A DNA stretch of 64,000 nt from Phyllobacterium sp. 21LDTY02-6 (GTDB lineage Bacteria > Pseudomonadota > Alphaproteobacteria > Rhizobiales > Rhizobiaceae). The position numbers and the translations under genes were made by a program. The stretch lies in NCBI RefSeq assembly GCF_023554255.2, contig NZ_JAMJWD020000002.1:186001-250000 (forward strand), given 5' to 3'. Of this stretch, positions 1 to 64,000 are shown piece by piece (position 1 is the stretch's first letter; the number at the start of each line of letters is the position of its first letter). A model generated the notes under the pieces. It made no database searches. It was not told the origin of the DNA and worked only from the letters and a program-made list of their open reading frames with translations.

Positions 1-45
1 CAAGACCAGACCGGCAGCGAGTATGGCGATCAGGGAATGTTTCAT
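1..45 (-). CDS. Start of a secreted or membrane protein gene, cut by left edge
   Basis: Only the first 15 codons lie in the window. Read leftward from the ATG at 45 they give MKHSLIAILAAGLVL, a charged start followed by a hydrophobic stretch, which is the beginning of a signal peptide or membrane anchor. A good Shine-Dalgarno (TAGGAG) sits about 9 bases upstream and overlaps the stop codon of the carboxypeptidase-like gene to its right, so the two are probably co-transcribed and translationally coupled. Product unknown because the rest is outside the window. The start call rests on the ribosome-binding site plus the hydrophobic N-terminus. Confidence 0.6.
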   Translation of the reverse strand, partial: MKHSLIAILAAGLVL

Positions 46-57
46 GACATATGGCTC

Positions 58-1932
58 CTAGTTTGCAGCGGCGGCATCGACCAGCCGCTTCGCCGAGACG
101 ATTCTGGATTGCTGCATCGACTGCACCGCCACGGCGGCTTCGGCGTCATAGGGAGCGCCTTCGTAATATTGATCCAGCGTCTTTTTCAACAAGGGACGTG
201 ATGACTCGTCATTATAGATCATATGTCCGCCTTCGAACCATTTAACCGGAATACGGTCCAACAGGCCGACAGCTTCCAGATCGAGCTCCGTCTGGAAGCC
301 CGGTGTGGCGATATCCTGATACCCATGCAGGATCAGCAGTTTTAACCCAGGATTGTAAGTCAGGGCACTTAGAATATCAGGTGTGCTGGTAGGCATGTTG
401 GAAGCTTGACTGGCGCGCTTCCAGGCCCAGTTGCCGCGCGCTACACTGTTCGACGGCTGGTAATCGGACACGGCATTATAATTGGCGAAGTCCGGCAGAT
501 AGGTCTTGAACTGGTTAAGGAACGCCTTGTCGATGTAATCATCGGCAGCATAGGCCGTTTCGCCATTGACAAGCGGAACCTTCATCCGTGCATCGAAGCG
601 ACCAGTACGAAAGCCGTTCTTTCCCTTCTCATCTGTATAGCGCAGCTGAAAGAAGTGTGGCCGCAGATCCAAAGGCCTCCGATCCGTATCCCAGAAAAGC
701 TGATCTTCCACGAACCGGTCACTCAAGTCCTTTTGAAAATCCTTCCCCGGCTTCGTTTGTTGGAAATTCTCCCATTCGGATTCCTTTATATACCCATCTA
801 CAATGTACTCATCGAATATGGGAGTATAAACGTCTCGCGTATAGGTCTTCATTGCCGTCAGAAAATCGGCCTTCGTCTCATTTTTGCGAATTGATTTGTG
901 GAAATAATCCGCTGTCATCGCATAGGATGGGATAAATCCGGCGCAGCTCCAATATTTTGCCTTTTCAGCGGCGGTTCCGAAGGTATTCCGCATATGGCAG
1001 TTCGATGTGTAATCGACGAGCGGTGAGTTGAGAATGTAACCGGAGAGCACCACGGGAGCCTTGCCCGAGCTGTCCGGTTCGAAACGGCTGGTTCCGGCTG
1101 CCTGGAGCAGATTGGCGACGATGGGTGTGCGAATGCCGCCATAGGATTCGCCATAGAGATATTTCGGCGAACTTTGGCGACCGTTGACGTTGTTATAACG
1201 GGTAATGAAGTCGGCAACCACCTTGGCATCGATATCCGTTCCCCATAGATCCCTGTTCTTCAGCGGCGCGATTGCCGCCGAGTAACCCGCGCCGGGGGGA
1301 TCGACAAAGACCAGGTCAGATTGTCCAAGCAGGCTGATATCATTGTCCAGAAACGGAAAGCTTTCCGGCTGTTTGGCATAATCGCTTTCTGGAATGTTGG
1401 GCGCATCGGATTTCAACCTTTTTGGCGCCCAGGACCCCATGTGCAGCCAAATGGAGGACGACCCGGGGCCACCGTTCCAGAAGAACGTCACTGGACGTTT
1501 TTCCTTGGGCAGATCATCCCTCGTATAGGCGGTGTAAAACACCGCCGCTTCCGGATTTTTCTTGTCCGCATCGTAGGTGACCAGATGACCTGCACGGGCA
1601 GTGAAATATATGGTCTTTCCGTCAAGCACCATATTGTGGCGTTTCGCTGAAGCCTTCTGGCTTACGTCGGCAAGCGCGACGCTTCCATCTGCCGTCGTGT
1701 CGAAATGTGTTTTCTCATCTATTACCGTGTCAGGCGGTGCGGCAGCGTTGAACGCCTCTTCCGGCGTTAGTGGCGGCTTTACCTGCGCTGGTTCCGCGGC
1801 CTGTATCACCACCGGCAGGGCTGCGACGATTTCCGCCGGAGGAGTAAAATTGCTTTCTGATGCGTTCTCCTGGCTATCGTCGCATGCGGCCAGGAAAGCC
1901 AGAACGGCAAGGGAAAAAGCTCTGTAATTCAT
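58..1932 (-). CDS. S10 family serine carboxypeptidase-like lipoprotein
   Basis: 624-residue exported peptidase of the S10 (carboxypeptidase Y-like) alpha/beta-hydrolase family. Visible landmarks are NGGPGSSS (oxyanion region, about residue 154), the nucleophile motif GESYGG (Ser263 counted from the chosen start), GYQDIATP with the acid Asp, and GGHMIYND with the catalytic His near the C-terminus. The N-terminus MNYRAFSLAVLAFLAACDDS is a lipoprotein signal with lipobox LAAC; Asp follows the Cys, which in enterics would favour inner-membrane retention. I chose the ATG at 1932 rather than the in-frame ATG 14 codons upstream, because only the former begins the signal peptide and has GAGGGG ahead of it. 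Substrate is unknown; bacterial S10 members are poorly characterised. Confidence 0.85.
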   Translation of the reverse strand: MNYRAFSLAVLAFLAACDDSQENASESNFTPPAEIVAALPVVIQAAEPAQVKPPLTPEEAFNAAAPPDTVIDEKTHFDTTADGSVALADVSQKASAKRHNMVLDGKTIYFTARAGHLVTYDADKKNPEAAVFYTAYTRDDLPKEKRPVTFFWNGGPGSSSIWLHMGSWAPKRLKSDAPNIPESDYAKQPESFPFLDNDISLLGQSDLVFVDPPGAGYSAAIAPLKNRDLWGTDIDAKVVADFITRYNNVNGRQSSPKYLYGESYGGIRTPIVANLLQAAGTSRFEPDSSGKAPVVLSGYILNSPLVDYTSNCHMRNTFGTAAEKAKYWSCAGFIPSYAMTADYFHKSIRKNETKADFLTAMKTYTRDVYTPIFDEYIVDGYIKESEWENFQQTKPGKDFQKDLSDRFVEDQLFWDTDRRPLDLRPHFFQLRYTDEKGKNGFRTGRFDARMKVPLVNGETAYAADDYIDKAFLNQFKTYLPDFANYNAVSDYQPSNSVARGNWAWKRASQASNMPTSTPDILSALTYNPGLKLLILHGYQDIATPGFQTELDLEAVGLLDRIPVKWFEGGHMIYNDESSRPLLKKTLDQYYEGAPYDAEAAVAVQSMQQSRIVSAKRLVDAAAAN

Positions 1933-2324
1933 TTTGTTGAAATACCCCTCTTTTGAAAGGGACAGCATTTCCAACAGCTACGGCAGCGTCAATTGGTCGA
2001 AAGTCTATGGTCACGGATCAACCGACTGCCGGCAAAGTTCTTAGGAAAGAAATGTGTTATATTTCATATACATAGCTCCGGCGTCTCCGAGATTTATACG
2101 GCGAAGGTATGAGGCGGCGCGTCGAACAATACTGTCTCCTGCCGGTCCTAGTGCCAGTCCTCGTGCCAGGCCATGAAAGGCGTTTGCCCCGCCCGTCCCC
2201 GAACTCGTCTCCGAACTCACCGGCGAACTCGCCCGCGAACCCACCGGCGAACCCTCCCTGGGGGCTGGACATTTCCGGGCAAAGCCTGTCAAAAACCCGG
2301 CACAACCAGCCCCGGACGAAGCGC
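1933..2324. other. Gene-free divergent region with 12-bp-period repeats
   Basis: 392 bp between the leftward carboxypeptidase gene and the rightward helicase hrpB. It should hold both promoters, but I see no convincing -35/-10 pair. The right half is made of short direct repeats with a 12-bp period (2145-2168 and about 2195-2254), listed separately. Reading frames run through the repeats, giving Pro/Asn/Ser-rich and Pro/Val/Leu-rich translations, but these have no counterpart in HrpB proteins and are unlikely to be translated. Confidence 0.6.
2145..2254. repeat. 12-bp-period tandem repeats upstream of hrpB
   Basis: Two arrays share the same period. At 2145-2156 and 2157-2168 the 12-mer gtcctagtgcca recurs with one change (gtcctcgtgcca). 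At about 2195-2254 five degenerate units each carry gaactc or gaaccc, starting exactly 12 bp apart at 2201, 2213, 2225, 2237 and 2249. The period is a multiple of three, so frames stay open. Such arrays are prone to slippage; they lie between the probable promoter and the helicase start. Confidence 0.8.
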
Positions 2325-4772
2325 TTGAACGACCTGCCCCTCCTTCCCGTCACCGAGATTTTTCCAGCGCTGGACCAGGCGCTGGCAACGAAAAACAGCG
2401 CCGTGCTGGTGGCGCCGCCGGGTGCCGGCAAGACGACGCTCGTCCCCTTGCATCTGTTGCAGGCCGATTGGCGCGGCGACGGCACCATCGTGCTGCTCGA
2501 GCCGCGACGGCTGGCGGCGCGGGCGGCGGCAAGGCGGATGGCCGGCCTTCTCGGCGAGGATGTCGGGGCGACGGTCGGCTACCGTATGCGGCTCGACAGC
2601 AAGGTGTCCGCGCAAAGCCGCATCATCGTCGTGACCGAAGGCGTATTCGCCCGCATGGTGCTCGACGATCCGATGCTTGCCGGCATAGCGGCGGTGCTTT
2701 TCGACGAATTCCATGAGCGCAGCCTCGATGCCGATTTCGGCCTGGCGCTGGCGCTGGACGTGCAGGGAGCGCTGCGGCCGGACCTGAAACTGCTGGTCAT
2801 GTCGGCAACGCTCGATGGCGCGCGGATCGCACGGCTCCTCGGCGATGCGCCCGTCCTCGAAAGCGAAGGGCGCTCCTATCCGATCGACATCCGCCATCGC
2901 GAGCGGCGCCCGGAGGAACGCATAGAGGCCGCCATGGCCAAGGCCATCCGCGACATGGTCCATGCGGAGCCGGGCAGCATCCTCGCTTTCCTGCCCGGCC
3001 AGCGCGAGATCGAGCGAACGGCGCAGCTGCTGGCGGATGATCTTCCGGCGGATTGCTTCATCGTGCCGCTCTACGGCGCGCTCGAAGCCGCGATGCAGGA
3101 TGCGGCCATCAAACCGGCGCCGCCCGGCAAGCGGAAGATCGTGCTGGCGACGTCGATAGCCGAAACCTCCATCACCATCGACGGCGTTCGCATCGTCATC
3201 GACAGCGGGCTGGCGCGGCTGCCGAGATTCGAGGCCGCCACCGGACTGACGCGGCTCGAAACGGTTCGCGCTTCTCGAGCGGCGGTCGATCAGCGGGCGG
3301 GCCGCGCAGGCCGGACCGAACCCGGCATCGCCCTGCGTCTCTGGCGGGCCGAGCAGACCGCCGCCCTCGAAGCCTTCACTACCCCCGAAATACTGCAGGC
3401 CGACCTCACCGGGCTCTTGCTCGACTGTGCGGCATGGGGGCTTGCCGACCCCGCCGGCCTGCGGTTTCTCGATGCGCCGCCGCGTCCCGCGCTCAATGAA
3501 GCGCGGCTGCTGCTCAATGAACTCGGGGCGCTGGAGGACGAGCGGCTCACGCCGATCGGCAAGGCCATGCGCGGCCTGGCCTTGCCGGCCCGCCTCGCCC
3601 ACATGGTCTTGCTTGCGCGGGAGCGCGGCGAAGCCCTGCAGGCGGCCGAACTCGCCGTTCTCGTCACCGAACGCGGCCTTGGCGGCAATGATACCGATCT
3701 CGACGCGCGGCTCGCAAATTTCCGCCGTGATCGCGGCGAGCGGGCAAGGGCGGCGCGAGCCCTGGCGCAAAGACTGGCGGGACCCGGCGCCAACAAGGCC
3801 GCGGCGATGGTCCATGCCGGCCGGCTGCTGCTCGACGCCTATCCGGACCGCGTCGCCAAATCGCGCGGCAACGGCCAGTTCACCCTCGCCAATGGTCGCG
3901 GCGGCGAGGTCGATACCATATCGCCGCTGGCCCGGGCCGCGTTCCTGGTGGTCGCGGATATGGCGGGCAGAGCGGGGCGCGCGCGCATCCTCGCCGCCGC
4001 AGAAGTTTCCGAGGCCGACATCGCCGAGGCACTGGCCGGCAAGATCGTCACCGCGCGGCAGACCGCCTATGACAGCGCCCGCAATGCGCTTTCGACGCGC
4101 GAGACGGTGCGCATCGGGGCGCTGGTCCTGGCGGAACGAACATTGCCCGCGCCTGGTGGGGACGAGGCGAATCTCGGCGTGATCGAGGCGATCCGCGCCC
4201 ATGGCCTCGACATCCTGCCCTGGCCGAAGGAAGCATCGATCCTGCGGCGGCGCCTCGCCTGGCTGCATAGCGGCCTCGGCGCGCCATGGCCGGCCATGTC
4301 GGACGAAGCGCTGCTGCAGACGCTGGAGGACTGGCTGCTGCCGTTTCTCGGCGGCACGCCGCGGCTGAACGACATAGGCGCCGGCGCCATCACCAACGGG
4401 CTGAGATCGCTGGTGCCGCATGAATTGCAGCGCAGGATCGATACGCTGGCGCCGACGCATTTCACCGTGCCGACGGGTTCGAACATCCCCATCCGCTACG
4501 AGGAAGAGGAGCCGGTGCTGAGCGTGCGCGTGCAGGAACTCTACGGGCTTGCCACCCATCCGGCGATAGCCAACGGCACCGTGCCGCTATTGCTGGAACT
4601 GCTGTCGCCGGCGCACCGGCCGATCCAGATCACCCGCGACCTGCCGGGGTTCTGGAAGGGGTCCTGGTCGGACGTGCGCAGCGAGATGCGCGGCCGCTAT
4701 CCCCGCCATGTCTGGCCCGACGATCCCGCCACCGCAGCGGCGACCAGCCGCGCCAAACCCCGCGGCAGTTGA
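2325..4772 (+). CDS. hrpB: ATP-dependent helicase HrpB
   Basis: DEAH-box superfamily 2 helicase of the HrpB type (HrpA/HrpB family); the exact cellular role is not well defined. Motifs counted from the chosen start: Walker A APPGAGKTT (Lys36), DEFH box 127-130 with FDEFHERS context, SAT at 160-162, and motif VI QRAGRAGR at 323-330, followed by the HA2-like and HrpB C-terminal regions. I place the start at the TTG at 2325, which gives 815 residues, close to the family's roughly 820. An in-frame ATG at 2109 would add 72 residues encoded by tandem repeats with no family support. The Shine-Dalgarno is weak, so the exact start is uncertain; the identity is not. Confidence 0.9.
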   Translation: MNDLPLLPVTEIFPALDQALATKNSAVLVAPPGAGKTTLVPLHLLQADWRGDGTIVLLEPRRLAARAAARRMAGLLGEDVGATVGYRMRLDSKVSAQSRIIVVTEGVFARMVLDDPMLAGIAAVLFDEFHERSLDADFGLALALDVQGALRPDLKLLVMSATLDGARIARLLGDAPVLESEGRSYPIDIRHRERRPEERIEAAMAKAIRDMVHAEPGSILAFLPGQREIERTAQLLADDLPADCFIVPLYGALEAAMQDAAIKPAPPGKRKIVLATSIAETSITIDGVRIVIDSGLARLPRFEAATGLTRLETVRASRAAVDQRAGRAGRTEPGIALRLWRAEQTAALEAFTTPEILQADLTGLLLDCAAWGLADPAGLRFLDAPPRPALNEARLLLNELGALEDERLTPIGKAMRGLALPARLAHMVLLARERGEALQAAELAVLVTERGLGGNDTDLDARLANFRRDRGERARAARALAQRLAGPGANKAAAMVHAGRLLLDAYPDRVAKSRGNGQFTLANGRGGEVDTISPLARAAFLVVADMAGRAGRARILAAAEVSEADIAEALAGKIVTARQTAYDSARNALSTRETVRIGALVLAERTLPAPGGDEANLGVIEAIRAHGLDILPWPKEASILRRRLAWLHSGLGAPWPAMSDEALLQTLEDWLLPFLGGTPRLNDIGAGAITNGLRSLVPHELQRRIDTLAPTHFTVPTGSNIPIRYEEEEPVLSVRVQELYGLATHPAIANGTVPLLLELLSPAHRPIQITRDLPGFWKGSWSDVRSEMRGRYPRHVWPDDPATAAATSRAKPRGS

Positions 4773-4780
4773 CCGGTCAA

Positions 4781-4819
4781 TCGTCTTGGCCAATAGTCTC
4801 GGCCAATGGTCTCGGCCAG
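4781..4819. repeat. 13-bp tandem repeat, three units, between hrpB and actS
   Basis: Three consecutive 13-mers occupy the short gap between hrpB and actS: tcgtcttggccaa (4781-4793), tagtctcggccaa (4794-4806) and tggtctcggccag (4807-4819). The array starts just after a GACCGGTC palindrome near the hrpB stop. No coding or terminator function is evident. Confidence 0.8.
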
Positions 4820-4871
4820 CAGCCCGCAATTCCCAATTCCCTTTGCGCGGCGATTGCTCTAAAGCAGCCGC

Positions 4872-6170
4872 ATGGTTCAGGATATCGGGATACGTTCTTC
4901 CTATCTGTCACGGCGTCTGCGGCTGACGACGCTCATCCGCCTGCGTTGGCTCGCCGTCGCCGGCCAGAGCGTCGCGGTGCTTTTCGTCGCGCTCTATCTC
5001 AAATTTCCCTTCCCGGTCAGCATCTGCTTCGCGCTCATCGCCTGCTCGGCATGGCTGAACCTGTTGATGTCCTTCCGCTATCCGATCAATCATCGCCTCG
5101 AGCCGCGCGCCGCCATAACGGTGCTGGCCTTCGACATCTTGCAGGTGGCGGGGCTGCTCTACATGACCGGAGGGCTGCAAAATCCCTTCGCCGTGCTGAT
5201 GATCGTGCCGGTGATCATTTCGGCGACGTCGCTGCCCTCGCGTTCGACCATGGCGCTCGGGGCGCTCGTCACGCTGTGCGCGACGGTTCTTGCCTATGTC
5301 TATCTCCCCCTGCCCTGGTATCCGGGCCAGGTCATGCAATTGCCGCTGGTCTTCATCGCCGGTGTCTGGTGCTCGGTGGTTTCCGCACTGGCCTTCACCG
5401 CCGTCTATGCCTATCGCGTCGCCGAGGAGGCCCGGCTTCTCGCCGATGCGCTGACGGCAACCGAACTGACGCTGCAGCGCGAACAGCACCTTTCCGCGCT
5501 CGATGGGCTGGCGGCGGCGGCGGCGCATGAACTCGGCACGCCGCTCGCGACCATCGCGCTCGTCGCCAAGGAAATGGAGCGCGCGCTGAAGCAGGATGAC
5601 CGCTTCGCCGAGGACGTCGAACTCTTGCGTTCGCAGACGGATCGCTGCCGCGAGATCCTCAAGCGGCTGACCAGCCTTTCCTCCACCAGCGAAGAACATA
5701 TGTCGCGGCTGAAGATCTCCTCGCTGATCGAGGAGGTCATCGAGCCGAACCGCAATTTCGGCATAGGCATCGAGGTGACGAAGCTTTCCGGCGAGGGCAA
5801 CGAACCGGTGGTCCGGCGCAATCCGGGCATCATCTACGGCCTCGGCAATCTCGTCGAGAACGCGGTGGACTTCGCCACCAATACGGTCCAGGTGCGGTGG
5901 GGCTGGAACGAGCGCACCATCGAGATCATCGTCAGCGACGATGGCAAGGGCTTCGCGCTCGATATACTCGACAGGATCGGCGAGCCCTATACGACCGGAC
6001 GCGACCGGACGCTCAACGAACATGGCGGCGGACTGGGGCTCGGGCTCTTCATCGCCAAGACCCTGCTCGAACGCTCCGGCGCCACCATCACGTTCCGCAA
6101 CCGCAACGATCCCGGCCAGGGCGCCGAAGTCATCGTTTCCTGGCCGCGCGGCGCCATCATTGCCGAATAG
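4872..6170 (+). CDS. actS: Redox sensor histidine kinase ActS (RegB/PrrB family)
   Basis: 432-residue membrane histidine kinase of the RegB/PrrB/ActS family, which in alphaproteobacteria controls respiration, carbon and nitrogen metabolism according to redox state. The N-terminal half carries about six hydrophobic segments (roughly residues 25-185) with the quinone-sensing heptapeptide GGLQNPF at 100-106. The H-box AAHELGTPL puts the phosphorylated His at 219. Cys259 in DRCREIL lies 40 residues beyond it, the same spacing as His225 and the redox-active Cys265 of Rhodobacter RegB. ATP-binding boxes follow (NLVENAVDF; DDGKGF; GGGLGLGLF). The cognate regulator gene is next downstream on the same strand, so they probably form an operon. 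Confidence 0.93.
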   Translation: MVQDIGIRSSYLSRRLRLTTLIRLRWLAVAGQSVAVLFVALYLKFPFPVSICFALIACSAWLNLLMSFRYPINHRLEPRAAITVLAFDILQVAGLLYMTGGLQNPFAVLMIVPVIISATSLPSRSTMALGALVTLCATVLAYVYLPLPWYPGQVMQLPLVFIAGVWCSVVSALAFTAVYAYRVAEEARLLADALTATELTLQREQHLSALDGLAAAAAHELGTPLATIALVAKEMERALKQDDRFAEDVELLRSQTDRCREILKRLTSLSSTSEEHMSRLKISSLIEEVIEPNRNFGIGIEVTKLSGEGNEPVVRRNPGIIYGLGNLVENAVDFATNTVQVRWGWNERTIEIIVSDDGKGFALDILDRIGEPYTTGRDRTLNEHGGGLGLGLFIAKTLLERSGATITFRNRNDPGQGAEVIVSWPRGAIIAE

Positions 6171-6277
6171 CGGCATTATACCGCCGAAACCGTACAAAAA
6201 TCATTGAAGGCTTTGACTTTTCGCTCGCCGGGACCCATTAACAGCGAATAATGATGACAAAAGAGCAGGAAACCCTG

Positions 6278-6841
6278 ATGGATACTACGGATCAGGACGA
6301 TATTGCCGCCATAGGCGACGATCCCACACTTCTTCTTGTCGATGACGACAAGCCATTCCTACAACGCCTGGCGCGAGCAATGGAATCGCGCGGCTTCACG
6401 GTCGCAACGGCAGAATCGGTGGAGGCCGGACTGGCAAGCGTCAAGACGCATGCCCCCGCCTATGCCGTCGTCGACATGCGCCTTGGCGATGGTAACGGCC
6501 TCGACATCATCGAAGCCATCCGGGCGCGGCGCGAAGATACGCGCGCGGTCATTCTCACCGGCTACGGCAACATCGCGACGGCGGTCAATGCCGTCAAGCT
6601 CGGCGCGATCGACTACCTGTCCAAGCCGGCCGATGCGGATGAAGTCTTCGCCGCCCTGACCCGGCGTTCCGGCGAAAAGGTCGCGCCGCCCGAAAACCCC
6701 ATGTCGGCCGATCGCGTGCGCTGGGAGCATATCCAGCGCGTCTACGAAATGTGCGATCGCAATGTTTCGGAGACGGCACGCCGGCTGAACATGCACCGCC
6801 GCACGCTGCAGCGGATACTGGCCAAGCGGGCGCCGCGCTAG
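6278..6841 (+). CDS. actR: Response regulator ActR (RegA/PrrA family)
   Basis: Cytoplasmic DNA-binding regulator that receives phosphate from ActS. The receiver domain has the acidic pair in VDDDKPF, the phosphorylated Asp66 (VVDMRLGDG, counted from the chosen start), the conserved Thr in ILTGYG and Lys116 in LSKP. A short linker leads to a Fis-type C-terminal helix-turn-helix, RNVSETARRLNMHRRTLQRI, nearly invariant in RegA/ActR proteins. I chose the ATG at 6278 because AGGA precedes it by 7 bases and the 187-residue product fits the family; an in-frame ATG at 6251 would add nine residues with a weaker site. The gap to actS is about 107 bp, so a separate promoter is possible. Confidence 0.93.
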   Translation: MDTTDQDDIAAIGDDPTLLLVDDDKPFLQRLARAMESRGFTVATAESVEAGLASVKTHAPAYAVVDMRLGDGNGLDIIEAIRARREDTRAVILTGYGNIATAVNAVKLGAIDYLSKPADADEVFAALTRRSGEKVAPPENPMSADRVRWEHIQRVYEMCDRNVSETARRLNMHRRTLQRILAKRAPR

Positions 6842-6862
6842 TAGCATATATTGCTGGTGACC

Positions 6863-7357
6863 CTATTCCATGTCCGTGTCGGGCAGGTCGATGCCCGACA
6901 ATTCGGCCAGGGTCATGCGCGCGGCACTCACCCGTGCAAACCTCAACGTCATGGCCTTGCGCGTCGCGCCGGCGAGCCTGTGTTCGGGCGCGTCGCGGAT
7001 GATCTCCGCACCGTAGCCGTCGGACAGGATGAAGCCGCAATCGGCCGGGAAGATGTCGGCCGGCACGCCGGGATGCGTGGCGAAGAACAGCCGATCGCAA
7101 TGGTCGCGATAGATCGGCCATTTCCTGTCGGCCTTCCAATCCTCGATCGACGACTTGATCTCCACGATCCATATTTCGCCGCTGCGCGTGAGGGCGACCA
7201 GATCGGCGCGGCGCCCAGAGGCGAGCGGCAGTTCCGGCACGACGGCCAGCCCCATTTCGAGAAAAAGCCGCTGCGCGCCACGCCTGACGAGCATGGCGTT
7301 TTCCGATTGCCGTCCATCGACGAGCGGGCTGGAGCGAACGGGACTTACGAGCGGCAT
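6863..7357 (-). CDS. mmcB: MmcB-like DNA repair-associated protein
   Basis: 164-residue cytoplasmic protein resembling the MmcB family (COG5321), conserved in alphaproteobacteria and linked to DNA repair. The visible signature is a PD-(D/E)xK-like nuclease core: GRRADLVAL with the Asp, then IWIVEIKSS with the E-x-K on the next strand, and YRDHCDRLFFAT beyond. I use the ATG at 7357; a GTG at 7405 would add 16 residues that look unrelated to the family. It is divergent from the L,D-transpeptidase gene, and the shared 174-bp spacer holds CtrA-like boxes. Family recognition is by overall pattern and carries some uncertainty. Confidence 0.75.
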   Translation of the reverse strand: MPLVSPVRSSPLVDGRQSENAMLVRRGAQRLFLEMGLAVVPELPLASGRRADLVALTRSGEIWIVEIKSSIEDWKADRKWPIYRDHCDRLFFATHPGVPADIFPADCGFILSDGYGAEIIRDAPEHRLAGATRKAMTLRFARVSAARMTLAELSGIDLPDTDME

Positions 7358-7427
7358 GATCGAAGCATTATCGGCAAAATTGCAACCATGCGCAAAATTT
7401 TTCACAGCGCAGCGGCAATATCCACGG

Positions 7428-7466
7428 TTAACGGGAAACTAAGCTTTACGGTTAATGAAGCATTAA
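7428..7466. promoter_or_regulatory. Two CtrA-like boxes upstream of the L,D-transpeptidase
   Basis: At 7452-7466 the sequence reads TTAA-tgaagca-TTAA, a perfect match to the CtrA recognition pattern TTAA-N7-TTAA. At 7428-7442 a second copy reads TTAA-cgggaaa-CTAA (seven of eight bases). They lie 66-104 bp ahead of the transpeptidase start and 71-109 bp from the divergent mmcB-like start. CtrA is the conserved cell-cycle master regulator of alphaproteobacteria. The match is seen; binding is inferred. Confidence 0.6.
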
Positions 7467-7531
7467 CAATAATGGCCCTAGAGAGGCAACAATAAGATTT
7501 ACCGCGATTCGAACAACTTTCTGGGGTGACC

Positions 7532-8149
7532 ATGCGATTTAAGACTGCTTTCCTGGCGGTTGGGCTGATGGGGGCAACCGCTATTTCCGGCTGTTCCACT
7601 ATTGGGCTCAACTATTCTACCGCTTCCTATAGTTCGGTGACCGATGCTGGCTATGTGCTTCCGGCCATACCGAGGGCCAAGGTGCCGCCGCAATATCTGC
7701 GCCAGGAGGTTCGCTATGACGGCGCCGAAGAGCCGGGCACGATCATCGTCGATACGGGTGCGAAGTTCCTCTATCTCGTCCTCGGTGGCGGCAAGGCCAT
7801 GCGCTACGGTATCGGCGTCGGCAAGGAAGGCTTCGAGTGGAACGGCACGGCACGGGTAGCGCTGAAGCGTGAATGGCCGCGGTGGACGCCGCCTTCCGAA
7901 ATGATCAAGCGCAAGCCGGAGCTCGCCGAATTCCGCGGCGGAATGGAGCCGGGCCTGCAGAATCCGCTCGGCGCCCGCGCGCTTTACCTGTTCAACAAGC
8001 GCGGCGATACCGGCTACCGCCTGCATGGCACCCCCGAATGGTGGTCTATCGGCAAGGCCATGTCGTCGGGCTGCATCAGGCTCATGAACCAGGACATCAT
8101 CGATCTCTACAATCGCGCGCAGGTCGGCGCGAAGGTGATCGTGAAATAG
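7532..8149 (+). CDS. L,D-transpeptidase (YkuD domain) lipoprotein
   Basis: 205-residue envelope enzyme expected to form 3-3 peptidoglycan cross-links or attach proteins to peptidoglycan. The N-terminus is a lipoprotein signal ending in the lipobox ISGC (Cys21). The YkuD domain starts around residue 55 and ends with the catalytic motif: His165 in LHGTPEW and Cys181 in SSGCIRL, followed by NQDIIDLY. I prefer the ATG at 7532 over the GTG two codons earlier because GGGG precedes it at suitable spacing. It appears monocistronic, with a hairpin downstream at 8175-8201. Upstream CtrA-like boxes suggest cell-cycle control. Paralogs are common in Rhizobiales, so no specific gene name is given. Confidence 0.92.
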   Translation: MRFKTAFLAVGLMGATAISGCSTIGLNYSTASYSSVTDAGYVLPAIPRAKVPPQYLRQEVRYDGAEEPGTIIVDTGAKFLYLVLGGGKAMRYGIGVGKEGFEWNGTARVALKREWPRWTPPSEMIKRKPELAEFRGGMEPGLQNPLGARALYLFNKRGDTGYRLHGTPEWWSIGKAMSSGCIRLMNQDIIDLYNRAQVGAKVIVK

Positions 8150-8174
8150 GCTGGCAGGTCGTCCAGTAGTGCGT

Positions 8175-8201
8175 GAAGAGGGTGCCCCCGGCGCCCTCTT
8201 C
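8175..8201 (+). terminator. Hairpin downstream of L,D-transpeptidase
   Basis: GAAGAGGG at 8175-8182 pairs with CCCTCTTC at 8194-8201, and the stem can extend inward with a G-U and G-C pairs. It lies 25 bp after the transpeptidase stop. No U-tract follows, so termination efficiency is uncertain. Confidence 0.55.
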
Positions 8202-8389
8202 CTGCGTTCTGGGGGTAGCGATCCCGATCCCCGGAGCCGGCCATTCAATCGCCGCCTGCCTTGCGGCCGGGCCGGGCGACAATTCATGTCGGGCCTTTGT
8301 CACGTTTCGGTTGTAATGTCCTGCCATTCCCATGGTCAGGGCTGGTCTTTTGCGAGATATAGGCTCTAGATTGAAGAACGATTGCATAA

Positions 8390-10033
<1,644 letters not shown>

Positions 10034-10115
10034 TCCCGCCCTTCGCTTGTGGTGAGCCAACCCTCATGGTGGGCTCGCTGCAGTGTTCCAGGGAGACTGC
10101 AATATGTTGTTGCGT

Positions 10116-10240
10116 GCTTCGACAGGCTCAGCATGAGGGAGAATTGTTGATCGCGGAAACGGAGGGGGTCCGAGATTGAAACCTCTCAAAACTACCTCCT
10201 TGCAATCAAACCCAATCCCTCATCCTGAGCTTGTCGAAGG
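10116..10240. repeat. 125-bp MITE/BIME-like element, copy A
   Basis: A 25-bp left arm (10116-10140, gcttcgacaggctcagcatg + aggga) and a 25-bp right arm (10216-10240) are inverted copies differing at three positions, flanking a 75-bp core. The arm motif (cttcgacaagctcaggatga) is of a dispersed intergenic type seen in many proteobacterial genomes. Copy B lies 505 bp further on with the same architecture. No coding capacity. Confidence 0.75.
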
Positions 10241-10290
10241 GCGCAGCAACGTTTGTGCAGTCCCTTTTTTGGGAAGCTGCATCAAGATAG

Positions 10291-10320
10291 TGCGTGCTTC
10301 GACAAGTTCAGCATGAGGGA
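10291..10320. repeat. Solo repeat arm of the 125-bp element family
   Basis: The 30 bases differ at only two positions from 10111-10140, the left end of copy A, and have the same orientation. No matching right arm is found about 100 bp downstream, so this is an isolated or truncated copy. Confidence 0.75.
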
Positions 10321-10674
10321 GGTGGGCTGCAATCCCTTTTCGAGATGCAGAATAAGCAAAACCCTCACCACGCCCGCAAAATCGCGTCTGGTCATTGAAA
10401 TGGGGGAGACGGGCGGTCTTCAGCGCGTCAGTATTGTATCAGGGTCGAGGTCCGAAGACCGCCCGCGACGTCTTTGCCTGCTATCATTGCGCTTGTCAGA
10501 CGCAACAACCCGGAAAACGAAGCGCCACCTCCGTTTCCTTCTGCAGTTTGCCGGTCGATCGGGGTTGTCACTTCCGACCGTCCGGCAACGCCACCCTTTC
10601 CCAGCTTGTCGAAACAGCTCCGGAAGCTGCTCCCCCACTGGAAAGGACCGAATCACAATAACCCGGTTTCAAAG

Positions 10675-10704
10675 TGGTGGGATAAGTTTCCATTTATCCC
10701 ACCA
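10675..10704. repeat. Perfect 11-bp inverted repeat
   Basis: tggtgggataa (10675-10685) and ttatcccacca (10694-10704) are exact inverted copies around an 8-base loop. No T-tract follows on either strand. It lies between the two composite elements and may be part of another degraded repeat. Confidence 0.7.
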
Positions 10705-10744
10705 GAGGGGACGGGTGTTGCATCACCGTTGTGGGGTCCTTCGT

Positions 10745-10870
10745 GCTTTCGAGGGGCTCAGGATGAGGATGATTGATTTGATTGCAGAAAAGCAGGGAGC
10801 CCAGGTTGGAAACCTCGCAGAACTATCCCCCTGCCACCAACCACCACCCTCATGCTGAGCTTGGCTCAAG
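10745..10870. repeat. 126-bp MITE/BIME-like element, copy B
   Basis: Left arm 10745-10769 and right arm 10846-10870 are diverged inverted repeats of the same family as copy A, separated by 76 bp (75 bp in copy A). By eye the cores are similar: both have a g-rich stretch, then gattgaaacctc / ggttggaaacctc, then a pyrimidine-rich segment. This copy is more diverged and ends 23 bp from the mrp stop. Confidence 0.7.
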
Positions 10871-10893
10871 CCAGCATCAGCCCTGCCGAACGA

Positions 10894-12126
10894 TCATTCG
10901 AAAACGATCGCCGGTGCAGAGCGGCCGCCCTTGCCTGAACTCAATTGCTCCCAGACCTTTGCGGCGATCTCGCGATAGACCCTTGCCTGTTCGCCATCCG
11001 GATTGCTGACGACGACCGGCGTTCCGGCATCCGAGGTTTCCCTGATTTCCATGACCAGCGGCACTTCGCCGAGGAAGGGAACGCCGAGCCGCTCCGCCTC
11101 GGACCGCGCGCCGCCATGGCCGAATATATCGTAGCGGGCACCCGTATCCGGGGCGATGAAATAGCTCATGTTCTCGACGATGCCGAGCAGCGGCACATCG
11201 ACCTTCCTGAACATGTTGAGGCCCTTGCGGGCATCGATCAGCGCCAGATCCTGCGGGGTGGAGACGATGACGGCGCCGGCAAGCGGCACCTGCTGCGCCA
11301 TGGTCAGCTGCGCATCGCCGGTGCCGGGCGGCATGTCGACCACCAGTACGTCGAGTTCGCCCCATTGCACCTCGCGCAGCATCTGCGTCAGCGCCGACAT
11401 GACCATCGGACCACGCCAGATCATCGGCGTCTCTTCCTCGACGAGGAAACCGATCGACATGACCTTGAGCCCATAGCCTTCCATCGGCTTGAGGGTGCGT
11501 CCGGAAATCACCTCCGGCCTGCCCGAAAGATGCATCAGGCGCGGCAGGGAAGGCCCGTAAATGTCCGCATCCAATATGCCGACCCTCTGACCATTGGCGC
11601 TCAACCCCAGCGCCAGATTGACGGCGGTGGTCGACTTGCCGACGCCGCCCTTGCCCGATGCGACGGCGATGATGGCACCGACGCCGGGCACGCCGGCCTT
11701 GGCGGATGACGGGGCATGTTGATGCGCCGCTGCCGCCGGCACGCGTTGCGGCGGCACCGCACCTGCCGGGGCCGGACGCTGGGCCGGGCGCTGGGCCGGA
11801 TGGGCGTGGGCGGCTGGACTCTGGGCAGGACGGGCGGCCGGGCGCGGCGGCGCGTCATCGCTGGTCGGCCCGCCGCGCTTCTCGGCCGTCAGGGCAACCA
11901 CCGCGCCGGCAACGCCGGGCATGGACTTCACCACCCGTTCGGCGGCCGCGCGCAGCGGCTCCAGTTCCTGCGCCCGGTCGGCGGGCACGGTTATCGAGAA
12001 GAAAACCTTGCCATCCGCTATGAAAATATCCGAAACGAGACCGAGTTCGACTATGTTGCTGTTGAAATCGGGACCCGTGACCGTCTTCAACCGGTCCAGC
12101 ACCTGATCTTTCGTCACGCCTGTCAT
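10894..12126 (-). CDS. mrp: Mrp/NBP35-type P-loop ATPase (ApbC-like)
   Basis: 410-residue cytoplasmic ATPase of the Mrp/NBP35/ApbC family, usually assigned to iron-sulfur cluster carriage. An N-terminal MIP18 (DUF59) domain spans about residues 1-85, followed by a long Ala/Pro/His-rich linker (about 95-145) and the deviant Walker A GKGGVGKST (Lys159 and Lys164), LDADIYGPS and DMPPGTGD. Where characterised relatives carry a C-terminal CxxC, this protein reads NMSYFIAPDTG, and I find no cysteine anywhere in it. The start is the ATG at 12126, which begins the canonical MIP18 N-terminus; an open frame extending further upstream is not supported. Confidence 0.92.
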   Translation of the reverse strand: MTGVTKDQVLDRLKTVTGPDFNSNIVELGLVSDIFIADGKVFFSITVPADRAQELEPLRAAAERVVKSMPGVAGAVVALTAEKRGGPTSDDAPPRPAARPAQSPAAHAHPAQRPAQRPAPAGAVPPQRVPAAAAHQHAPSSAKAGVPGVGAIIAVASGKGGVGKSTTAVNLALGLSANGQRVGILDADIYGPSLPRLMHLSGRPEVISGRTLKPMEGYGLKVMSIGFLVEEETPMIWRGPMVMSALTQMLREVQWGELDVLVVDMPPGTGDAQLTMAQQVPLAGAVIVSTPQDLALIDARKGLNMFRKVDVPLLGIVENMSYFIAPDTGARYDIFGHGGARSEAERLGVPFLGEVPLVMEIRETSDAGTPVVVSNPDGEQARVYREIAAKVWEQLSSGKGGRSAPAIVFE

Positions 12127-12312
12127 CGCATTTCCAATCCTGTCGTTCACACGACTGAGATAATGCAGTTGCCCGGAAACGCCAATGGCATTCATCATCA
12201 ATATGCAACCTGCCGGTGCCGGTTGCGGCACATATTGCCGGCTCATCCTCTTTGCCGCATGGATTTTTGCCGCGCGCTGGTTTAAATCAGCATGGAGCAG
12301 GATGAGGCGGAT

Positions 12313-12696
12313 ATGCTTGGAGCATGGGACCATTGGCGGCAGACGGTGCGCATTCTATGCGCATTGGCGCTCGTGCTCGTCGCTTTTGCCCATAAGCCGG
12401 TTGCCATCGCCGACCCCGCTCCCATCGATCTCGCCGCCTATGCGCTTCCCGACGGGACGCTGCCGACGCTTTGCCTGACCGACCAGGGCAGCGACGACGA
12501 CCATAAATCGTCCTGGCACGGCACGGGCTGCGAGGCCTGCCGTCTTTCGGCATCGTTCATCTTGCCGGTGCCGCCGAAGGCGAACGATCCGTCGGTCGTT
12601 CCCCTGCCATCGCTGAACGTCAAGCGCGAAGCCGCGCTGATCGCACGCAGCGCCTATCCACCCGCGGCACCACCGCACGCACCGCCCTTCGCCTGA
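12313..12696 (+). CDS. Small exported Cys/His protein of the copper cassette
   Basis: 127-residue protein of unknown function. It has one hydrophobic N-terminal segment (signal peptide or anchor), then a short mature part with a Cys/His-containing stretch (LPTLCLTDQGSDDDHKSSWH then GTGCEACRLSA) and a Pro/Ala/His-rich tail. The Cys-x2-Cys, extra Cys and His could bind a metal. It resembles DUF2946-type small proteins found near heavy-metal genes, but I cannot confirm this. It is the first of four same-strand genes (PepSY protein, PCu(A)C chaperone, SCO), pointing to copper handling. I prefer the ATG at 12313, preceded by GAGG; an ATG at 12292 would add seven residues. Confidence 0.6.
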   Translation: MLGAWDHWRQTVRILCALALVLVAFAHKPVAIADPAPIDLAAYALPDGTLPTLCLTDQGSDDDHKSSWHGTGCEACRLSASFILPVPPKANDPSVVPLPSLNVKREAALIARSAYPPAAPPHAPPFA

Positions 12697-12767
12697 CAGC
12701 CTCGGCGCTTCCGCGCCAGTTGACGGCCCGCCCATGGGCCGAAATCCGTCAGACGAATGGAGCAATC

Positions 12768-14135
12768 ATGTCCATTTCAAGTGCGGCTGCCCGGCAGCCC
12801 AAAGAAGCAAGCATCTCCCTCTACAGGGCCATCTGGCGCTGGCATTTCTTCGCCGGCCTGCTGGTCGTGCCTTTCATGATCAACCTCGCGGTGACCGGCT
12901 CGCTCTATCTGTTCAAGGACGAGATCGACAATACGGTCTTTGCCGGCCGCAACATCGTGCAGATGCGGGGCGAACCGCTGCCGCCCTCGGTGCTCGTCGA
13001 AAACGCCAGGGCCGCGACGCCCGGCGCAAAGCTCGTCCGCTACAGGACGCCCGCCGATGCGCACCATTCCGCGCGTGTCACGATGGCGACGCCCGGAGGC
13101 AATCTGCTGGTCTTTCTCGACCCCTACAGCGGCGCGGTGCTCGGCAGCGTGGCGGAGAAGAACGAGTTCAACTGGGTGGTCAAGAAGATCCACAGCCTCG
13201 AATATTTCGGCGTCAGCTTCAACCGCATCGTCGAAGCGGTCGGCGGCCTGGCGCTGATCCTCGTCGTCACCGGCTTCTATCTCTGGTGGCCGCGCCAGCA
13301 GACCGGCGGGGTCGTCAGTATCCGCGGTACGGCGTCGAAGCGCGTGTTCTGGCGCGATATCCATGCGGTGACCGGCGCCGGCGCCGGCGCCCTGATCTTC
13401 TTCCTCGCCATTTCCGGCATGCCATGGTCGGGCTATTGGGGCGGCAAGGCCAATCAACTCATCTCGAATGCCGGCCTCGGCTATCCGACCGCGCTGTGGG
13501 ACGAGGTTCCGGCATCGTCGGCGCCGCTGAAGACCGTCGTCCCGGATGCCGCCTGGACCATGGAAAATGCGCCGGTTCCGGCATCTGTCGCCCGGCCCGG
13601 CAAAACGGCGCCGCAGCTTGACGATATCGTGGCTGCCGCAACGGCGGCGGGCATGACCGCCGGCTTCGAAGTCTCGATGCCCTCGGGAAAGTCGGGCGTC
13701 TATACGGCCGCCATCTTCCCCGACGACATAGCCAGGCAGCGGACCATCCATTATGACCGCTATAGCGGCCAGCCGCTGGCGGACATCAGGTTCGCCGACT
13801 ATGGTGCCGGCGGAAAGCTGATCGAATTCGGTGTCGGCGTGCATCTCGGCCAGTATTTCGGCCTCGCCAACCAGATCGTCATGCTCATCACCTGCCTCGC
13901 CATCGTGCTTGCCTGCACTTCGGCGATCGTCATGTGGTGGAAACGCCGTCCCTCGGGCCGGCTGGGAGTGCCGCCCATGCCGGCGCGCAAGCGCGTATTC
14001 GCCACGCTGACAGCCGTGATCCTGGCTTTCGGCATCGCATTTCCCCTCACCGGCTTCGCCATACTCGCCATGCTGGTCGCGGACCAGCTGGTCGGCCGCG
14101 CCGCTTCCCCCCTGCAACGCATTTTCTCTTCCTGA
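12768..14135 (+). CDS. PepSY-associated transmembrane protein (PiuB-like)
   Basis: 455-residue inner-membrane protein of the PepSY-associated TM helix family (PiuB/PepSY_TM). An N-terminal helix (WRWHFFAGLLVVPFMINLAV) is followed by a periplasmic PepSY-like stretch, two or three central helices (around EAVGGLALILVVTGFYLWW and GALIFFLAISGM), another extracytoplasmic domain, and C-terminal helices with WWKRRPSG. Members are often tied to iron or copper acquisition; some act as membrane reductases, but function is not settled. The ATG at 12768 is chosen because GGAG precedes it and it opens the hydrophilic N-terminus. The PCu(A)C gene starts 11 bp after its stop, so they are co-transcribed. Confidence 0.88.
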   Translation: MSISSAAARQPKEASISLYRAIWRWHFFAGLLVVPFMINLAVTGSLYLFKDEIDNTVFAGRNIVQMRGEPLPPSVLVENARAATPGAKLVRYRTPADAHHSARVTMATPGGNLLVFLDPYSGAVLGSVAEKNEFNWVVKKIHSLEYFGVSFNRIVEAVGGLALILVVTGFYLWWPRQQTGGVVSIRGTASKRVFWRDIHAVTGAGAGALIFFLAISGMPWSGYWGGKANQLISNAGLGYPTALWDEVPASSAPLKTVVPDAAWTMENAPVPASVARPGKTAPQLDDIVAAATAAGMTAGFEVSMPSGKSGVYTAAIFPDDIARQRTIHYDRYSGQPLADIRFADYGAGGKLIEFGVGVHLGQYFGLANQIVMLITCLAIVLACTSAIVMWWKRRPSGRLGVPPMPARKRVFATLTAVILAFGIAFPLTGFAILAMLVADQLVGRAASPLQRIFSS

Positions 14136-14146
14136 TGGAGCTTACG

Positions 14147-14677
14147 ATGAAGAACATTCTTTCAGCCGCAGCCATGGCATTGCTTCTCGCCCAGATGCCG
14201 CCTGCCGCCTTCGCCCATGATCATTCCGCCATGACCGGCGCCGAACCCGCCGCCGCGGAAGGCCATGAGATGGGCGATACCAAGGCCGGCGAACTGACGA
14301 TCGGCAATGCCTTTGCCCGGGCCACCCTGCCGGGCGCCAAGGTCGGCGGGGCCTATGTCACCATTGCCAATACCGGGAGCGAGGCGGACCGGCTTCTTGG
14401 CGGCTCCACGGCCGTTGCCTCCCATGTCGAGGTGCATGAGATGAAGATGGACGGCAATATCATGCAGATGCGAAAGTTGAAGGAAGGCCTTGCCATTCCG
14501 GCGGGCGAAACTGTCCAGCTGGCACCGGGCGGCCTGCACCTGATGCTGATGGGGCTGAAGCAACCCCTGAAGGAAGGCGAAATGCTGCCGGTTACGCTCG
14601 AATTCGAAAAATCCGGCAAGGTCGAGCTGGAATTCATGGTTGGACCGGCCAATGGCGCGGGAATGGAGCATAAATGA
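14147..14677 (+). CDS. PCu(A)C periplasmic copper chaperone
   Basis: 176-residue periplasmic copper(I) chaperone of the PCu(A)C (DUF461) family, which delivers copper to the CuA or CuB site of cytochrome oxidase together with SCO. A signal peptide ends near residue 23 (PAAFA then HDHSAM). The mature N-terminus is His/Met-rich (HDHSAM; GHEMGD), suggesting extra copper binding. The domain carries the family's ligand pattern: His97, Met108, then His131 and Met133 in GGLHLMLMGL. GGAG lies six bases before the ATG at 14147. The downstream SCO gene overlaps its stop (ATGA), a tight coupling consistent with joint action. Confidence 0.92.
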   Translation: MKNILSAAAMALLLAQMPPAAFAHDHSAMTGAEPAAAEGHEMGDTKAGELTIGNAFARATLPGAKVGGAYVTIANTGSEADRLLGGSTAVASHVEVHEMKMDGNIMQMRKLKEGLAIPAGETVQLAPGGLHLMLMGLKQPLKEGEMLPVTLEFEKSGKVELEFMVGPANGAGMEHK

Positions 14678-15267
14678 TGAATTATCGTGCCGTACGACTG
14701 GGGCTCTGGGGTGCAATCGCCGTCCTCGTTGCCTTCCTGGTCTATACTTATTTCTATGCGGGCCAGAGCCGGCGCCCAGATCCGGTGCAGCTCGGCAGCC
14801 CCTTCACCCTCACCGACCAGAACGGCGCGCCGATCACCGAGGCCGCGTTGACGGGCCATCCCAGCGCGCTCTTCTTCGGCTTCACCCACTGCCCCGAGGT
14901 CTGCCCGACCACGCTGTTCGAAATGGCCGGCTGGCTGGACCAGCTCGGCGATGAAGGCAAGGACCTGCGCGTGTTCTTCATCACCGTCGACCCGGAAAGG
15001 GACACGCCCGAAGTGATGAAGAATTATACGTCCGGCTTCACCAGCCGGATCACCGGGATCACCGGCAAGCCCGAGGACGTGACGAAACTGGTCAAGAGCT
15101 GGCGCATCTATGCCAAGAAGGTGCCGACCGACGACGGCAGCTATACCATGGATCACACTGCATCGGTGATGCTGCTCGATCGCGACGGAAAGCTGAAAAG
15201 CACCATCGACTACAAGGAGAGCCCGGACGTCGCCCTGAAGAAACTGCGCCTGCTGATCGCAGGATGA
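14674..15267 (+). CDS. SCO1/SenC family copper chaperone
   Basis: 197-residue membrane-anchored thioredoxin-fold protein for copper delivery to cytochrome c oxidase. One N-terminal transmembrane helix (about residues 8-29) leads to a periplasmic domain with the copper ligands Cys73 and Cys77 in THCPEVCPTT and His161 in MDHTASVML. VDPERDTPEV, diagnostic for the family, is at about 105-114. The start overlaps the PCu(A)C stop as ATGATGA; either Met could initiate. It is the last gene of the copper cassette, and no oxidase subunit genes lie nearby, so it serves an oxidase encoded elsewhere. Confidence 0.93.
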   Translation: MMNYRAVRLGLWGAIAVLVAFLVYTYFYAGQSRRPDPVQLGSPFTLTDQNGAPITEAALTGHPSALFFGFTHCPEVCPTTLFEMAGWLDQLGDEGKDLRVFFITVDPERDTPEVMKNYTSGFTSRITGITGKPEDVTKLVKSWRIYAKKVPTDDGSYTMDHTASVMLLDRDGKLKSTIDYKESPDVALKKLRLLIAG

Positions 15268-15399
15268 ATTCGCTTCCGCCTCGCCCATACGCTTTCGCCT
15301 CGCCCGGACGAGATGTGGCGGCGAGGCGGGATGTGGCGGGGCGGAACGAAACAAAATTGCCCTGGATCGAACATTTGTATACCAAAATACTCATAATTT

Positions 15400-15416
15400 T
15401 CTAGAATCATTCTAAG
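15400..15416. promoter_or_regulatory. ICE-box-like palindrome (possible Irr site)
   Basis: tctagaa-tca-ttctaag matches the iron-control-element pattern TTTAGAA-N3-TTCTAAA at 12 of 14 defined half-site bases. It lies in an AT-rich segment 338 bp ahead of the Cys-rich gene at 15754 and 133 bp past the SCO gene. Irr, the haem-responsive Fur-family regulator of Rhizobiales, binds such elements. The match is seen; regulation is inferred. Confidence 0.5.
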
Positions 15417-15636
15417 CTATTGATATTTTTATCTGTTTTGAAATTTAATGTTTGACATTGCCTCCCGGTCGAGCATTTATGCGATAGCGCCAAGCGCAGC
15501 CTTTGATGCCCGGGCCTTGAACCCGTTCGATTGGAGGACCCTATGATAGGTCTTTTTATGCCACGCCGACGCGTGGTTTCACTATTGCATGGCCGGGAGT
15601 CGCCTTTCATTGCCGGCCTCGTCACCCGCAGCCGAC

Positions 15637-15708
15637 CGACGACGACAGTTGCGCGTGGCTTACCGACGACAGTCGTATGCGGCTTGCCGACGACAGTCGC
15701 GCGCGGCT
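15637..15708. repeat. 24-bp tandem repeat, three units
   Basis: Units at 15637-15660, 15661-15684 and 15685-15708 share the core cgacgacagt followed by a variable g/c-rich part and ending in ggct. The last two units differ at five positions, the first is more diverged. It ends 46 bp before the start codon at 15754, within the probable leader. Confidence 0.8.
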
Positions 15709-15753
15709 TGCCATTGGCCAGTCATCGAAACCTCTGTGACGATGGGAGCAGCG

Positions 15754-16260
15754 ATGTTTCCGCACATGTCTGAGACCAATGCAGGCACGGGCTGCTATTT
15801 CGACCGCGCGCCGGAAAAACTCGTACTCGAGGGCTATCGCCGCTGGATCGCCGGCTTCGAAACCGGGTCCGTCGTAGCCTGGGAGATGGCCTATGGGCTC
15901 TATAGCGAGATACTCGGAAGCCGGAACGGCAATCGCGCCCTCGCAGACCTGTCCTTCTTCGTGCGCACGCTGCGCCACAAGGCACTGGTGCCGCTGAAGA
16001 CATTTCCGTTCGGCTCGCATCATGTCTGCCGCGAGGAGTGCCTGACGCTGGGGCTGATCGCGGGGCTTCAAAATTGCGACATGGTTGCGGCAAGAACCTG
16101 CCTCAATGCCATGGCATGTCCTGCGTCGAGCGAAGAACTGGAGAACGCGGCCATCGGCTTTGCCGAAACGCTGGCGGAAATGGACCAGATATTGCTGCCG
16201 ATCCCGAGGTTCGCCATCGATGACATAATTTCTCGCCCTTTGCGGGCCAAATATCACTGA
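15754..16260 (+). CDS. Unrecognised Cys-rich protein, possibly iron-regulated
   Basis: 168-residue soluble protein I cannot assign to a family. It appears mostly helical, with no signal peptide or membrane segment. Six cysteines (14, 92, 96, 108, 116, 122) include a compact HHVCREEC motif (His89, His90, Cys92, Cys96) and Cys116-x5-Cys122, suggesting a metal- or cluster-binding role. I chose the ATG at 15754, since GGAG lies about six bases upstream; the ATG at 15742 is the alternative. An ICE-type palindrome lies upstream, and a 58-residue membrane peptide starts 15 bp after its stop, probably in the same transcript. It could be iron- or haem-responsive; that is inference from the site only. 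Confidence 0.7.
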   Translation: MFPHMSETNAGTGCYFDRAPEKLVLEGYRRWIAGFETGSVVAWEMAYGLYSEILGSRNGNRALADLSFFVRTLRHKALVPLKTFPFGSHHVCREECLTLGLIAGLQNCDMVAARTCLNAMACPASSEELENAAIGFAETLAEMDQILLPIPRFAIDDIISRPLRAKYH

Positions 16261-16275
16261 AAAGGGAACCGAATC

Positions 16276-16452
16276 ATGGCAATCACATCACGCACCGAGC
16301 GCCAGCTTTCCATAGCGGCAACCTTGCTGCTCACGGCGGCGATCTTCGTCATTCCGCTGAAAACACCGTACCAGCACGCACCGATCGCCGACCTGAAACC
16401 GGTCGTAGTGCACCTCGCCTATGCCGAAACCGCGCTGACCATTCGCAAATGA
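16276..16452 (+). CDS. 58-residue single-span membrane peptide
   Basis: A short gene just downstream of the Cys-rich gene. The ATG at 16276 is preceded by AAGGGA at good spacing and opens 58 codons: MAITSRTERQ, one hydrophobic helix (LSIAATLLLTAAIFVIPL), then a short polar tail ending AETALTIRK and TGA. Positive charge precedes the helix, which predicts the C-terminus outside the cytoplasm or a secreted peptide. The 15-bp gap to the previous gene suggests co-transcription. An inverted repeat that could end the transcript lies eight bases past the stop. Function unknown; reality of the gene is supported by the ribosome-binding site and helix, not by homology. Confidence 0.6.
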   Translation: MAITSRTERQLSIAATLLLTAAIFVIPLKTPYQHAPIADLKPVVVHLAYAETALTIRK

Positions 16453-16459
16453 TGGCGGG

Positions 16460-16504
16460 GAGCCTGTGAGAAGCTCATTCGCCATCCACGGCCAGCACAG
16501 GCTC
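16460..16504 (+). terminator. Inverted repeat after the membrane-peptide gene
   Basis: GAGCCTGTG (16460-16468) and CACAGGCTC (16496-16504) are exact inverted copies with a 27-base loop, just past the stop at 16452. The long loop and lack of a T-tract make this a weak terminator candidate. Confidence 0.4.
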
Positions 16505-16542
16505 TGGTTAGACGACAATTTCAGTAAGGTATAGCGTCCGGG

Positions 16543-16554
16543 TAGAATATTCTA
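16543..16554. promoter_or_regulatory. 12-bp perfect palindrome upstream of sulfate operon
   Basis: tagaatattcta is fully self-complementary and sits 87 bp before the sbp start in an AT-rich tract. It may be an operator for the sulfate-uptake operon. Its half-site spacing differs from the ICE box upstream (2 versus 3 bases). A small hairpin (CGCCC/GGGCG, 16585-16601) follows in the likely leader. Confidence 0.4.
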
Positions 16555-16640
16555 TCTTTTCGGGATAAAAGGAATTCTTTCTAACGCCCTTCTTTCGGGC
16601 GCCTCTGCTACGCTTCGGTTACAACGACACGGAGGCAGGC

Positions 16641-17675
16641 ATGAAAAGTTCCAGACTGATACTGGCCGTAGCGGCGACGCTGCTCTTTGCAACGGCAAGC
16701 ACCAATAGCATCATGTCCGCCGCCATGGCCGACACGACCTTGCTCAATGTTTCCTATGACCCGACACGTGAATTCTACAAGGAATTCAATGCTGCCTTCG
16801 CGGCCAAGTGGAAGACCGACACCGGCGAAACGCTTACCGTGCAGGCATCGCATGGCGGTTCCGGCAAGCAGGCCCGCGCGGTGATCGACGGGCTCGACGC
16901 GGATGTCGTCACGCTGGCGCTGGAAAGCGATATTGCCGCAATCGTCGACAATACGAAGAAAATCAATCCGGATTGGCGCAGCAAGTTCCCGCACAATTCC
17001 GCGCCCTACACGTCGACGATCGTTTTCCTCGTCCGCAAGGGCAACCCGAAAGGGATCAAGGATTGGGGTGACCTGATCAAGGATGGCGTCGAAGTCATTA
17101 CCCCGAACCCCAAGACCTCCGGCGGCGCGCGCTGGAACTATCTCGCCGCCTGGGCCTGGGCGCATGGCCAGTTCGGCGGCGACGAAGCCAAGATCAAGGA
17201 ATATATCGGCACGCTGTTCCAGCATGTGCCGGTGCTCGATACCGGCGCGCGCGGTTCGACTACCACATTCGCCCAGCGCCAGCTCGGCGACGTGCTGCTC
17301 GCCTGGGAAAACGAGGCCTATCTGTCGCTGGCCGAGTTCGGCGAAGACAATTTCGACATCGTGGTTCCGCCGCAGTCGATCCTGGCAGAGCCGCCGGTCG
17401 CCGTCGTCGATGCCAATGTCGATGCGAAGGGCACCCGCAAGGCGGCGGAAGCCTATCTGCAATATCTTTATTCGCAGGAGGGGCAAACCCTTGCAGCGAA
17501 ACATTATTATCGCCCCGCCGAGCCCAGTCTCGTTCCGGCCGAACTTATCAAGAAGCTTCCGGAGTTGAAACTGGTGACGATAGATGATCCAATCTTCGGC
17601 GGATGGGCCAAAGCGCAGCCCTACCACTTTGGAGATGGCGGCACATTTGACCAGATTTACAAGCCGAAACAGTAA
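16641..17675 (+). CDS. sbp: Sulfate ABC transporter substrate-binding protein
   Basis: 344-residue periplasmic binding protein for sulfate (possibly thiosulfate). The signal peptide ends near residue 30 (SAAMA then DTTLL). The mature start [15 protein letters not shown] and the motifs [16 protein letters not shown] and [16 protein letters not shown] are hallmarks of Sbp/CysP proteins; [15 protein letters not shown] is also conserved. It is the first gene of sbp-cysT-cysW-cysA on one strand, with only 6 bp to cysT. I call it Sbp rather than CysP by general resemblance, which cannot be settled by eye. A palindrome at 16543-16554 may regulate the operon. Confidence 0.95.
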
Positions 17676-17681
17676 CAAGAC

Positions 17682-18542
17682 ATGATTTCCAACCGCGCGA
17701 ATGCAGGTTGGCGGTTCAAGAGGCCGAGCGTCATTCCAGGATTTGGACTGACACTCGGCTTCACACTTGCCTACCTGGTCCTTATCGTCCTCATTCCATT
17801 GGCCGGGCTCGTCTGGCGTTCGGCCGGCCTCGGCTGGTCCGGCTTTTCGGCTGTCGCGCTCGACCCGCGAACCGTCAATGCGCTGAAGATCAGCTTCGGC
17901 GCCTCGTTCATAGCCGCTCTCGTCAACGTGGTCTTCGGCGTCATCGTCGCCTGGGTCCTGGTGCGCTATCGCTTCCCCGGCAGGCGGATCATCGACGCCA
18001 TCGTCGACTTGCCCTTCGCGCTGCCGACGGCGGTGGCGGGCATCGCCCTCACCGCGCTCTATGCCCGCAATGGCTGGCTCGGCCAATGGCTGGAACCGCT
18101 TGGGGTGAAAGTCGCTTTCACGCCCGTCGGCATCATCATCGCCCTCATCTTCATCGGCCTTCCCTTCGTCGTGCGCACCGTGCAACCGGTGATGGAGGAG
18201 ATCCGCAAGGAAGTGGAAGAGGCAGCGGCGACGCTCGGCGCATCGCGCTTCCAGACGATCACGCGGGTGTTGCTGCCGGGGCTCCAGCCGGCGATCCTGA
18301 CCGGTTTCGCCCTGGCCTTTGCGCGGGCGGTCGGCGAATATGGCTCGGTGATCTTCATTGCGGGGAACCTGCCCTACGTCTCCGAAATCGCCCCGCTGCT
18401 GATCGTGATCCGGCTCGAGGAATTCGACTACAAGGGAGCGACTGCCATTGCCACCATCATGCTCGGCATCTCGTTCCTCATGCTGCTGGTGATCAACCTG
18501 ATCCAGGCATGGAGCCGCAGGAGGTATGGCTATGGCACATGA
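17682..18542 (+). CDS. cysT: Sulfate ABC transporter permease CysT
   Basis: 286-residue inner-membrane permease with about six helices. The ATPase-coupling EAA loop reads EEAAATLGASRFQTI at about residue 185. FGVIVAWVLVRYRFPGRR and DLPFALPTAVAGIAL are typical of CysT (CysU). It forms the transmembrane heterodimer with CysW. The gene starts 6 bp after sbp and overlaps cysW by 11 bp, so translation is coupled. Confidence 0.95.
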   Translation: MISNRANAGWRFKRPSVIPGFGLTLGFTLAYLVLIVLIPLAGLVWRSAGLGWSGFSAVALDPRTVNALKISFGASFIAALVNVVFGVIVAWVLVRYRFPGRRIIDAIVDLPFALPTAVAGIALTALYARNGWLGQWLEPLGVKVAFTPVGIIIALIFIGLPFVVRTVQPVMEEIRKEVEEAAATLGASRFQTITRVLLPGLQPAILTGFALAFARAVGEYGSVIFIAGNLPYVSEIAPLLIVIRLEEFDYKGATAIATIMLGISFLMLLVINLIQAWSRRRYGYGT

Positions 18543-19404
18543 ACCGCACGCCGCAGCCGGCAACTGGCACCCCGCGACCACGGAAAGCCGCACCGCCCGC
18601 TATATACTGATCGGCGTCACCCTGGCCTTTCTCGGCCTGTTCCTGGTGCTGCCGCTGATCTCCGTCTTCGTCGAGGCGTTGCGCAAGGGCCCGGCGGAAT
18701 ATCTCGCGGCCTTTGCCGAACCCGATGCGCTGGCCGCCATCCGGCTGACGCTGCTGGTCGCGGCCATCGCGGTGCCGCTGAACGTGCTGTTCGGCGTTGC
18801 CGCCGCCTGGGCCATCGCCAAGTTCGAGTTCAAGGGCAAGGCGTTTCTCACCACGCTGATCGACCTTCCCTTCTCCGTCTCGCCGGTCATATCGGGCCTC
18901 GTCTACGTCCTGCTTTTCGGCGCGAACAGCGTGCTCGGCCCCTGGCTGAAATCGCATGGGGTCGAGGTGCTCTTCGCCGTGCCGGGCATTGTTCTCGCGA
19001 CAGTCTTCGTCACCTTTCCCTTCGTGGCCCGCGAGCTCATTCCGCTGATGCAGGACCAGGGCACGGCCGACGAGGAAGCGGCGCTTTCGCTCGGCGCCAA
19101 TGGCTGGCAGACATTCCGCTATGTGACGCTGCCGAACATGAAATGGGGCTTGCTCTATGGCGTGCTTTTGTGCAACGCCCGGGCAATGGGAGAATTCGGC
19201 GCTGTTTCGGTGGTGTCCGGTCATATTCGCGGGCTGACGAACACGATGCCGCTGCACGTCGAAATTCTCTATAATGAATATAATTTTGTTGCTGCCTTTG
19301 CCGTGGCATCGCTTCTGGCGCTTCTGGCGCTGGTGACGCTCATACTAAAGACTCTGCTCGAGTTGCGGTATGGGTCGGAATTGCGGGCCGCCGGCGGGCA
19401 TTGA
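18532..19404 (+). CDS. cysW: Sulfate ABC transporter permease CysW
   Basis: 290-residue inner-membrane permease, partner of CysT. Its EAA loop is [20 protein letters not shown], and [19 protein letters not shown] marks the CysW type. I start at the ATG at 18532, with GGAGG about 8 bases upstream; the in-frame ATG at 18526 would sit too close to that site. It begins inside the end of cysT and is followed within 11 bp by cysA. Confidence 0.94.
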
Positions 19405-19415
19405 AGGGACTGAAT

Positions 19416-20453
19416 ATGGAAGTTCGCGTAAGTGGGGTGCGTAAGGAGTTCGACCGGTTTCCGGCCTTGCATGATGTATCTCTGGATATAGATTCGGGCG
19501 AGCTGATCGCATTGCTCGGCCCGTCCGGTTCCGGCAAGACGACCTTGCTGCGCCTGATCGCCGGCCTCGAAGTGCCGACGGAAGGCAAGGTCTTCTTCGG
19601 CGACGAAGACGCATCGCTGAAATCGGTGCAGGAGCGCAATGTAGGCTTCGTCTTCCAGCATTACGCCCTGTTCCGGCATATGACCGTGCTCGACAATGTC
19701 GGTTTCGGCCTCAAGGTGCGGCCGGGTGCGACGCGGCCAAGCAAGGAGGAAATCCGCCGGCGCTCGGCCGAGCTTCTGGATTTCGTTCAGCTTTCCGGCC
19801 TGGAAAAGCGCTATCCGGCCCAGCTTTCCGGCGGCCAGCGCCAGCGAGTGGCCCTCGCCCGCGCCATGGCCATCGAGCCGCGCGTCCTGCTGCTCGACGA
19901 ACCGTTCGGCGCGCTCGATGCCAAGGTGCGCAAGGAATTGCGGCGCTGGCTGCGCGAGCTGCACGACAAGACCAAGCATACGACCGTCTTCGTGACGCAT
20001 GACCAGGACGAAGCGCTCGAGCTCGCGGATCGGGTCGTCGTCATGAGCCAGGGCCGCATCGAACAGATCGGCACGCCGGACGAGGTCTATGATCGGCCGA
20101 ATTCTCCCTTCGTCTACAGTTTCATCGGCGAGTCCAGCTCGCTTGAACTGGAGGCGGCGAAAGGCGAATTGCGCCTGGCGGGAAAACCCATCGGGCTTGC
20201 CGGCGGCGAGGCGGATGGCGCGACCGTGCTTTATTTCCGGCCGCACGACGTCGAGATCGTCACCGACGGCAGCGCCGCGCTGGCCGGCACGGTGGTGGCC
20301 AGCCGGCGTGTCGGCGCAAGCCGCAGGGCGGAACTCGCGATCGACGGCAGCGACACCCTTGTCGAGATCGGCATCGATGCGGAACATCCCGCCAATGTCG
20401 GCGACCACATAGCTTTCCGGCCAAAGCACTGGCGGGCCTTTCCGAAGGCCTAG
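19416..20453 (+). CDS. cysA: Sulfate ABC transporter ATP-binding protein CysA
   Basis: 345-residue ATPase energising sulfate import. Walker [10 protein letters not shown] (Lys41), Q-loop [14 protein letters not shown], signature [15 protein letters not shown] and Walker [12 protein letters not shown] are complete. The C-terminal third is a TOBE-like regulatory domain (YFRPHDVEI). The start is the ATG at 19416, preceded by AAGGGA; a TTG five codons earlier is possible but less likely. Last gene of the operon, followed by a strong GC hairpin at 20487-20510. Confidence 0.95.
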
Positions 20454-20486
20454 TGGCCCGATTCTGACATTTGCATCCCTCCATCA

Positions 20487-20510
20487 CGCGGCCGCCAAAT
20501 GGCGGCCGCG
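20487..20510 (+). terminator. GC hairpin after cysA
   Basis: CGCGGCCGCC (20487-20496) and GGCGGCCGCG (20501-20510) form a perfect 10-bp stem with a four-base loop (aaat), 34 bp past the cysA stop. No T-run follows directly. A second palindrome, atttgca-a-tgcaaat (20513-20527), begins three bases later and may belong to the cgs promoter region. Confidence 0.65.
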
Positions 20511-20686
20511 GCATTTGCAATGCAAATCTTCCATGGCAATCTGACTCATTTTCATCAAAACTGATCGCTATCAGCAAAAGTGGTGATAGCTTCATTGCTG
20601 TTAACCGATTAGATCATCAAACTGAGGCCAAACCTCAGCAATACCGCAATCCGAAGAATGTCCTTCTTCCAACCGAAAAGAAGCAA

Positions 20687-23600
20687 ATGGCGTTGTTAAG
20701 CTTTCTTCCAGCCTTCGCATCTCAGAAGAAAACGGTCAGTCAGATATTCGCCGTGCAGCCCAATCCTATCCGGGCGCACTACAAGTCGATCGACGATCTC
20801 CGGGTTCTCGGCGGAATGGTTGCCAAGGGGGAGAATGTCCATCTTCCCGACTACGAACCGCTGACATTCGAGCAGCGCACGGTCGAGAATGCGAAGCTGA
20901 TACTTCACGTCTACCGCTCGTCGGATGCGGCGGCCCGCAAGGGCGAGACCATCACCCCGGCGGCGCAATGGCTTCTCGACAATTACTATCTCGTCGACCA
21001 GAACATCCAGCAGGTCGAGCGCGATCTGCCGAAGAAATTCATCCGCCAATTGCCCACCCTGCACGGCCGCCCGGAAATCCCGCGCGTCATGGCCCTCGCC
21101 TGGCTTTATGTCGCCCATACGGACAGCCAGTTCTCGCTCAACAGCCTCAGCGCCATCGTCGAGGGCTTCCAGGCCATCGAGCCGCTCCACATCGGCGAAT
21201 TGTGGGCGCTGCCTTCGGCGGTGCGCTTCATCCTGATCGAAAATGCGCGGCGCCTGTCGCTGCGCGTCGAGCGTGCGCGCGGCATGCGCGCCTATGCCAA
21301 CAGCGTCGCCGACGAGATCACCCTGAACGCCGAGAAGGACGCGCTGCCGCAATTGCTGGCGCAATATGCGACGGCGGCGAAGGATAGTACTTTCGCGACC
21401 CACCTTCTCTACCGGCTGCGCGGCGGCGCCATGCATTCGGGCGCCGCGGTTGCCTGGCTGGAAGAGGAACTCGAGAAAAACGGCAGCGACGCCGAGAGCG
21501 CCATCATCCAGGAACATACGCGCCAATCCACCGGCGGCGTCACCATGGGCAATCTCATCCGCAGCCTCAAGGCCATTGACGACGTCGACTGGATCACCTG
21601 GTTCGAGACCGTCAGCGGCGTCGATGCGGTGCTGCGCGAGAATTCGAATTTCGACGCGCTGGATTTCCATTCGCGCAACGCCTACCGCGTCGCGATCGAG
21701 AAAATCGCCCGCCGCGCCGGCAAGAACGAAAACGACGTTACGCAGGTCGCGCTCGAGCTCGCTCGCAAGAGCGCCGAGGAAACCGGGACGGAAGGCGGCG
21801 TGACCGAGCAGCGCAAGCGCGATGTCGGTTACTATCTCGCCGGCGATGGAAGGCCGGAACTCGAGGAGAAATGCGGATATACGCCGCCGCCGGGATTGCG
21901 CTGGGTGCGTTTCTACCGAAGCCTCGGCCTTGCCGGCCTCTGGGTGCCGGCCTCGATCTTCTCGATCGCGATCCTGTTCCTCGTTCATTACTGGCTTTCG
22001 CGCGCCGGCCTTTCCGATGGCCTGGTGCTGCTCCTGACCCTTCTCGCTGTCTTCCCGGCCATGGAGACGGCCAATGGCCTCGTGAACTGGATCATTCCGA
22101 TGTTCATGCCGCCGACGCGGCTGATCGGCTTCGAATACAAGAACGGCCTGCCGCTGGAAGCGAAGACGCTGGTCGCCGTGCCGACGCTGATCACGTCGCG
22201 CGATTCCGTGGATGAGCATATCCGCAATCTCGAAGTGCATTACCTGACCAATCCGCGCGGCGAAGTCTATTTCGCGCTTCTGACGGACTGGGCGGACAGC
22301 AAGGTCGAGCAGACCGACGACGACCTCGACATCCTGGACTATGCGCGCGAAAAGATCACCGCGCTGAACGAGCATTACACCCAGAGCAATCCGCGCTTCT
22401 TCCTTCTGCATCGCAAGCGGCTGTTCAATGCCCAGGAAAATTGCTGGATGGGCTGGGAGCGCAAGCGCGGCAAGCTGCATGAGCTCAACCTGCTGTTGCG
22501 CGGCGACAAGGATACAACCTATTTTCCTTCGAACGAGGAGCTTCCCGGCGACATCAAATTCGTCATGACGCTCGACTCCGATACGCGCCTGACGCCGGAT
22601 TCCGTCAACAGGCTGGCCGGCAAGCTCAGCCATCCGTTGAACCGCCCGATCTACAATCCGAAATCCGGCCGCGTCGTCAGCGGCTATGCGATCCTGCAGC
22701 CGCGCGTGACGCCTTCGCTCACCACCGGCGACGATGCCTCGTTCCTGCAACGGGTGTTCTCCGTCAACCGCGGCATCGACCCTTATGTCTTTGCGGTCTC
22801 GGACGTTTATCAGGACCTCGTCGGCGAAGGCACCTTCACCGGCAAGGGGCTTTACGACGTCGATTTCTTCGAACATGCGCTTGAAGGCAAGATCGGCGAA
22901 AACTCCATTCTCAGCCATGACCTTCTCGAAGGCGGCTATGCGCGCAGCGCGCTCGTCAGCGATGTGGAGGTCGTGGAAGATTATCCGACCGGATACAATG
23001 TCGATATTTCACGTCACCATCGCTGGACGCGCGGCGACTGGCAGCTTCTGCCCTACCTTTTCAGCAACAAGCCCGGCGTAACCGCGGTCACGCGCTGGAA
23101 GATGGTGGACAATCTGCGCCGCTCGCTGACGCCGATCTTCTGGATCGTCGCCTCGATCGCCGCATGGACCCTGCTCCCGCCCGGCATAGCGGCGCTGTGG
23201 CAGTTCTTCATGATCTTCAGCATGTTCATCGTCCCGACGATGATCCTGTTCACCAATCTGGTGCCGACGGACATGAACCTGTCCCTGAAGGGGCATTTCC
23301 AGACGATCCTGACGGATATATTCGCCGGCGCGGCCGATATAGCGCTGCGCATCACCTTCCTTGCCAACATGGCCTGCCTGATGGCGGATGCCATCGCGCG
23401 CACGCTCTACAGGCTCTTCGTCTCGCGCCGCCACCTGCTCGAATGGCGTGCGGCGGCACAGGCGAAGGCCAGCGCGCCGGACACGCTCAACTATTACGTC
23501 CGGCTGATGTGGCCGGCCGTCATCGTCGCGCTGGTCGCCATTGCGCTGCCGCTCGTCAATGAAAGCCGTGCCTGGATGCTGGCGGTTCCGTTCGCGCTGA

Positions 23601-26600
23601 TCTGGTTCTTCTCGCCGGTCATTGCCTGGCTCGTCAGCCGCTCGGCCAAGCCGCTGGACGATCTCATCGTGCGCTCGTCGGACATGGGCGAACTGCGCCG
23701 TTTCGCCCGGCGCACCTGGCACTATTACGACACTTTCGTCACCAAGGAGCAGAACTTCATTCCTCCGGACAACTTCCAGGAGGACCCGCATCCGGTCATC
23801 GCCACGCGCACCTCGCCGACCAATATCGGCATGTACCTGCTGTCGACGGTCGCCGCGCGCGATTTCGGCTGGATCAGCTTCAACGAAACGCTGACCCGCA
23901 TCGACGATACGCTCGAAACGCTGGAAAAGATGGAGAAATATCGCGGCCATCTCTACAATTGGTACGAGACGACCACGCTTCGCCCCCTGCTGCCGCTCTA
24001 TGTTTCGGCGGTGGACAGCGGCAATCTCGCCGGCCATCTCGTGGCGCTGTCTTCGGCGCTGGAAAAATGGGCCGAGGCGCCTTCGGTCTATCTGCAGAGC
24101 GAGCTCGACGGCATTCTCGACGTCAGCGACATCCTTGAAGAGGCGATCGCCGAGATTCCGGACGATCGCCGTGTCCTGCGCCCGCTCCGGCGCCGGCTCG
24201 AGGAGCGGGTGGCCAATTTCCGCCGTGCGATCAAGACGATCAAGGAAGAACCGGAAACCGCTTCCCTGCGCACAATCAATCTCTCGCTCTTTGCCAGCGA
24301 CATCCAGCGCCTTACCGAGGAGCTGAACGCCGAACTTGCGCTTGGCGTCAGCGAGGCCGCCAATGAATGGGCGCTGCTGCTGGTCAAGACCTGCCAGGGC
24401 CATACCGACGACGCGATCGGCACCCACGAAGCCACGGACGTGCTGCGCGACCGGCTGGTGACGCTTGCCACGCGGGCGCGGCAGCTTGCCTTCGACATGG
24501 ACTTCACCTTCCTCGAGCGCAAGGAACGCCGGCTGCTCTCGATCGGCTTCCGCGTCGAAACCAATGAGCTCGATGCCAGCTGCTACGATCTGCTGGCCTC
24601 CGAGGCGCGTCTTGCCAGCCTCTTCGCCATCGCCAAGGGCGACATTCCCGTCGATCACTGGTTCAAGCTCGGGCGGCTGCTGGTGCCGGTGGGCTGGCGC
24701 GGTGCGCTGATCTCCTGGTCGGGATCGATGTTCGAATATCTCATGCCGCCGCTCGTCATGATCGAGCCGCTCGGCAGCATGCTGGACCAGACGAACAAGC
24801 TCATCGTCCAGCGCCAGATCGAATATGGCGAGTCGAAGGGCCTCCCATGGGGCATTTCGGAAGCGGCGTACAATGCCCGCGACCCCGAGATGAACTATCA
24901 GTACACCAATTTCGGCGTGCCGACGCTCGGCCTGAAGCGCGGCCTGTCGAAGAATTACGTCGTCGCGCCCTATGCCAGCATCATGGCCAGCCAGTATCAG
25001 CCGGCCGCAGCCGTGCAGAACCTGCAACGACTGCGCGCCATGGGTGCGCTCGGCAAATACGGCTTCTACGACGCCGTGGACTTCACCAAGTCGCGCGTGC
25101 CGGAAGACCAGCAATATGCGGTCGTGCGCAATTACATGGCGCACCATCACGGCATGTCGATCGTGGCGGTGAACAATGTCGTGTTCGAGGGGCGGATGCG
25201 CGAGCGCTTCCATGCCGATCCGGTGATCGAGGCCGCCGAACTGCTGCTGCAAGAAAAGGCGCCGCGCGAAATCCCCGTATTGCAGGCCAAGGCCGACAAT
25301 CCGATGCGCAAGGCGGTCGAGAGCTCCGAGGAGCCGGCCTCGATCCGCTACGTGCCCAATCCGCTGTCGGCGCCGCGCGCCACGCAAGTCATGTCGAACG
25401 GGCGCTATTCGGTCATGGTCACCGCCAATGGCGGCGGCTACAGCCGCTGGAACGGCCTCGCCATCACCCGGTTCCAGCCGGACCCGCTCGAAAGCGGCTA
25501 CGGCACCTTCCTGTTCCTGCGCGATCTCGACAATGGCGACTGGTGGTCGGCCACCGGCGATCCATTGCGCATCGCCGCCGAGAAGAGCACCACGATCTTC
25601 ACCGACTACAAGGCGGAGTTCATCAAGGAAGTCGGCACCATCCACAGCACGGTCGAGACCATCGTCGCGTCGGATTCCGATGGCGAGGGACGGCGTATCG
25701 TCATCACCAATACGGGCTCCAAGGACCGGGTCCTGGAGGTTACGTCCTATGCGGAGCTCGTCCTGACGAGCGAGCAGACGGACATGGCCCATCCGGCATT
25801 CGCAAAGATGTTCGTCGAGACCGAAACGGACGAGCGCGGCGATACGATCTACGCGACGCGCCGCAAACGCGGCTCGGACGATCCGGACATCCACGTCGCC
25901 CATCTGGTGAGCGACGGCTCGGGCGCCATGCGCGAAGTGGAGACGGAAACCGACCGGCGCAGCTTCATCGGCCGTGGCCGCTCGCTGCGCAATCCTGCCG
26001 CCTTCGACGAGAATGCCAAGCTGAGCGGCAGCCATGGCTTCGTGCTCGATCCCATCGCTTCGCTGCGCTGCCGCGTCCGCGTTCCCGCCCACAAGAAGGT
26101 CACGCTTGTGTTCTGGACGCTGGTGCACCAGGACCGCAAGGAACTCAAGGACATCGTTGCGCGGTTCCGGCATCCGGATTGCTTCGCGCGGGAATTCTCG
26201 CTGTCCTGGACGAGTTCGCAGGTGCGGCTGCACCATATCGGCATCAATCCGGACGAAGCCGCCGTGTTCCAGCGTGTCGCCACCAACCTCATCTATCCGG
26301 ACAAGACGTTGCGCCTGCCGCCGGAAAGCATTGCCAGCGGGCTCGGCAGCCAGTCGGAACTCTGGCCCATGTCGATCTCTGGCGATTTCCCGATCCTTGC
26401 CCTTCGCATCGACGACGAGGCGGATATGGAGACGCTGAAGAACATATTGAAAGCCCATGAATATTGGCGGGCCAAGGGCCTGGTCGTCGATGTCGTGGTC
26501 ATCAATGAGCGCTCGTTCTCCTACGCCCAGGATTTCCAGCGTGGCCTGGAGGCGATCTGCGAAAACAGCCGCGCCCGCGGTGCGCAGATGGGTCCGCGCG

Positions 26601-29266
26601 TGCATATCTTCACCGTGCGCCGCGACCAGATGAGCGATGCGAGCTACAATACGCTGCTGGCCTCGGCCCGCATCGTGCTGCACGCCCAGAACGGCTCGCT
26701 CTCCGAACAGCTGAACCGCAACGAGGAACTCACCGCGGAAAGCACGCCCGTGATCGCCAGACAATCGGCGGAGACGGAAACGGAGGATCTGCGCGTGGCC
26801 CAGCCCGCGCCCTTGCAGCTGATTTCGAAGTCCGCTGCCTCGCCGTCGGGCGAAGGCCTGGAGTTCTGGAACGGCTTTGGCGGCTTCGATCTCGCCAGCG
26901 GCGAATATGTGGTGCGCCTCGCCGGTACGGCCGCGACACCGCAGCCTTGGATCAACGTCATCTCCAATCCCGGATTCGGCTTCCATGTTTCGGCCGAGGG
27001 CGCCGGCTTCACCTGGTCGGGCAACAGCCGCGATTATCAGCTGACGCAATGGTCGAACGATCCGGTCGTCAATCGCTCCGGCGAGGCGATCTATGTCGCC
27101 GACCTCGACAATGGAACGGCGTTCGCTCCGACTGCCTCCGTCCTGCGCGACCCCTCCGTGGTCTATGAAGCGCGGCACGGGCAGGGCTATTCGATCTTCT
27201 CGTCGCGGCACGGGACCATCGGGCTCGAACTGATCCATACGGTGGATCCGGAGCATCCGGTCCGGCTATCGCGCCTGAAGATTACCAATCACGGCAATGC
27301 CGGCAGGAAGCTGCGCGCCTATGGCTTCATCGAGTGGATGCTCGGCAGCGCCAGGTCGAAGACGGCACCCTTCATCGTGCCGTCCTACGATGCCGGCAAG
27401 GGCGTGCTCTTCGCGCGCAACCCCTATGGCATCGAGCGCCGCGACCAGATCGCCTTCTTCGCCTGCAGCGACAAGCCTGCCAGTGTCACCGCCGATCGTG
27501 CCGAGTTCTTCGGAAACCTCGGTACGGTCGAACGTCCGGCAGCGGTCCTCGAAGCGAAGGCGCTTTCCAACAGCGTCGAGGCCGGGGGCGATCCCTGCTC
27601 CGCGCTGGCGGTCGACCTCACGCTTGCCGCCGGCGAAACGAAGGAAGTCGTGTTCTACACCGGCGATGCAACGAGCATGGAAGAGGCGGTGCAGATCGTC
27701 ACCGACCATGCCGCGAAGCCCTTCGAGGAGACGCTAGCGGCGTCGAAGCATGTCTGGAGCGATTTCCTCGGCGGCCTGCAGGTGGAAACGCCGGACGAGG
27801 CATTCAACGTGCTGGTCAATCGCTGGCTGCCCTACCAGAGCCTTGCCTGCCGGATCTGGGCGCGCTCGGCCTTCTACCAGGCCAGCGGTGCCTTCGGCTG
27901 CCGCGACCAGTTGCAGGATTCGCTGTCGATGCTGATCCTCGATCCGACGCTGGCGCGCAAGCAGATCCTCAATGTCTCGGCGCGGCAGTTCACCGAGGGC
28001 GACCTTCAGCATTGGTGGCTGCCGACGACGGGCGCCGGCGTGCGGACCCGCATCTCCGACGACGTGGTGTGGCTGGGCTATGCCATAGCCCATTACACCG
28101 ATGTGACCGGCGATTTTACCATCCTCGACGAAACCGTTCCCTTCATCGAGGGACGTGCCTTGGAGGAAGGCGAGCACGATGCCTTCTACCAGCCGACCAT
28201 CTCCGAGGAAGTGGTCAGCGTCTATGAACATGCGGCCCGCGCGCTCGATCTTGCGGTCGAACGGACGGGCCAGCACGGCTTGCCGCTGATGCTGACGGGC
28301 GACTGGAACGACGGCATGAACCGCGTCGGCGAAGAAGGGAAAGGCGAAAGCATCTGGCTCGGCTGGTTCCTGATCAGCACCCTGCGCGATGTCATTCCGA
28401 TTGCGGAGCGGCGCAACGATAGCGAGCGCGCCAAGCGCTGGAGCGCCCATATCGAACGCCTGAAAGAGGCGCTGGAGAAGAACGGCTGGGACGGCGAATG
28501 GTATCGCCGCGGCTATTTCGACGATGGCGCTCCGCTCGGCTCGAAGCAGAGCGACGAATGCAAGATCGACTCGATTGCCCAGTCCTGGAGCGTCATCTCG
28601 GGCTTTGGCGATCCGGAACGTTCGAGGCAGGCCATGCAGTCGGTTTCGACGCATCTGGTCGATGACGAGGCGAAGTTGATCAGGCTGTTCACGCCGCCCT
28701 TCAACAAGACGCATCACGATCCGGGCTATATCAAGGGTTATCCGGTCGGCGTGCGCGAGAATGGCGGCCAATACACCCATGCGGCGACCTGGGCGGTTCT
28801 GGCGATGGCAAAGCTCGGCAATGCCGATGAAGCATATCGCTGGTTCAGCATGCTCAATCCCGTCAACCACTCGCTGGATGCCGAACAGGCCGAATCCTAC
28901 CGCGTCGAACCCTATGTCGTGGCTGCCGACGTCTATTCGGTCGATCCCATGCGCGGCCGGGGCGGCTGGACCTGGTATACCGGCTCGGCCGGCTGGCTCT
29001 ACCGCGTGGCGACGGAAGGCATTCTCGGCATCAGCCGCAGCGGCGACCGTCTCTTCGTCAAGCCGGCGCTGCCCTCGGCCTGGGAGGGTTTCAGCTTCAC
29101 GCTGCGCCATGGCGGCGCGAGCTATGCCATCGTGGTCAAGGCTACTGCCAAGGGCGGGGTGACGATCACGGTCAACGGCAAGAAGCTGGCCAAGCCGGAA
29201 GACGGCATCCTGCTCGACGAGAGAGCGGCCGGCGCTGTCGCGGTCGGGGAAGCAGCCTCCGGCTGA
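20687..29266 (+). CDS. cgs: Cyclic beta-1,2-glucan synthase (Cgs/NdvB/ChvB)
   Basis: 2859-residue inner-membrane enzyme that makes periplasmic cyclic beta-1,2-glucans from UDP-glucose, needed for osmoadaptation and host interaction in Rhizobiales. Domains in order: soluble N-terminal region; two helices at about 415-475; GT84 glycosyltransferase with the DSD motif (630-632) and RHHRW (776-780); further helices at about 808-855 and 938-985; a central glucoamylase-like segment with HHHGMS (1486-1491); and a C-terminal GH94 phosphorylase-like domain from about 2360 with GDWND (2538-2542), thought to set ring size. Length fits NdvB/ChvB/Cgs (about 2830-2870). The ATG at 20687 gives the family N-terminus; 72 upstream in-frame codons cover the promoter region and are not coding. 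Confidence 0.97.
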   Translation: MALLSFLPAFASQKKTVSQIFAVQPNPIRAHYKSIDDLRVLGGMVAKGENVHLPDYEPLTFEQRTVENAKLILHVYRSSDAAARKGETITPAAQWLLDNYYLVDQNIQQVERDLPKKFIRQLPTLHGRPEIPRVMALAWLYVAHTDSQFSLNSLSAIVEGFQAIEPLHIGELWALPSAVRFILIENARRLSLRVERARGMRAYANSVADEITLNAEKDALPQLLAQYATAAKDSTFATHLLYRLRGGAMHSGAAVAWLEEELEKNGSDAESAIIQEHTRQSTGGVTMGNLIRSLKAIDDVDWITWFETVSGVDAVLRENSNFDALDFHSRNAYRVAIEKIARRAGKNENDVTQVALELARKSAEETGTEGGVTEQRKRDVGYYLAGDGRPELEEKCGYTPPPGLRWVRFYRSLGLAGLWVPASIFSIAILFLVHYWLSRAGLSDGLVLLLTLLAVFPAMETANGLVNWIIPMFMPPTRLIGFEYKNGLPLEAKTLVAVPTLITSRDSVDEHIRNLEVHYLTNPRGEVYFALLTDWADSKVEQTDDDLDILDYAREKITALNEHYTQSNPRFFLLHRKRLFNAQENCWMGWERKRGKLHELNLLLRGDKDTTYFPSNEELPGDIKFVMTLDSDTRLTPDSVNRLAGKLSHPLNRPIYNPKSGRVVSGYAILQPRVTPSLTTGDDASFLQRVFSVNRGIDPYVFAVSDVYQDLVGEGTFTGKGLYDVDFFEHALEGKIGENSILSHDLLEGGYARSALVSDVEVVEDYPTGYNVDISRHHRWTRGDWQLLPYLFSNKPGVTAVTRWKMVDNLRRSLTPIFWIVASIAAWTLLPPGIAALWQFFMIFSMFIVPTMILFTNLVPTDMNLSLKGHFQTILTDIFAGAADIALRITFLANMACLMADAIARTLYRLFVSRRHLLEWRAAAQAKASAPDTLNYYVRLMWPAVIVALVAIALPLVNESRAWMLAVPFALIWFFSPVIAWLVSRSAKPLDDLIVRSSDMGELRRFARRTWHYYDTFVTKEQNFIPPDNFQEDPHPVIATRTSPTNIGMYLLSTVAARDFGWISFNETLTRIDDTLETLEKMEKYRGHLYNWYETTTLRPLLPLYVSAVDSGNLAGHLVALSSALEKWAEAPSVYLQSELDGILDVSDILEEAIAEIPDDRRVLRPLRRRLEERVANFRRAIKTIKEEPETASLRTINLSLFASDIQRLTEELNAELALGVSEAANEWALLLVKTCQGHTDDAIGTHEATDVLRDRLVTLATRARQLAFDMDFTFLERKERRLLSIGFRVETNELDASCYDLLASEARLASLFAIAKGDIPVDHWFKLGRLLVPVGWRGALISWSGSMFEYLMPPLVMIEPLGSMLDQTNKLIVQRQIEYGESKGLPWGISEAAYNARDPEMNYQYTNFGVPTLGLKRGLSKNYVVAPYASIMASQYQPAAAVQNLQRLRAMGALGKYGFYDAVDFTKSRVPEDQQYAVVRNYMAHHHGMSIVAVNNVVFEGRMRERFHADPVIEAAELLLQEKAPREIPVLQAKADNPMRKAVESSEEPASIRYVPNPLSAPRATQVMSNGRYSVMVTANGGGYSRWNGLAITRFQPDPLESGYGTFLFLRDLDNGDWWSATGDPLRIAAEKSTTIFTDYKAEFIKEVGTIHSTVETIVASDSDGEGRRIVITNTGSKDRVLEVTSYAELVLTSEQTDMAHPAFAKMFVETETDERGDTIYATRRKRGSDDPDIHVAHLVSDGSGAMREVETETDRRSFIGRGRSLRNPAAFDENAKLSGSHGFVLDPIASLRCRVRVPAHKKVTLVFWTLVHQDRKELKDIVARFRHPDCFAREFSLSWTSSQVRLHHIGINPDEAAVFQRVATNLIYPDKTLRLPPESIASGLGSQSELWPMSISGDFPILALRIDDEADMETLKNILKAHEYWRAKGLVVDVVVINERSFSYAQDFQRGLEAICENSRARGAQMGPRVHIFTVRRDQMSDASYNTLLASARIVLHAQNGSLSEQLNRNEELTAESTPVIARQSAETETEDLRVAQPAPLQLISKSAASPSGEGLEFWNGFGGFDLASGEYVVRLAGTAATPQPWINVISNPGFGFHVSAEGAGFTWSGNSRDYQLTQWSNDPVVNRSGEAIYVADLDNGTAFAPTASVLRDPSVVYEARHGQGYSIFSSRHGTIGLELIHTVDPEHPVRLSRLKITNHGNAGRKLRAYGFIEWMLGSARSKTAPFIVPSYDAGKGVLFARNPYGIERRDQIAFFACSDKPASVTADRAEFFGNLGTVERPAAVLEAKALSNSVEAGGDPCSALAVDLTLAAGETKEVVFYTGDATSMEEAVQIVTDHAAKPFEETLAASKHVWSDFLGGLQVETPDEAFNVLVNRWLPYQSLACRIWARSAFYQASGAFGCRDQLQDSLSMLILDPTLARKQILNVSARQFTEGDLQHWWLPTTGAGVRTRISDDVVWLGYAIAHYTDVTGDFTILDETVPFIEGRALEEGEHDAFYQPTISEEVVSVYEHAARALDLAVERTGQHGLPLMLTGDWNDGMNRVGEEGKGESIWLGWFLISTLRDVIPIAERRNDSERAKRWSAHIERLKEALEKNGWDGEWYRRGYFDDGAPLGSKQSDECKIDSIAQSWSVISGFGDPERSRQAMQSVSTHLVDDEAKLIRLFTPPFNKTHHDPGYIKGYPVGVRENGGQYTHAATWAVLAMAKLGNADEAYRWFSMLNPVNHSLDAEQAESYRVEPYVVAADVYSVDPMRGRGGWTWYTGSAGWLYRVATEGILGISRSGDRLFVKPALPSAWEGFSFTLRHGGASYAIVVKATAKGGVTITVNGKKLAKPEDGILLDERAAGAVAVGEAASG

Positions 29267-29292
29267 GAAATGATGGCTGCGGTCGTGGCCGG

Positions 29293-29330
29293 TTGACAGG
29301 ACAGACGCATGTAACAATAATAGTTACATG
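29293..29330 (+). promoter_or_regulatory. Promoter with overlapping palindromic operator
   Basis: TTGACA at 29293-29298 is followed after 17 bp by AATAAT (29316-29321), close to a consensus sigma-70 promoter. The palindrome CATGTAAC-N7-GTTACATG (29308-29330, 8-bp perfect arms) covers the -10 element, the usual design for a TetR- or MarR-type repressor site. The methyltransferase start is 24 bp downstream. No regulator gene lies beside it. Confidence 0.65.
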
Positions 29331-29353
29331 ATAGATTTCCGCGATCAACCGGC

Positions 29354-30022
29354 ATGACCGACAGCAAGGCGAACGCCTTCGGCGCGGCCCATGCGCAGAA
29401 TTACGCGCAAGGGCCGCGCCGGCAGGTACCGGGCTTTGCCGATCTCCACCGCATGACTTCGATGCTGCTGGCCGAGCGCGTCCCACCGCATGGGCGCTTG
29501 TTGGTGGTCGGCGCTGGTGGTGGCCTGGAACTGAAGGCACTGGCTGACGATCACCCGGCCTGGACCTTCGACGGCGTCGATCCATCGGCGGACATGCTGC
29601 AGGCAGCCGCGACTTTGACCGGCGCACATTCGGAACGGATACGCCTGCATCAAGGCTACATCGATGCTGCGCCGCCTGGGCCTTTTGACGGCGGCACCTG
29701 CCTGCTGACGCTTCATTTCGTTCCACGCGCCGAGCGACTGGAGACACTCAGCCAGATCCACCGCCGCCTCAAGCCCGGCGCGCCGTTCATCGTTGCCCAT
29801 GTCAGCTTGCCGCAAAGCCCGTCCGAACGTTCCATGTGGATCAAGCGGCACGTCGCATTCGCCGGCACTGCAAACGCCACGGAGGCAGAGCGCATCATTG
29901 CGAGCCGGCTGACCATTCTGTCGCCCGAGGAGGACGAAAAGCTATTGTGCGAAGCCGGCTTTACCGGCGTCAGCCTGTTCTATGCCGGCCTCAGCTTCAA
30001 GGGCTGGGTCGGCTATGCCTGA
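29354..30022 (+). CDS. Class I SAM-dependent methyltransferase, substrate unknown
   Basis: 222-residue soluble methyltransferase with a Rossmann fold. Motif I is LLVVGAGGGLELKAL (about residues 49-63), the acidic end of strand 2 is FDGVDPSADML, and strand 4 reads CLLTLHFVP followed by a helix (LETLSQIHRRLKPGAPFIV). The substrate cannot be read from the sequence. It is a single gene behind a strong promoter covered by a palindromic operator, which suggests induction by a small molecule and a possible detoxification or resistance role (inference). Confidence 0.85.
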   Translation: MTDSKANAFGAAHAQNYAQGPRRQVPGFADLHRMTSMLLAERVPPHGRLLVVGAGGGLELKALADDHPAWTFDGVDPSADMLQAAATLTGAHSERIRLHQGYIDAAPPGPFDGGTCLLTLHFVPRAERLETLSQIHRRLKPGAPFIVAHVSLPQSPSERSMWIKRHVAFAGTANATEAERIIASRLTILSPEEDEKLLCEAGFTGVSLFYAGLSFKGWVGYA

Positions 30023-30096
30023 CGTCCGGCAGCGCATCCCGTATCCAAGGGGGCATGGGCGCCGCCATTTCTGTTCATAGAAGGCTGTTCTTCTCC

Positions 30097-30112
30097 ATTC
30101 TCAGTTGAGAAT
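30097..30112. promoter_or_regulatory. Palindrome upstream of the Fur/Mur gene
   Basis: ATTCTCA-GT-TGAGAAT is a perfect inverted repeat (7-bp arms) 37 bp before the fur start codon. The GAGAAT/ATTCTC half-sites resemble elements bound by Fur-superfamily regulators, so autoregulation is plausible. Not a perfect match to any one consensus I can recall. Confidence 0.5.
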
Positions 30113-30149
30113 CTTTGCAACTGGCGCCAATCTGGAGCATAGTTGCACC

Positions 30150-30587
30150 ATGGCAAATGCGAGTGGCAACAAACCGGATTACGAGAAAGAGCTGCGCCGG
30201 GCCGGCGTGCGGATCACCCGGCAACGGCGGGTCATCCTCGATATCCTGACATCGACGGAAGACCATCCCGACGCGATGAAGATATTCCATCGCGCCATCG
30301 AGATCGACGACAGCATCTCGCTTTCCACCGTCTACCGGACGATGAACCTGCTTGAAGAGATGGGCGCCATCCACCGCCATGCCTTCAATGGCGGGCCGTC
30401 ACGCTTCGAACAGGCCCATGGCGAGCACCATGATCACCTGATCGACATCGACAGCGGTGCGGTCATCGAGTTTCAGTCCGACAAGATCGAACGTCTCCAG
30501 GACGAAATCGCCCGATCTCTCGGGTATGACATCGTCCATCATCGTCTCGAATTGTATGGAAGAAAGATCAAGAAAGCCAAAGCCTGA
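30150..30587 (+). CDS. fur: Fur-family regulator, Fur/Mur type
   Basis: 145-residue metal-dependent repressor. The winged helix contains [15 protein letters not shown] and [20 protein letters not shown]; the dimerisation half has [10 protein letters not shown] (His93, His94, His96), Glu87, and [10 protein letters not shown] at the C-terminus. There is no cysteine, so it lacks the structural zinc site of enteric Fur, and it lacks haem-binding Cys motifs of Irr. In rhizobia and Brucella such proteins mostly sense manganese (Mur), so iron or manganese control is possible. I start at the ATG at 30150; an upstream GTG-type extension would overlap the palindrome. It converges on ptsN, sharing a hairpin. 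Confidence 0.9.
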
Positions 30588-30602
30588 TTGGTATGATCAG
30601 GC
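30582..30602. terminator. Shared hairpin between convergent fur and ptsN
   Basis: GCCTGAT (30582-30588) and ATCAGGC (30596-30602) form a 7-bp stem with a 7-base loop, overlapping the fur stop codon. A-rich sequence on the left and ctt on the right would give short U-runs in either direction, fitting a bidirectional terminator. Confidence 0.6.
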
Positions 30603-30629
30603 CTTATCGCTGCGGCTGCGGAGTGGCAC

Positions 30630-31094
30630 TCACGCAGCGTTGGACGTCGGCTGGGACGTCAGCAGATCATAAAGCAGCGTCGCATCATGGGCCGTGCGCA
30701 ACTTCGCGATCCGCTCCGGGTCGCGCAACATGCGCGCGATGCGGGAAAGCGCCTTCAGATGATCCGCGCCTGCATTTTCGGGTGCGAGAAGCAGGAACAC
30801 GATATCGACGGGCTGATCGTCGAGCGCCTCGAAATCGACAGGTGTCTCCAGCTGCGCGAAAACGCCGGCGATCCGCTTGACGCTGTTCAGCTTGCCGTGC
30901 GGAATAGCAATGCCGTTTCCGACGCCCGTCGAGCCAAGCCGCTCCCGCTGCAGGACCGTGTCGAAAATCTCACGCTCGCTCAATCCAGTCAAAGCGGCCG
31001 CTTTTTCGGACATGATCTGCAAAAGTTGCTTCTTGGAGTTCACTTTCACTGCAGGCAGGACAGCGTCGGGCTGAATGAGATCACCCAGATCCAT
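30630..31094 (-). CDS. ptsN: PTS nitrogen regulatory EIIA protein (PtsN)
   Basis: 154-residue cytoplasmic EIIA-Ntr, last step of the nitrogen phosphotransferase relay (PtsP-NPr-PtsN), linking nitrogen status to potassium transport and other processes. The phosphorylated His is 66 in GNGIAIPHGKL; FLLLAPENAGADHLKAL and LRDPERIAKLR are family-typical. It lies downstream of hpf in the classic rpoN-hpf-ptsN order, about 70 bp after hpf, so they may share a transcript. Confidence 0.95.
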   Translation of the reverse strand: MDLGDLIQPDAVLPAVKVNSKKQLLQIMSEKAAALTGLSEREIFDTVLQRERLGSTGVGNGIAIPHGKLNSVKRIAGVFAQLETPVDFEALDDQPVDIVFLLLAPENAGADHLKALSRIARMLRDPERIAKLRTAHDATLLYDLLTSQPTSNAA

Positions 31095-31164
31095 TATTTC
31101 TATTCCTTCCAGTTACCGCCCGCGCGCCGTGCGCGAACGGTATTTCAATTTGCCTTACCCAATC

Positions 31165-31755
31165 TCAGCGGGAGGCATTCTGACCGGGAACCGCCGAGGG
31201 ATCGATCCAGCCGATGTTTCCATCAGGGCGGCGGTATACGATATTAACCTGCGTACTGCCAGCGTTGCGGAACACAACCACAGGACTATCTTTCAGGTCG
31301 AGCTCAACGACAGCCGAAGCGACGCTCATGCTCCTGAGCGCCACGGAGGTTTCGGCGACGATGGTCGGCGCATAATCCTCCGGAATATCCTCGTCATCGT
31401 CCGGCACGGGCGCCATGACGCGATAGGAAACATCGTCGAACACGCCGTTCGAGCCCGGCGCCTGGTGCGACTTCAGGCGGCGCTTGTAGCGGCGCAGCCG
31501 CTTGTCGATACGTTCGGAGGCGGCGTCGAAGGCGAGTTGCGGATCCTGGGCCTCGCCGGCAGCCTGAAGCACCGTACCGGTATCAAGCCGGATGAGGCAG
31601 TCGGATATGAAGCGTGAACCCTGCTTTTCCACCGTCACGTGGCCGGAAAAGCCGCCGTCGAAATATTTCGAAACCGTTTCGGATATGCGCTCTTCGATGC
31701 GGACCCGAAAGGCATCGCCGATGTCCATATGTTTTCCAGATACACGCAGACTCAT
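31165..31755 (-). CDS. hpf: Long-form ribosome hibernation promoting factor
   Basis: 196-residue ribosome-associated protein of the long HPF type. The N-terminal S30AE domain (about 1-100) starts MSLRVSGKHMDIGDAFRVRI, and the basic helix SERIDKRLRRYKRRLKSH follows. The C-terminal domain (about 140-190; VVFRNAGSTQVNIVYRRPDG) mediates 100S dimer formation in long HPFs. AGGTGAGG precedes the ATG. Position between rpoN and ptsN is the conserved arrangement. Confidence 0.95.
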   Translation of the reverse strand: MSLRVSGKHMDIGDAFRVRIEERISETVSKYFDGGFSGHVTVEKQGSRFISDCLIRLDTGTVLQAAGEAQDPQLAFDAASERIDKRLRRYKRRLKSHQAPGSNGVFDDVSYRVMAPVPDDDEDIPEDYAPTIVAETSVALRSMSVASAVVELDLKDSPVVVFRNAGSTQVNIVYRRPDGNIGWIDPSAVPGQNASR

Positions 31756-31955
31756 GATACCTCACCTTCATTGTGATTTTTCATTGCCCGATTCAATCTA
31801 CACTGTGTTGAGGGTCGAGCAAAGACGTCCCGCAGTCTCCAGAAGAGACGGCCATCACATTATCCTGTTCTCTGAGTTTCCATTTAAAGGCGCGCTCTCG
31901 CTCATTGCCGCAGGTACCAGCGCTTTCTCCCCTGCCGGACTTCTTTTGGCCCGGT

Positions 31956-33551
31956 CTATTTGCCCACTGGCTCCAATCCTACACTCGACCGGGTGATGAA
32001 TCCAGAGCCGAGATTGGCACCGCGCGTTCCCGCCTGGGCTTTTTTCTCGCGCCGCCGCTGCACCGAGGAGGCAATGTTCATCGATTCCCGATATTTGGCC
32101 ACGGTTCGGCGCGCGATGTCGATATTCTGGGCTTTCAAGATATCCACAATCGTATCGTCAGAAAGCACCGCATCGGCCGTTTCGGCGTCGATGAGCTGCT
32201 TGATCTGGTGGCGAACGGATTGCGATGAATGATTGTCCTGGCCGTCATTGGCGGCGATGGCGGCGGTGAAGAAATAGCGCAGTTCGAAGACGCCGCGCTC
32301 GGTCAGCATGTATTTGTTGGCGGTGACGCGGCTGACGGTCGATTCATGCATGCCGATCGCATCGGCGACGGCGCGCAGATTGAGCGGCTTGAGCTGCGTT
32401 ACGCCATGCAGCAGGAACTGTTCCTGGCGCCGGACGATCTCGCCTGCCACCTTGAGGATGGTCTGCGCCCGCTGGTCGAGGCTTCGCGTCAGCCAATTGG
32501 CATTCTGCAGGCACTCTCCGAGGAAGGATTTGTCGCCGGGAGACACTTTTCCCTGCATCACCTGCGCATAATAGCTGTTATTGACCAGCACGCGCGGCAG
32601 CGCCTCGGGATTGAGCTCGATCTGCCAGGCTCCGGCAGAATCGCGGCGGACATGGATGTCGGGAACGATGCTGTCGGCGACATCGGATGCAAAGGCTGCG
32701 CCGGGCTTCGGATCAAGGCCCTGCACCTCGCGCAGCATGGCGAGGATTTCCGCTTCGCTGACACGGCACAACCGTTTCAGGCTGTGAAAATCCCGTTTTG
32801 CCAGCAATTCCAGATTCGCCAGCAGGATTTCCATCGCCGGCGTCGACCTGCCCCGCGCCCGCATCTGCAGGACGAGGCATTCGGCAAGATCGCGCGCGAA
32901 CAGGCCGGCGGGATCGAAACCCTGCAGGGTTGAAAGAACGCGCTCGATATCCGCGCGGCCGGCACCCAATCTTTCACCGATTTCGGCAAGATCGCCGCGG
33001 AAATAGCCCGATTCATCGAGATGTTCGGCAAGTTCATGGGCGAGGAGACGCTCGGATGTATCGCGGAAGGCGAAGGCGACCTGTTCCGTCACATGATCGC
33101 GCAGCGTGATAGCCGCCGGCGTGACCAGTTCCAGATTGAAGTTCTCATCCCCTGTCGAGACATAACCGTCGCCGGCCGACGATTTCCACTGCGAGGCGAG
33201 ACTGTCGCCGATAAAATCCCGCGTGCCGGGCTCGTCGGGGAAGACGTTCTCAAGCGAACTGTCGAACGTATCCGCCATGGCCGAAAGATCCGGCGATTCC
33301 GGCAGCCATTCCTCACTGCCGTCCTGCGGCTCGGCAAGGTCCATCGCATCGCGGCCATCCTGCTCGACTTCGCCGCCAAAGGGTTCGTCAGCCTGCGCGC
33401 GCTCCAGCAGCGGATTTTTTTCGATCTCCTGGTCGATGAAGCTTTCAAGCTCGACATGCGTCAATTGAAGCAGCCGGATCGACTGCATCAATTGCGGCGT
33501 CATCACCAGACTTTGGGTCTGCCTGAGGTCGAGTTTTGGCGAAAGAGCCAT
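31956..33551 (-). CDS. rpoN: RNA polymerase sigma-54 factor RpoN
   Basis: 531-residue sigma-54, used for nitrogen and other activator-dependent promoters. The N-terminal activator-interacting region has the Gln/Leu-rich start LDLRQTQSLVMTPQLMQSIRL; an acidic linker follows; the core-binding and DNA-binding regions end with the RpoN box ARRTVAKYRE (480-489). A tail of 42 residues follows the box, longer than in many homologs and Gly/Ser-rich. It is separated from the upstream lptB by an intrinsic terminator, so it probably has its own promoter; a TTGACA lies at 33613-33618 (minus strand). Confidence 0.96.
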   Translation of the reverse strand: MALSPKLDLRQTQSLVMTPQLMQSIRLLQLTHVELESFIDQEIEKNPLLERAQADEPFGGEVEQDGRDAMDLAEPQDGSEEWLPESPDLSAMADTFDSSLENVFPDEPGTRDFIGDSLASQWKSSAGDGYVSTGDENFNLELVTPAAITLRDHVTEQVAFAFRDTSERLLAHELAEHLDESGYFRGDLAEIGERLGAGRADIERVLSTLQGFDPAGLFARDLAECLVLQMRARGRSTPAMEILLANLELLAKRDFHSLKRLCRVSEAEILAMLREVQGLDPKPGAAFASDVADSIVPDIHVRRDSAGAWQIELNPEALPRVLVNNSYYAQVMQGKVSPGDKSFLGECLQNANWLTRSLDQRAQTILKVAGEIVRRQEQFLLHGVTQLKPLNLRAVADAIGMHESTVSRVTANKYMLTERGVFELRYFFTAAIAANDGQDNHSSQSVRHQIKQLIDAETADAVLSDDTIVDILKAQNIDIARRTVAKYRESMNIASSVQRRREKKAQAGTRGANLGSGFITRSSVGLEPVGK

Positions 33552-33616
33552 GGCGGCCGAAAAAACTCCGAAGAAAATTTACTCCGGAAACAGAACTGGC
33601 CCAAACCTTGCTTGTC

Positions 33617-33645
33617 AAACAAAAACTGCCATCGAGCGGCAGTTT
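33617..33645 (-). terminator. Intrinsic terminator after lptB
   Basis: Read on the minus strand: AAACTGCC, a 7-base loop, GGCAGTTT, then TTGTTT, a perfect 8-bp stem (33638-33645 with 33623-33630) running into a T-rich tract. It lies about 70 bp past the lptB stop and insulates rpoN from the lptCAB transcript. Confidence 0.8.
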
Positions 33646-33712
33646 CCGATCAAATCAGCAGCTTTTCGACCTAAGATTGCAGAATAACCGCTGCTTCGCG
33701 CCAATATTGCGG

Positions 33713-34537
33713 TCAGAGTCGGAATTCGTCGCCGAGATAGAGCCGGCGGACATCGGGATTGGCGATGATTTCGTCCGGTCGCCCATGCGTCAGCACCTGG
33801 CCGGCATGGATGATATAGGCGCGGTCGATCAGCTTCAACGTCTCGCGAACATTGTGATCGGTGATCAGGACGCCGATGCCGCGTCCGGTCAGGTGCCGGA
33901 CCAATTGCTGGATATCGGCAACGGCGATCGGATCCACGCCGGCGAAGGGCTCATCGAGCAGCATGAAATTCGGGCGCGACGCCAAGGCGCGGGCAATCTC
34001 GAGCCGCCGGCGCTCACCGCCCGACAGCGAAATTGCGGGCGCCTTGCGCAGATGGGCTATGTGGAACTCCTCGAGCAGGGAATCCAGCTCCTGCGCGCGC
34101 GCATGCCGGTCCTTTTCGACAACCTCAAGCACTGCCTTGATGTTGTTTTCCACCGAAAGGCCACGAAAAATGGAGGCTTCCTGGGGAAGATAGCCGATGC
34201 CGAGGCGCGAGCGGCGATACATCGGCATGGTGGTGACGTCGAAACCGTCGATCTCGATGGTGCCGCTGTCCACCGGCACCAGTCCGGTCACCATGTAGAA
34301 GCAGGTGGTCTTGCCGGCGCCGTTGGGGCCAAGAATGCCGACGGCCTCGCCGGCGCGCACGCCGAACGAAACGCCATTGACCACCTGGCGGCCATTATAG
34401 CTCTTGGTGATGCCGCGGGCGACCAGCGTGCCCTTCATGCGATCCGCCGCCGTGCTGCTGGCGGGCCGCATTTCCTGGGTCACAGTCGATTCAGTGCGCG
34501 CCTGAACCTTGTTGGGTGAACGTGAGAACAAGGACAC
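33713..34537 (-). CDS. lptB: LPS export ABC transporter ATP-binding protein LptB
   Basis: 274-residue cytoplasmic ATPase that, with LptF and LptG, extracts LPS from the inner membrane. Walker [12 protein letters not shown] (Lys76), Q-loop [13 protein letters not shown], signature [16 protein letters not shown], Walker [14 protein letters not shown] and the switch His in [10 protein letters not shown] are all present. The N-terminus carries about 33 residues beyond the usual LptB start (Met34); the GTG at 34537, 18 bp after the lptA stop, gives the long form. Both starts are possible. lptF and lptG are not in this window. Confidence 0.95.
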
Positions 34538-34555
34538 TAACGGATTTCCAGCGGC

Positions 34556-35161
34556 TCAGTTTTTCTGGTCATTATTCGGCGCCACGACGATCGAGACTCG
34601 TCCGGTCTGGCCGCTCTTGCAGCTTTCAAGCTGGGCCTGCCCGGTCTTCAACTGGGCGGTCAACTTGCAGCCGACGGCGACATTGTCGCCCTGCGACAGG
34701 ACGACCTTGCTGCCGGTCAGCACCAGCACTTCGGTCTTCATGTCGAACGTGCCCTTGTCGCCCGTGGCAACCTGATCCTCGGATTTCACATAGACCTTGT
34801 CGCTGACCTCGAGATGGTCGATGTCCTGCGAGCCGGCGGCGCCCACACCCGATGATGCCTGCTCTCCGGAAGCCTGCTTGGGCTCGCCTTCCTTCTTCTT
34901 GATGTAGTAGACGACCATCGTGCCGGCCTTGAGCAGGGTCGGGCCCTGCGTCACGGTCACATTGCCGGTGAATGTCGCGGTGGCTGCGTCATTGTTGAGG
35001 ACGACCTTGTCTGAATCGATCTGGATCGGCTGGTCGCCAGAAAGCTTGATGCCGCCGGGCGCCGTGGTCGTATTCTGCTGTGCGGTCGCCGGCATCGCCA
35101 GGGCGAAGGCCAAGCCCAATGCAAGCGACGAAATGCTGAACAGTCTAACCCCAGACGACAT
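34556..35161 (-). CDS. lptA: LPS transport periplasmic protein LptA
   Basis: 201-residue periplasmic bridge protein carrying LPS to the outer membrane. The signal peptide is ISSLALGLAFALAMPATA with cleavage near residue 27. The OstA/LptA beta-jellyroll core includes QPIQIDSDKVVLNNDAATATFTG (residues about 45-67, key D/N/T positions conserved) and VTVTQGPTLLKAGTMVVYY. A Lys/Glu/Ser-rich insert (KKKEGEPKQASGEQ) interrupts the fold, as in rhizobial LptA. The ATG at 35161 has AGGAGAGA before it; the long upstream open frame is not used. Confidence 0.93.
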   Translation of the reverse strand: MSSGVRLFSISSLALGLAFALAMPATAQQNTTTAPGGIKLSGDQPIQIDSDKVVLNNDAATATFTGNVTVTQGPTLLKAGTMVVYYIKKKEGEPKQASGEQASSGVGAAGSQDIDHLEVSDKVYVKSEDQVATGDKGTFDMKTEVLVLTGSKVVLSQGDNVAVGCKLTAQLKTGQAQLESCKSGQTGRVSIVVAPNNDQKN

Positions 35162-35210
35162 CGTCTCTCTCCTAACCCGAGAAATAAGTTGAAACCGCGT
35201 CCGCCCGATA

Positions 35211-35948
35211 CTATCCGGGCGAAGCGGCTGGTTTTTCACCTTCTTGCAGCTTTGTGGGCTGAATGACAAGCCTTACGCGCTTCTCAAAGGTCACAACCTT
35301 GCCGCCCTCGCTCACCTGCATGCTGCCCGCGACTATGCTGCCGTCCTTGCTCGTGATGCTCACCGGATCGTTGGTGGACATCGTATTGCCGGCAATATCG
35401 ATATTGGCCGATTTGAGCTCAGCCGTCATACCGTCCGACGTTACCAGCCGTATGTCGCTGTCGAGCGTCAACTGCCGATTGGCATTGTCGAACACGCCCG
35501 TCCGCGCCTTCACCTGCGCCCGCAACTCGTCTCCAAGCGGAATTTCGGCATCTATGCCTTCGAGCGAGACGACCGAACTGTTTCCAACCTGCTGCAGGGC
35601 ACGCAAGGCGCTCATTTTATATGGCAATTTGTCTTTCGTGAAGCCATCGAGCTTTGGATTCGTCATCACGAGCTTGCCGTCTTCGATGTCCGCCTTGTCG
35701 AGCGAGATATTGCTGGGAAGGCCCGTTGCCGAGAAGAAGGTGAACCAGGAGAACACAACCGCGCTGATGATGGCAACGACCGGCAACGCGAATTTCAGCA
35801 GGCGGACACGGCGGGAATGGCGCTCGGCGGCCTTGAATATGGCGGAATCCTTGTCCGAGCCCGCAAATTGCCGCGCCACCTCGGCATGGTGGTCGGCACT
35901 GGCAACCTCTTTGGGCGCCGCATCGATGGGCATTCTCTGAGTGGACAT
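35211..35948 (-). CDS. lptC: LPS export protein LptC
   Basis: 245-residue bitopic inner-membrane protein that hands LPS from LptBFG to LptA. One helix lies at about 50-70 (LLKFALPVVAIISAVVFSWF), after a cytoplasmic N-terminus longer than in enterics; the periplasmic part repeats the LptA-like strand pattern (ANIDIAGNTMSTNDPVSI). First gene of the lptC-lptA-lptB set, 50 bp ahead of lptA. In many relatives a ribonuclease D gene sits just upstream; here the divergent neighbour is sppA. Confidence 0.92.
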   Translation of the reverse strand: MSTQRMPIDAAPKEVASADHHAEVARQFAGSDKDSAIFKAAERHSRRVRLLKFALPVVAIISAVVFSWFTFFSATGLPSNISLDKADIEDGKLVMTNPKLDGFTKDKLPYKMSALRALQQVGNSSVVSLEGIDAEIPLGDELRAQVKARTGVFDNANRQLTLDSDIRLVTSDGMTAELKSANIDIAGNTMSTNDPVSITSKDGSIVAGSMQVSEGGKVVTFEKRVRLVIQPTKLQEGEKPAASPG

Positions 35949-36012
35949 GGTCTGGTTGCTTTTACCGAATAGAGTAAACTAGCTATACTGCCGCTATTAT
36001 GGTTATTTTTCG

Positions 36013-36177
36013 ATGAACCCGCGCTTAACGTTGCGAACTCCAATAATGGCCTTACCTATGCTTTCCACGGGTGCGTTACAAGACCAAATCGACGAGGCTC
36101 TTCCTGCATCCGCGCAGTATGGACTTCCGCTCCAGCATGTCGCAGAACAGATGACGGCTATTCGGCAAGATGGATGA
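36013..36177 (+). CDS. Possible 54-residue leader ORF before sppA
   Basis: An ATG at 36013 opens 54 codons ending at 36177, 6 bp before the sppA start. The product begins MNPRLTLRTPIMALPMLS and ends HVAEQMTAIRQDG; it has no membrane helix and no recognised family. The close spacing to sppA could allow translational coupling. There is no convincing Shine-Dalgarno, and an ATG further in (36046) is also possible. Reported as a candidate only. Confidence 0.3.
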   Translation: MNPRLTLRTPIMALPMLSTGALQDQIDEALPASAQYGLPLQHVAEQMTAIRQDG

Positions 36178-36183
36178 ACGAGC

Positions 36184-37170
36184 ATGGCAGATACAGCAGA
36201 GGCGATAATCGACAGGCGGAAAATGCGTCGGAAACTCACTTTCTGGCGCGTCTTGACGCTTTGCCTGGTAGCGCTCGGCCTCGTCGTGCTGTCGGTGATG
36301 AGTGGCGGCCCGGATGGCTATTCCGGCCGCTCGACACCGCACATCGCCAAGGTACGCATCGAAGGAACGATCCTCGAAGACGAGGAATTGCTGAAGCGTC
36401 TGCGTGAGGTCGAAGAATCGGATGCGGTCAAGGGCGTCATCCTGACGATCGATTCACCGGGCGGCACCACGGCCGGCGGCGAGGCGATCTATGAGGCCGT
36501 GCGCCGGGTCGCCGCGAAGAAGCCCGTCGTATCGCAGGTAGGCACGCTGGCGGCCTCGGCCGGATATATGATTGCGATCGCCTCGGACCATGTGGTAGCG
36601 CGCCAGTCCTCGATCATCGGCTCCATCGGCGTGCTGTTCCAGTATCCGGACGTTTCGCAATTGCTGACCAAGATCGGCGTCAAGGTCGAGACGATCAAAT
36701 CCAGCCCGCTCAAGGCAGAGCCGAATTTCTTCAATCCCGCCAGCGACGAAGCCAAGGCGATGATCCACCGGATGATCATCGATTCCTACGACTGGTTCGT
36801 CGGCCTCGTCCAGGAACGGCGGAATTTCAACCGGGAGCAGACGCTGGCGCTTGCCGATGGCTCGGTGTTCACTGGCCGTCAGGCCGTGGCCAACAAGCTC
36901 GTCGATGAACTCGGCGGCGAGGACACCGCCGTGGCATGGCTGAAAACGAAGGGCGTCGCCGACAATCTGAAGGTGCTGGAATGGAAGCCGGCGGAGAAAT
37001 CGTCGCTGGGCATGTTCTTTTCCCGATCGGCACTGAAAATGATCGCGCAATATCTCGGCATTCCGCAGGAGAGCGCCGGCGTACTCGAAGAAGTGACGGG
37101 CAAGCGCATCTTTCTTGACGGACTTGTTTCGGTTTGGCACGTTGACGGAAAGCCTGTTGGGGGGCAATAA
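36184..37170 (+). CDS. sppA: Signal peptide peptidase SppA
   Basis: 328-residue inner-membrane serine protease (S49) that degrades cleaved signal peptides. One N-terminal helix (about 22-40) anchors a periplasmic ClpP-like domain. The Ser-Lys dyad is visible as Ser125 in GTLAASAGYM and Lys177 in SSPLKAEPNF; TIDSPGGTTAGGE and SSIIGSIGVLFQ flank it. This is the short (half-length) form. ihfB follows 81 bp downstream, the conserved neighbour in Rhizobiales. Confidence 0.95.
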   Translation: MADTAEAIIDRRKMRRKLTFWRVLTLCLVALGLVVLSVMSGGPDGYSGRSTPHIAKVRIEGTILEDEELLKRLREVEESDAVKGVILTIDSPGGTTAGGEAIYEAVRRVAAKKPVVSQVGTLAASAGYMIAIASDHVVARQSSIIGSIGVLFQYPDVSQLLTKIGVKVETIKSSPLKAEPNFFNPASDEAKAMIHRMIIDSYDWFVGLVQERRNFNREQTLALADGSVFTGRQAVANKLVDELGGEDTAVAWLKTKGVADNLKVLEWKPAEKSSLGMFFSRSALKMIAQYLGIPQESAGVLEEVTGKRIFLDGLVSVWHVDGKPVGGQ

Positions 37171-37182
37171 GATAATACATAA

Positions 37183-37228
37183 GATCAGTGACATATCGGC
37201 ATTTCATAATAATGGAATGTTGCTGATC
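37183..37228 (+). promoter_or_regulatory. Inverted repeat in the ihfB leader
   Basis: gatcagtgacat (37183-37194) and atgttgctgatc (37217-37228) are inverted copies matching at 10 of 12 positions around an AT-rich centre, ending 24 bp before the ihfB start. It could be an RNA hairpin or a protein site. IHF genes are often autoregulated; nothing more can be claimed. Confidence 0.4.
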
Positions 37229-37251
37229 ACAGAACCGGAAGGGACCTCACC

Positions 37252-37539
37252 GTGATCAAATCCGAGCTTGTGCAGATTATCGCCAACCGCAATCCGCATT
37301 TGTTTCAGCGCGACGTTGAAAATATAGTCGGCGCCATCTTCGATGAGATCACCGACGCGCTGGCGGAGGGCAACCGGGTCGAACTGCGTGGCTTCGGAGC
37401 GTTTTCGGTCAAGAACCGCCCTGCACGCAGCGGACGCAACCCGCGCACCGGCGAAAGCGTCGAGGTCGAGGAGAAATGGGTTCCATTCTTCAAGACGGGC
37501 AAGGAACTGCGTGACCGGCTGAACGCCAACAATAGCTGA
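37252..37539 (+). CDS. ihfB: Integration host factor beta subunit
   Basis: 95-residue nucleoid protein that bends DNA as a heterodimer with IhfA (encoded elsewhere). The DNA-intercalating arm [35 protein letters not shown] at the C-terminus and [12 protein letters not shown] are diagnostic. Start is GTG at 37252, with GGAAGGGA upstream. IHF supports sigma-54 promoters, so this gene links functionally to rpoN nearby. Confidence 0.96.
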
Positions 37540-37573
37540 AATGGCTTGAACGGAACGGATCCGGGAATTGTCC

Positions 37574-37906
37574 ATGATCAATCGAATTGTCGTCGTCGTG
37601 ATCCTGATACCCCTGGCGATCATCCTGATCGCCCTGTCGGTCGCGAACAGGAGCACGGTTTCCTTTACGATCGATCCGTTCAATCCGGGCAATCCGGCGC
37701 TTTCCTATAACGCGCCGCTCTTCGTCTGGCTGTTCGCCGCGCTCATGCTCGGCCTTGTCATCGGCAGCCTCGCGACCTGGTACAATCAGGGCCGGTACCG
37801 CAAGGCGGCGCGCCAGCGCAGGCTCGAAGCGGAGATGCTGCGCAAGGAAGCCCGGCGGGCCTCCGCCGAAACCGGATCGACGCCGAACCTTCCGTCTCTT
37901 CACTAG
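37574..37906 (+). CDS. LapA domain (DUF1049) membrane protein
   Basis: 110-residue inner-membrane protein with two helices (about 4-26 and 48-72) and a basic, charged cytoplasmic tail (KAARQRRLEAEMLRKEARRA), the layout of LapA/YciS-type proteins, which in E. coli act with LapB in LPS assembly control. The gene follows ihfB by 34 bp, as in E. coli where ihfB and lapA are also neighbours. I use the ATG at 37574; a TTG two codons earlier is possible. No lapB follows here. Confidence 0.82.
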   Translation: MINRIVVVVILIPLAIILIALSVANRSTVSFTIDPFNPGNPALSYNAPLFVWLFAALMLGLVIGSLATWYNQGRYRKAARQRRLEAEMLRKEARRASAETGSTPNLPSLH

Positions 37907-37978
37907 AACGCCCTGCCTCAGGATATTCCGGGCATCGTCGGCGCCCGGCAATCCGTAGCCTTCATTCGGGAATCAATC

Positions 37979-38953
37979 ATGAAAATCATCTCCCCCGCCG
38001 AGGTCGACCAGCTTTTGACATGGCCTGACATGGTCGATGCGATCGGCGACGCCTTTCGCCGGGGCATGATCCAGCCGGTGCGCCATCACCATACGGTCGA
38101 TCGACCCGACGGCGCCGCCTCGACGCTGCTGCTCATGCCCGCATGGTCCGATTTCGATGCCCTCGGGGATTCCGCCAAGGGCTATATGGGCGTGAAGATC
38201 GTCACCGTCTCCCCCGATAATGGCCTCGTATCCAAGCCTGCCGTCATGGGCGTCTACCTGCTCCTCGACGGCAAGACCGGCGAGCCGAAGGCGATCGTCG
38301 ACGGGCAAAGGCTGACGCTCTGGCGCACGGCGGGCGCTTCCGCCCTTGCTGCGCGCTATCTCGCGAGGGAGGATGCGGAGCATCTCCTGGTTCTCGGCGC
38401 CGGGGCGCTGTCGGCGTTCCTCGCGCGGGCGCACAGCGCGGTGCGACCGATCAAGCGCATATCGATCTGGAACAGGAACCTGGCCGGCGCGGAGAAGATC
38501 GCTTCGACGCTGGCTGCCGAGGGCTTCGATGCCAGCGCCGTCGAGGACAAGGAACAGGCCGTGGCGGAGGCCGATATAATTTCGGCCGGCACGCTGTCCA
38601 CCGAACCGCTGATCCTCGGCAGGCATGTCCGGCCCGGCACACATATCGACCTGATCGGCGCATTCACGCCCCATATGCGCGAAAGCGATGACGAATGCGT
38701 CAAGCGTGCGCGGGTTTTCGTCGACACGAGGGAAGGTGCGCTCAAGGAGGGCGGTGACATCGTGCAGCCCATCAAGGCGGGGATCATCGACGAGAACCAT
38801 GTCGTCGGCGACCTCTACGACCTCACCCGGGGCACGATCGGCGGACGCGGCTCATCCGATGAGATCACGCTGTTCAAATCGGTCGGCGCCGCGCTGGAGG
38901 ATCTGGCCGCGGGCATTCTCGTCTATGAAAAGTCCAACTCCGCCGGCTCCTGA
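37979..38953 (+). CDS. Ornithine cyclodeaminase/mu-crystallin family enzyme
   Basis: 324-residue NAD(P)-dependent enzyme of the ornithine cyclodeaminase/mu-crystallin family. Visible are the N-terminal substrate region (GYMGVKIVTVSPDN, with the conserved Lys), [20 protein letters not shown], the Rossmann glycine loop LVLGAGALSAFLARAH and the adenosine-binding strand ISIWNRNL. GTLSTEPLILGRHVRPGTHI is shared with the family's delta-1-pyrroline or imine reductase members as well, so the substrate (ornithine, alanine, ketimine or other) cannot be fixed. It stands alone about 72 bp after the LapA-like gene. Confidence 0.85.
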   Translation: MKIISPAEVDQLLTWPDMVDAIGDAFRRGMIQPVRHHHTVDRPDGAASTLLLMPAWSDFDALGDSAKGYMGVKIVTVSPDNGLVSKPAVMGVYLLLDGKTGEPKAIVDGQRLTLWRTAGASALAARYLAREDAEHLLVLGAGALSAFLARAHSAVRPIKRISIWNRNLAGAEKIASTLAAEGFDASAVEDKEQAVAEADIISAGTLSTEPLILGRHVRPGTHIDLIGAFTPHMRESDDECVKRARVFVDTREGALKEGGDIVQPIKAGIIDENHVVGDLYDLTRGTIGGRGSSDEITLFKSVGAALEDLAAGILVYEKSNSAGS

Positions 38954-39022
38954 ACATTTTTGCTTCCGTCATCGATGCTCTTGGCTTAGGAACCTTCGAA
39001 CAGATTTGCGAAGGACCGTGAC

Positions 39023-40126
39023 TTGAAACCAGCCGGCGGGAAAAACAGGAAGGCCAAGGCCAGCGGCGGGAAAACCGGCGCGCCGAAGGATGCAAAGCCC
39101 TTCCGTGCGCCATCGAGCCGCCCGCGTCCGCAATTTGCCAAGCCCTCGCAGTCCGAGTCGGCTCCGGCGCGCGCGGCAGTACAGGCGGAGAATGCCGCTC
39201 CCCGGCTGACCGCCCGCAGGACGGGGCCGCGCCCGAGCGAGCAGACGGCGATCATCCTCGAGACCGAGCCATCGGCCGATTATGCGCTGCTCGACAGCGG
39301 CAACGGCCTCAAGCTCGAACAATACGGCCCCTTGCGCATCGTAAGGCCGGAAGGACAGGCCATCTGGCTGCCCGCCTGGGACAGACGCGAATGGGACAAG
39401 GCAGACGCCATATTCACCGGCAATACCGATGAGGAAGGGGTCGGCCGCTGGCACTTCCCCAAGGTTCCACTCGGAGAGACATGGCCGCTCGCCCATGAGG
39501 GAATGCCGTTTCTCGGGCGCTTCACCTCGTTCCGCCATGTGGGCGTCTTTCCGGAACAGGGCACGCACTGGAACCATATGGAGACGCTCATCCGCAATGC
39601 CGGGCGAACGGTGCGCGTCCTCAATCTGTTCGGCTATACGGGTGTTGCCTCGCTGGTGGCGGCCCGGGCCGGGGCCGAGGTCACCCATGTGGATGCCTCC
39701 AGGAAAGCCATAGGCTGGGCCCGCGAAAACCAGGAAATGGCAGGGCTCGGCGGCAAACCGATACGCTGGATCTGCGAAGACGCCATGAAATTCGTCGCGC
39801 GGGAGGAACGCCGCGGCAGCTTCTACGACATCATCCTGCTCGATCCGCCCGCCTATGGCCGCGGCCCGAATGGCGAGGTCTGGCAATTGTTCGACAATCT
39901 GCCCGACATGGTCGATCTGTGCCGCTACATCCTCACGCCGCAGCCGCTCGCCGTCGTCCTCACCGCCTATTCGATCCGGGCGTCGTTCTTCGCCATTCAC
40001 GAACTGATGCGGGACGTCTTCACCGGGCTTGGCGGCAATCTTCAATCCGGCGAACTCATCCTGCGCGAACGGTCCGCCGGCCGCGCCCTGTCTACCTCAC
40101 TCTTCAGCCGCTGGAGCGCCAAATGA
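39023..40126 (+). CDS. Class I SAM-dependent rRNA methyltransferase
   Basis: 367-residue methyltransferase similar to the RlmI/RlmK group (COG1092-like). The first 75 or so residues are Lys/Pro/Ala/Arg-rich and look disordered, perhaps aiding RNA contact. The catalytic domain has motif I VLNLFGYTGVASLVAARAG, VDASRKAIGWARENQ, the motif IV DIILLDPPAYGRGP, and a C-terminal RASFFAIHELM. No PUA domain is evident. The start is a TTG at 39023 with AAGGA upstream. It overlaps the next RNA methyltransferase gene by 4 bp (ATGA). The exact target base is unknown. Confidence 0.85.
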   Translation: MKPAGGKNRKAKASGGKTGAPKDAKPFRAPSSRPRPQFAKPSQSESAPARAAVQAENAAPRLTARRTGPRPSEQTAIILETEPSADYALLDSGNGLKLEQYGPLRIVRPEGQAIWLPAWDRREWDKADAIFTGNTDEEGVGRWHFPKVPLGETWPLAHEGMPFLGRFTSFRHVGVFPEQGTHWNHMETLIRNAGRTVRVLNLFGYTGVASLVAARAGAEVTHVDASRKAIGWARENQEMAGLGGKPIRWICEDAMKFVAREERRGSFYDIILLDPPAYGRGPNGEVWQLFDNLPDMVDLCRYILTPQPLAVVLTAYSIRASFFAIHELMRDVFTGLGGNLQSGELILRERSAGRALSTSLFSRWSAK

Positions 40127-40986
40127 ACCGCATCGACGACCAGCAGCCGGGCATTGCCCGCCCCGGAAAGGTCAAGGAAGTCACCAGCCTGACCAACCCA
40201 ATCGTCAAGGAGTTGCGGTCGCTGGCGCTGAAGAAATATCGCGACCAGCAGCGGGTGTTCCTGGCGGAAGGCCTCAAGCTCGTCATCGACGCGCTGGATC
40301 TCGGCTGGACGATCAGGACGCTGGTCTATTCCAAGGCCGGCAAGGGCAATGCGGCTGTCGAACAGGTTGCCGCACGGACCATCGCCAAGGGCGGCGACGT
40401 GCTCGAGGTGAGCGAAAAGGTGATCGGCGCCATAACCCGGCGCGACAATCCGCAAATGGTCGTCGGCGTCTTCCAGCAGAAACTGCAGCCTCTGGCGGCC
40501 ATCGAGCCGAAGGGCGACGATGTCTATATCGCGCTCGATCGGGTGCGCGATCCGGGCAATCTCGGCACGATCCTGCGCACGGCGGACGCCGTGGGTGCGA
40601 AAGGTCTCATCCTCATCGGCGATACGACCGATCCGTTTTCGCTGGAGACGGTGCGGGCAACGATGGGTTCCGTATTCGCGATGCCGATCACCCGGGTCAG
40701 CGAGGAGGAATTCCTCGCCTGGCGCAAGGATTTCCGCGGGCTTGTCGTCGGTACGCATCTGAAGGGCGCCGTCGACTACCGCAAGATCGACTATGCCGGC
40801 CGCCCGGTGATCCTGCTGATGGGCAATGAACAGCAGGGATTGCCCGACACGCTGGCAAAGAATTGCGACAGGCTGGCGCGCATCCCGCAGCAGGGACGCG
40901 CCGATTCGCTCAATCTGGCGATCGCCACCGGGGTCATGCTGTTCGAGATCAGGCGCGGCGCCCTCACCCTCGACAAGGCGGACTGA
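40123..40986 (+). CDS. TrmH/SpoU family RNA 2'-O-methyltransferase
   Basis: 287-residue SPOUT methyltransferase. An N-terminal substrate-binding domain (SLTNPIVKELRSLALKKYRD, QRVFLAEGLKLV) precedes the trefoil-knot domain with the three SpoU motifs: DRVRDPGNLGTILRTADAVG (I), ILLMGNEQQGL (II) and RADSLNLAIATGVMLFE (III). The target, tRNA or 23S rRNA, cannot be read from the sequence. Start ATG at 40123 overlaps the previous stop, so the two RNA-modification genes are co-translated; lspA follows 6 bp later. Confidence 0.92.
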   Translation: MNRIDDQQPGIARPGKVKEVTSLTNPIVKELRSLALKKYRDQQRVFLAEGLKLVIDALDLGWTIRTLVYSKAGKGNAAVEQVAARTIAKGGDVLEVSEKVIGAITRRDNPQMVVGVFQQKLQPLAAIEPKGDDVYIALDRVRDPGNLGTILRTADAVGAKGLILIGDTTDPFSLETVRATMGSVFAMPITRVSEEEFLAWRKDFRGLVVGTHLKGAVDYRKIDYAGRPVILLMGNEQQGLPDTLAKNCDRLARIPQQGRADSLNLAIATGVMLFEIRRGALTLDKAD

Positions 40987-40992
40987 CCCATC

Positions 40993-41484
40993 ATGAAGGA
41001 CAATCGCTTCCAGAGCCTCGCGCTCATCCTCGTGCTTGCGGTCGCCAGCGACCAGATCGTCAAATATCTGGTCGAAACCGGCATGGATTACCGCCAGCAG
41101 ATCGATATCCTGCCATTTCTCGCGCTATTCCGCGTCCATAATGATGGAATTGCCTTCTCGATGCTGAGCGATCTGCATGATACGGCGCTGATCGTGCTGA
41201 CATTGGCGGTCATAGGTTTCGTCAGCTATCTGTGGTGGACGACGGCTACCGCCCGCTGGATCTCCCGCGCCGGCTTTGCCCTGATCATTGGCGGGGCGCT
41301 CGGAAACCTCATCGACCGGAGCCTTCATGGCTATGTGATCGACTATGTCCTGTTCCACCTGCCGAGCTGGTCGTTTGCGGTCTTCAACCTCGCGGATGCC
41401 TATATTTCCATAGGCGCGGCGCTGGTGATCCTCGAGGAACTGGCCGTATGGCTGCGCGAGCGACGCGCACGCAGCGGCGAGTAG
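40993..41484 (+). CDS. lspA: Lipoprotein signal peptidase LspA
   Basis: 163-residue inner-membrane aspartic protease that cleaves prolipoprotein signal peptides. Four helices are visible. Catalytic residues are Asp117 in YVIDYV and Asp135 in [14 protein letters not shown] (105-109 region) and HNDGIAFSM are the other conserved boxes. It processes lipoproteins such as the L,D-transpeptidase and carboxypeptidase encoded in this window. Short gap after the TrmH-type gene suggests one transcript. Confidence 0.95.
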
Positions 41485-41574
41485 GCGCGTCGGCAGCGTC
41501 ATGCTGTCGTCATCGATCCGTAGTATTCAGGCCAAAGTACATCAGCAATCAACTGCTTGAGAGAGCGAATCGTC

Positions 41575-42465
41575 ATGGACATCGCCTTGCTTGAACCTGC
41601 TTCAATCTCTAAAGATCAAGGGATGATGTCGCAGGTTGATTCAACGCCTTCGCCCTTGAAGGCAATACAGCTCGGATCGGTGCTTGGCCGCATCGGTACG
41701 CTGGAAGTGTGTCTGGCGCAAACCGAGGATGAAGTGGCATCGTCCCAGCAGCTGCGTTTCAAGGTGTTCTTCGACGAGCTCGGCGCGCGCGGCTCCGCGA
41801 CGCTGGAACAGCGGGACGCCGACCGTTTCGACCCGTTCTGCGATCATCTCCTCGTCTATGACACCGCCATCCCAGGGCCGAAGCACAAGCAGATCGTCGG
41901 CACCTATCGCCTGTTGCGGTCGGAAAAGGCCTTCGAGACCGGCGGTTTCTACTCCGCCGGCGAATATGACATAGAGCGGCTCGTCGCCGCCAAGCCGGAA
42001 CTGCGGTTCCTCGAACTCGGGCGCTCCTGCGTATTGCCGGAATATCGTTCCAAGCGGACCGTCGAGCTGCTTTGGCAAGGCATATGGACCTATTGCCGCC
42101 ACCATTCCATCGGCGTCATGTTCGGCTGTGCCTCATTCCAGGGCACCGTGCCGGCCGCGCATGCCCTGCCGCTTTCCTTCCTGCATCACAATTGCCGCGC
42201 TACGCCGGACTGGGACGTGCGCGCGCTTCCGGCGCTTTACCGGCCGATGGATCTCGTGCCCAATGAGGCCATCAATCCGAAAGTCGCGCTGTTTGCGATG
42301 CCGCCGCTCATCAAGGGCTATCTGCGGCTTGGCGCGATGATCGGCGACGGAGCGGTGGTGGATGGCGATTTCGGCACTACGGACGTGCTGATCATCCTTC
42401 CGGTCAGCCGCATTTCCGAGCGCTACATCAATCATTACGCTGCCGAGGCGAAGCGCTTCGCCTGA
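41575..42465 (+). CDS. olsB: L-ornithine N(alpha)-acyltransferase OlsB
   Basis: 296-residue acyltransferase (GNAT-type fold) that adds 3-hydroxyacyl-ACP to ornithine, the first step of ornithine-lipid synthesis. Recognised by LRFKVFFDELGARG, DRFDPFCDHLLV, GTYRLLRSE, the CoA/ACP-pocket segment ELGRSCVLPEYRSKRTVELLW, and FGCASFQGTVP near residue 185. The partner OlsA is not in the window. I chose the ATG at 41575, preceded by GAGAGAG, over a TTG at 41557. The lspA-olsB-mutS neighbourhood is typical of Rhizobiales. These lipids can replace phospholipids under phosphate limitation. Confidence 0.9.
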   Translation: MDIALLEPASISKDQGMMSQVDSTPSPLKAIQLGSVLGRIGTLEVCLAQTEDEVASSQQLRFKVFFDELGARGSATLEQRDADRFDPFCDHLLVYDTAIPGPKHKQIVGTYRLLRSEKAFETGGFYSAGEYDIERLVAAKPELRFLELGRSCVLPEYRSKRTVELLWQGIWTYCRHHSIGVMFGCASFQGTVPAAHALPLSFLHHNCRATPDWDVRALPALYRPMDLVPNEAINPKVALFAMPPLIKGYLRLGAMIGDGAVVDGDFGTTDVLIILPVSRISERYINHYAAEAKRFA

Positions 42466-42561
42466 CGGCGATCCAGACCCTGCGGCCCATTATCAGCTGT
42501 GGAGAAGGCGGGGTTCGAAGCCTGCAGAGGTGTGCTCTTGGGCAAAGAGCGCTAAATTGCG

Positions 42562-42583
42562 CCTGAACGCCTCAGGGTTCAGG
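42562..42583 (+). promoter_or_regulatory. Leader hairpin overlapping the mutS Shine-Dalgarno
   Basis: CCTGAAC (42562-42568) pairs perfectly with GTTCAGG (42577-42583) across an 8-base loop. The 3' arm ends in AGG, the first bases of the Shine-Dalgarno AGGAGAAGG (42581-42589). Folding would partly hide the ribosome-binding site of mutS, which also uses a TTG start. Structure is seen; control is inferred. Confidence 0.5.
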
Positions 42584-42591
42584 AGAAGGTT

Positions 42592-45324
42592 TTGGACGAC
42601 TTGACACCCATCATCGAGCCGCAAGCAACGTATGATTCCGAGCCGTCGGCACGCCCGACGCCGATGATGGAGCAATATATCGAGATCAAGGCGACCAATT
42701 CCGACAGTCTGCTCTTCTACCGCATGGGCGACTTCTACGAATTGTTCTTCGACGACGCCGTGGAGGCATCGCGGGCGCTCGGCATCACCCTGACCAAGCG
42801 CGGCAAGCATCTCGGCCAGGACATCCCGATGTGCGGCGTACCGGTGCATGCGGCCGACGACTACCTGCAGAAGCTGATCGGGCTTGGCTTCCGCGTCGCC
42901 GTCTGCGAGCAGGTAGAAGACCCGGCGGAGGCAAGGAAACGCGGCGCCAAATCCGTCGTCAAGCGCGATGTCATCCGCCTGGTGACCCCCGGTACGATCA
43001 CCGAGGAGAAGCTGCTCGATCCATCGCAAGCCAATTACCTGATGACACTCGGCCGGGTGAAGGGCGCCGAACAGGGCCAGTTCGCCCTGGCCTGGATCGA
43101 TATTTCGACCGGCATGTTCCGCGTCGGCGAAACCGAGCCGTCGCGATTGCTGGCGGACATATTGCGCATCGATCCCCGCGAACTCATCGTCGCCGATACG
43201 GTATTCCACGATCCCGAACTGCGCGGCGTCTTCGATGTTCTCGGCCGTGTCGTCACGCCGCAGCCGCCAAGCCTGTTCGATAGCGCCACGGCGGAAAACC
43301 GGGTCCAGCGCTATTTCAATGTCAGCACGCTCGATGGCTTCGGCCAGTTTTCCCGCGCCGAACTGGCCGCCATTTCCGGCGCCATCGCCTATGTGGAAAA
43401 GACCCAGTTCGCCGAGCGGCCGCCGCTGATGCGACCCGAGCGGGAATCCGAGGGCTCGACGCTTTTCATCGACCCGGCGACACGGGCAAACCTGGAGCTG
43501 CTGCGCACCCTGTCCGGCAAGCGCGACGGCAGCCTGCTCAAGGCTATCGACCGCACCACGACCGGCGGCGGAGCACGGCTACTCGCCGAGCGGCTGACGT
43601 CGCCGCTGACCGATGTGCAGGCCATTGCCGCAAGGCTTGATTCCATATCGTTTTTCCTGTCGCAGCAGCAGTTGGCGGAGCTTGTCCGCGAGGCGCTGAA
43701 GGGCGTGCCGGATACGCCGCGGGCGCTATCCCGGCTGGCCGTCGGCCGCGGCGGGCCGCGCGATCTCGGAGCGCTCGCCCGCGGGCTGCAGGCAGCCGCT
43801 GAAATCGCCAGCCTTCTTGCGGGCCAGGACCTGCCGACGGAATTGAATGCCGTGCGTGACTGCCTCGCCAGCCTGCCGGTGGATTTCGCCGGGCATCTGG
43901 ACCGCGCCCTGGCGGACGAGCTTCCGCTGCTCAAGCGCGACGGCGGCTTCGTTCGCCCTGCCTACCAGGCGGAACTCGACGAGATGCGCGCCTTGCGCGA
44001 TCATTCGCGCCGGGTCATTGCCGGTCTTCAGGCCGACTATATGGAGCTGACCGGCATTCGCACCCTGAAGATCAAGCACAATAATGTGCTTGGCTACTTC
44101 ATCGAAGTGACGGCCAACAACGCCTCGGTGATGACCGATACGGCGGACGCCAAGGCCAAGTTCATCCATCGGCAGACGATCGCCAATGCCATGCGCTTCA
44201 CCACGACCGAGCTTGCGGAGCTCGAATCGAAGATCGCAAACGCCGCCGACCGGGCGCTTTCCATCGAGCTCGGCATTTTCGACGTGCTGGTTCAGGAAAC
44301 CATCGCCCATGCGGACGCCATTCGCGCCGGCGCCAGTGCGCTCGCGGCGCTTGACGTTGCTGCGGCGCTGGCCGAACTTGCAGAGGAACAGGGCTATTGC
44401 CGGCCGCGCGTCGATGACAGCCTCGCCTTCGAGATCGTCGCCGGGCGTCACCCGGTCGTCGAGCAGTCGCTTCGCAGGCAGGCGGCCAATCCATTCGTGG
44501 CAAATGATTGCGATCTTTCGCCGAAAGACAGCGGAAACGGCGCGATCTGGCTGCTGACCGGCCCGAATATGGGCGGTAAATCGACATTCCTGCGCCAGAA
44601 TGCGCTGATCGCGATCCTCGCGCAGATGGGCTCCTTCGTTCCGGCGGGCTCGGCTCATATCGGCATCGTCGACAGGCTGTTCTCGCGCGTCGGCGCTTCC
44701 GACGATCTCGCGCGCGGGCGTTCGACCTTCATGGTCGAAATGGTGGAAACGGCGGCGATCCTCAACCAGGCGAGCGAGCGTTCGCTGGTGATACTCGACG
44801 AGATCGGCCGAGGCACTGCGACCTTCGACGGACTGTCCATTGCCTGGGCCACGGTTGAATACCTGCACGAGAAAAACGGCTGCCGGGCGATTTTCGCCAC
44901 GCATTTCCACGAAATGACCGCGCTGTCGGAGAAGCTGGAGCGGCTCAGCAATGTGACGATGCGGGTCAAGGAATGGGATGGCGATGTCGTCTTCCTGCAT
45001 GAAGTGGCCAAGGGCGCGGCCGACCGCTCCTATGGCGTGCAGGTGGCGCGGCTTGCGGGCCTGCCGGAAGCCGTGGTGGACCGGGCGAGGGACGTCCTGC
45101 ACCAGCTGGAACAAGGTGGCAACTCGGGCAAGGCCGACAAGCTCATCGACGACCTTCCGCTTTTCTCGGTCGAGGTGAAACAGAAGCCGCTACCGAAGCC
45201 GGCCAATCGCGAAGCGCCGGTGCTGACGGAGCTTTCCGCCGTCAATCCGGACGAACTTACCCCGCGCGAGGCGCTGGAAGTGCTCTATCGCTTGAAAGGC
45301 CTCGCCGGCGCACCGACATCCTGA
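42592..45324 (+). CDS. mutS: DNA mismatch repair protein MutS
   Basis: 910-residue mismatch-recognition ATPase. The mismatch-contacting F-x-E motif is at 48-50 (MGDFYELFF). Connector, lever and clamp domains follow, and the ABC-type ATPase has Walker [10 protein letters not shown] (Lys663), [12 protein letters not shown], Walker [12 protein letters not shown] and [11 protein letters not shown]. The C-terminal tail [16 protein letters not shown] matches the MutS tetramerisation helix. Start is TTG at 42592 with a strong AGGAGAAGG, part of a hairpin, about 6 bases before it. Confidence 0.97.
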
Positions 45325-45436
45325 GGCACGACCTGAAGCGCGACCTGACGCACCGGGGCGGCGCCCGCGAATGTAATCGTTTCGTTTGTCGCCAATTCGC
45401 GCTATAGCGTGCGCCATCATTCATAAGAACGTGTTC

Positions 45437-48250
45437 ATGAGCGCCTCAGACCTTAAACTGGAACAGATCGTCAATCCGGCCAAATTGCGCCGGCAGTTTG
45501 AGGAACTGGTAAAATCCGCAGCCGCGCAGGGCAAGGCGGCGGTGGATCGCAACGACGTGCTGCAGCTCATCAAGCAGACGCTGGAAGCCGGCAGGAAATC
45601 GGCCGAAACCATGCTGATGCAGGATGCGCATGGCACAAGCTGCTCCGTCCGGCTTTCCTTCCTCATGGACCAGCTGATCACCGCGCTCTACGATTTCGCC
45701 ATCGCCCACGTCTATCCCGCGATAAATCCTTCGACGGCGGAGCGGATGACGGTGGTGGCCGTCGGCGGCTATGGCCGCGGCGGTCTCGCGCCCGGATCGG
45801 ACATCGACCTGCTCTTCCTGCTGCCCTACAAGCAGACGCCGTGGGGCGAGCAGGTGGTCGAATATATCCTCTATCTGCTCTGGGATACCGGCCTGAAGAT
45901 CGGCCACGCCACGCGCAATCTCGATGAGTGCATCCGCCTCTCCCATTCGGACATGACGATCCGGACCAGCATTCTCGAAGCGCGCTATGTCTGTGGCAAT
46001 CGCGAACTCTTCGACACGCTGGTGAAGCGCTTCGACGAAGAAGTGGTGGAGGGCACCGGGCCTGCCTTCATCGAGGCAAAGCTCGCCGAAAGGGATGCCC
46101 GCCACCGCAAGTCCGGCGCGACGCGCTATCTCGTCGAGCCCAATGTGAAAGAGGGCAAGGGCGGCCAGCGCGATCTGCACACGCTGTTCTGGATCGCCAA
46201 ATATTATTACCGCGTGAAGACCAGCGACGAACTGGTCAAGCTCGGGGTCCTTTCGCGCGCCGAGCACAATATCTTCCGCAAGGCCGAGGATCTCCTGTGG
46301 GCGGTGCGGTGCCACATGCACTTCCTGACCGGCAAGGCCGAGGAACGCCTGTCATTCGACATACAGAGCGAGATCGCGCGCCGTCTCGGCTATACGGCGC
46401 ATCCCGGCCAGCGCGACGTCGAGCGCTTCATGAAGCACTACTTCCTCGTCGCCAAGAATGTCGGCGACCTCACCCGCATCATCTGCGCGGCGCTGGAGGA
46501 GGAACAGGCGAAACATGTTCCAGGTTTCAACCGGATTTTCCTCACATTCTCGCGACGCAAGCGCAAGCTCGCCGGGACGAGCGATTTCGTCGTCGACAAT
46601 CACCGCATTACGATCGCCAACGACGGAGTGTTCCAGAAGGACCCAGTGAACATCATCCGCCTGTTCCACCTTGCGGACAAGCACGGCCTGGAGTTTCACC
46701 CGGATGCGATGCAGCTCGTCACCCGCTCCCTGTCACTGATAAAGTCGGACCTGCGCGACAATCCCGAGGCGAACGAACTCTTCCTCGAAGTCCTGACTTC
46801 GGAGCGCAATCCGGAGCTTATCCTGCGGCGGATGAACGAATCCGGCGTGCTCGGCAAGTTCATCCCGGACTTCGGCAAGATCGTCGCCATGATGCAGTTC
46901 AACATGTATCACCATTATACGGTGGACGAGCATCTGCTGCGCTGCATCGCGGTTCTCTCCGAGATCGAGCATGGCGATCTCGAACAGGAACATCCGCTTG
47001 CCAACCAGATCATGCCCGGCCTCAAGAAGGACCGCAGGCTGATCTACGTCGCCCTCCTCCTGCACGATATCGCCAAGGGCAGGCCTGAGGACCATTCCAT
47101 TGCCGGCGCGCGCATCGCCAAGCGGCTGTGCCCGCGGCTCGGCCTGTCGAAAGCCGATACGCAGACCGTTTCCTGGCTGGTCGAACATCATCTCACCATG
47201 AGCATGGTCGCCCAGTCGCGCGACCTCAACGACCGCAAGACGATCGAGGATTTCGCCGAGATCGTCCAGACGCTCGACCGCATGAAGCTGCTGCTGATCC
47301 TCACCATCTGCGATATCAAGGCGGTGGGCCCGGGCGTGTGGAACGGCTGGAAAGGGCAGCTGCTGCGCAACCTGTTCTACGAGACCGAACTGCTGCTGAC
47401 CGGCGGCTTCTCGGAAGTTTCGCGCAAGGAGCGCACCGACCATGCGCGGGCGCGGCTCGAACATGCTTTGTCATCCTGGCCGCAGGCGGAGAAGCAGGCC
47501 TATCTCGCCCTGCATTACCAGAACTATCTCCTGACCGTGAGCGTCGACGACCAGCTGCGCCATGCCGGTTTCGTCCGCGATTCCGATGCGGCCGGAAAGA
47601 CGCTCGCTACCATGGTCAAGACGCATGATTTCGAGGGCGTGACGGAAATCACCGTATTGTCGCCCGATCATCCACGGCTGCTCTCCATCATAGCCGGCGC
47701 CTGCGCCGCGGCCGGGGCCAATATCGTCGATGCGCAGATATTCACCACCAGCGACGGGCGGGCGCTCGACACGATCCTGATCAGCCGCGAGTTCCCGACC
47801 GACGACGATGAGAGACGGCGGGCGACGCGCGTTGGCCGCCTCATCGAGGACGTGCTTTCGGGCAAATCCTACCTGCCGGAAATGCTTGCGGCACGCACCA
47901 AGCCCAAGCGCGCCGCCAAGGCCTTCACCATCACACCGCGCGTCGAAATCCACAATTCGCTGTCGCATAAATTCACCGTCATCGAAGTGGAGGGGCTGGA
48001 TCGGCCCGGGCTTCTTTCCGAGATCACCGGTACGATCTCCGATCTTTCGCTCGACATCGCCTCCGCCCACGTGACCACCTTCGGCGAGAAAGTGATCGAT
48101 GTGTTCTACGTCACCGATCTGGTCGGCCATCAGGTGACCAATACCGCGCGTCAGGGCCGCATCCGCAAGAAGCTGCTCGCCCTCTTCGGCGAGGGCGACA
48201 TCATCACCGCGCAGCCGCAGCGCGGCAATATCCTCGTGTCGGCAGATTAG
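45437..48250 (+). CDS. glnD: PII uridylyltransferase/uridylyl-removing enzyme GlnD
   Basis: 937-residue cytoplasmic nitrogen sensor that uridylylates PII proteins when glutamine is low and reverses this when it is high. Nucleotidyltransferase motif: [15 protein letters not shown] (110-124). GlnD-linker helices follow, then the HD phosphohydrolase [15 protein letters not shown] around residue 545, and two C-terminal ACT domains (about 735 and 843) that bind glutamine. I chose the ATG at 45437, which begins the usual N-terminus. murJ starts one base after the stop, so the two are coupled. Acts in the same network as PtsN and RpoN here. Confidence 0.96.
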
Positions 48251-48251
48251 C

Positions 48252-49844
48252 ATGAGCCTTGTCAAGAAATTCGCGACGGTGGCGTCCGGCACCCTGATGA
48301 GCCGGATCTTCGGGCTCACCCGGGAAATGATGATGGCGGCGGCGCTCGGAACCGGCCCCGTGGCCGATGCCTTCAACGCCGCGTTCCGCTTCCCCAACAC
48401 GTTCCGGCGGCTCTTCGCCGAGGGCGCTTTCAACGCCGCCTTCGTCCCGCTTTTCGCCAAGGAGATCGAGGCCAATGGCCTTGACGGGGCAAAACGCTTC
48501 TCCGAGGAGGTGTTCGGGGTCCTGTTCAGCGTGTTGATGGCGCTGACGATCCTCATGGAACTCGCAATGCCCCTGCTCGTGCGACTGGTAATCGCGCCGG
48601 GCTTTGCCGACGACCCGTCGAAATTCGACAATACGGTGTCGATGGCGATCATCATGTTCCCCTATCTCGCCTGCATGTCGCTGGCGGCCATGATGGGCGG
48701 CATGCTGAATTCGCTGCACCGCTATTTCGCCGCCGCCGTCGCCCCGGTCTTTCTCAACATCATCCTGATCGCCGTACTGGCCTATGCCTGGTATGCGGGT
48801 CATGATCCAATCGCGATCGGCTATGGGCTTTCCTGGGGCGTGATGGCTGCGGGGCTGGTGCAACTCGCCATCGTGTGGTTCGCCGTGCGCCATGCGGGCA
48901 TTTCCATCGGCTTCCGGCGCCCGCGCCTGACTGCCAATGTCAAGCGGCTGCTGGTGCTGGCGCTGCCCGCGGCGATCACCGGCGGCATCACCCAGATCAA
49001 TCTTCTCGTGAATACCGCTATCGCCTCGGGAAGCAGCGGCGCAGTGACTGCGCTCGCCAATGCGGACCGGGTCTACCAGCTGCCGCTCGGCGTCGTCGGC
49101 ATTGCCGTCGCGACCGTGCTTCTGCCGGAACTTGCGCGGGCGCTGCGCTCGGGCAATCTGACGGAAGCCGGAAATCTCCAGAACCGTTCGGTCGAATTCA
49201 TCCTGTTCCTGACGCTGCCCGCCGCCGCCGCACTCCTCGTCATGTCCGAGCCGATCATCCGCCTGCTGCTCGAGCGCGGCGAGTTCACCGCCGAATCGAC
49301 GCACCGCGTGGCCAATATCCTTGCCGTCTACGGACTTGGCCTGCCCGCCTTCGTCCTCATCAAGGCATTCATTCCCGGTTTCTTCGCCCGCGAGGACACG
49401 AAGACGCCGATGATCTATGCGGCCGTGTCGGTCGTGATCAATGTGGCGATGGCAATCACGCTGTTCCCCTATATGGCCGAATCCGGCATTGCCACGGCGG
49501 AGGTGACTGCCGGCTGGGTCAACGCCATCCTGCTTTTCGCCACCCTGCTCTGGCGCGGCCACTGGGGTCGCGATATCGCGCTGGTGTCGCGCATACCCCG
49601 CCTCATCATTGCAGCGGCGATCATGGCAGTCGCATTGTCCTACGCCATCGATTATGCCGCGCCCTATATCGCATCCACCGCGCCGCTGCACATGCAGGCG
49701 GCGGGCGTGCTGGGGCTCATCGTCATTGCCATGATCCTCTATTTCGCCCTTGCCTTCGGCACCGGCGGGGCAAGCCTCGGGATGATCCGGCGCAATATCA
49801 GGCGCGGCGGCAAGGCCGCGACACCGAAGGACGGTCCGGAATGA
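48252..49844 (+). CDS. murJ: Lipid II flippase MurJ (MviN)
   Basis: 530-residue MOP-superfamily membrane protein that flips lipid II for peptidoglycan synthesis. About 14 helices are visible. The N-terminal signature GTLMSRIFGLTREMMMA and NAAFRFPNTFRRLFAEGAFN are near-invariant in MurJ, including the Arg residues lining the cavity. The ATG at 48252 is one base after the glnD stop. The glnD-murJ-trpS order is typical of Rhizobiales. Confidence 0.96.
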   Translation: MSLVKKFATVASGTLMSRIFGLTREMMMAAALGTGPVADAFNAAFRFPNTFRRLFAEGAFNAAFVPLFAKEIEANGLDGAKRFSEEVFGVLFSVLMALTILMELAMPLLVRLVIAPGFADDPSKFDNTVSMAIIMFPYLACMSLAAMMGGMLNSLHRYFAAAVAPVFLNIILIAVLAYAWYAGHDPIAIGYGLSWGVMAAGLVQLAIVWFAVRHAGISIGFRRPRLTANVKRLLVLALPAAITGGITQINLLVNTAIASGSSGAVTALANADRVYQLPLGVVGIAVATVLLPELARALRSGNLTEAGNLQNRSVEFILFLTLPAAAALLVMSEPIIRLLLERGEFTAESTHRVANILAVYGLGLPAFVLIKAFIPGFFAREDTKTPMIYAAVSVVINVAMAITLFPYMAESGIATAEVTAGWVNAILLFATLLWRGHWGRDIALVSRIPRLIIAAAIMAVALSYAIDYAAPYIASTAPLHMQAAGVLGLIVIAMILYFALAFGTGGASLGMIRRNIRRGGKAATPKDGPE

Positions 49845-50015
49845 GGGCGCGGACCGGCCTCTTGCGCGTGCCGTGCGATTTGCTCACGCGGACCGCTTCC
49901 ATCTGATCCGGAAACGCTCTAAGGGTGCAGGGGCTTGAACCTTGTGTCCTGCTCTGCCAGAAACCGCGACAATACCGGCCATGATGGCTGGCCATATCTA
50001 TCCAAGGGACGATCC

Positions 50016-51095
50016 ATGAGCATGTTCGAACCGCTCGTTTTCTCCGGCGTACAGCCCACCGGAAATCTGCATCTCGGCAATTATCTCGGCGCCATCAAGC
50101 GCTGGGTCGCCCTGCAGGAAAACCATAATTGCATCTATTGCGTGGTCGACCAGCATGCGATCACGCAGGCAATGTCGGTGTGGGGCGGGCCAGCGGAACT
50201 CATGCGCAATACGCGCGAGGTGGCCGCGGCCTTCCTCGCCGCCGGCGTCGATCCGCAGAAGCACATCGTCTTCAACCAGAGCCGTGTGCGGCAGCATGCG
50301 GAGCTTGCCTGGGTGTTCAACTGCGTTGCCCGCATGGGCTGGCTGAGCCGGATGACCCAGTTCAAGGACAAGGCGGGCAAGGATCGCGAGAATGCCTCCG
50401 TTGGGCTTTTCACCTATCCGAACCTCATGGCCGCCGACATCCTGGTCTACCGCGCCACCCATGTGCCGGTGGGCGAAGACCAGAAGCAGCACCTGGAGCT
50501 GACCCGCGACATCGCGCAGAAATTCAACGTCGATTTCTCCGATCGCATCGCCGAACTCGGCCTTGGCATGGAGACGAAATCCGGTGACGAGACCATCTCC
50601 AGCTATTTCCCGCTTACGGAGCCGGTGATCGGCGGGCCGGCGGCGCGGCTGATGAGCCTGCGCGACGGCACCAAGAAGATGTCGAAGTCCGATCCATCCG
50701 ATCTGTCGCGCATCAACCTCATCGACGATCCCGACACGATCTCCAAGAAGATCCGCAAGGCCAAGACCGATTCCGAACCACTGCCATCCGATCTAGAGGG
50801 CCTCGCCACCCGCCCCGAGGCAGACAATCTCGTCGGCATCTATGCAGCCCTGACCGATACGGACAAGGAAAGCGTCCTGCGCGATTTCGGCGGCCAACAA
50901 TTTTCCGTGTTCAAGCCCGCCCTCGCCGATCTCGCCGTGGCCAAACTCGGCCCGATCGCCAGCGAAATGCGCCGTATTTCCGCCGATCCCGGCTATGTCG
51001 ACGCGGTCTTGAAGCAGGGCGGCGAACGTGCAAGCGTGCTGGCGGAGGCGACAATGCGCGATGTTCGCGATATTGTCGGCTTCCTGCAGGACTAA
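50016..51095 (+). CDS. trpS: Tryptophanyl-tRNA synthetase
   Basis: 359-residue class I synthetase charging tRNA-Trp. The HIGH-like motif is [12 protein letters not shown] (14-25) and the KMSKS loop is at 221-225 (KKMSKSDPS). [22 protein letters not shown] and the C-terminal helical region are canonical. The ATG at 50016 follows AAGGGA; the longer upstream open frame is not supported. It has about 170 bp to murJ, so a separate promoter is likely. Confidence 0.96.
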
Positions 51096-51127
51096 GCCCG
51101 GGATAAAGCCAAGGACAGGTCGAAACC

Positions 51128-51616
51128 ATGGTATCCAGACGTCTCAGTCGCGAAGAGGGCCACAGGCGCAAATTCCTGGCCATCATTGACGAAACGCCCG
51201 AATGCGAGCGGGCGGTCGCCTATGCCGCGCGCAGAGCCAAGACGACGGGCGGCACGCTATTGCTGCTGTTCGTCATCGATACGGCTGATTTCCAGGCCTT
51301 TCTCGGTGTCGAGCAGATCATGCGCGCCGAGGCACAGGAAACGGCGCATTCGACGCTCAGCAAGTTCGCGGCGAAGGTGCGCGAGGAAATCGGCATCGAA
51401 TCCGAGCTCGTCGTGCGCGAGGGCGTCACCTCCGAGGAAATCCAGAAACAGATCGAGGAAGACCAGGACATCGCCATCCTCGTGCTGGCGGCGGGCTCCG
51501 GCAAGGAAGGCCCGGGACCGCTGGTGCAATCGCTGGCCGGAAAGGACGGTTTTTCCATTCCCGTCACCGTCGTTCCCTACAATCTGTCCGACGAGGACAT
51601 AGACGCGATCACCTGA
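51128..51616 (+). CDS. Universal stress protein (UspA family)
   Basis: 162-residue UspA-fold protein. KFLAIIDETPECERAVAYAARRAK begins the domain, VIDTADFQ follows the second strand, and the C-terminal region has VLAAGSGKEGPGPLVQSL, a variant of the ATP-binding G-2x-G-9x-G-S/T pattern in which the final part is altered (GKDGFSIPVTVVP). Nucleotide binding is therefore uncertain. A single gene 32 bp after trpS. A hairpin overlaps its stop codon. Confidence 0.88.
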   Translation: MVSRRLSREEGHRRKFLAIIDETPECERAVAYAARRAKTTGGTLLLLFVIDTADFQAFLGVEQIMRAEAQETAHSTLSKFAAKVREEIGIESELVVREGVTSEEIQKQIEEDQDIAILVLAAGSGKEGPGPLVQSLAGKDGFSIPVTVVPYNLSDEDIDAIT

Positions 51617-51622
51617 TCGCGT
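51603..51622 (+). terminator. Hairpin at the end of the usp gene
   Basis: acgcgatc (51603-51610) and gatcgcgt (51615-51622) form a perfect 8-bp stem with loop acct, followed by ttc. It overlaps the stop codon. The short T-run makes it a modest terminator candidate. Confidence 0.5.
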
Positions 51623-51706
51623 TTCATGCTAATCTTGACTTGAAGAGGATGGTTTAAAGGCCTATATCCGTCTTTGAATTATTCTAAACTAGATGCGAGA
51701 CGCGCC

Positions 51707-52285
51707 ATGTTTATCCAGACCGAAGCGACGCCCAATCCTGCGACCCTGAAATTCCTGCCAGGCAAAGTGGTTCTGGAAGAAGGCACCGCCGATTTCCGTG
51801 ACGCGGCCAGCGCTAGCGAGACTTCGCCGCTCGCCGCCAAGATCTTCGCCGTCCCGGGCGTGACGGGCGTGTTCTTCGGATATGATTTTGTCACCGTCAC
51901 CAAGACGGAAGGACCGGAATGGCAGCACCTGAAGCCGGCGATCCTCGGCGCCATCATGGAGCATTTCATGTCCGGCGCGCCGGTCATGGCCAATGCCGCG
52001 GCAGCCGCTGCCAGCGCCCATGAGGGCGAGGATGGCGAGTTCTTCGACACGGCGGATACGGAAATCGTCGATACGATCAAGGAACTGCTCGAGACCCGCG
52101 TCCGCCCTGCGGTTGCGCAGGATGGCGGCGACATCACCTTCCGCGGCTATGAGAACGGCACCGTTTTCCTGCACATGCGCGGCGCGTGCTCCGGCTGCCC
52201 GTCTTCCACCGCGACGCTCAAGCACGGCATCCAGAACCTGCTGAAGCATTTCGTCCCGGAAGTGCAGCAGGTCGAAGCGATCTGA
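51707..52285 (+). CDS. NifU-family Fe-S scaffold/carrier protein (Nfu)
   Basis: 192-residue iron-sulfur carrier of the Nfu type. An N-terminal Nfu_N domain (MFIQTEATPNPATLKFLPG to about residue 90) is joined by an acidic linker to a C-terminal NifU domain with the cluster-binding Cys161 and Cys164 in RGACSGCPSS. RPAVAQDGGDITFRGYENG is the family signature. The ATG at 51707 starts the conserved N-terminus. It is the same arrangement as mitochondrial Nfu1. A strong terminator follows. Confidence 0.93.
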   Translation: MFIQTEATPNPATLKFLPGKVVLEEGTADFRDAASASETSPLAAKIFAVPGVTGVFFGYDFVTVTKTEGPEWQHLKPAILGAIMEHFMSGAPVMANAAAAAASAHEGEDGEFFDTADTEIVDTIKELLETRVRPAVAQDGGDITFRGYENGTVFLHMRGACSGCPSSTATLKHGIQNLLKHFVPEVQQVEAI

Positions 52286-52304
52286 TCGCGCCGATCCTTG
52301 AATG

Positions 52305-52331
52305 AAAAAAGGCCGCTTGTGCGGCCTTTTT
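52305..52331. terminator. Strong intrinsic terminator, usable in both directions
   Basis: aaaaaa-GGCCGC-ttgt-GCGGCC-ttttt (stem 52311-52316 with 52321-52326). The A-run before and T-run after extend the stem and provide U-tracts on both strands, so it can end both the Nfu transcript and the leftward sugar-transporter operon that stops at 52336. Confidence 0.9.
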
Positions 52332-52335
52332 CTTG

Positions 52336-53115
52336 TCAGTTCACCGCCCCCGGGCCGGGTATGGCGCCGGGCGGGCATTTGCCGAGGATGATCATCCCCA
52401 GCACCTCGTCCTCATTGACGTCGCCGACCTTGGCGGTGCCGACGACCTGGCCATTCTTCATGACAGCCACCCGATCCGCGAGGTGGAAGACATCGTGGAT
52501 GTCGTGGCTGATGAGGAAGATGCCGAGCCCCTCGCTCTTCAGCTGCTTGATCAATTCGCCTACCTGCGCCGTCTCCTGCGGCCCGAGGGCGGCCGTCGGC
52601 TCATCCATGATCAGGATGCGCGCATTGAACAGGATCGCCCGCGCAATGGCCACCGATTGCCTCTGGCCGCCGGAGAGCGCCTTCACCGGATCCTTGAAAC
52701 GCTGGAACCGCGGGTTGAGCCGGCCCATCACCTCACGCGCGCTGTGCTCCATGGCGACGTCGTCGAGCGTGCCCCAGGGGGTCATCAGCTCGCGGCCGAG
52801 ATAGAGATTGGCCGCGGTATCGACATTGTCTGCCAGCGCCAGCGTCTGGTAGATCGTCTCGATGCCATAGGCCTTCGCATCGCGCGGATTGCTGATCGAC
52901 GCTTCCTCGCCATTGACGCGTATTGTGCCGCTGTCGCGCTTGTATGCACCCGACAATATCTTGATGAGGGTCGATTTTCCCGCGCCGTTATGGCCGAGAA
53001 GGGCAACGACCTCGCCGGGATAGAGATCCACCGAAGCGCCGTCCACGGCCCGGATGCCGCCAAACGCGATGGAGATGTTTTCCATCTCGATGAGAGCTGT
53101 TTGCGTATCTGCCAT
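52336..53115 (-). CDS. xylG: Xylose-type ABC transporter ATP-binding protein
   Basis: 259-residue ATPase. Walker [12 protein letters not shown], signature [15 protein letters not shown] and Walker [14 protein letters not shown] are intact. It has one nucleotide-binding domain, unlike E. coli XylG, which has two in tandem; single-domain versions (FrcA-like) are known for CUT2 sugar importers in rhizobia, acting as homodimers. Last gene of the leftward xylF-xylH-xylG operon, 13 bp after xylH. Start at 53115, with GGGAGA upstream. The xylose assignment comes from the neighbours, xylB, xylA and the binding protein. Confidence 0.88.
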
Positions 53116-53128
53116 GTCTATTTCTCCC

Positions 53129-54436
53129 TCAAGCCGTGCGGCGCCGATAGATCGTGTCGAGCCAGACGGCGATGACGAGCACCACGCCGACGACAATGTT
53201 CTGCAGCGGCGTATCGAGGCCGAGAAGCACCATGCCGGAGCTCAGCGACTGCATGAGCAGCGCACCGATCATGGCCCCGGCGATCGTGCCGACACCACCG
53301 GCCAGCGATGTTCCGCCGATGACGGCAGCGGCGATCGTCAGCAACTCGTCGAGTGTTCCCTGCGCATTGGTGGCCGCATTGAGCCGGGCCGTCGAAACGG
53401 CGCTGGCGATGGCGCAGAGCACGCCCATGATGATGAATATCTTCATCGTGACCCAGCGGGTATTGATGCCTGCGAGGTCGGCCGCCTCCGGATTGCCGCC
53501 CATCGCGAAGACATAGCGGCCGAAGCGTGTGCGGGTCGTGACGAACGTCATCACCAGGCCGGTCGCCACCGCTATCAGGACCGGCACGGCGATACCGTGC
53601 GAGATGAAGATTCCCCCTTCGGGGATGGTGATATTGTTGGCCTCCGCATAGCGGCGGACGATGCCGATCGGCCAGTAATAGGCATTGGCGAGCGCCACCG
53701 CGCCGAGAACGAGGCCACAGCCGATGGCGGTCATCAGCGTCTCGGCCCAGATGGGGCGGCGCGGGAAGTTGAAGCGCTTGCGCTGGCGGCGGCTGTTGAG
53801 GACCATGACGACGATCGCAACGCAGGCGATGACCGCAACCACCCAGCTCCATGTGGACCCGATCGAACCATCCGGCCCGCCGCCCATGAGGCGGAAGGTG
53901 GAATCCATCGGCGCGACCGTCCGGCCGGACGTGACCCACCATGCGGCGCCGCGCCAGACAAGGAGGCCGCCGAGCGTCACGATGAAAGCGGGAACGCCGA
54001 GAAAGGCAATAACGAAGCCCTGGAACGCGCCGATGAGGCCACCGGCGACGATGCCGACGCCCAGCGCGATGAGCCAGGTGGCAGGATGTTCGAAACCGAT
54101 GAGCTTCGGCAGGATTTCCACCTGCGCGACACCCATGATCATGCCGACGAAACCGAGGATCGAGCCGACCGACAGATCTATATTGCGGGTGACGATGATG
54201 AGCACCATGCCGGTCGCCATGATGGCCACGGAGGAAGTCTGCACCGACAGGTTCCACAGGTTGCGGGGCGTCAGGAACTGCCCGCCCGACAGGAACTGGA
54301 AGGCCAGCCAGATGATGACCAGCGCACCGATCATGCCGAGAAGGCGTGTGTCGAGCTCGGTCGCCTTGAAGAAGCGGGCAACAGCGCCGAGTTCGGAAGC
54401 GCGCGCACGGTCCACGCCAAGAGACGAATCGGTCAT
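53129..54436 (-). CDS. xylH: Xylose-type ABC transporter permease
   Basis: 435-residue CUT2-family inner-membrane permease with about ten helices. Family-typical are [59 protein letters not shown], and the C-terminal [21 protein letters not shown] hydrophilic insert around residues 180-240 between helices resembles XylH proteins. ATG at 54436 with GGGGAG ahead of it. Middle gene of the importer operon, 80 bp after xylF. Confidence 0.92.
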
Positions 54437-54515
54437 TGGGTTCTCCCCGGGGTCTTGTTCGTTAAACGCCGCTGGCCCAAGGGACCAGCGGCGCATGATG
54501 TTCGGCGATCTTGTC

Positions 54516-55559
54516 TTATTTGCAAGCGGCGACGGTATCCGGCTTCACGCCCTGGCACACCACATCCTTGCCGACCCAGCCGGCATCGATGACGACATTG
54601 AGATTGTCCTTGGTGACCGGTACGGGCGTGAGGAATACGGCATTGACCTCGACCTTGTTGGCGCCGCCGGCGAACTTCTGGACGTTCGGAATCTCTTCCA
54701 TCTTCTTGCCATCGGCAAGGGCGGAAGCGATGCCCGCGGCCTGCGTACCGAGTTCACGCGAGTCCTTCCAGATCGTGACCGTCTGCGTACCGAGCGCAAC
54801 GCGGTTCAGCGCCGCGAAATCGGCATCCTGTCCGGAAACCGGTACGGAACCGGCCAGGCCCTGGGCCTGCAGCGCGGCGATGGCGCCGCCGGCAGTACCG
54901 TCATTGGCCGCAACGACAGCATCGATCTTGTTGTCATTGGCGGTCAGGAACTGCTCCATGTTCTTCTGGGCATTGGCAGGAAGCCAGCCATCCGTATAGG
55001 CCTCGCCGGCATTCTTGATCTTGCCGGAGTCGATTGCCTCCTTCAGGACCTCCTGCGCGCCCGAAAACAGGAAATCCGCGTTCGGATCGGCCGAGCTGCC
55101 CTTGATGAAGGCATAATTACCCTCGGGCTTCACGGCGAATACGGCGCGGGCCTGCATGCGGCCGACTTCCTTGTTGTCGAAGGTGATGTAGAACGCGTCC
55201 TTGTTCTCGATCAGGCGATCATAGCCGACGACCGGAATGCCTTCGGCGACAGCTTTCTCGACTGCCGGCCCGATGGCGCTCGAATCCTGCGCGAGGATGA
55301 TGAGGGCATTGGCGCCCTGCGAGATCAGGCTTTCCACATCGGTCAATTGCTTGGATGCGGAAGATTGCGCATCAGCGGAGATGTACTTGTCGCCATTGGC
55401 CTCGAGCGCCTTCTTGATGGCTGCTTCGTCGGTCTTCCAACGCTCTTCCTGGAAATTCGACCAGGATACGCCGATCACCTTGTCCTTGGCCAACACAGGC
55501 GCTGAAAACGAGGCAGCGAGTATCGCCGCTCCCGCCACTGCGGTTGCAAATTTCTTCAT
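54516..55559 (-). CDS. xylF: D-xylose ABC transporter substrate-binding protein
   Basis: 347-residue periplasmic binding protein. The signal peptide ends near residue 24 (SAPVLA then KDKVIG). [21 protein letters not shown] is diagnostic of Xyl[30 protein letters not shown] and [20 protein letters not shown] are also characteristic. Excellent ribosome-binding site (GGGAGGG) before the ATG at 55559. First gene of the importer operon, divergent from the ROK repressor gene, with which it shares about 200 bp of control region. Confidence 0.94.
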
Positions 55560-55765
55560 GTAACCCTCCCAGGTGCACGTGGCACGTTGACCCTGCGCGG
55601 CGCCTTTTGCCTCCGGCTTCCGCATCAAACCTCTTTATTTCGAGGCTCGAAAAAAATAGTGACTTAAAACGAATTCCGTGTCAACTTGCATTTTGGAAAC
55701 GTAACCTATTGCAATGCAACAATAATTTTTGCGATGCACAAAAAAGATTTCGGGAGGAGGTCGAT
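55560..55765. promoter_or_regulatory. Divergent control region of the xylose locus
   Basis: 206 bp between xylF (leftward) and the ROK repressor (rightward). For xylF, TTGACA (55684-55679 on the minus strand) is followed after 17 bp by a poor -10 (CACTAT). An 11-bp palindrome ttgca-a-tgcaa is at 55709-55719, a candidate repressor operator. GGGAGGAGG at 55752-55760 is the ribosome-binding site of the repressor gene. Element assignments are inferences. Confidence 0.5.
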
Positions 55766-57010
55766 TTGTTGCTGGAGGAGATCGCACGGCCGGACGATGT
55801 AAGGCGCCAGAACAGGCGCCTCGTGCTGAGCTCTTTGCGGCAACATGGTTCGGCATCGCGGACAGACATCGCCGCGCGTACCGGGCTCAGCCCTTCGACG
55901 GTTTCGGCCATCACGACGGCGCTGATTTCGGAAGGCATCATCGGGCACAATCCCGATGGCGATCCGGCCGCCAACCGGCGTGGCCGGCCACAGATCGCGC
56001 TTTCGTTGAACTCAGGCGCGGCGACCGTGGCGACGATCGAACTCGCGCTCAACCTCGTCCATGTCGTGCTCTTCGACTATCGCGGCGACGTGATCGGCGA
56101 GGAGCACCGGCGTACACCGACGCTCGATGCGACGACGCTGGACCTGACGCGCATGATGTGCGCCATGCTGGACCGGCTGCTGGAGGCGAGGCCGGCCGGT
56201 GCGGGACCGCTGCTGCACATTTCCATGGGGGTACAGGGCGTCACCGATGCGGGGAGCTCTTCCATGCTGTGGTCGCCGATCACGCCGGACGGCAATATCG
56301 GCTTTGGCGACGCGCTCAGCAAACGGTATGGCGTGGCGGTCTCCGTCGCCAATGATTGCAGCATGATCGCCGAGGCGCTGCGCTGGACCGATCCGGGGCA
56401 TTATACGGAAGATTTCGCCGCGATCCTGCTTTCCCACGGCATCGGCATGGGACTCTATCTCAAGGGCAAGCCGTTTCTCGGCGCCTATTCCTCCGCGGCG
56501 GAATTCGGCCACATGCTGCACGCACCGAAAGGTGCCCTGTGCCGTTGTGGCCGGCGTGGCTGCATCGAGGCCTATGCCAGCGACTACGCCATATTGCGGC
56601 GCGTTTCGGGGCAAGGCGAAGATGCCCTGCCCGCGCCCGATGTCGAGCCTGCCGCCTTCTACATGGTGGCCGAACGGGCAAGGCTTGCCGAGGGCAGCGA
56701 GCGGGAGGCCTTCCGCAAGGCAGGACAGGCCATCGGCTCGGGCCTGCGCAGCCTGTTTTCCCTCATCGATCCAGTGCCCGTCGCCCTCGTCGGTCCGGGC
56801 GCGGGCGTCTTCGACCTGATCGAAGAGGAACTTCGTGCGGTCGTTTCCGACACGTCCGGGTGGGGTGCCGGGCACGATCTCACCATCCGCTGCTATCCGG
56901 ATGAACATCCGCTCATCCTGCAGGGCTGCATGATGACATCCCTGCTACATCTCGATACCCATCATTTCGCGCCGGGAGAAGCGCCCGTCAGGCGGGACAT
57001 TCCAGCGTAA
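55766..57010 (+). CDS. xylR: ROK-family transcriptional repressor, XylR type
   Basis: 414-residue regulator expected to repress the xylose genes until xylose binds. N-terminal winged HTH: RRQNRRLVLSSLRQHGSASR then TDIAARTGLSPSTVS. C-terminal ROK domain with ASP-like sugar-binding segments (VANDCSMIAEAL; SHGIGMGLYLKGK; FGHMLH) and the zinc-binding CRCGRRGC (Cys259, Cys261, Cys266). No ATG lies at the domain start; I use the TTG at 55766, which has GGAGGAGG about 6 bases upstream. xylB follows 15 bp downstream with its own strong site. Confidence 0.88.
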   Translation: MLLEEIARPDDVRRQNRRLVLSSLRQHGSASRTDIAARTGLSPSTVSAITTALISEGIIGHNPDGDPAANRRGRPQIALSLNSGAATVATIELALNLVHVVLFDYRGDVIGEEHRRTPTLDATTLDLTRMMCAMLDRLLEARPAGAGPLLHISMGVQGVTDAGSSSMLWSPITPDGNIGFGDALSKRYGVAVSVANDCSMIAEALRWTDPGHYTEDFAAILLSHGIGMGLYLKGKPFLGAYSSAAEFGHMLHAPKGALCRCGRRGCIEAYASDYAILRRVSGQGEDALPAPDVEPAAFYMVAERARLAEGSEREAFRKAGQAIGSGLRSLFSLIDPVPVALVGPGAGVFDLIEEELRAVVSDTSGWGAGHDLTIRCYPDEHPLILQGCMMTSLLHLDTHHFAPGEAPVRRDIPA

Positions 57011-57025
57011 TATCAGGAGGATTTC

Positions 57026-58480
57026 ATGTATCTCGGGCTTGATCTGGGCACGTCGGGCGTCAAGGCGCTGCTCATCGACGCCAACCAGGCAATCATCGGT
57101 TCCGGCAATGGCTCGCTGGACGTCTCCCGCCCCCATTCCGGCTGGTCGGAACAGGATCCGGCCGAATGGATCCGGGCTGTCGAGGACGCGCTGGATGCGC
57201 TGAAGCGCGACCATCCGCGCGAGCTGGCCGCCGTGAAGGGCATCGGCCTTTCGGGTCAGATGCACGGCGCGACGCTTCTGGACGAGAGCGACAACGTGCT
57301 TCGTCCCTGCATGTTGTGGAACGATACGCGCAGCCATGTCGAAGCGGCGGAACTCGACGGCGATCCGCGCTTCCGCGAGCTGACCGGCAACATCGTCTTT
57401 CCGGGCTTCACGGCGCCGAAGGTTGCCTGGGTGCGGCGGCACGAGGCGGAGCTGTTCGCCAGGCTGCGTCGCGTGCTCCTGCCGAAAGATTATCTGCGGC
57501 TGTGGCTGACCGGGGAATATGCGTCCGACATGTCCGATGCTTCCGGCACCTCATGGCTGAACGTGCGCGAACGGGCATGGTCGGCTGAGCTGCTCGAAGC
57601 CACGGAACTCGGACTCGATGCCATGCCATCCCTCGTCGAGGGCACCGAGGTTTCGGGGACGCTCAAGCCAGAACTTGCGGCGCGCTGGGGCATGGGCAGG
57701 AATGTCGTGGTTGCCGGCGGCGCCGGCGACAATGCGGCCTCGGCCTGCGGCATGGGTACCGTCGGCGAGGGCCACGCCTTCGTTTCGCTCGGCACGTCCG
57801 GCGTCCTCTTTGCGGCCAATCGCGCCTATCTTCCCAATCCCGAAAGTGCCGTCCATGCCTTCTGTCACGCGCTGCCGGCCACATGGCACCAGATGGGCGT
57901 CATCCTTTCGGCCACCGATGCCCTCAACTGGTATGCGGGGATCACCTCCTGCAAGCCGGCGGAGCTGACGGAAGAGCTTGGCGCGGCCTTGCGCGAGCCG
58001 TCGCGCGTGAGGTTTCTCCCCTATCTCTCCGGCGAGCGCACGCCGCTGAACGATTCCAGCATCAGGGGCTCGTTCCATGGCCTCGAACATGCCAGCGACC
58101 GCGCGGCGCTGACCCAGGCGGTGCTCGAAGGCGTCGCCTTCGCCTTCCGCGACTGCCTTCAGGCGCTCGCCGCTGCCGGCACGAAGCTCGATCGCGTCAC
58201 TGCCGTCGGCGGCGGCTCGCGGTCGCAATACTGGCTCAAGACCATAGCGACGGCCCTCGGCCTGCCGGTCGACGTGCCGGCGGACGGGGATTTCGGCGCA
58301 GCCTTCGGCGCAGCCCGCCTCGGCCTGATCGCCGCGGAGAATGCCGAGCCCATGGAAATCTGCAGCGCACCCGCCATCGAAGCGACGATCGAGCCGGATC
58401 TTGCACTGAAACCGGCCTTCGATGCCGCCTATCAACATTATCACGCCCTATATCCAGCACTAAAAGGAGTTCAATCATGA
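57026..58480 (+). CDS. xylB: Xylulokinase
   Basis: 484-residue FGGY-family kinase converting xylulose to xylulose-5-phosphate. [17 protein letters not shown] is the N-terminal phosphate loop; [15 protein letters not shown] and the catalytic-region [15 protein letters not shown] and [10 protein letters not shown] are XylB-type. [16 protein letters not shown] is the FGGY C-terminal signature. AGGAGG precedes the ATG. Its stop overlaps the xylA start (ATGA), coupling the two enzymes. Confidence 0.96.
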
Positions 58481-59787
58481 GCAGCGGATTTTTCGGTGAT
58501 GTCACCCCGGTTAAATACGAGGGACCGGACAGCACCAATCCACTAGCCTACCGTTTCTACAATCCGGACGAGATCGTTCTCGGCAAGCGCCTTGAAGACC
58601 ATCTCCGCTTTGCGGTTGCCTATTGGCATTCCTTCGTCTGGCCGGGCGGCGATCCCTTCGGCGGGCAGACGTTCGAGCGGCCATGGTTCAACGAGACCAT
58701 GGATGGCGCGAAGCTCAAGGCCGATGTGGCCTTCGAGATGTTCAGCCTTCTCGGCGCGCCCTATTTCTGCTTTCACGATGCCGATGTTCGCCCCGAGGGC
58801 GAGACGATTGCCGAAAGCAATAAGCGCCTGCATGAAATCGCCGATTATTTCGCGGCCAAGATGGAAAAGACCGGCACGAAACTGCTCTGGGGAACAGCGA
58901 ACCTGTTCTCCAACCGGCGCTACATGGCGGGTGCAGCGACGAATCCCGATCCGGATGTCTTCGCCTACTCCGCAGCGACGGTCAAAACCTGCATGGACGT
59001 CACGCAGAAGCTGAACGGCGAGAACTATGTGCTGTGGGGCGGGCGCGAGGGCTACGAGACCCTGCTCAACACCGACATGAAGCGCGAGCTCGACCAGATG
59101 GGCCGCTTCCTCAGCCTCGTGGTCGATTACAAGCACAAGATCGGTTTCAAGGGCACCATCCTGATCGAGCCGAAGCCGCAGGAGCCGACCAAGCATCAAT
59201 ATGATTATGATGCAGCCACCGTCTACGGCTTCCTCAAGCGGTTCGGCCTCGAAAACGAGGTGAAGCTCAACCTCGAACAGGGCCACGCCATCCTTGCCGG
59301 CCACTCCTTCGAGCATGAGCTTGCCACGGCGGCTGCATTGGGCGTCTTCGGTTCGATCGACATGAACCGCAACGACTACCAGTCCGGCTGGGACACGGAC
59401 CAATTCCCGAACAATGTTCCGGAAGTCGCCCTCGCCTATTACGAGATATTGAAGGCGGGCGGCTTTACCACGGGCGGCACCAATTTCGACTCCAAGCTTC
59501 GCCGGCAGTCGCTCGACCCGCAGGACCTGCTGATCGCCCATATTGGCGGCATGGATACTTGCGCGCGCGGCCTGAAGGCAGCGGCGGCGATGTTCGAGGA
59601 CAAGGTTCTTTCCGGCTTCGTCGAAGACCGCTATGCCGGCTGGTCCAAGCCCGAGGCACAGGCGATGCTTTCCGGCAAATTGTCGCTCGAGGAAATCGCC
59701 GCCAAGGTGGAAAGCAGCAATCTCCAGCCGAAGCCAAAATCCGGCCGCCAGGAATATCTGGAGAATATCGCCAACCGCTACGTCTGA
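58477..59787 (+). CDS. xylA: Xylose isomerase
   Basis: 436-residue metal-dependent isomerase converting xylose to xylulose. [34 protein letters not shown] (with the catalytic His), [36 protein letters not shown] and the metal-ligand region [19 protein letters not shown] and [10 protein letters not shown] are all conserved (group II type). Start is the ATG at 58477 with AAAAGGAG upstream, overlapping the xylB stop by 4 bp. The open frame continuing upstream inside xylB is not part of the protein. Confidence 0.97.
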
Positions 59788-59815
59788 CGCCGGCGTTCGG
59801 ATTGACGTGAATCCA

Positions 59816-59869
59816 AAGCGGGCGGCAAGAAGGGCCGGGACATGTTTCCGGTGCTTCTGTCGCCCGCTT
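59816..59869. terminator. Long bidirectional hairpin between xylA and SDR gene
   Basis: AAGCGGGCG (59816-59824) pairs with CGCCCGCTT (59861-59869); inside, AGAAG pairs with CTTCT and CCGG with CCGG, closing on loop gacatgttt. ctttatc follows. A second hairpin, GGCACG/CGTGCC (59878-59902), lies next to it on the side of the SDR gene. Together they can end both convergent transcripts. Confidence 0.75.
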
Positions 59870-59919
59870 CTTTATCAGGCACGATGTCGCATTTTCCGTG
59901 CCAGCGATGCCCGCAGGGC

Positions 59920-60669
59920 TCAGACGTGCTGGCCGCCATTGATGTGGATTTCGGAGCCCGTGACATAGGACGAGGCTTCGCTGCAGAGGAAATAGATCGT
60001 CTCCGCCACTTCCGCCGTCTTGCCTAGGCGGCGCAGCGGCAGATGCTCCACCAGCTTGTCCGTACCCGGCGACAGAATGGCGGTGTCGATCTCGCCCGGT
60101 GCAATCGCATTGACGCGAATGCCGTGCGGTCCGAAATCCGATGCCATCTCGCGCGTCAGCGAGGCCAGCGCTGCCTTGGACGTCGCATAGGCCGTACCGG
60201 CGAAGGGATGCACCCGGCTGCCGGCGATCGACGTCACGTTCACCACCGATCCCTTGGCTGCTTCGAGCTCCGCGAAAAGCCCGCGAGCCAGCATGATGGG
60301 TGCGAAGAAATTGACGCGGAAGACGTCCATCCACGTGTCCATCGGCGTCGCGATCGAATCGAGACGCTCGCCCTTGCCATTCTTCGGGGAGATACCGGCA
60401 TTGTTGACCAGCGCATTCAGGCGCCCGCCCTCGCTCGCCAGCCGCTGCCTTATCTCCGCCACCGCATGTTCGACATCGACGGGATCGGCAAGATCGACCT
60501 TGATGTGATCTTCCGGCCCTGCCGGCCATGGGCAATTATCGGCGAAACCCTGGCGCGAACAGGTAATGACGCGCCATCCGGCCTGGGAAAAACGTTTGAC
60601 TGTGGCATGGCCGATGCCACGGCTTGCGCCGGTCAGAACGAGGACTTTGCGAGGTTGATCAGCGGTCAT
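59920..60669 (-). CDS. SDR family oxidoreductase
   Basis: 249-residue classical short-chain dehydrogenase/reductase. Cofactor loop TGASRGIG (13-20), NNAG at 89-92, and catalytic Ser147, Tyr161 and Lys165 (YATSK). The Arg in LVLTGASRGIG and CSRQ hint at NADP preference, not certain. Substrate is unknown; next to xyl and glpK it may act on a sugar or polyol, but it is convergent with xylA, divergent from glpK and not in either operon. Confidence 0.88.
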   Translation of the reverse strand: MTADQPRKVLVLTGASRGIGHATVKRFSQAGWRVITCSRQGFADNCPWPAGPEDHIKVDLADPVDVEHAVAEIRQRLASEGGRLNALVNNAGISPKNGKGERLDSIATPMDTWMDVFRVNFFAPIMLARGLFAELEAAKGSVVNVTSIAGSRVHPFAGTAYATSKAALASLTREMASDFGPHGIRVNAIAPGEIDTAILSPGTDKLVEHLPLRRLGKTAEVAETIYFLCSEASSYVTGSEIHINGGQHV

Positions 60670-60793
60670 GATTTAGGTCTCCGTCCCAGCCATAGACGAA
60701 AGCATCGGGAATATCGAGGCATAAGTTTTCGCGCTCATTGATCAAGGAAGGCGAAGGCAATAAGTTGACCGCCGCAGAAGAGGGGGAGCAAGC

Positions 60794-62284
60794 ATGAACG
60801 GTTATGTCCTGGCCATCGATCAGGGAACGACTTCGACCCGAGCGATCATTTTCGACAAGAATCGCAAGGTCGTGGGCACGAGCCAGCGCGAGTTCCAGCA
60901 GATCTATCCGCAGTCGGGCTGGGTGGAACATGATCCGGAAGAAATCTGGCAATCCGTGGTGGGCACGTGCCAGATCGCCATCGACAACGCCAGGATCGAG
61001 GCCGGCGAAGTGGCCGCCATCGGCATCACCAATCAGCGCGAAACCGTCGTCGTCTGGGACAAGGCCACGGGCCGCCCCGTGCACAATGCCATCGTCTGGC
61101 AGGATCGGCGCACGGCGGCCACATGCCAGAAACTGAAGAAGCAGGGACTGGAAAAACGCTTTACCCGGAAGACCGGCCTGTTGCTCGACCCGTATTTCTC
61201 CGGAACCAAGCTTGCCTGGATCCTCGACAAGGTTCCGGGTGCACGCAAGCGCGCGGCAAATGGCGAACTGCTGTTCGGAACAATCGACAGCTTCCTCATC
61301 TGGCGGCTGACCGAGGGAAAGGTGCATGCCACCGACGCCACAAATGCCTCGCGCACGCTGCTGTTCAACATCGCCAGGAACGAGTGGGACGACGAACTCC
61401 TGGATATCCTGCGGATACCGCGCGCCATGCTCCCCGAGGTCAAGGATTGCGCCGCCAATTACGGTTCGGCCGCCGCCTCGCTATTCGGCGCCGCCATACC
61501 CATTCTCGGCGTCGCCGGCGACCAGCATGCGGCAACCATCGGCCAGGCCTGTTTCGAGCCGGGCATGTTCAAATCCACCTATGGAACCGGCTGCTTCGCC
61601 GTCCTGAACACCGGGAGCGACATGGTCCTGTCGAAGAACCGGCTGCTGACGACCATTGCCTACCGCCTGAACGGCAAGACCACCTACGCCCTGGAAGGCT
61701 CGATCTTCATCGCCGGCGCTGCCGTGCAATGGCTGCGCGACGGCCTGAAGATCATCGGCTCGGCGCCTGAGACCGGCAAGCTTGCCGACCAGGCCGACCC
61801 GAGCCAGGAAGTCTATCTCGTACCCGCCTTCGTCGGCCTCGGAGCGCCCCATTGGGACGCCGAAGCGCGCGGCGCCATCTACGGGCTGACCCGCAATTCC
61901 GGTCCGGCGGAATTTGCCCGCGCGGCGCTCGAAGCGGTCTCCTACCAGACCCGCGACCTCCTGGACGCAATGCGCAAGGACTGGAAATCGGCGGATGCCA
62001 AGACCGTGCTGCGCGTCGATGGCGGCATGGTGGCATCCGACTGGACCATGCAGCGGCTGGCCGACATACTCGACGCGCCGGTCGATCGCCCCACAATATT
62101 GGAGACGACGGCACTCGGCGCGGCCTGGCTGGCCGGATCAAAGGCAGGCATCTGGCCGAATCGGCGGGAATTCGCCAAGACCTGGGAGCGCGACACGCGC
62201 TTCACGCCGAAGATGGACGAGAAGACCCGCAAGAGGAAGATCGCCGGCTGGAAGGCAGCCGTTCGCCGCACATTGACGAGTTGA
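60794..62284 (+). CDS. glpK: Glycerol kinase
   Basis: 496-residue FGGY kinase phosphorylating glycerol to glycerol-3-phosphate. [15 protein letters not shown] is the N-terminal loop; [63 protein letters not shown] and the C-terminal [18 protein letters not shown] are typical. The ATG at 60794 is preceded by GAGGGGGAG. No glpF or glpD lies here. A hairpin GGCAAC-ggca-GTTGCC (62285-62300) follows the stop. Confidence 0.97.
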
Positions 62285-62300
62285 GGCAACGGCAGTTGCC
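62285..62300. terminator. Small hairpin between glpK and the PBP gene
   Basis: GGCAAC (62285-62290) and GTTGCC (62295-62300), loop ggca, in the 24-bp gap between convergent genes. Stem is only 6 bp and no T-run follows, so it is a weak terminator candidate. Confidence 0.45.
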
Positions 62301-62308
62301 GGGCGGCT

Positions 62309-64000
62309 TCAATTGCCCATGATCAGGTCGAACAGCGTGGTCTTCCCGCGCTTCTGCCCGGAACCGCCTACGTCGCCAGGCGGCACCGGACGGGTCGACC
62401 CCGTCTGGCCGGTGATATCGACCGGCGGCATCGGCGCACCGCCGTCGAGCTGGGCCGAAGGCGCGCCGCCATCCGCGCCGGAGGCCGGCAAGATGTCGTT
62501 GCCATCCTCGACCTGCTCGTTGAGCCGATAATTGCCGGGCAATGCGGCAACGGGCACGCCCTTATGGGCCGCGACCATGAAATCCTTCCAGGCGATCGCC
62601 GGCAGGGAACCGCCGGTCAGCTTGGTCGGCTTGCCATTGTCATTGCCGAACCAGACGCCGGTCGTCAGGTTCGACGTATAGCCCACGAACCAGGCGTCGC
62701 GGAAATTCTGGCTGGTGCCGGTCTTGCCGGCCGCCGGCCAGCCGAACCTGGCCCTGGTCGCCGTGCCGCGCTCGATCGTCTGGCTGAGCATCGCATTCAT
62801 CATGCCGACATTGCGCGCCTCGATGACGCGGCTCGGCGCTGGCGCCTTGTACTCATAGAGCAGCTTGCCGCCCGTCGTCCTGACCCGCCGGATGATATGG
62901 ATCGGCGCCTTGTAGCCGCCATTGGCGAAGGGAACGAAGGAATCCGTCAGTTCCAGCAAGGTCACCTCCGAAGTGCCGAGGGCGAGCGAGGCGTTGGAGG
63001 TGAGGTCCGATTCGATGCCCAGCCGGTGGGCGGTGGAAACTACCGTTGCCGGGCCGACCTCCATCACCAGCTGCGCCGAGACCGAGTTGAGCGACCGCGC
63101 CAGCGCCTCGGCAAGCGTGACCTTGCCGTAATATTTGCCGTTATAGTTTCCCGGCGTCCACTTGCCGATGCGGATCGGAGCGTCATTGCGCACGGAATCC
63201 GGTGTGAAGCCCGCTTCGAGCGCCGAGAGATAGACGAAGGGCTTGAAGGTCGAGCCTGGTTGGCGGCGCGCCTCGCTGGCACGGTCGAACTGGCTGTTGG
63301 CATAATCATAGCCGCCGACGAGCGCGCGGACGGCGCCGGTGCCGTCGATGGAGACCAGCGCGCCCTGCGACACCTTCAGCTTGTCGCCATTCTCGCTGAT
63401 CAGATCGCGGATCGAGGCTTCGCCGAGCTTCTGCAGCCCGAGATCGACCGTCGTATCCACCACGACGTCGGACCGAACCTCGCCGATGAGCTCGGGCAAT
63501 TCCTCCATGACGCGATCCGCCACATATTGCTCCGATCCGGTCCAGTAGGACGAGACGCGCGAGGCGGGCTGCTTCATCGCGAAGGTCAGCTCCTTGTCGC
63601 CGATCACGCCCTGCTCGCGCATGGCGGCAAGCACAAGCTGCGACCGCTCGCGGGCCGCCTTCGGATCGCGTGCCGGAGAGAGACGCGACGGCGCCTTGAG
63701 AAGTCCGGCAAGCAGCGCTGCCTCGGGCAGGGTGACTTCCTTGGCCGACTTGTTGAAATAACGCCGCGAGGCTGCGGCGACACCGTATGATCCGGAACCG
63801 AGATAGACCCGGTTCAGATACATTTCGAGTATCTGCTTCTTCGTATATTTCTGCTCAAGCCAGAGCGCGAGGAGCACTTCCTGCACCTTGCGCTCGATGG
63901 TGCGGTCCGGCGTCAGGAACAGGTTCTTGGCGAGCTGCTGCGTGATGGTGGAGCCGCCCTGGACGAGACGCCCGGACATGACATTTGTCACCATGGCGCG
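62309..64000 (-). CDS. Penicillin-binding protein 1A-type, 5' end outside window
   Basis: C-terminal 563 or so residues of a class A penicillin-binding protein; the N-terminal anchor and the first part of the glycosyltransferase domain are cut by the right edge. Visible GT51 motifs: GGSTITQQLAKNLFL and QILEMYLNRVYLGSGSYGV. The transpeptidase domain has the SxxK in RQPGSTFKPFVYL, SxN in RSLNSVSAQL and KTG in AAGKTGTSQNFRDAW. The tail is Gly/Pro-rich. It polymerises and cross-links peptidoglycan. Closest to the PBP1A type; a smaller class A paralog cannot be excluded without the N-terminus. Confidence 0.92.
   Translation of the reverse strand, partial: RAMVTNVMSGRLVQGGSTITQQLAKNLFLTPDRTIERKVQEVLLALWLEQKYTKKQILEMYLNRVYLGSGSYGVAAASRRYFNKSAKEVTLPEAALLAGLLKAPSRLSPARDPKAARERSQLVLAAMREQGVIGDKELTFAMKQPASRVSSYWTGSEQYVADRVMEELPELIGEVRSDVVVDTTVDLGLQKLGEASIRDLISENGDKLKVSQGALVSIDGTGAVRALVGGYDYANSQFDRASEARRQPGSTFKPFVYLSALEAGFTPDSVRNDAPIRIGKWTPGNYNGKYYGKVTLAEALARSLNSVSAQLVMEVGPATVVSTAHRLGIESDLTSNASLALGTSEVTLLELTDSFVPFANGGYKAPIHIIRRVRTTGGKLLYEYKAPAPSRVIEARNVGMMNAMLSQTIERGTATRARFGWPAAGKTGTSQNFRDAWFVGYTSNLTTGVWFGNDNGKPTKLTGGSLPAIAWKDFMVAAHKGVPVAALPGNYRLNEQVEDGNDILPASGADGGAPSAQLDGGAPMPPVDITGQTGSTRPVPPGDVGGSGQKRGKTTLFDLIMGN

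Follow-up and report, generated by a model that had tools for sequence, protein, structure and literature searches.

The gene for an unnamed Cys-rich protein in Phyllobacterium sp. 21LDTY02-6 is likely to belong to the Irr regulon and to be transcribed into an mRNA that carries a second switch common to other iron genes. The conserved leader RNA is the unexpected part, pointing to a second control layer in rhizobia and their relatives. We examined the gene in a stretch of 64,000 nucleotides, hereafter the window, in which the relevant features are as follows.

15400-15416, + strand: Irr-type (ICE) box TCTAGAATCATTCTAAG, conserved upstream of homologous genes
15418-15424, + strand: TATTGAT block right behind the box, conserved across element-bearing promoters
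15452-15480, + strand: putative promoter, judged by eye, with TTGACA at 15452-15457 and a weak -10 hexamer, ATTTAT, at 15475-15480
15500-15538, + strand: 39-nt RNA element, a predicted Shine-Dalgarno-hiding hairpin (conservation, pairing)
15533-15537, + strand: Shine-Dalgarno sequence GGAGG, part of the hairpin's 3' arm
15543-15773, + strand: 76-aa leader ORF whose end overlaps the first 20 bases of the Cys-rich gene
15640-15712, + strand: 24-bp tandem repeat in three copies, within the leader ORF
15754-16260, + strand: gene for the Cys-rich protein, 168 aa, of an unnamed helical family
16276-16452, + strand: 58-aa ORF, probably a small membrane protein (helix judged by eye)

An earlier note on this DNA had proposed an iron-responsive module consisting of an Irr-type palindrome, a Cys-rich protein and a small membrane peptide, and we found the palindrome at 15400-15416, where the note had placed it. 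The form TCTAGAANNNTTCTA occurs a single time with zero mismatches in the whole 4.6-Mb genome. Sites with up to three mismatches to TTTAGAANNNTTCTAAA numbered 46 genome-wide, against 61 for the reversed control; since this loose pattern is no commoner than its control, single sites prove little and it is the conserved position that carries the case. Loss of the box between related genomes had been named as the result that would overturn the proposal, and we found the box kept: with the same three mismatches allowed, 29 of the 30 best family loci have it 223-362 bp ahead of the Cys-rich gene, and of the 80 named loci retained as the best of 102, 71 have it within 700 bp upstream. More distant family loci carried it within 900 bp upstream in 32 of 40 cases, frequently 80-200 bp away. 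Nine of the named loci (again the best 80 of 102) lack it, and six of these nine belong to Pseudovibrio.

The earlier note also held that a gap of 338 bp weakens the link between box and gene. This gap (337 bp by our count) is a leader with the conserved 39-nt element and the leader ORF, and the distance therefore does not weaken the link. Given that spacing, the box might instead serve the SCO1-type gene upstream or some unseen transcript, an idea raised in the same note. We regard this as highly improbable: box and element precede the Cys-rich gene even where the upstream genes differ, and elsewhere they precede bfd or imelysin genes with like spacing.

The genome encodes both Irr and RirA (NCBIfam equivalog models, above cut-off). 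The Irr gene at C5:60561-60839 (L048) matches NF045678 and NF045677, and rirA matches NF008886. Further near-consensus boxes of the genome adjoin rirA, a rubrerythrin-VIT (MbfA-like) gene and an Nfu gene, and the element trails only two of this genome's boxes. One Irr-type box elsewhere in the window, CTTTGAATTATTCTAAA at 51672-51688 (two mismatches), stands immediately 5' of an Nfu-type Fe-S scaffold gene, and the leader element is absent there. The window also holds a Fur-family gene at 30105-30587 (PF01475 match at G000:C5:216201-216557), which is distinct from Irr.

Alignments of the upstream regions share a common order: the TATTGAT block behind the box, TTGAC, a -10-like hexamer and then about 39 almost invariant bases, around which the sequence aligns poorly between relatives. 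Transcription would start near 15487, with the box centre about 79 bases upstream. A promoter scan gave none at its threshold, and no intrinsic terminator was found in 15260-16660. The element was present before the Cys-rich gene in 30 of the 30 best family loci and in 5 of the 40 more distant ones. Among the named loci (the best 80 of 102), 66 of 80 carry it by pattern and 14 are without the exact pattern; a model of the element adds one more (L188). Counted between the starts of box and element, the spacing is 104-109 bases in 84 of 115 distinct promoters and 102 in the window.

The element is shared with other iron genes. A second genomic copy, the sole other site within three mismatches, lies at C1:1106785-1106819 and is identical to the window copy at 33 of 39 positions. 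It follows an ICE box at a distance of 91 bases and heads a Bfd-like gene (Fer2_BFD at 22.4 bits, under Pfam's 26) and a bacterioferritin gene (TIGR00754 match above cut-off), adjoining rirA. Across the family, the pattern was found in 85 of 297 genomes and 35 of 109 genera (reversed control, 0) and the model in 91 of 297 genomes and 39 genera. Outside the family, the model gave two marginal matches among 384 other class genomes, G446 (E 5.7e-4) and G475 (E 8.2e-4), both of which are doubtful.

To characterize the genes behind the element, we used 70 site loci, 30 from the pattern search and 40 chosen with a gene not yet known as the Cys gene; removal of two duplicates left 68 distinct sites. 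The first recognised gene was Bfd at 31 sites, imelysin at 27 and the Cys gene at 4, with none recognised at 6; the low share of the Cys gene is by design, as sites already known to head it were mostly left out. At two of the Bfd sites (L268 and L269), an outer-membrane-like gene precedes the Bfd gene. A box lies within 260 bp of the element in 63 of the 68 distinct sites (65 of 70 with duplicates). At L249, a variant element lies behind an ICE box and before a gene that looks to encode an ECF sigma factor, which may represent one more class of target. At L274 and L275, the element is kept before a sulfate-binding gene, and a Cys-gene homologue was not found in either genome; the element there is perhaps a relic or a new target. 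The remaining three of the six sites look unrelated, and no recognisable iron gene was found downstream of the flagged sites L282, L283 and L289. An Rfam scan of the window gave no match at the gathering threshold. Within 15200-16700 there were only two sub-threshold matches (M23 and a microRNA), which we took as chance, and six other loci gave none at E 0.1. We found no description of the shared element in the mostly open-access literature searched.

We then asked how the element might fold. In the predicted hairpin, CCUUUGAU pairs with AUUGGAGG, which contains the Shine-Dalgarno sequence, and an inner GGG:CCC stem encloses the loop CCUUKRA in nearly all copies (CCUUGAA being the common form). 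We assessed pairing in an alignment of 92 copies, 73 of them distinct, with the doubtful weak copies L331, L332 and L282 included. In this alignment 97.4% of cells pair, both-sided change occurs in 5 of 12 pairs (8 cells), and none of 500 shuffles reached any of five pairing measures. When the arms were slid against each other, 39-69% of cells paired, and a slide of +1 still showed 7 both-sided cells in 3 pairs. This alignment was fitted to the proposed structure and its sequences are related, so that the figures support the fold without proving it. With 44 sequences, RNAalifold recovered the same core with zero both-sided changes. Covariation is thin because the element's sequence is nearly invariant, and the compensatory support for a Shine-Dalgarno-hiding stem is modest.

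Folding energies gave a similar picture. The window 39-mer takes the proposed fold at -12.1 kcal/mol, which 16 of 200 shuffles equalled or bettered, and the stem of the L283 copy reaches -16.8 kcal/mol. In a 125-nt context, the lowest energy belongs to an alternative pairing of the same Shine-Dalgarno sequence, with the start codon in its loop; both predicted pairings would hide the Shine-Dalgarno sequence. Candidate hairpins flanking the element, convincing by eye, were only modestly above shuffled sequence and are not claimed.

The fixed distance between box and element, together with the fact that GGG...CCC is also a DNA dyad, could mean that the element acts as DNA, as an extra operator or promoter part past the transcription start, with the RNA fold incidental. 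We consider this very unlikely. Most of the cells in three outer pairs read G-U or U-G, which would disrupt a dyad in DNA and leave a stem in RNA intact; most single changes preserve pairing, and the element contains the Shine-Dalgarno sequence of the ORF that follows. We also considered whether the element itself is coding and rejected two candidate frames. The frame F-D-V-W-A-L-N-P-F-D-W-R, protein-like at first sight, has no consistent preceding start codon, and whole codons vary within it. The frame AUG-X-GGG-CCU-UGA has no Shine-Dalgarno sequence, and its stop is lost in copies with a UUU loop (by eye).

The element's Shine-Dalgarno sequence would serve the leader ORF. A start codon stands 38-49 bases past the element's TTT in 125 distinct leaders, and 2 further leaders had none. 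In 88 of these 125, no stop interrupts the leader frame until 30 nt or less from the gene match, compared with 33 and 41 for the other frames; among the 88, 12 continue into the gene as one frame (imelysin in 9, Bfd in 2, the Cys gene in 1). At L072, the element's Shine-Dalgarno sequence serves the Cys gene directly. Overlaps of the ATGA type terminate many of the leader ORFs. Mean pN/pS of the leader ORF was 0.24/0.42 in Phyllobacterium (12 of 18 listed loci used) and 0.21/0.44 in the Brucella-Ochrobactrum group (12 of 22), whereas the main gene gave 0.06/0.54 and 0.05/0.49, respectively. Such weak amino-acid constraint, which the 24-bp repeats also fit, suggests that translation of the leader ORF, rather than its peptide, is what seems to matter.

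The sequence of events that we propose is as follows. Irr would act at the ICE box, where activation and repression are both possible. The promoter downstream of the box would yield an mRNA whose first conserved part is the 39-nt hairpin. In the folded state, with the Shine-Dalgarno sequence paired to CCUUUGAU, the hairpin would block ribosomes until a signal (a ligand, a protein, an RNA or temperature) opened it. Opening would allow translation of the leader ORF or, in some genomes, of the iron gene itself. Because the leader ORF stops at the start codon of the following gene or overlaps it, ribosomes would probably go on to translate that gene by coupling.

The leader RNA may sense iron or haem status, directly or through an RNA-binding protein, and so set translation of Bfd, Bfr, imelysin and the Cys-rich protein jointly, on top of Irr; our analysis leaves this a tentative idea, and a somewhat doubtful one. 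It would make the element a bacterial counterpart of ferritin IRE control, by analogy and not by descent, with Bfd and Bfr acting in iron release and storage and imelysin in import. An RNA thermometer that opens upon warming is unlikely. The element's Shine-Dalgarno sequence is predicted to pair with a U-rich arm through several G-U pairs, as such a device would have it, and RNA thermometers of iron genes are described in the available text of PMC3660397 and PMC9002310. However, melting would not need a near-invariant apical loop, and some copies have strong stems, such as that of L283. We think it equally improbable that a trans-acting small RNA or a CsrA-like protein targets the element. The conserved loop is predicted to be single-stranded and could pair, and CsrA is reported, in what is available of PMC6686035, to control iron storage genes of E. 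coli; against this, CsrA (PF02599) is absent from this genome. As for a small RNA, an exact complement to the 13-base core GGGCCTTGAACCC is found nowhere in the genome but at the two elements, and one-mismatch complements occur at control level, though shorter or imperfect pairing may occur. The proposed hairpin switch, whichever signal opens it, is our preferred reading.

Next, we characterized the Cys-rich protein. Its six Cys (residues 14, 92, 96, 108, 116 and 122) and HHVCREEC motif, pointed out previously, are borne out in the 168-aa product. Homologues turned up in 71 of the 297 family genomes, and a profile search of 385 class genomes found them in 28 (its own genome is counted in both). 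The window protein had no match above cut-off in Pfam or NCBIfam, 45 homologues gave isolated sub-threshold Pfam matches only, and a plasmid search with the protein gave no match. Across 70 aligned homologues, Cys76 and Cys79 (a CxxC) are present in 68, Glu95 in 69, Cys92 in 59, Cys122 in 64 and a C-terminal His in 68. The exceptions at the CxxC are the window copy (Lys76, Val79) and one truncated row with gaps. Metal binding by the homologues is plausible; for the window copy, without the CxxC, it is doubtful, and the handling of haem or iron suggested in the earlier note is tentative. The predicted structure is a helical bundle (pLDDT 86.2, from 41 sequences). Against solved structures, Foldseek gave a best E of 1.1, VIA a best Z of 4.3 (rmsd 4.8 over 107 residues) and a profile search designed bundles only, at E 0.097 or worse, none of them a clear match. 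In distant homologues, the genes that come after the Cys gene encode imelysin (PF09375), Bfd-like and Bfr proteins and, in one case, what is probably a DUF1111 dihaem protein. As judged from gene content, this neighbourhood ties the family to iron import and storage.

The 58-aa ORF begins 15 bp past the stop of the Cys-rich gene, as had been described. A similar ORF was found in 54 of 80 relatives (L140-L219, the best 80 of 102); it is 54-84 aa long, has a conserved start ERRLxxAA... and lies downstream of the Cys gene. The iron-responsive module of the earlier note is supported in part, and its link to iron more strongly than the note supposed, with the box conserved, Irr and RirA encoded and iron genes as neighbours; the small ORF appears tied to iron by position only. 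The module as observed exists and is, by these genomic signs, linked to iron. PepSY-TM, PCuAC copper chaperone and SCO1-type genes lie in a row upstream (window 12720-15267), and several relatives have similar genes upstream. A sulfate-transport neighbour (cluster 14, a binding-protein gene) is next in 4 of 60 compared loci. Record JAHREI010000001.1 (L197), titled Bacillus subtilis SK6B4, has a locus that resembles Pseudochrobactrum and is probably mislabelled or contaminated.

Published work on Irr bears on this model in more than one way. In work on Brucella melitensis M5-90, Irr was bound at rirA and at a gene for a 2Fe-2S protein lying two locus tags off, and the irr mutant has a reduced transcript of the latter (available text of PMC10374146); from its position near rirA, this gene is probably bfd. 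According to the accessible part of PMC7762939, bfr is repressed by Irr in rhizobiales, and the sign of Irr action, activation or repression, is set by the position of the site. In Brucella abortus inside macrophages, Irr is up and Bfr is down, as far as the available portion of PMC5587712 reports. The published sign of Irr at bfr is in conflict, and we count this against the proposed model, though a post-transcriptional checkpoint could reconcile the conflicting reports on bfd and bfr. If the model is true, the leader RNA adds a translational layer across iron storage, iron import and the Cys-rich protein. The compact leader could serve as a reporter to find its signal, and the link to the leader gives a handle on the unnamed Cys-rich family.

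Finally, we compared the arrangement with known systems. Rhizobial iron control is described in PMC7762939 as a transcriptional network of Irr and RirA, and the words post-transcriptional and translational are absent from the available text of that account. The ICE box, the presence of Irr and RirA in the genome and the downstream iron genes are common to that regulon and to the present case; a leader element behind two of the boxes is what is added here. The serC RNA element of Alphaproteobacteria (RF00517; PMC1273637, available text) is likewise a short leader element near an inferred transcription start, its final hairpin hides the ribosome-binding site as we propose here, and the ligand is unassigned in both. 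It differs in sequence, in its GNRA loop and in its serC-serA genes; the present element has no Rfam match and occurs together with an Irr box, a leader ORF and genes of iron metabolism. FourU-type thermometers of haem-uptake genes also set a U-rich arm against a Shine-Dalgarno sequence on iron-related genes, whereas the present element has a conserved apical loop and sequence. The ferritin IRE of animals is a hairpin in the 5' leader of an iron-storage mRNA that blocks translation, with a CAGUGN apical loop and a C bulge as its hallmark. The likeness lies in a hairpin in the leader of iron-storage mRNAs that would block translation; the loop here is CCUUKRA, not CAGUGN, and the hairpin would act by pairing the Shine-Dalgarno sequence.
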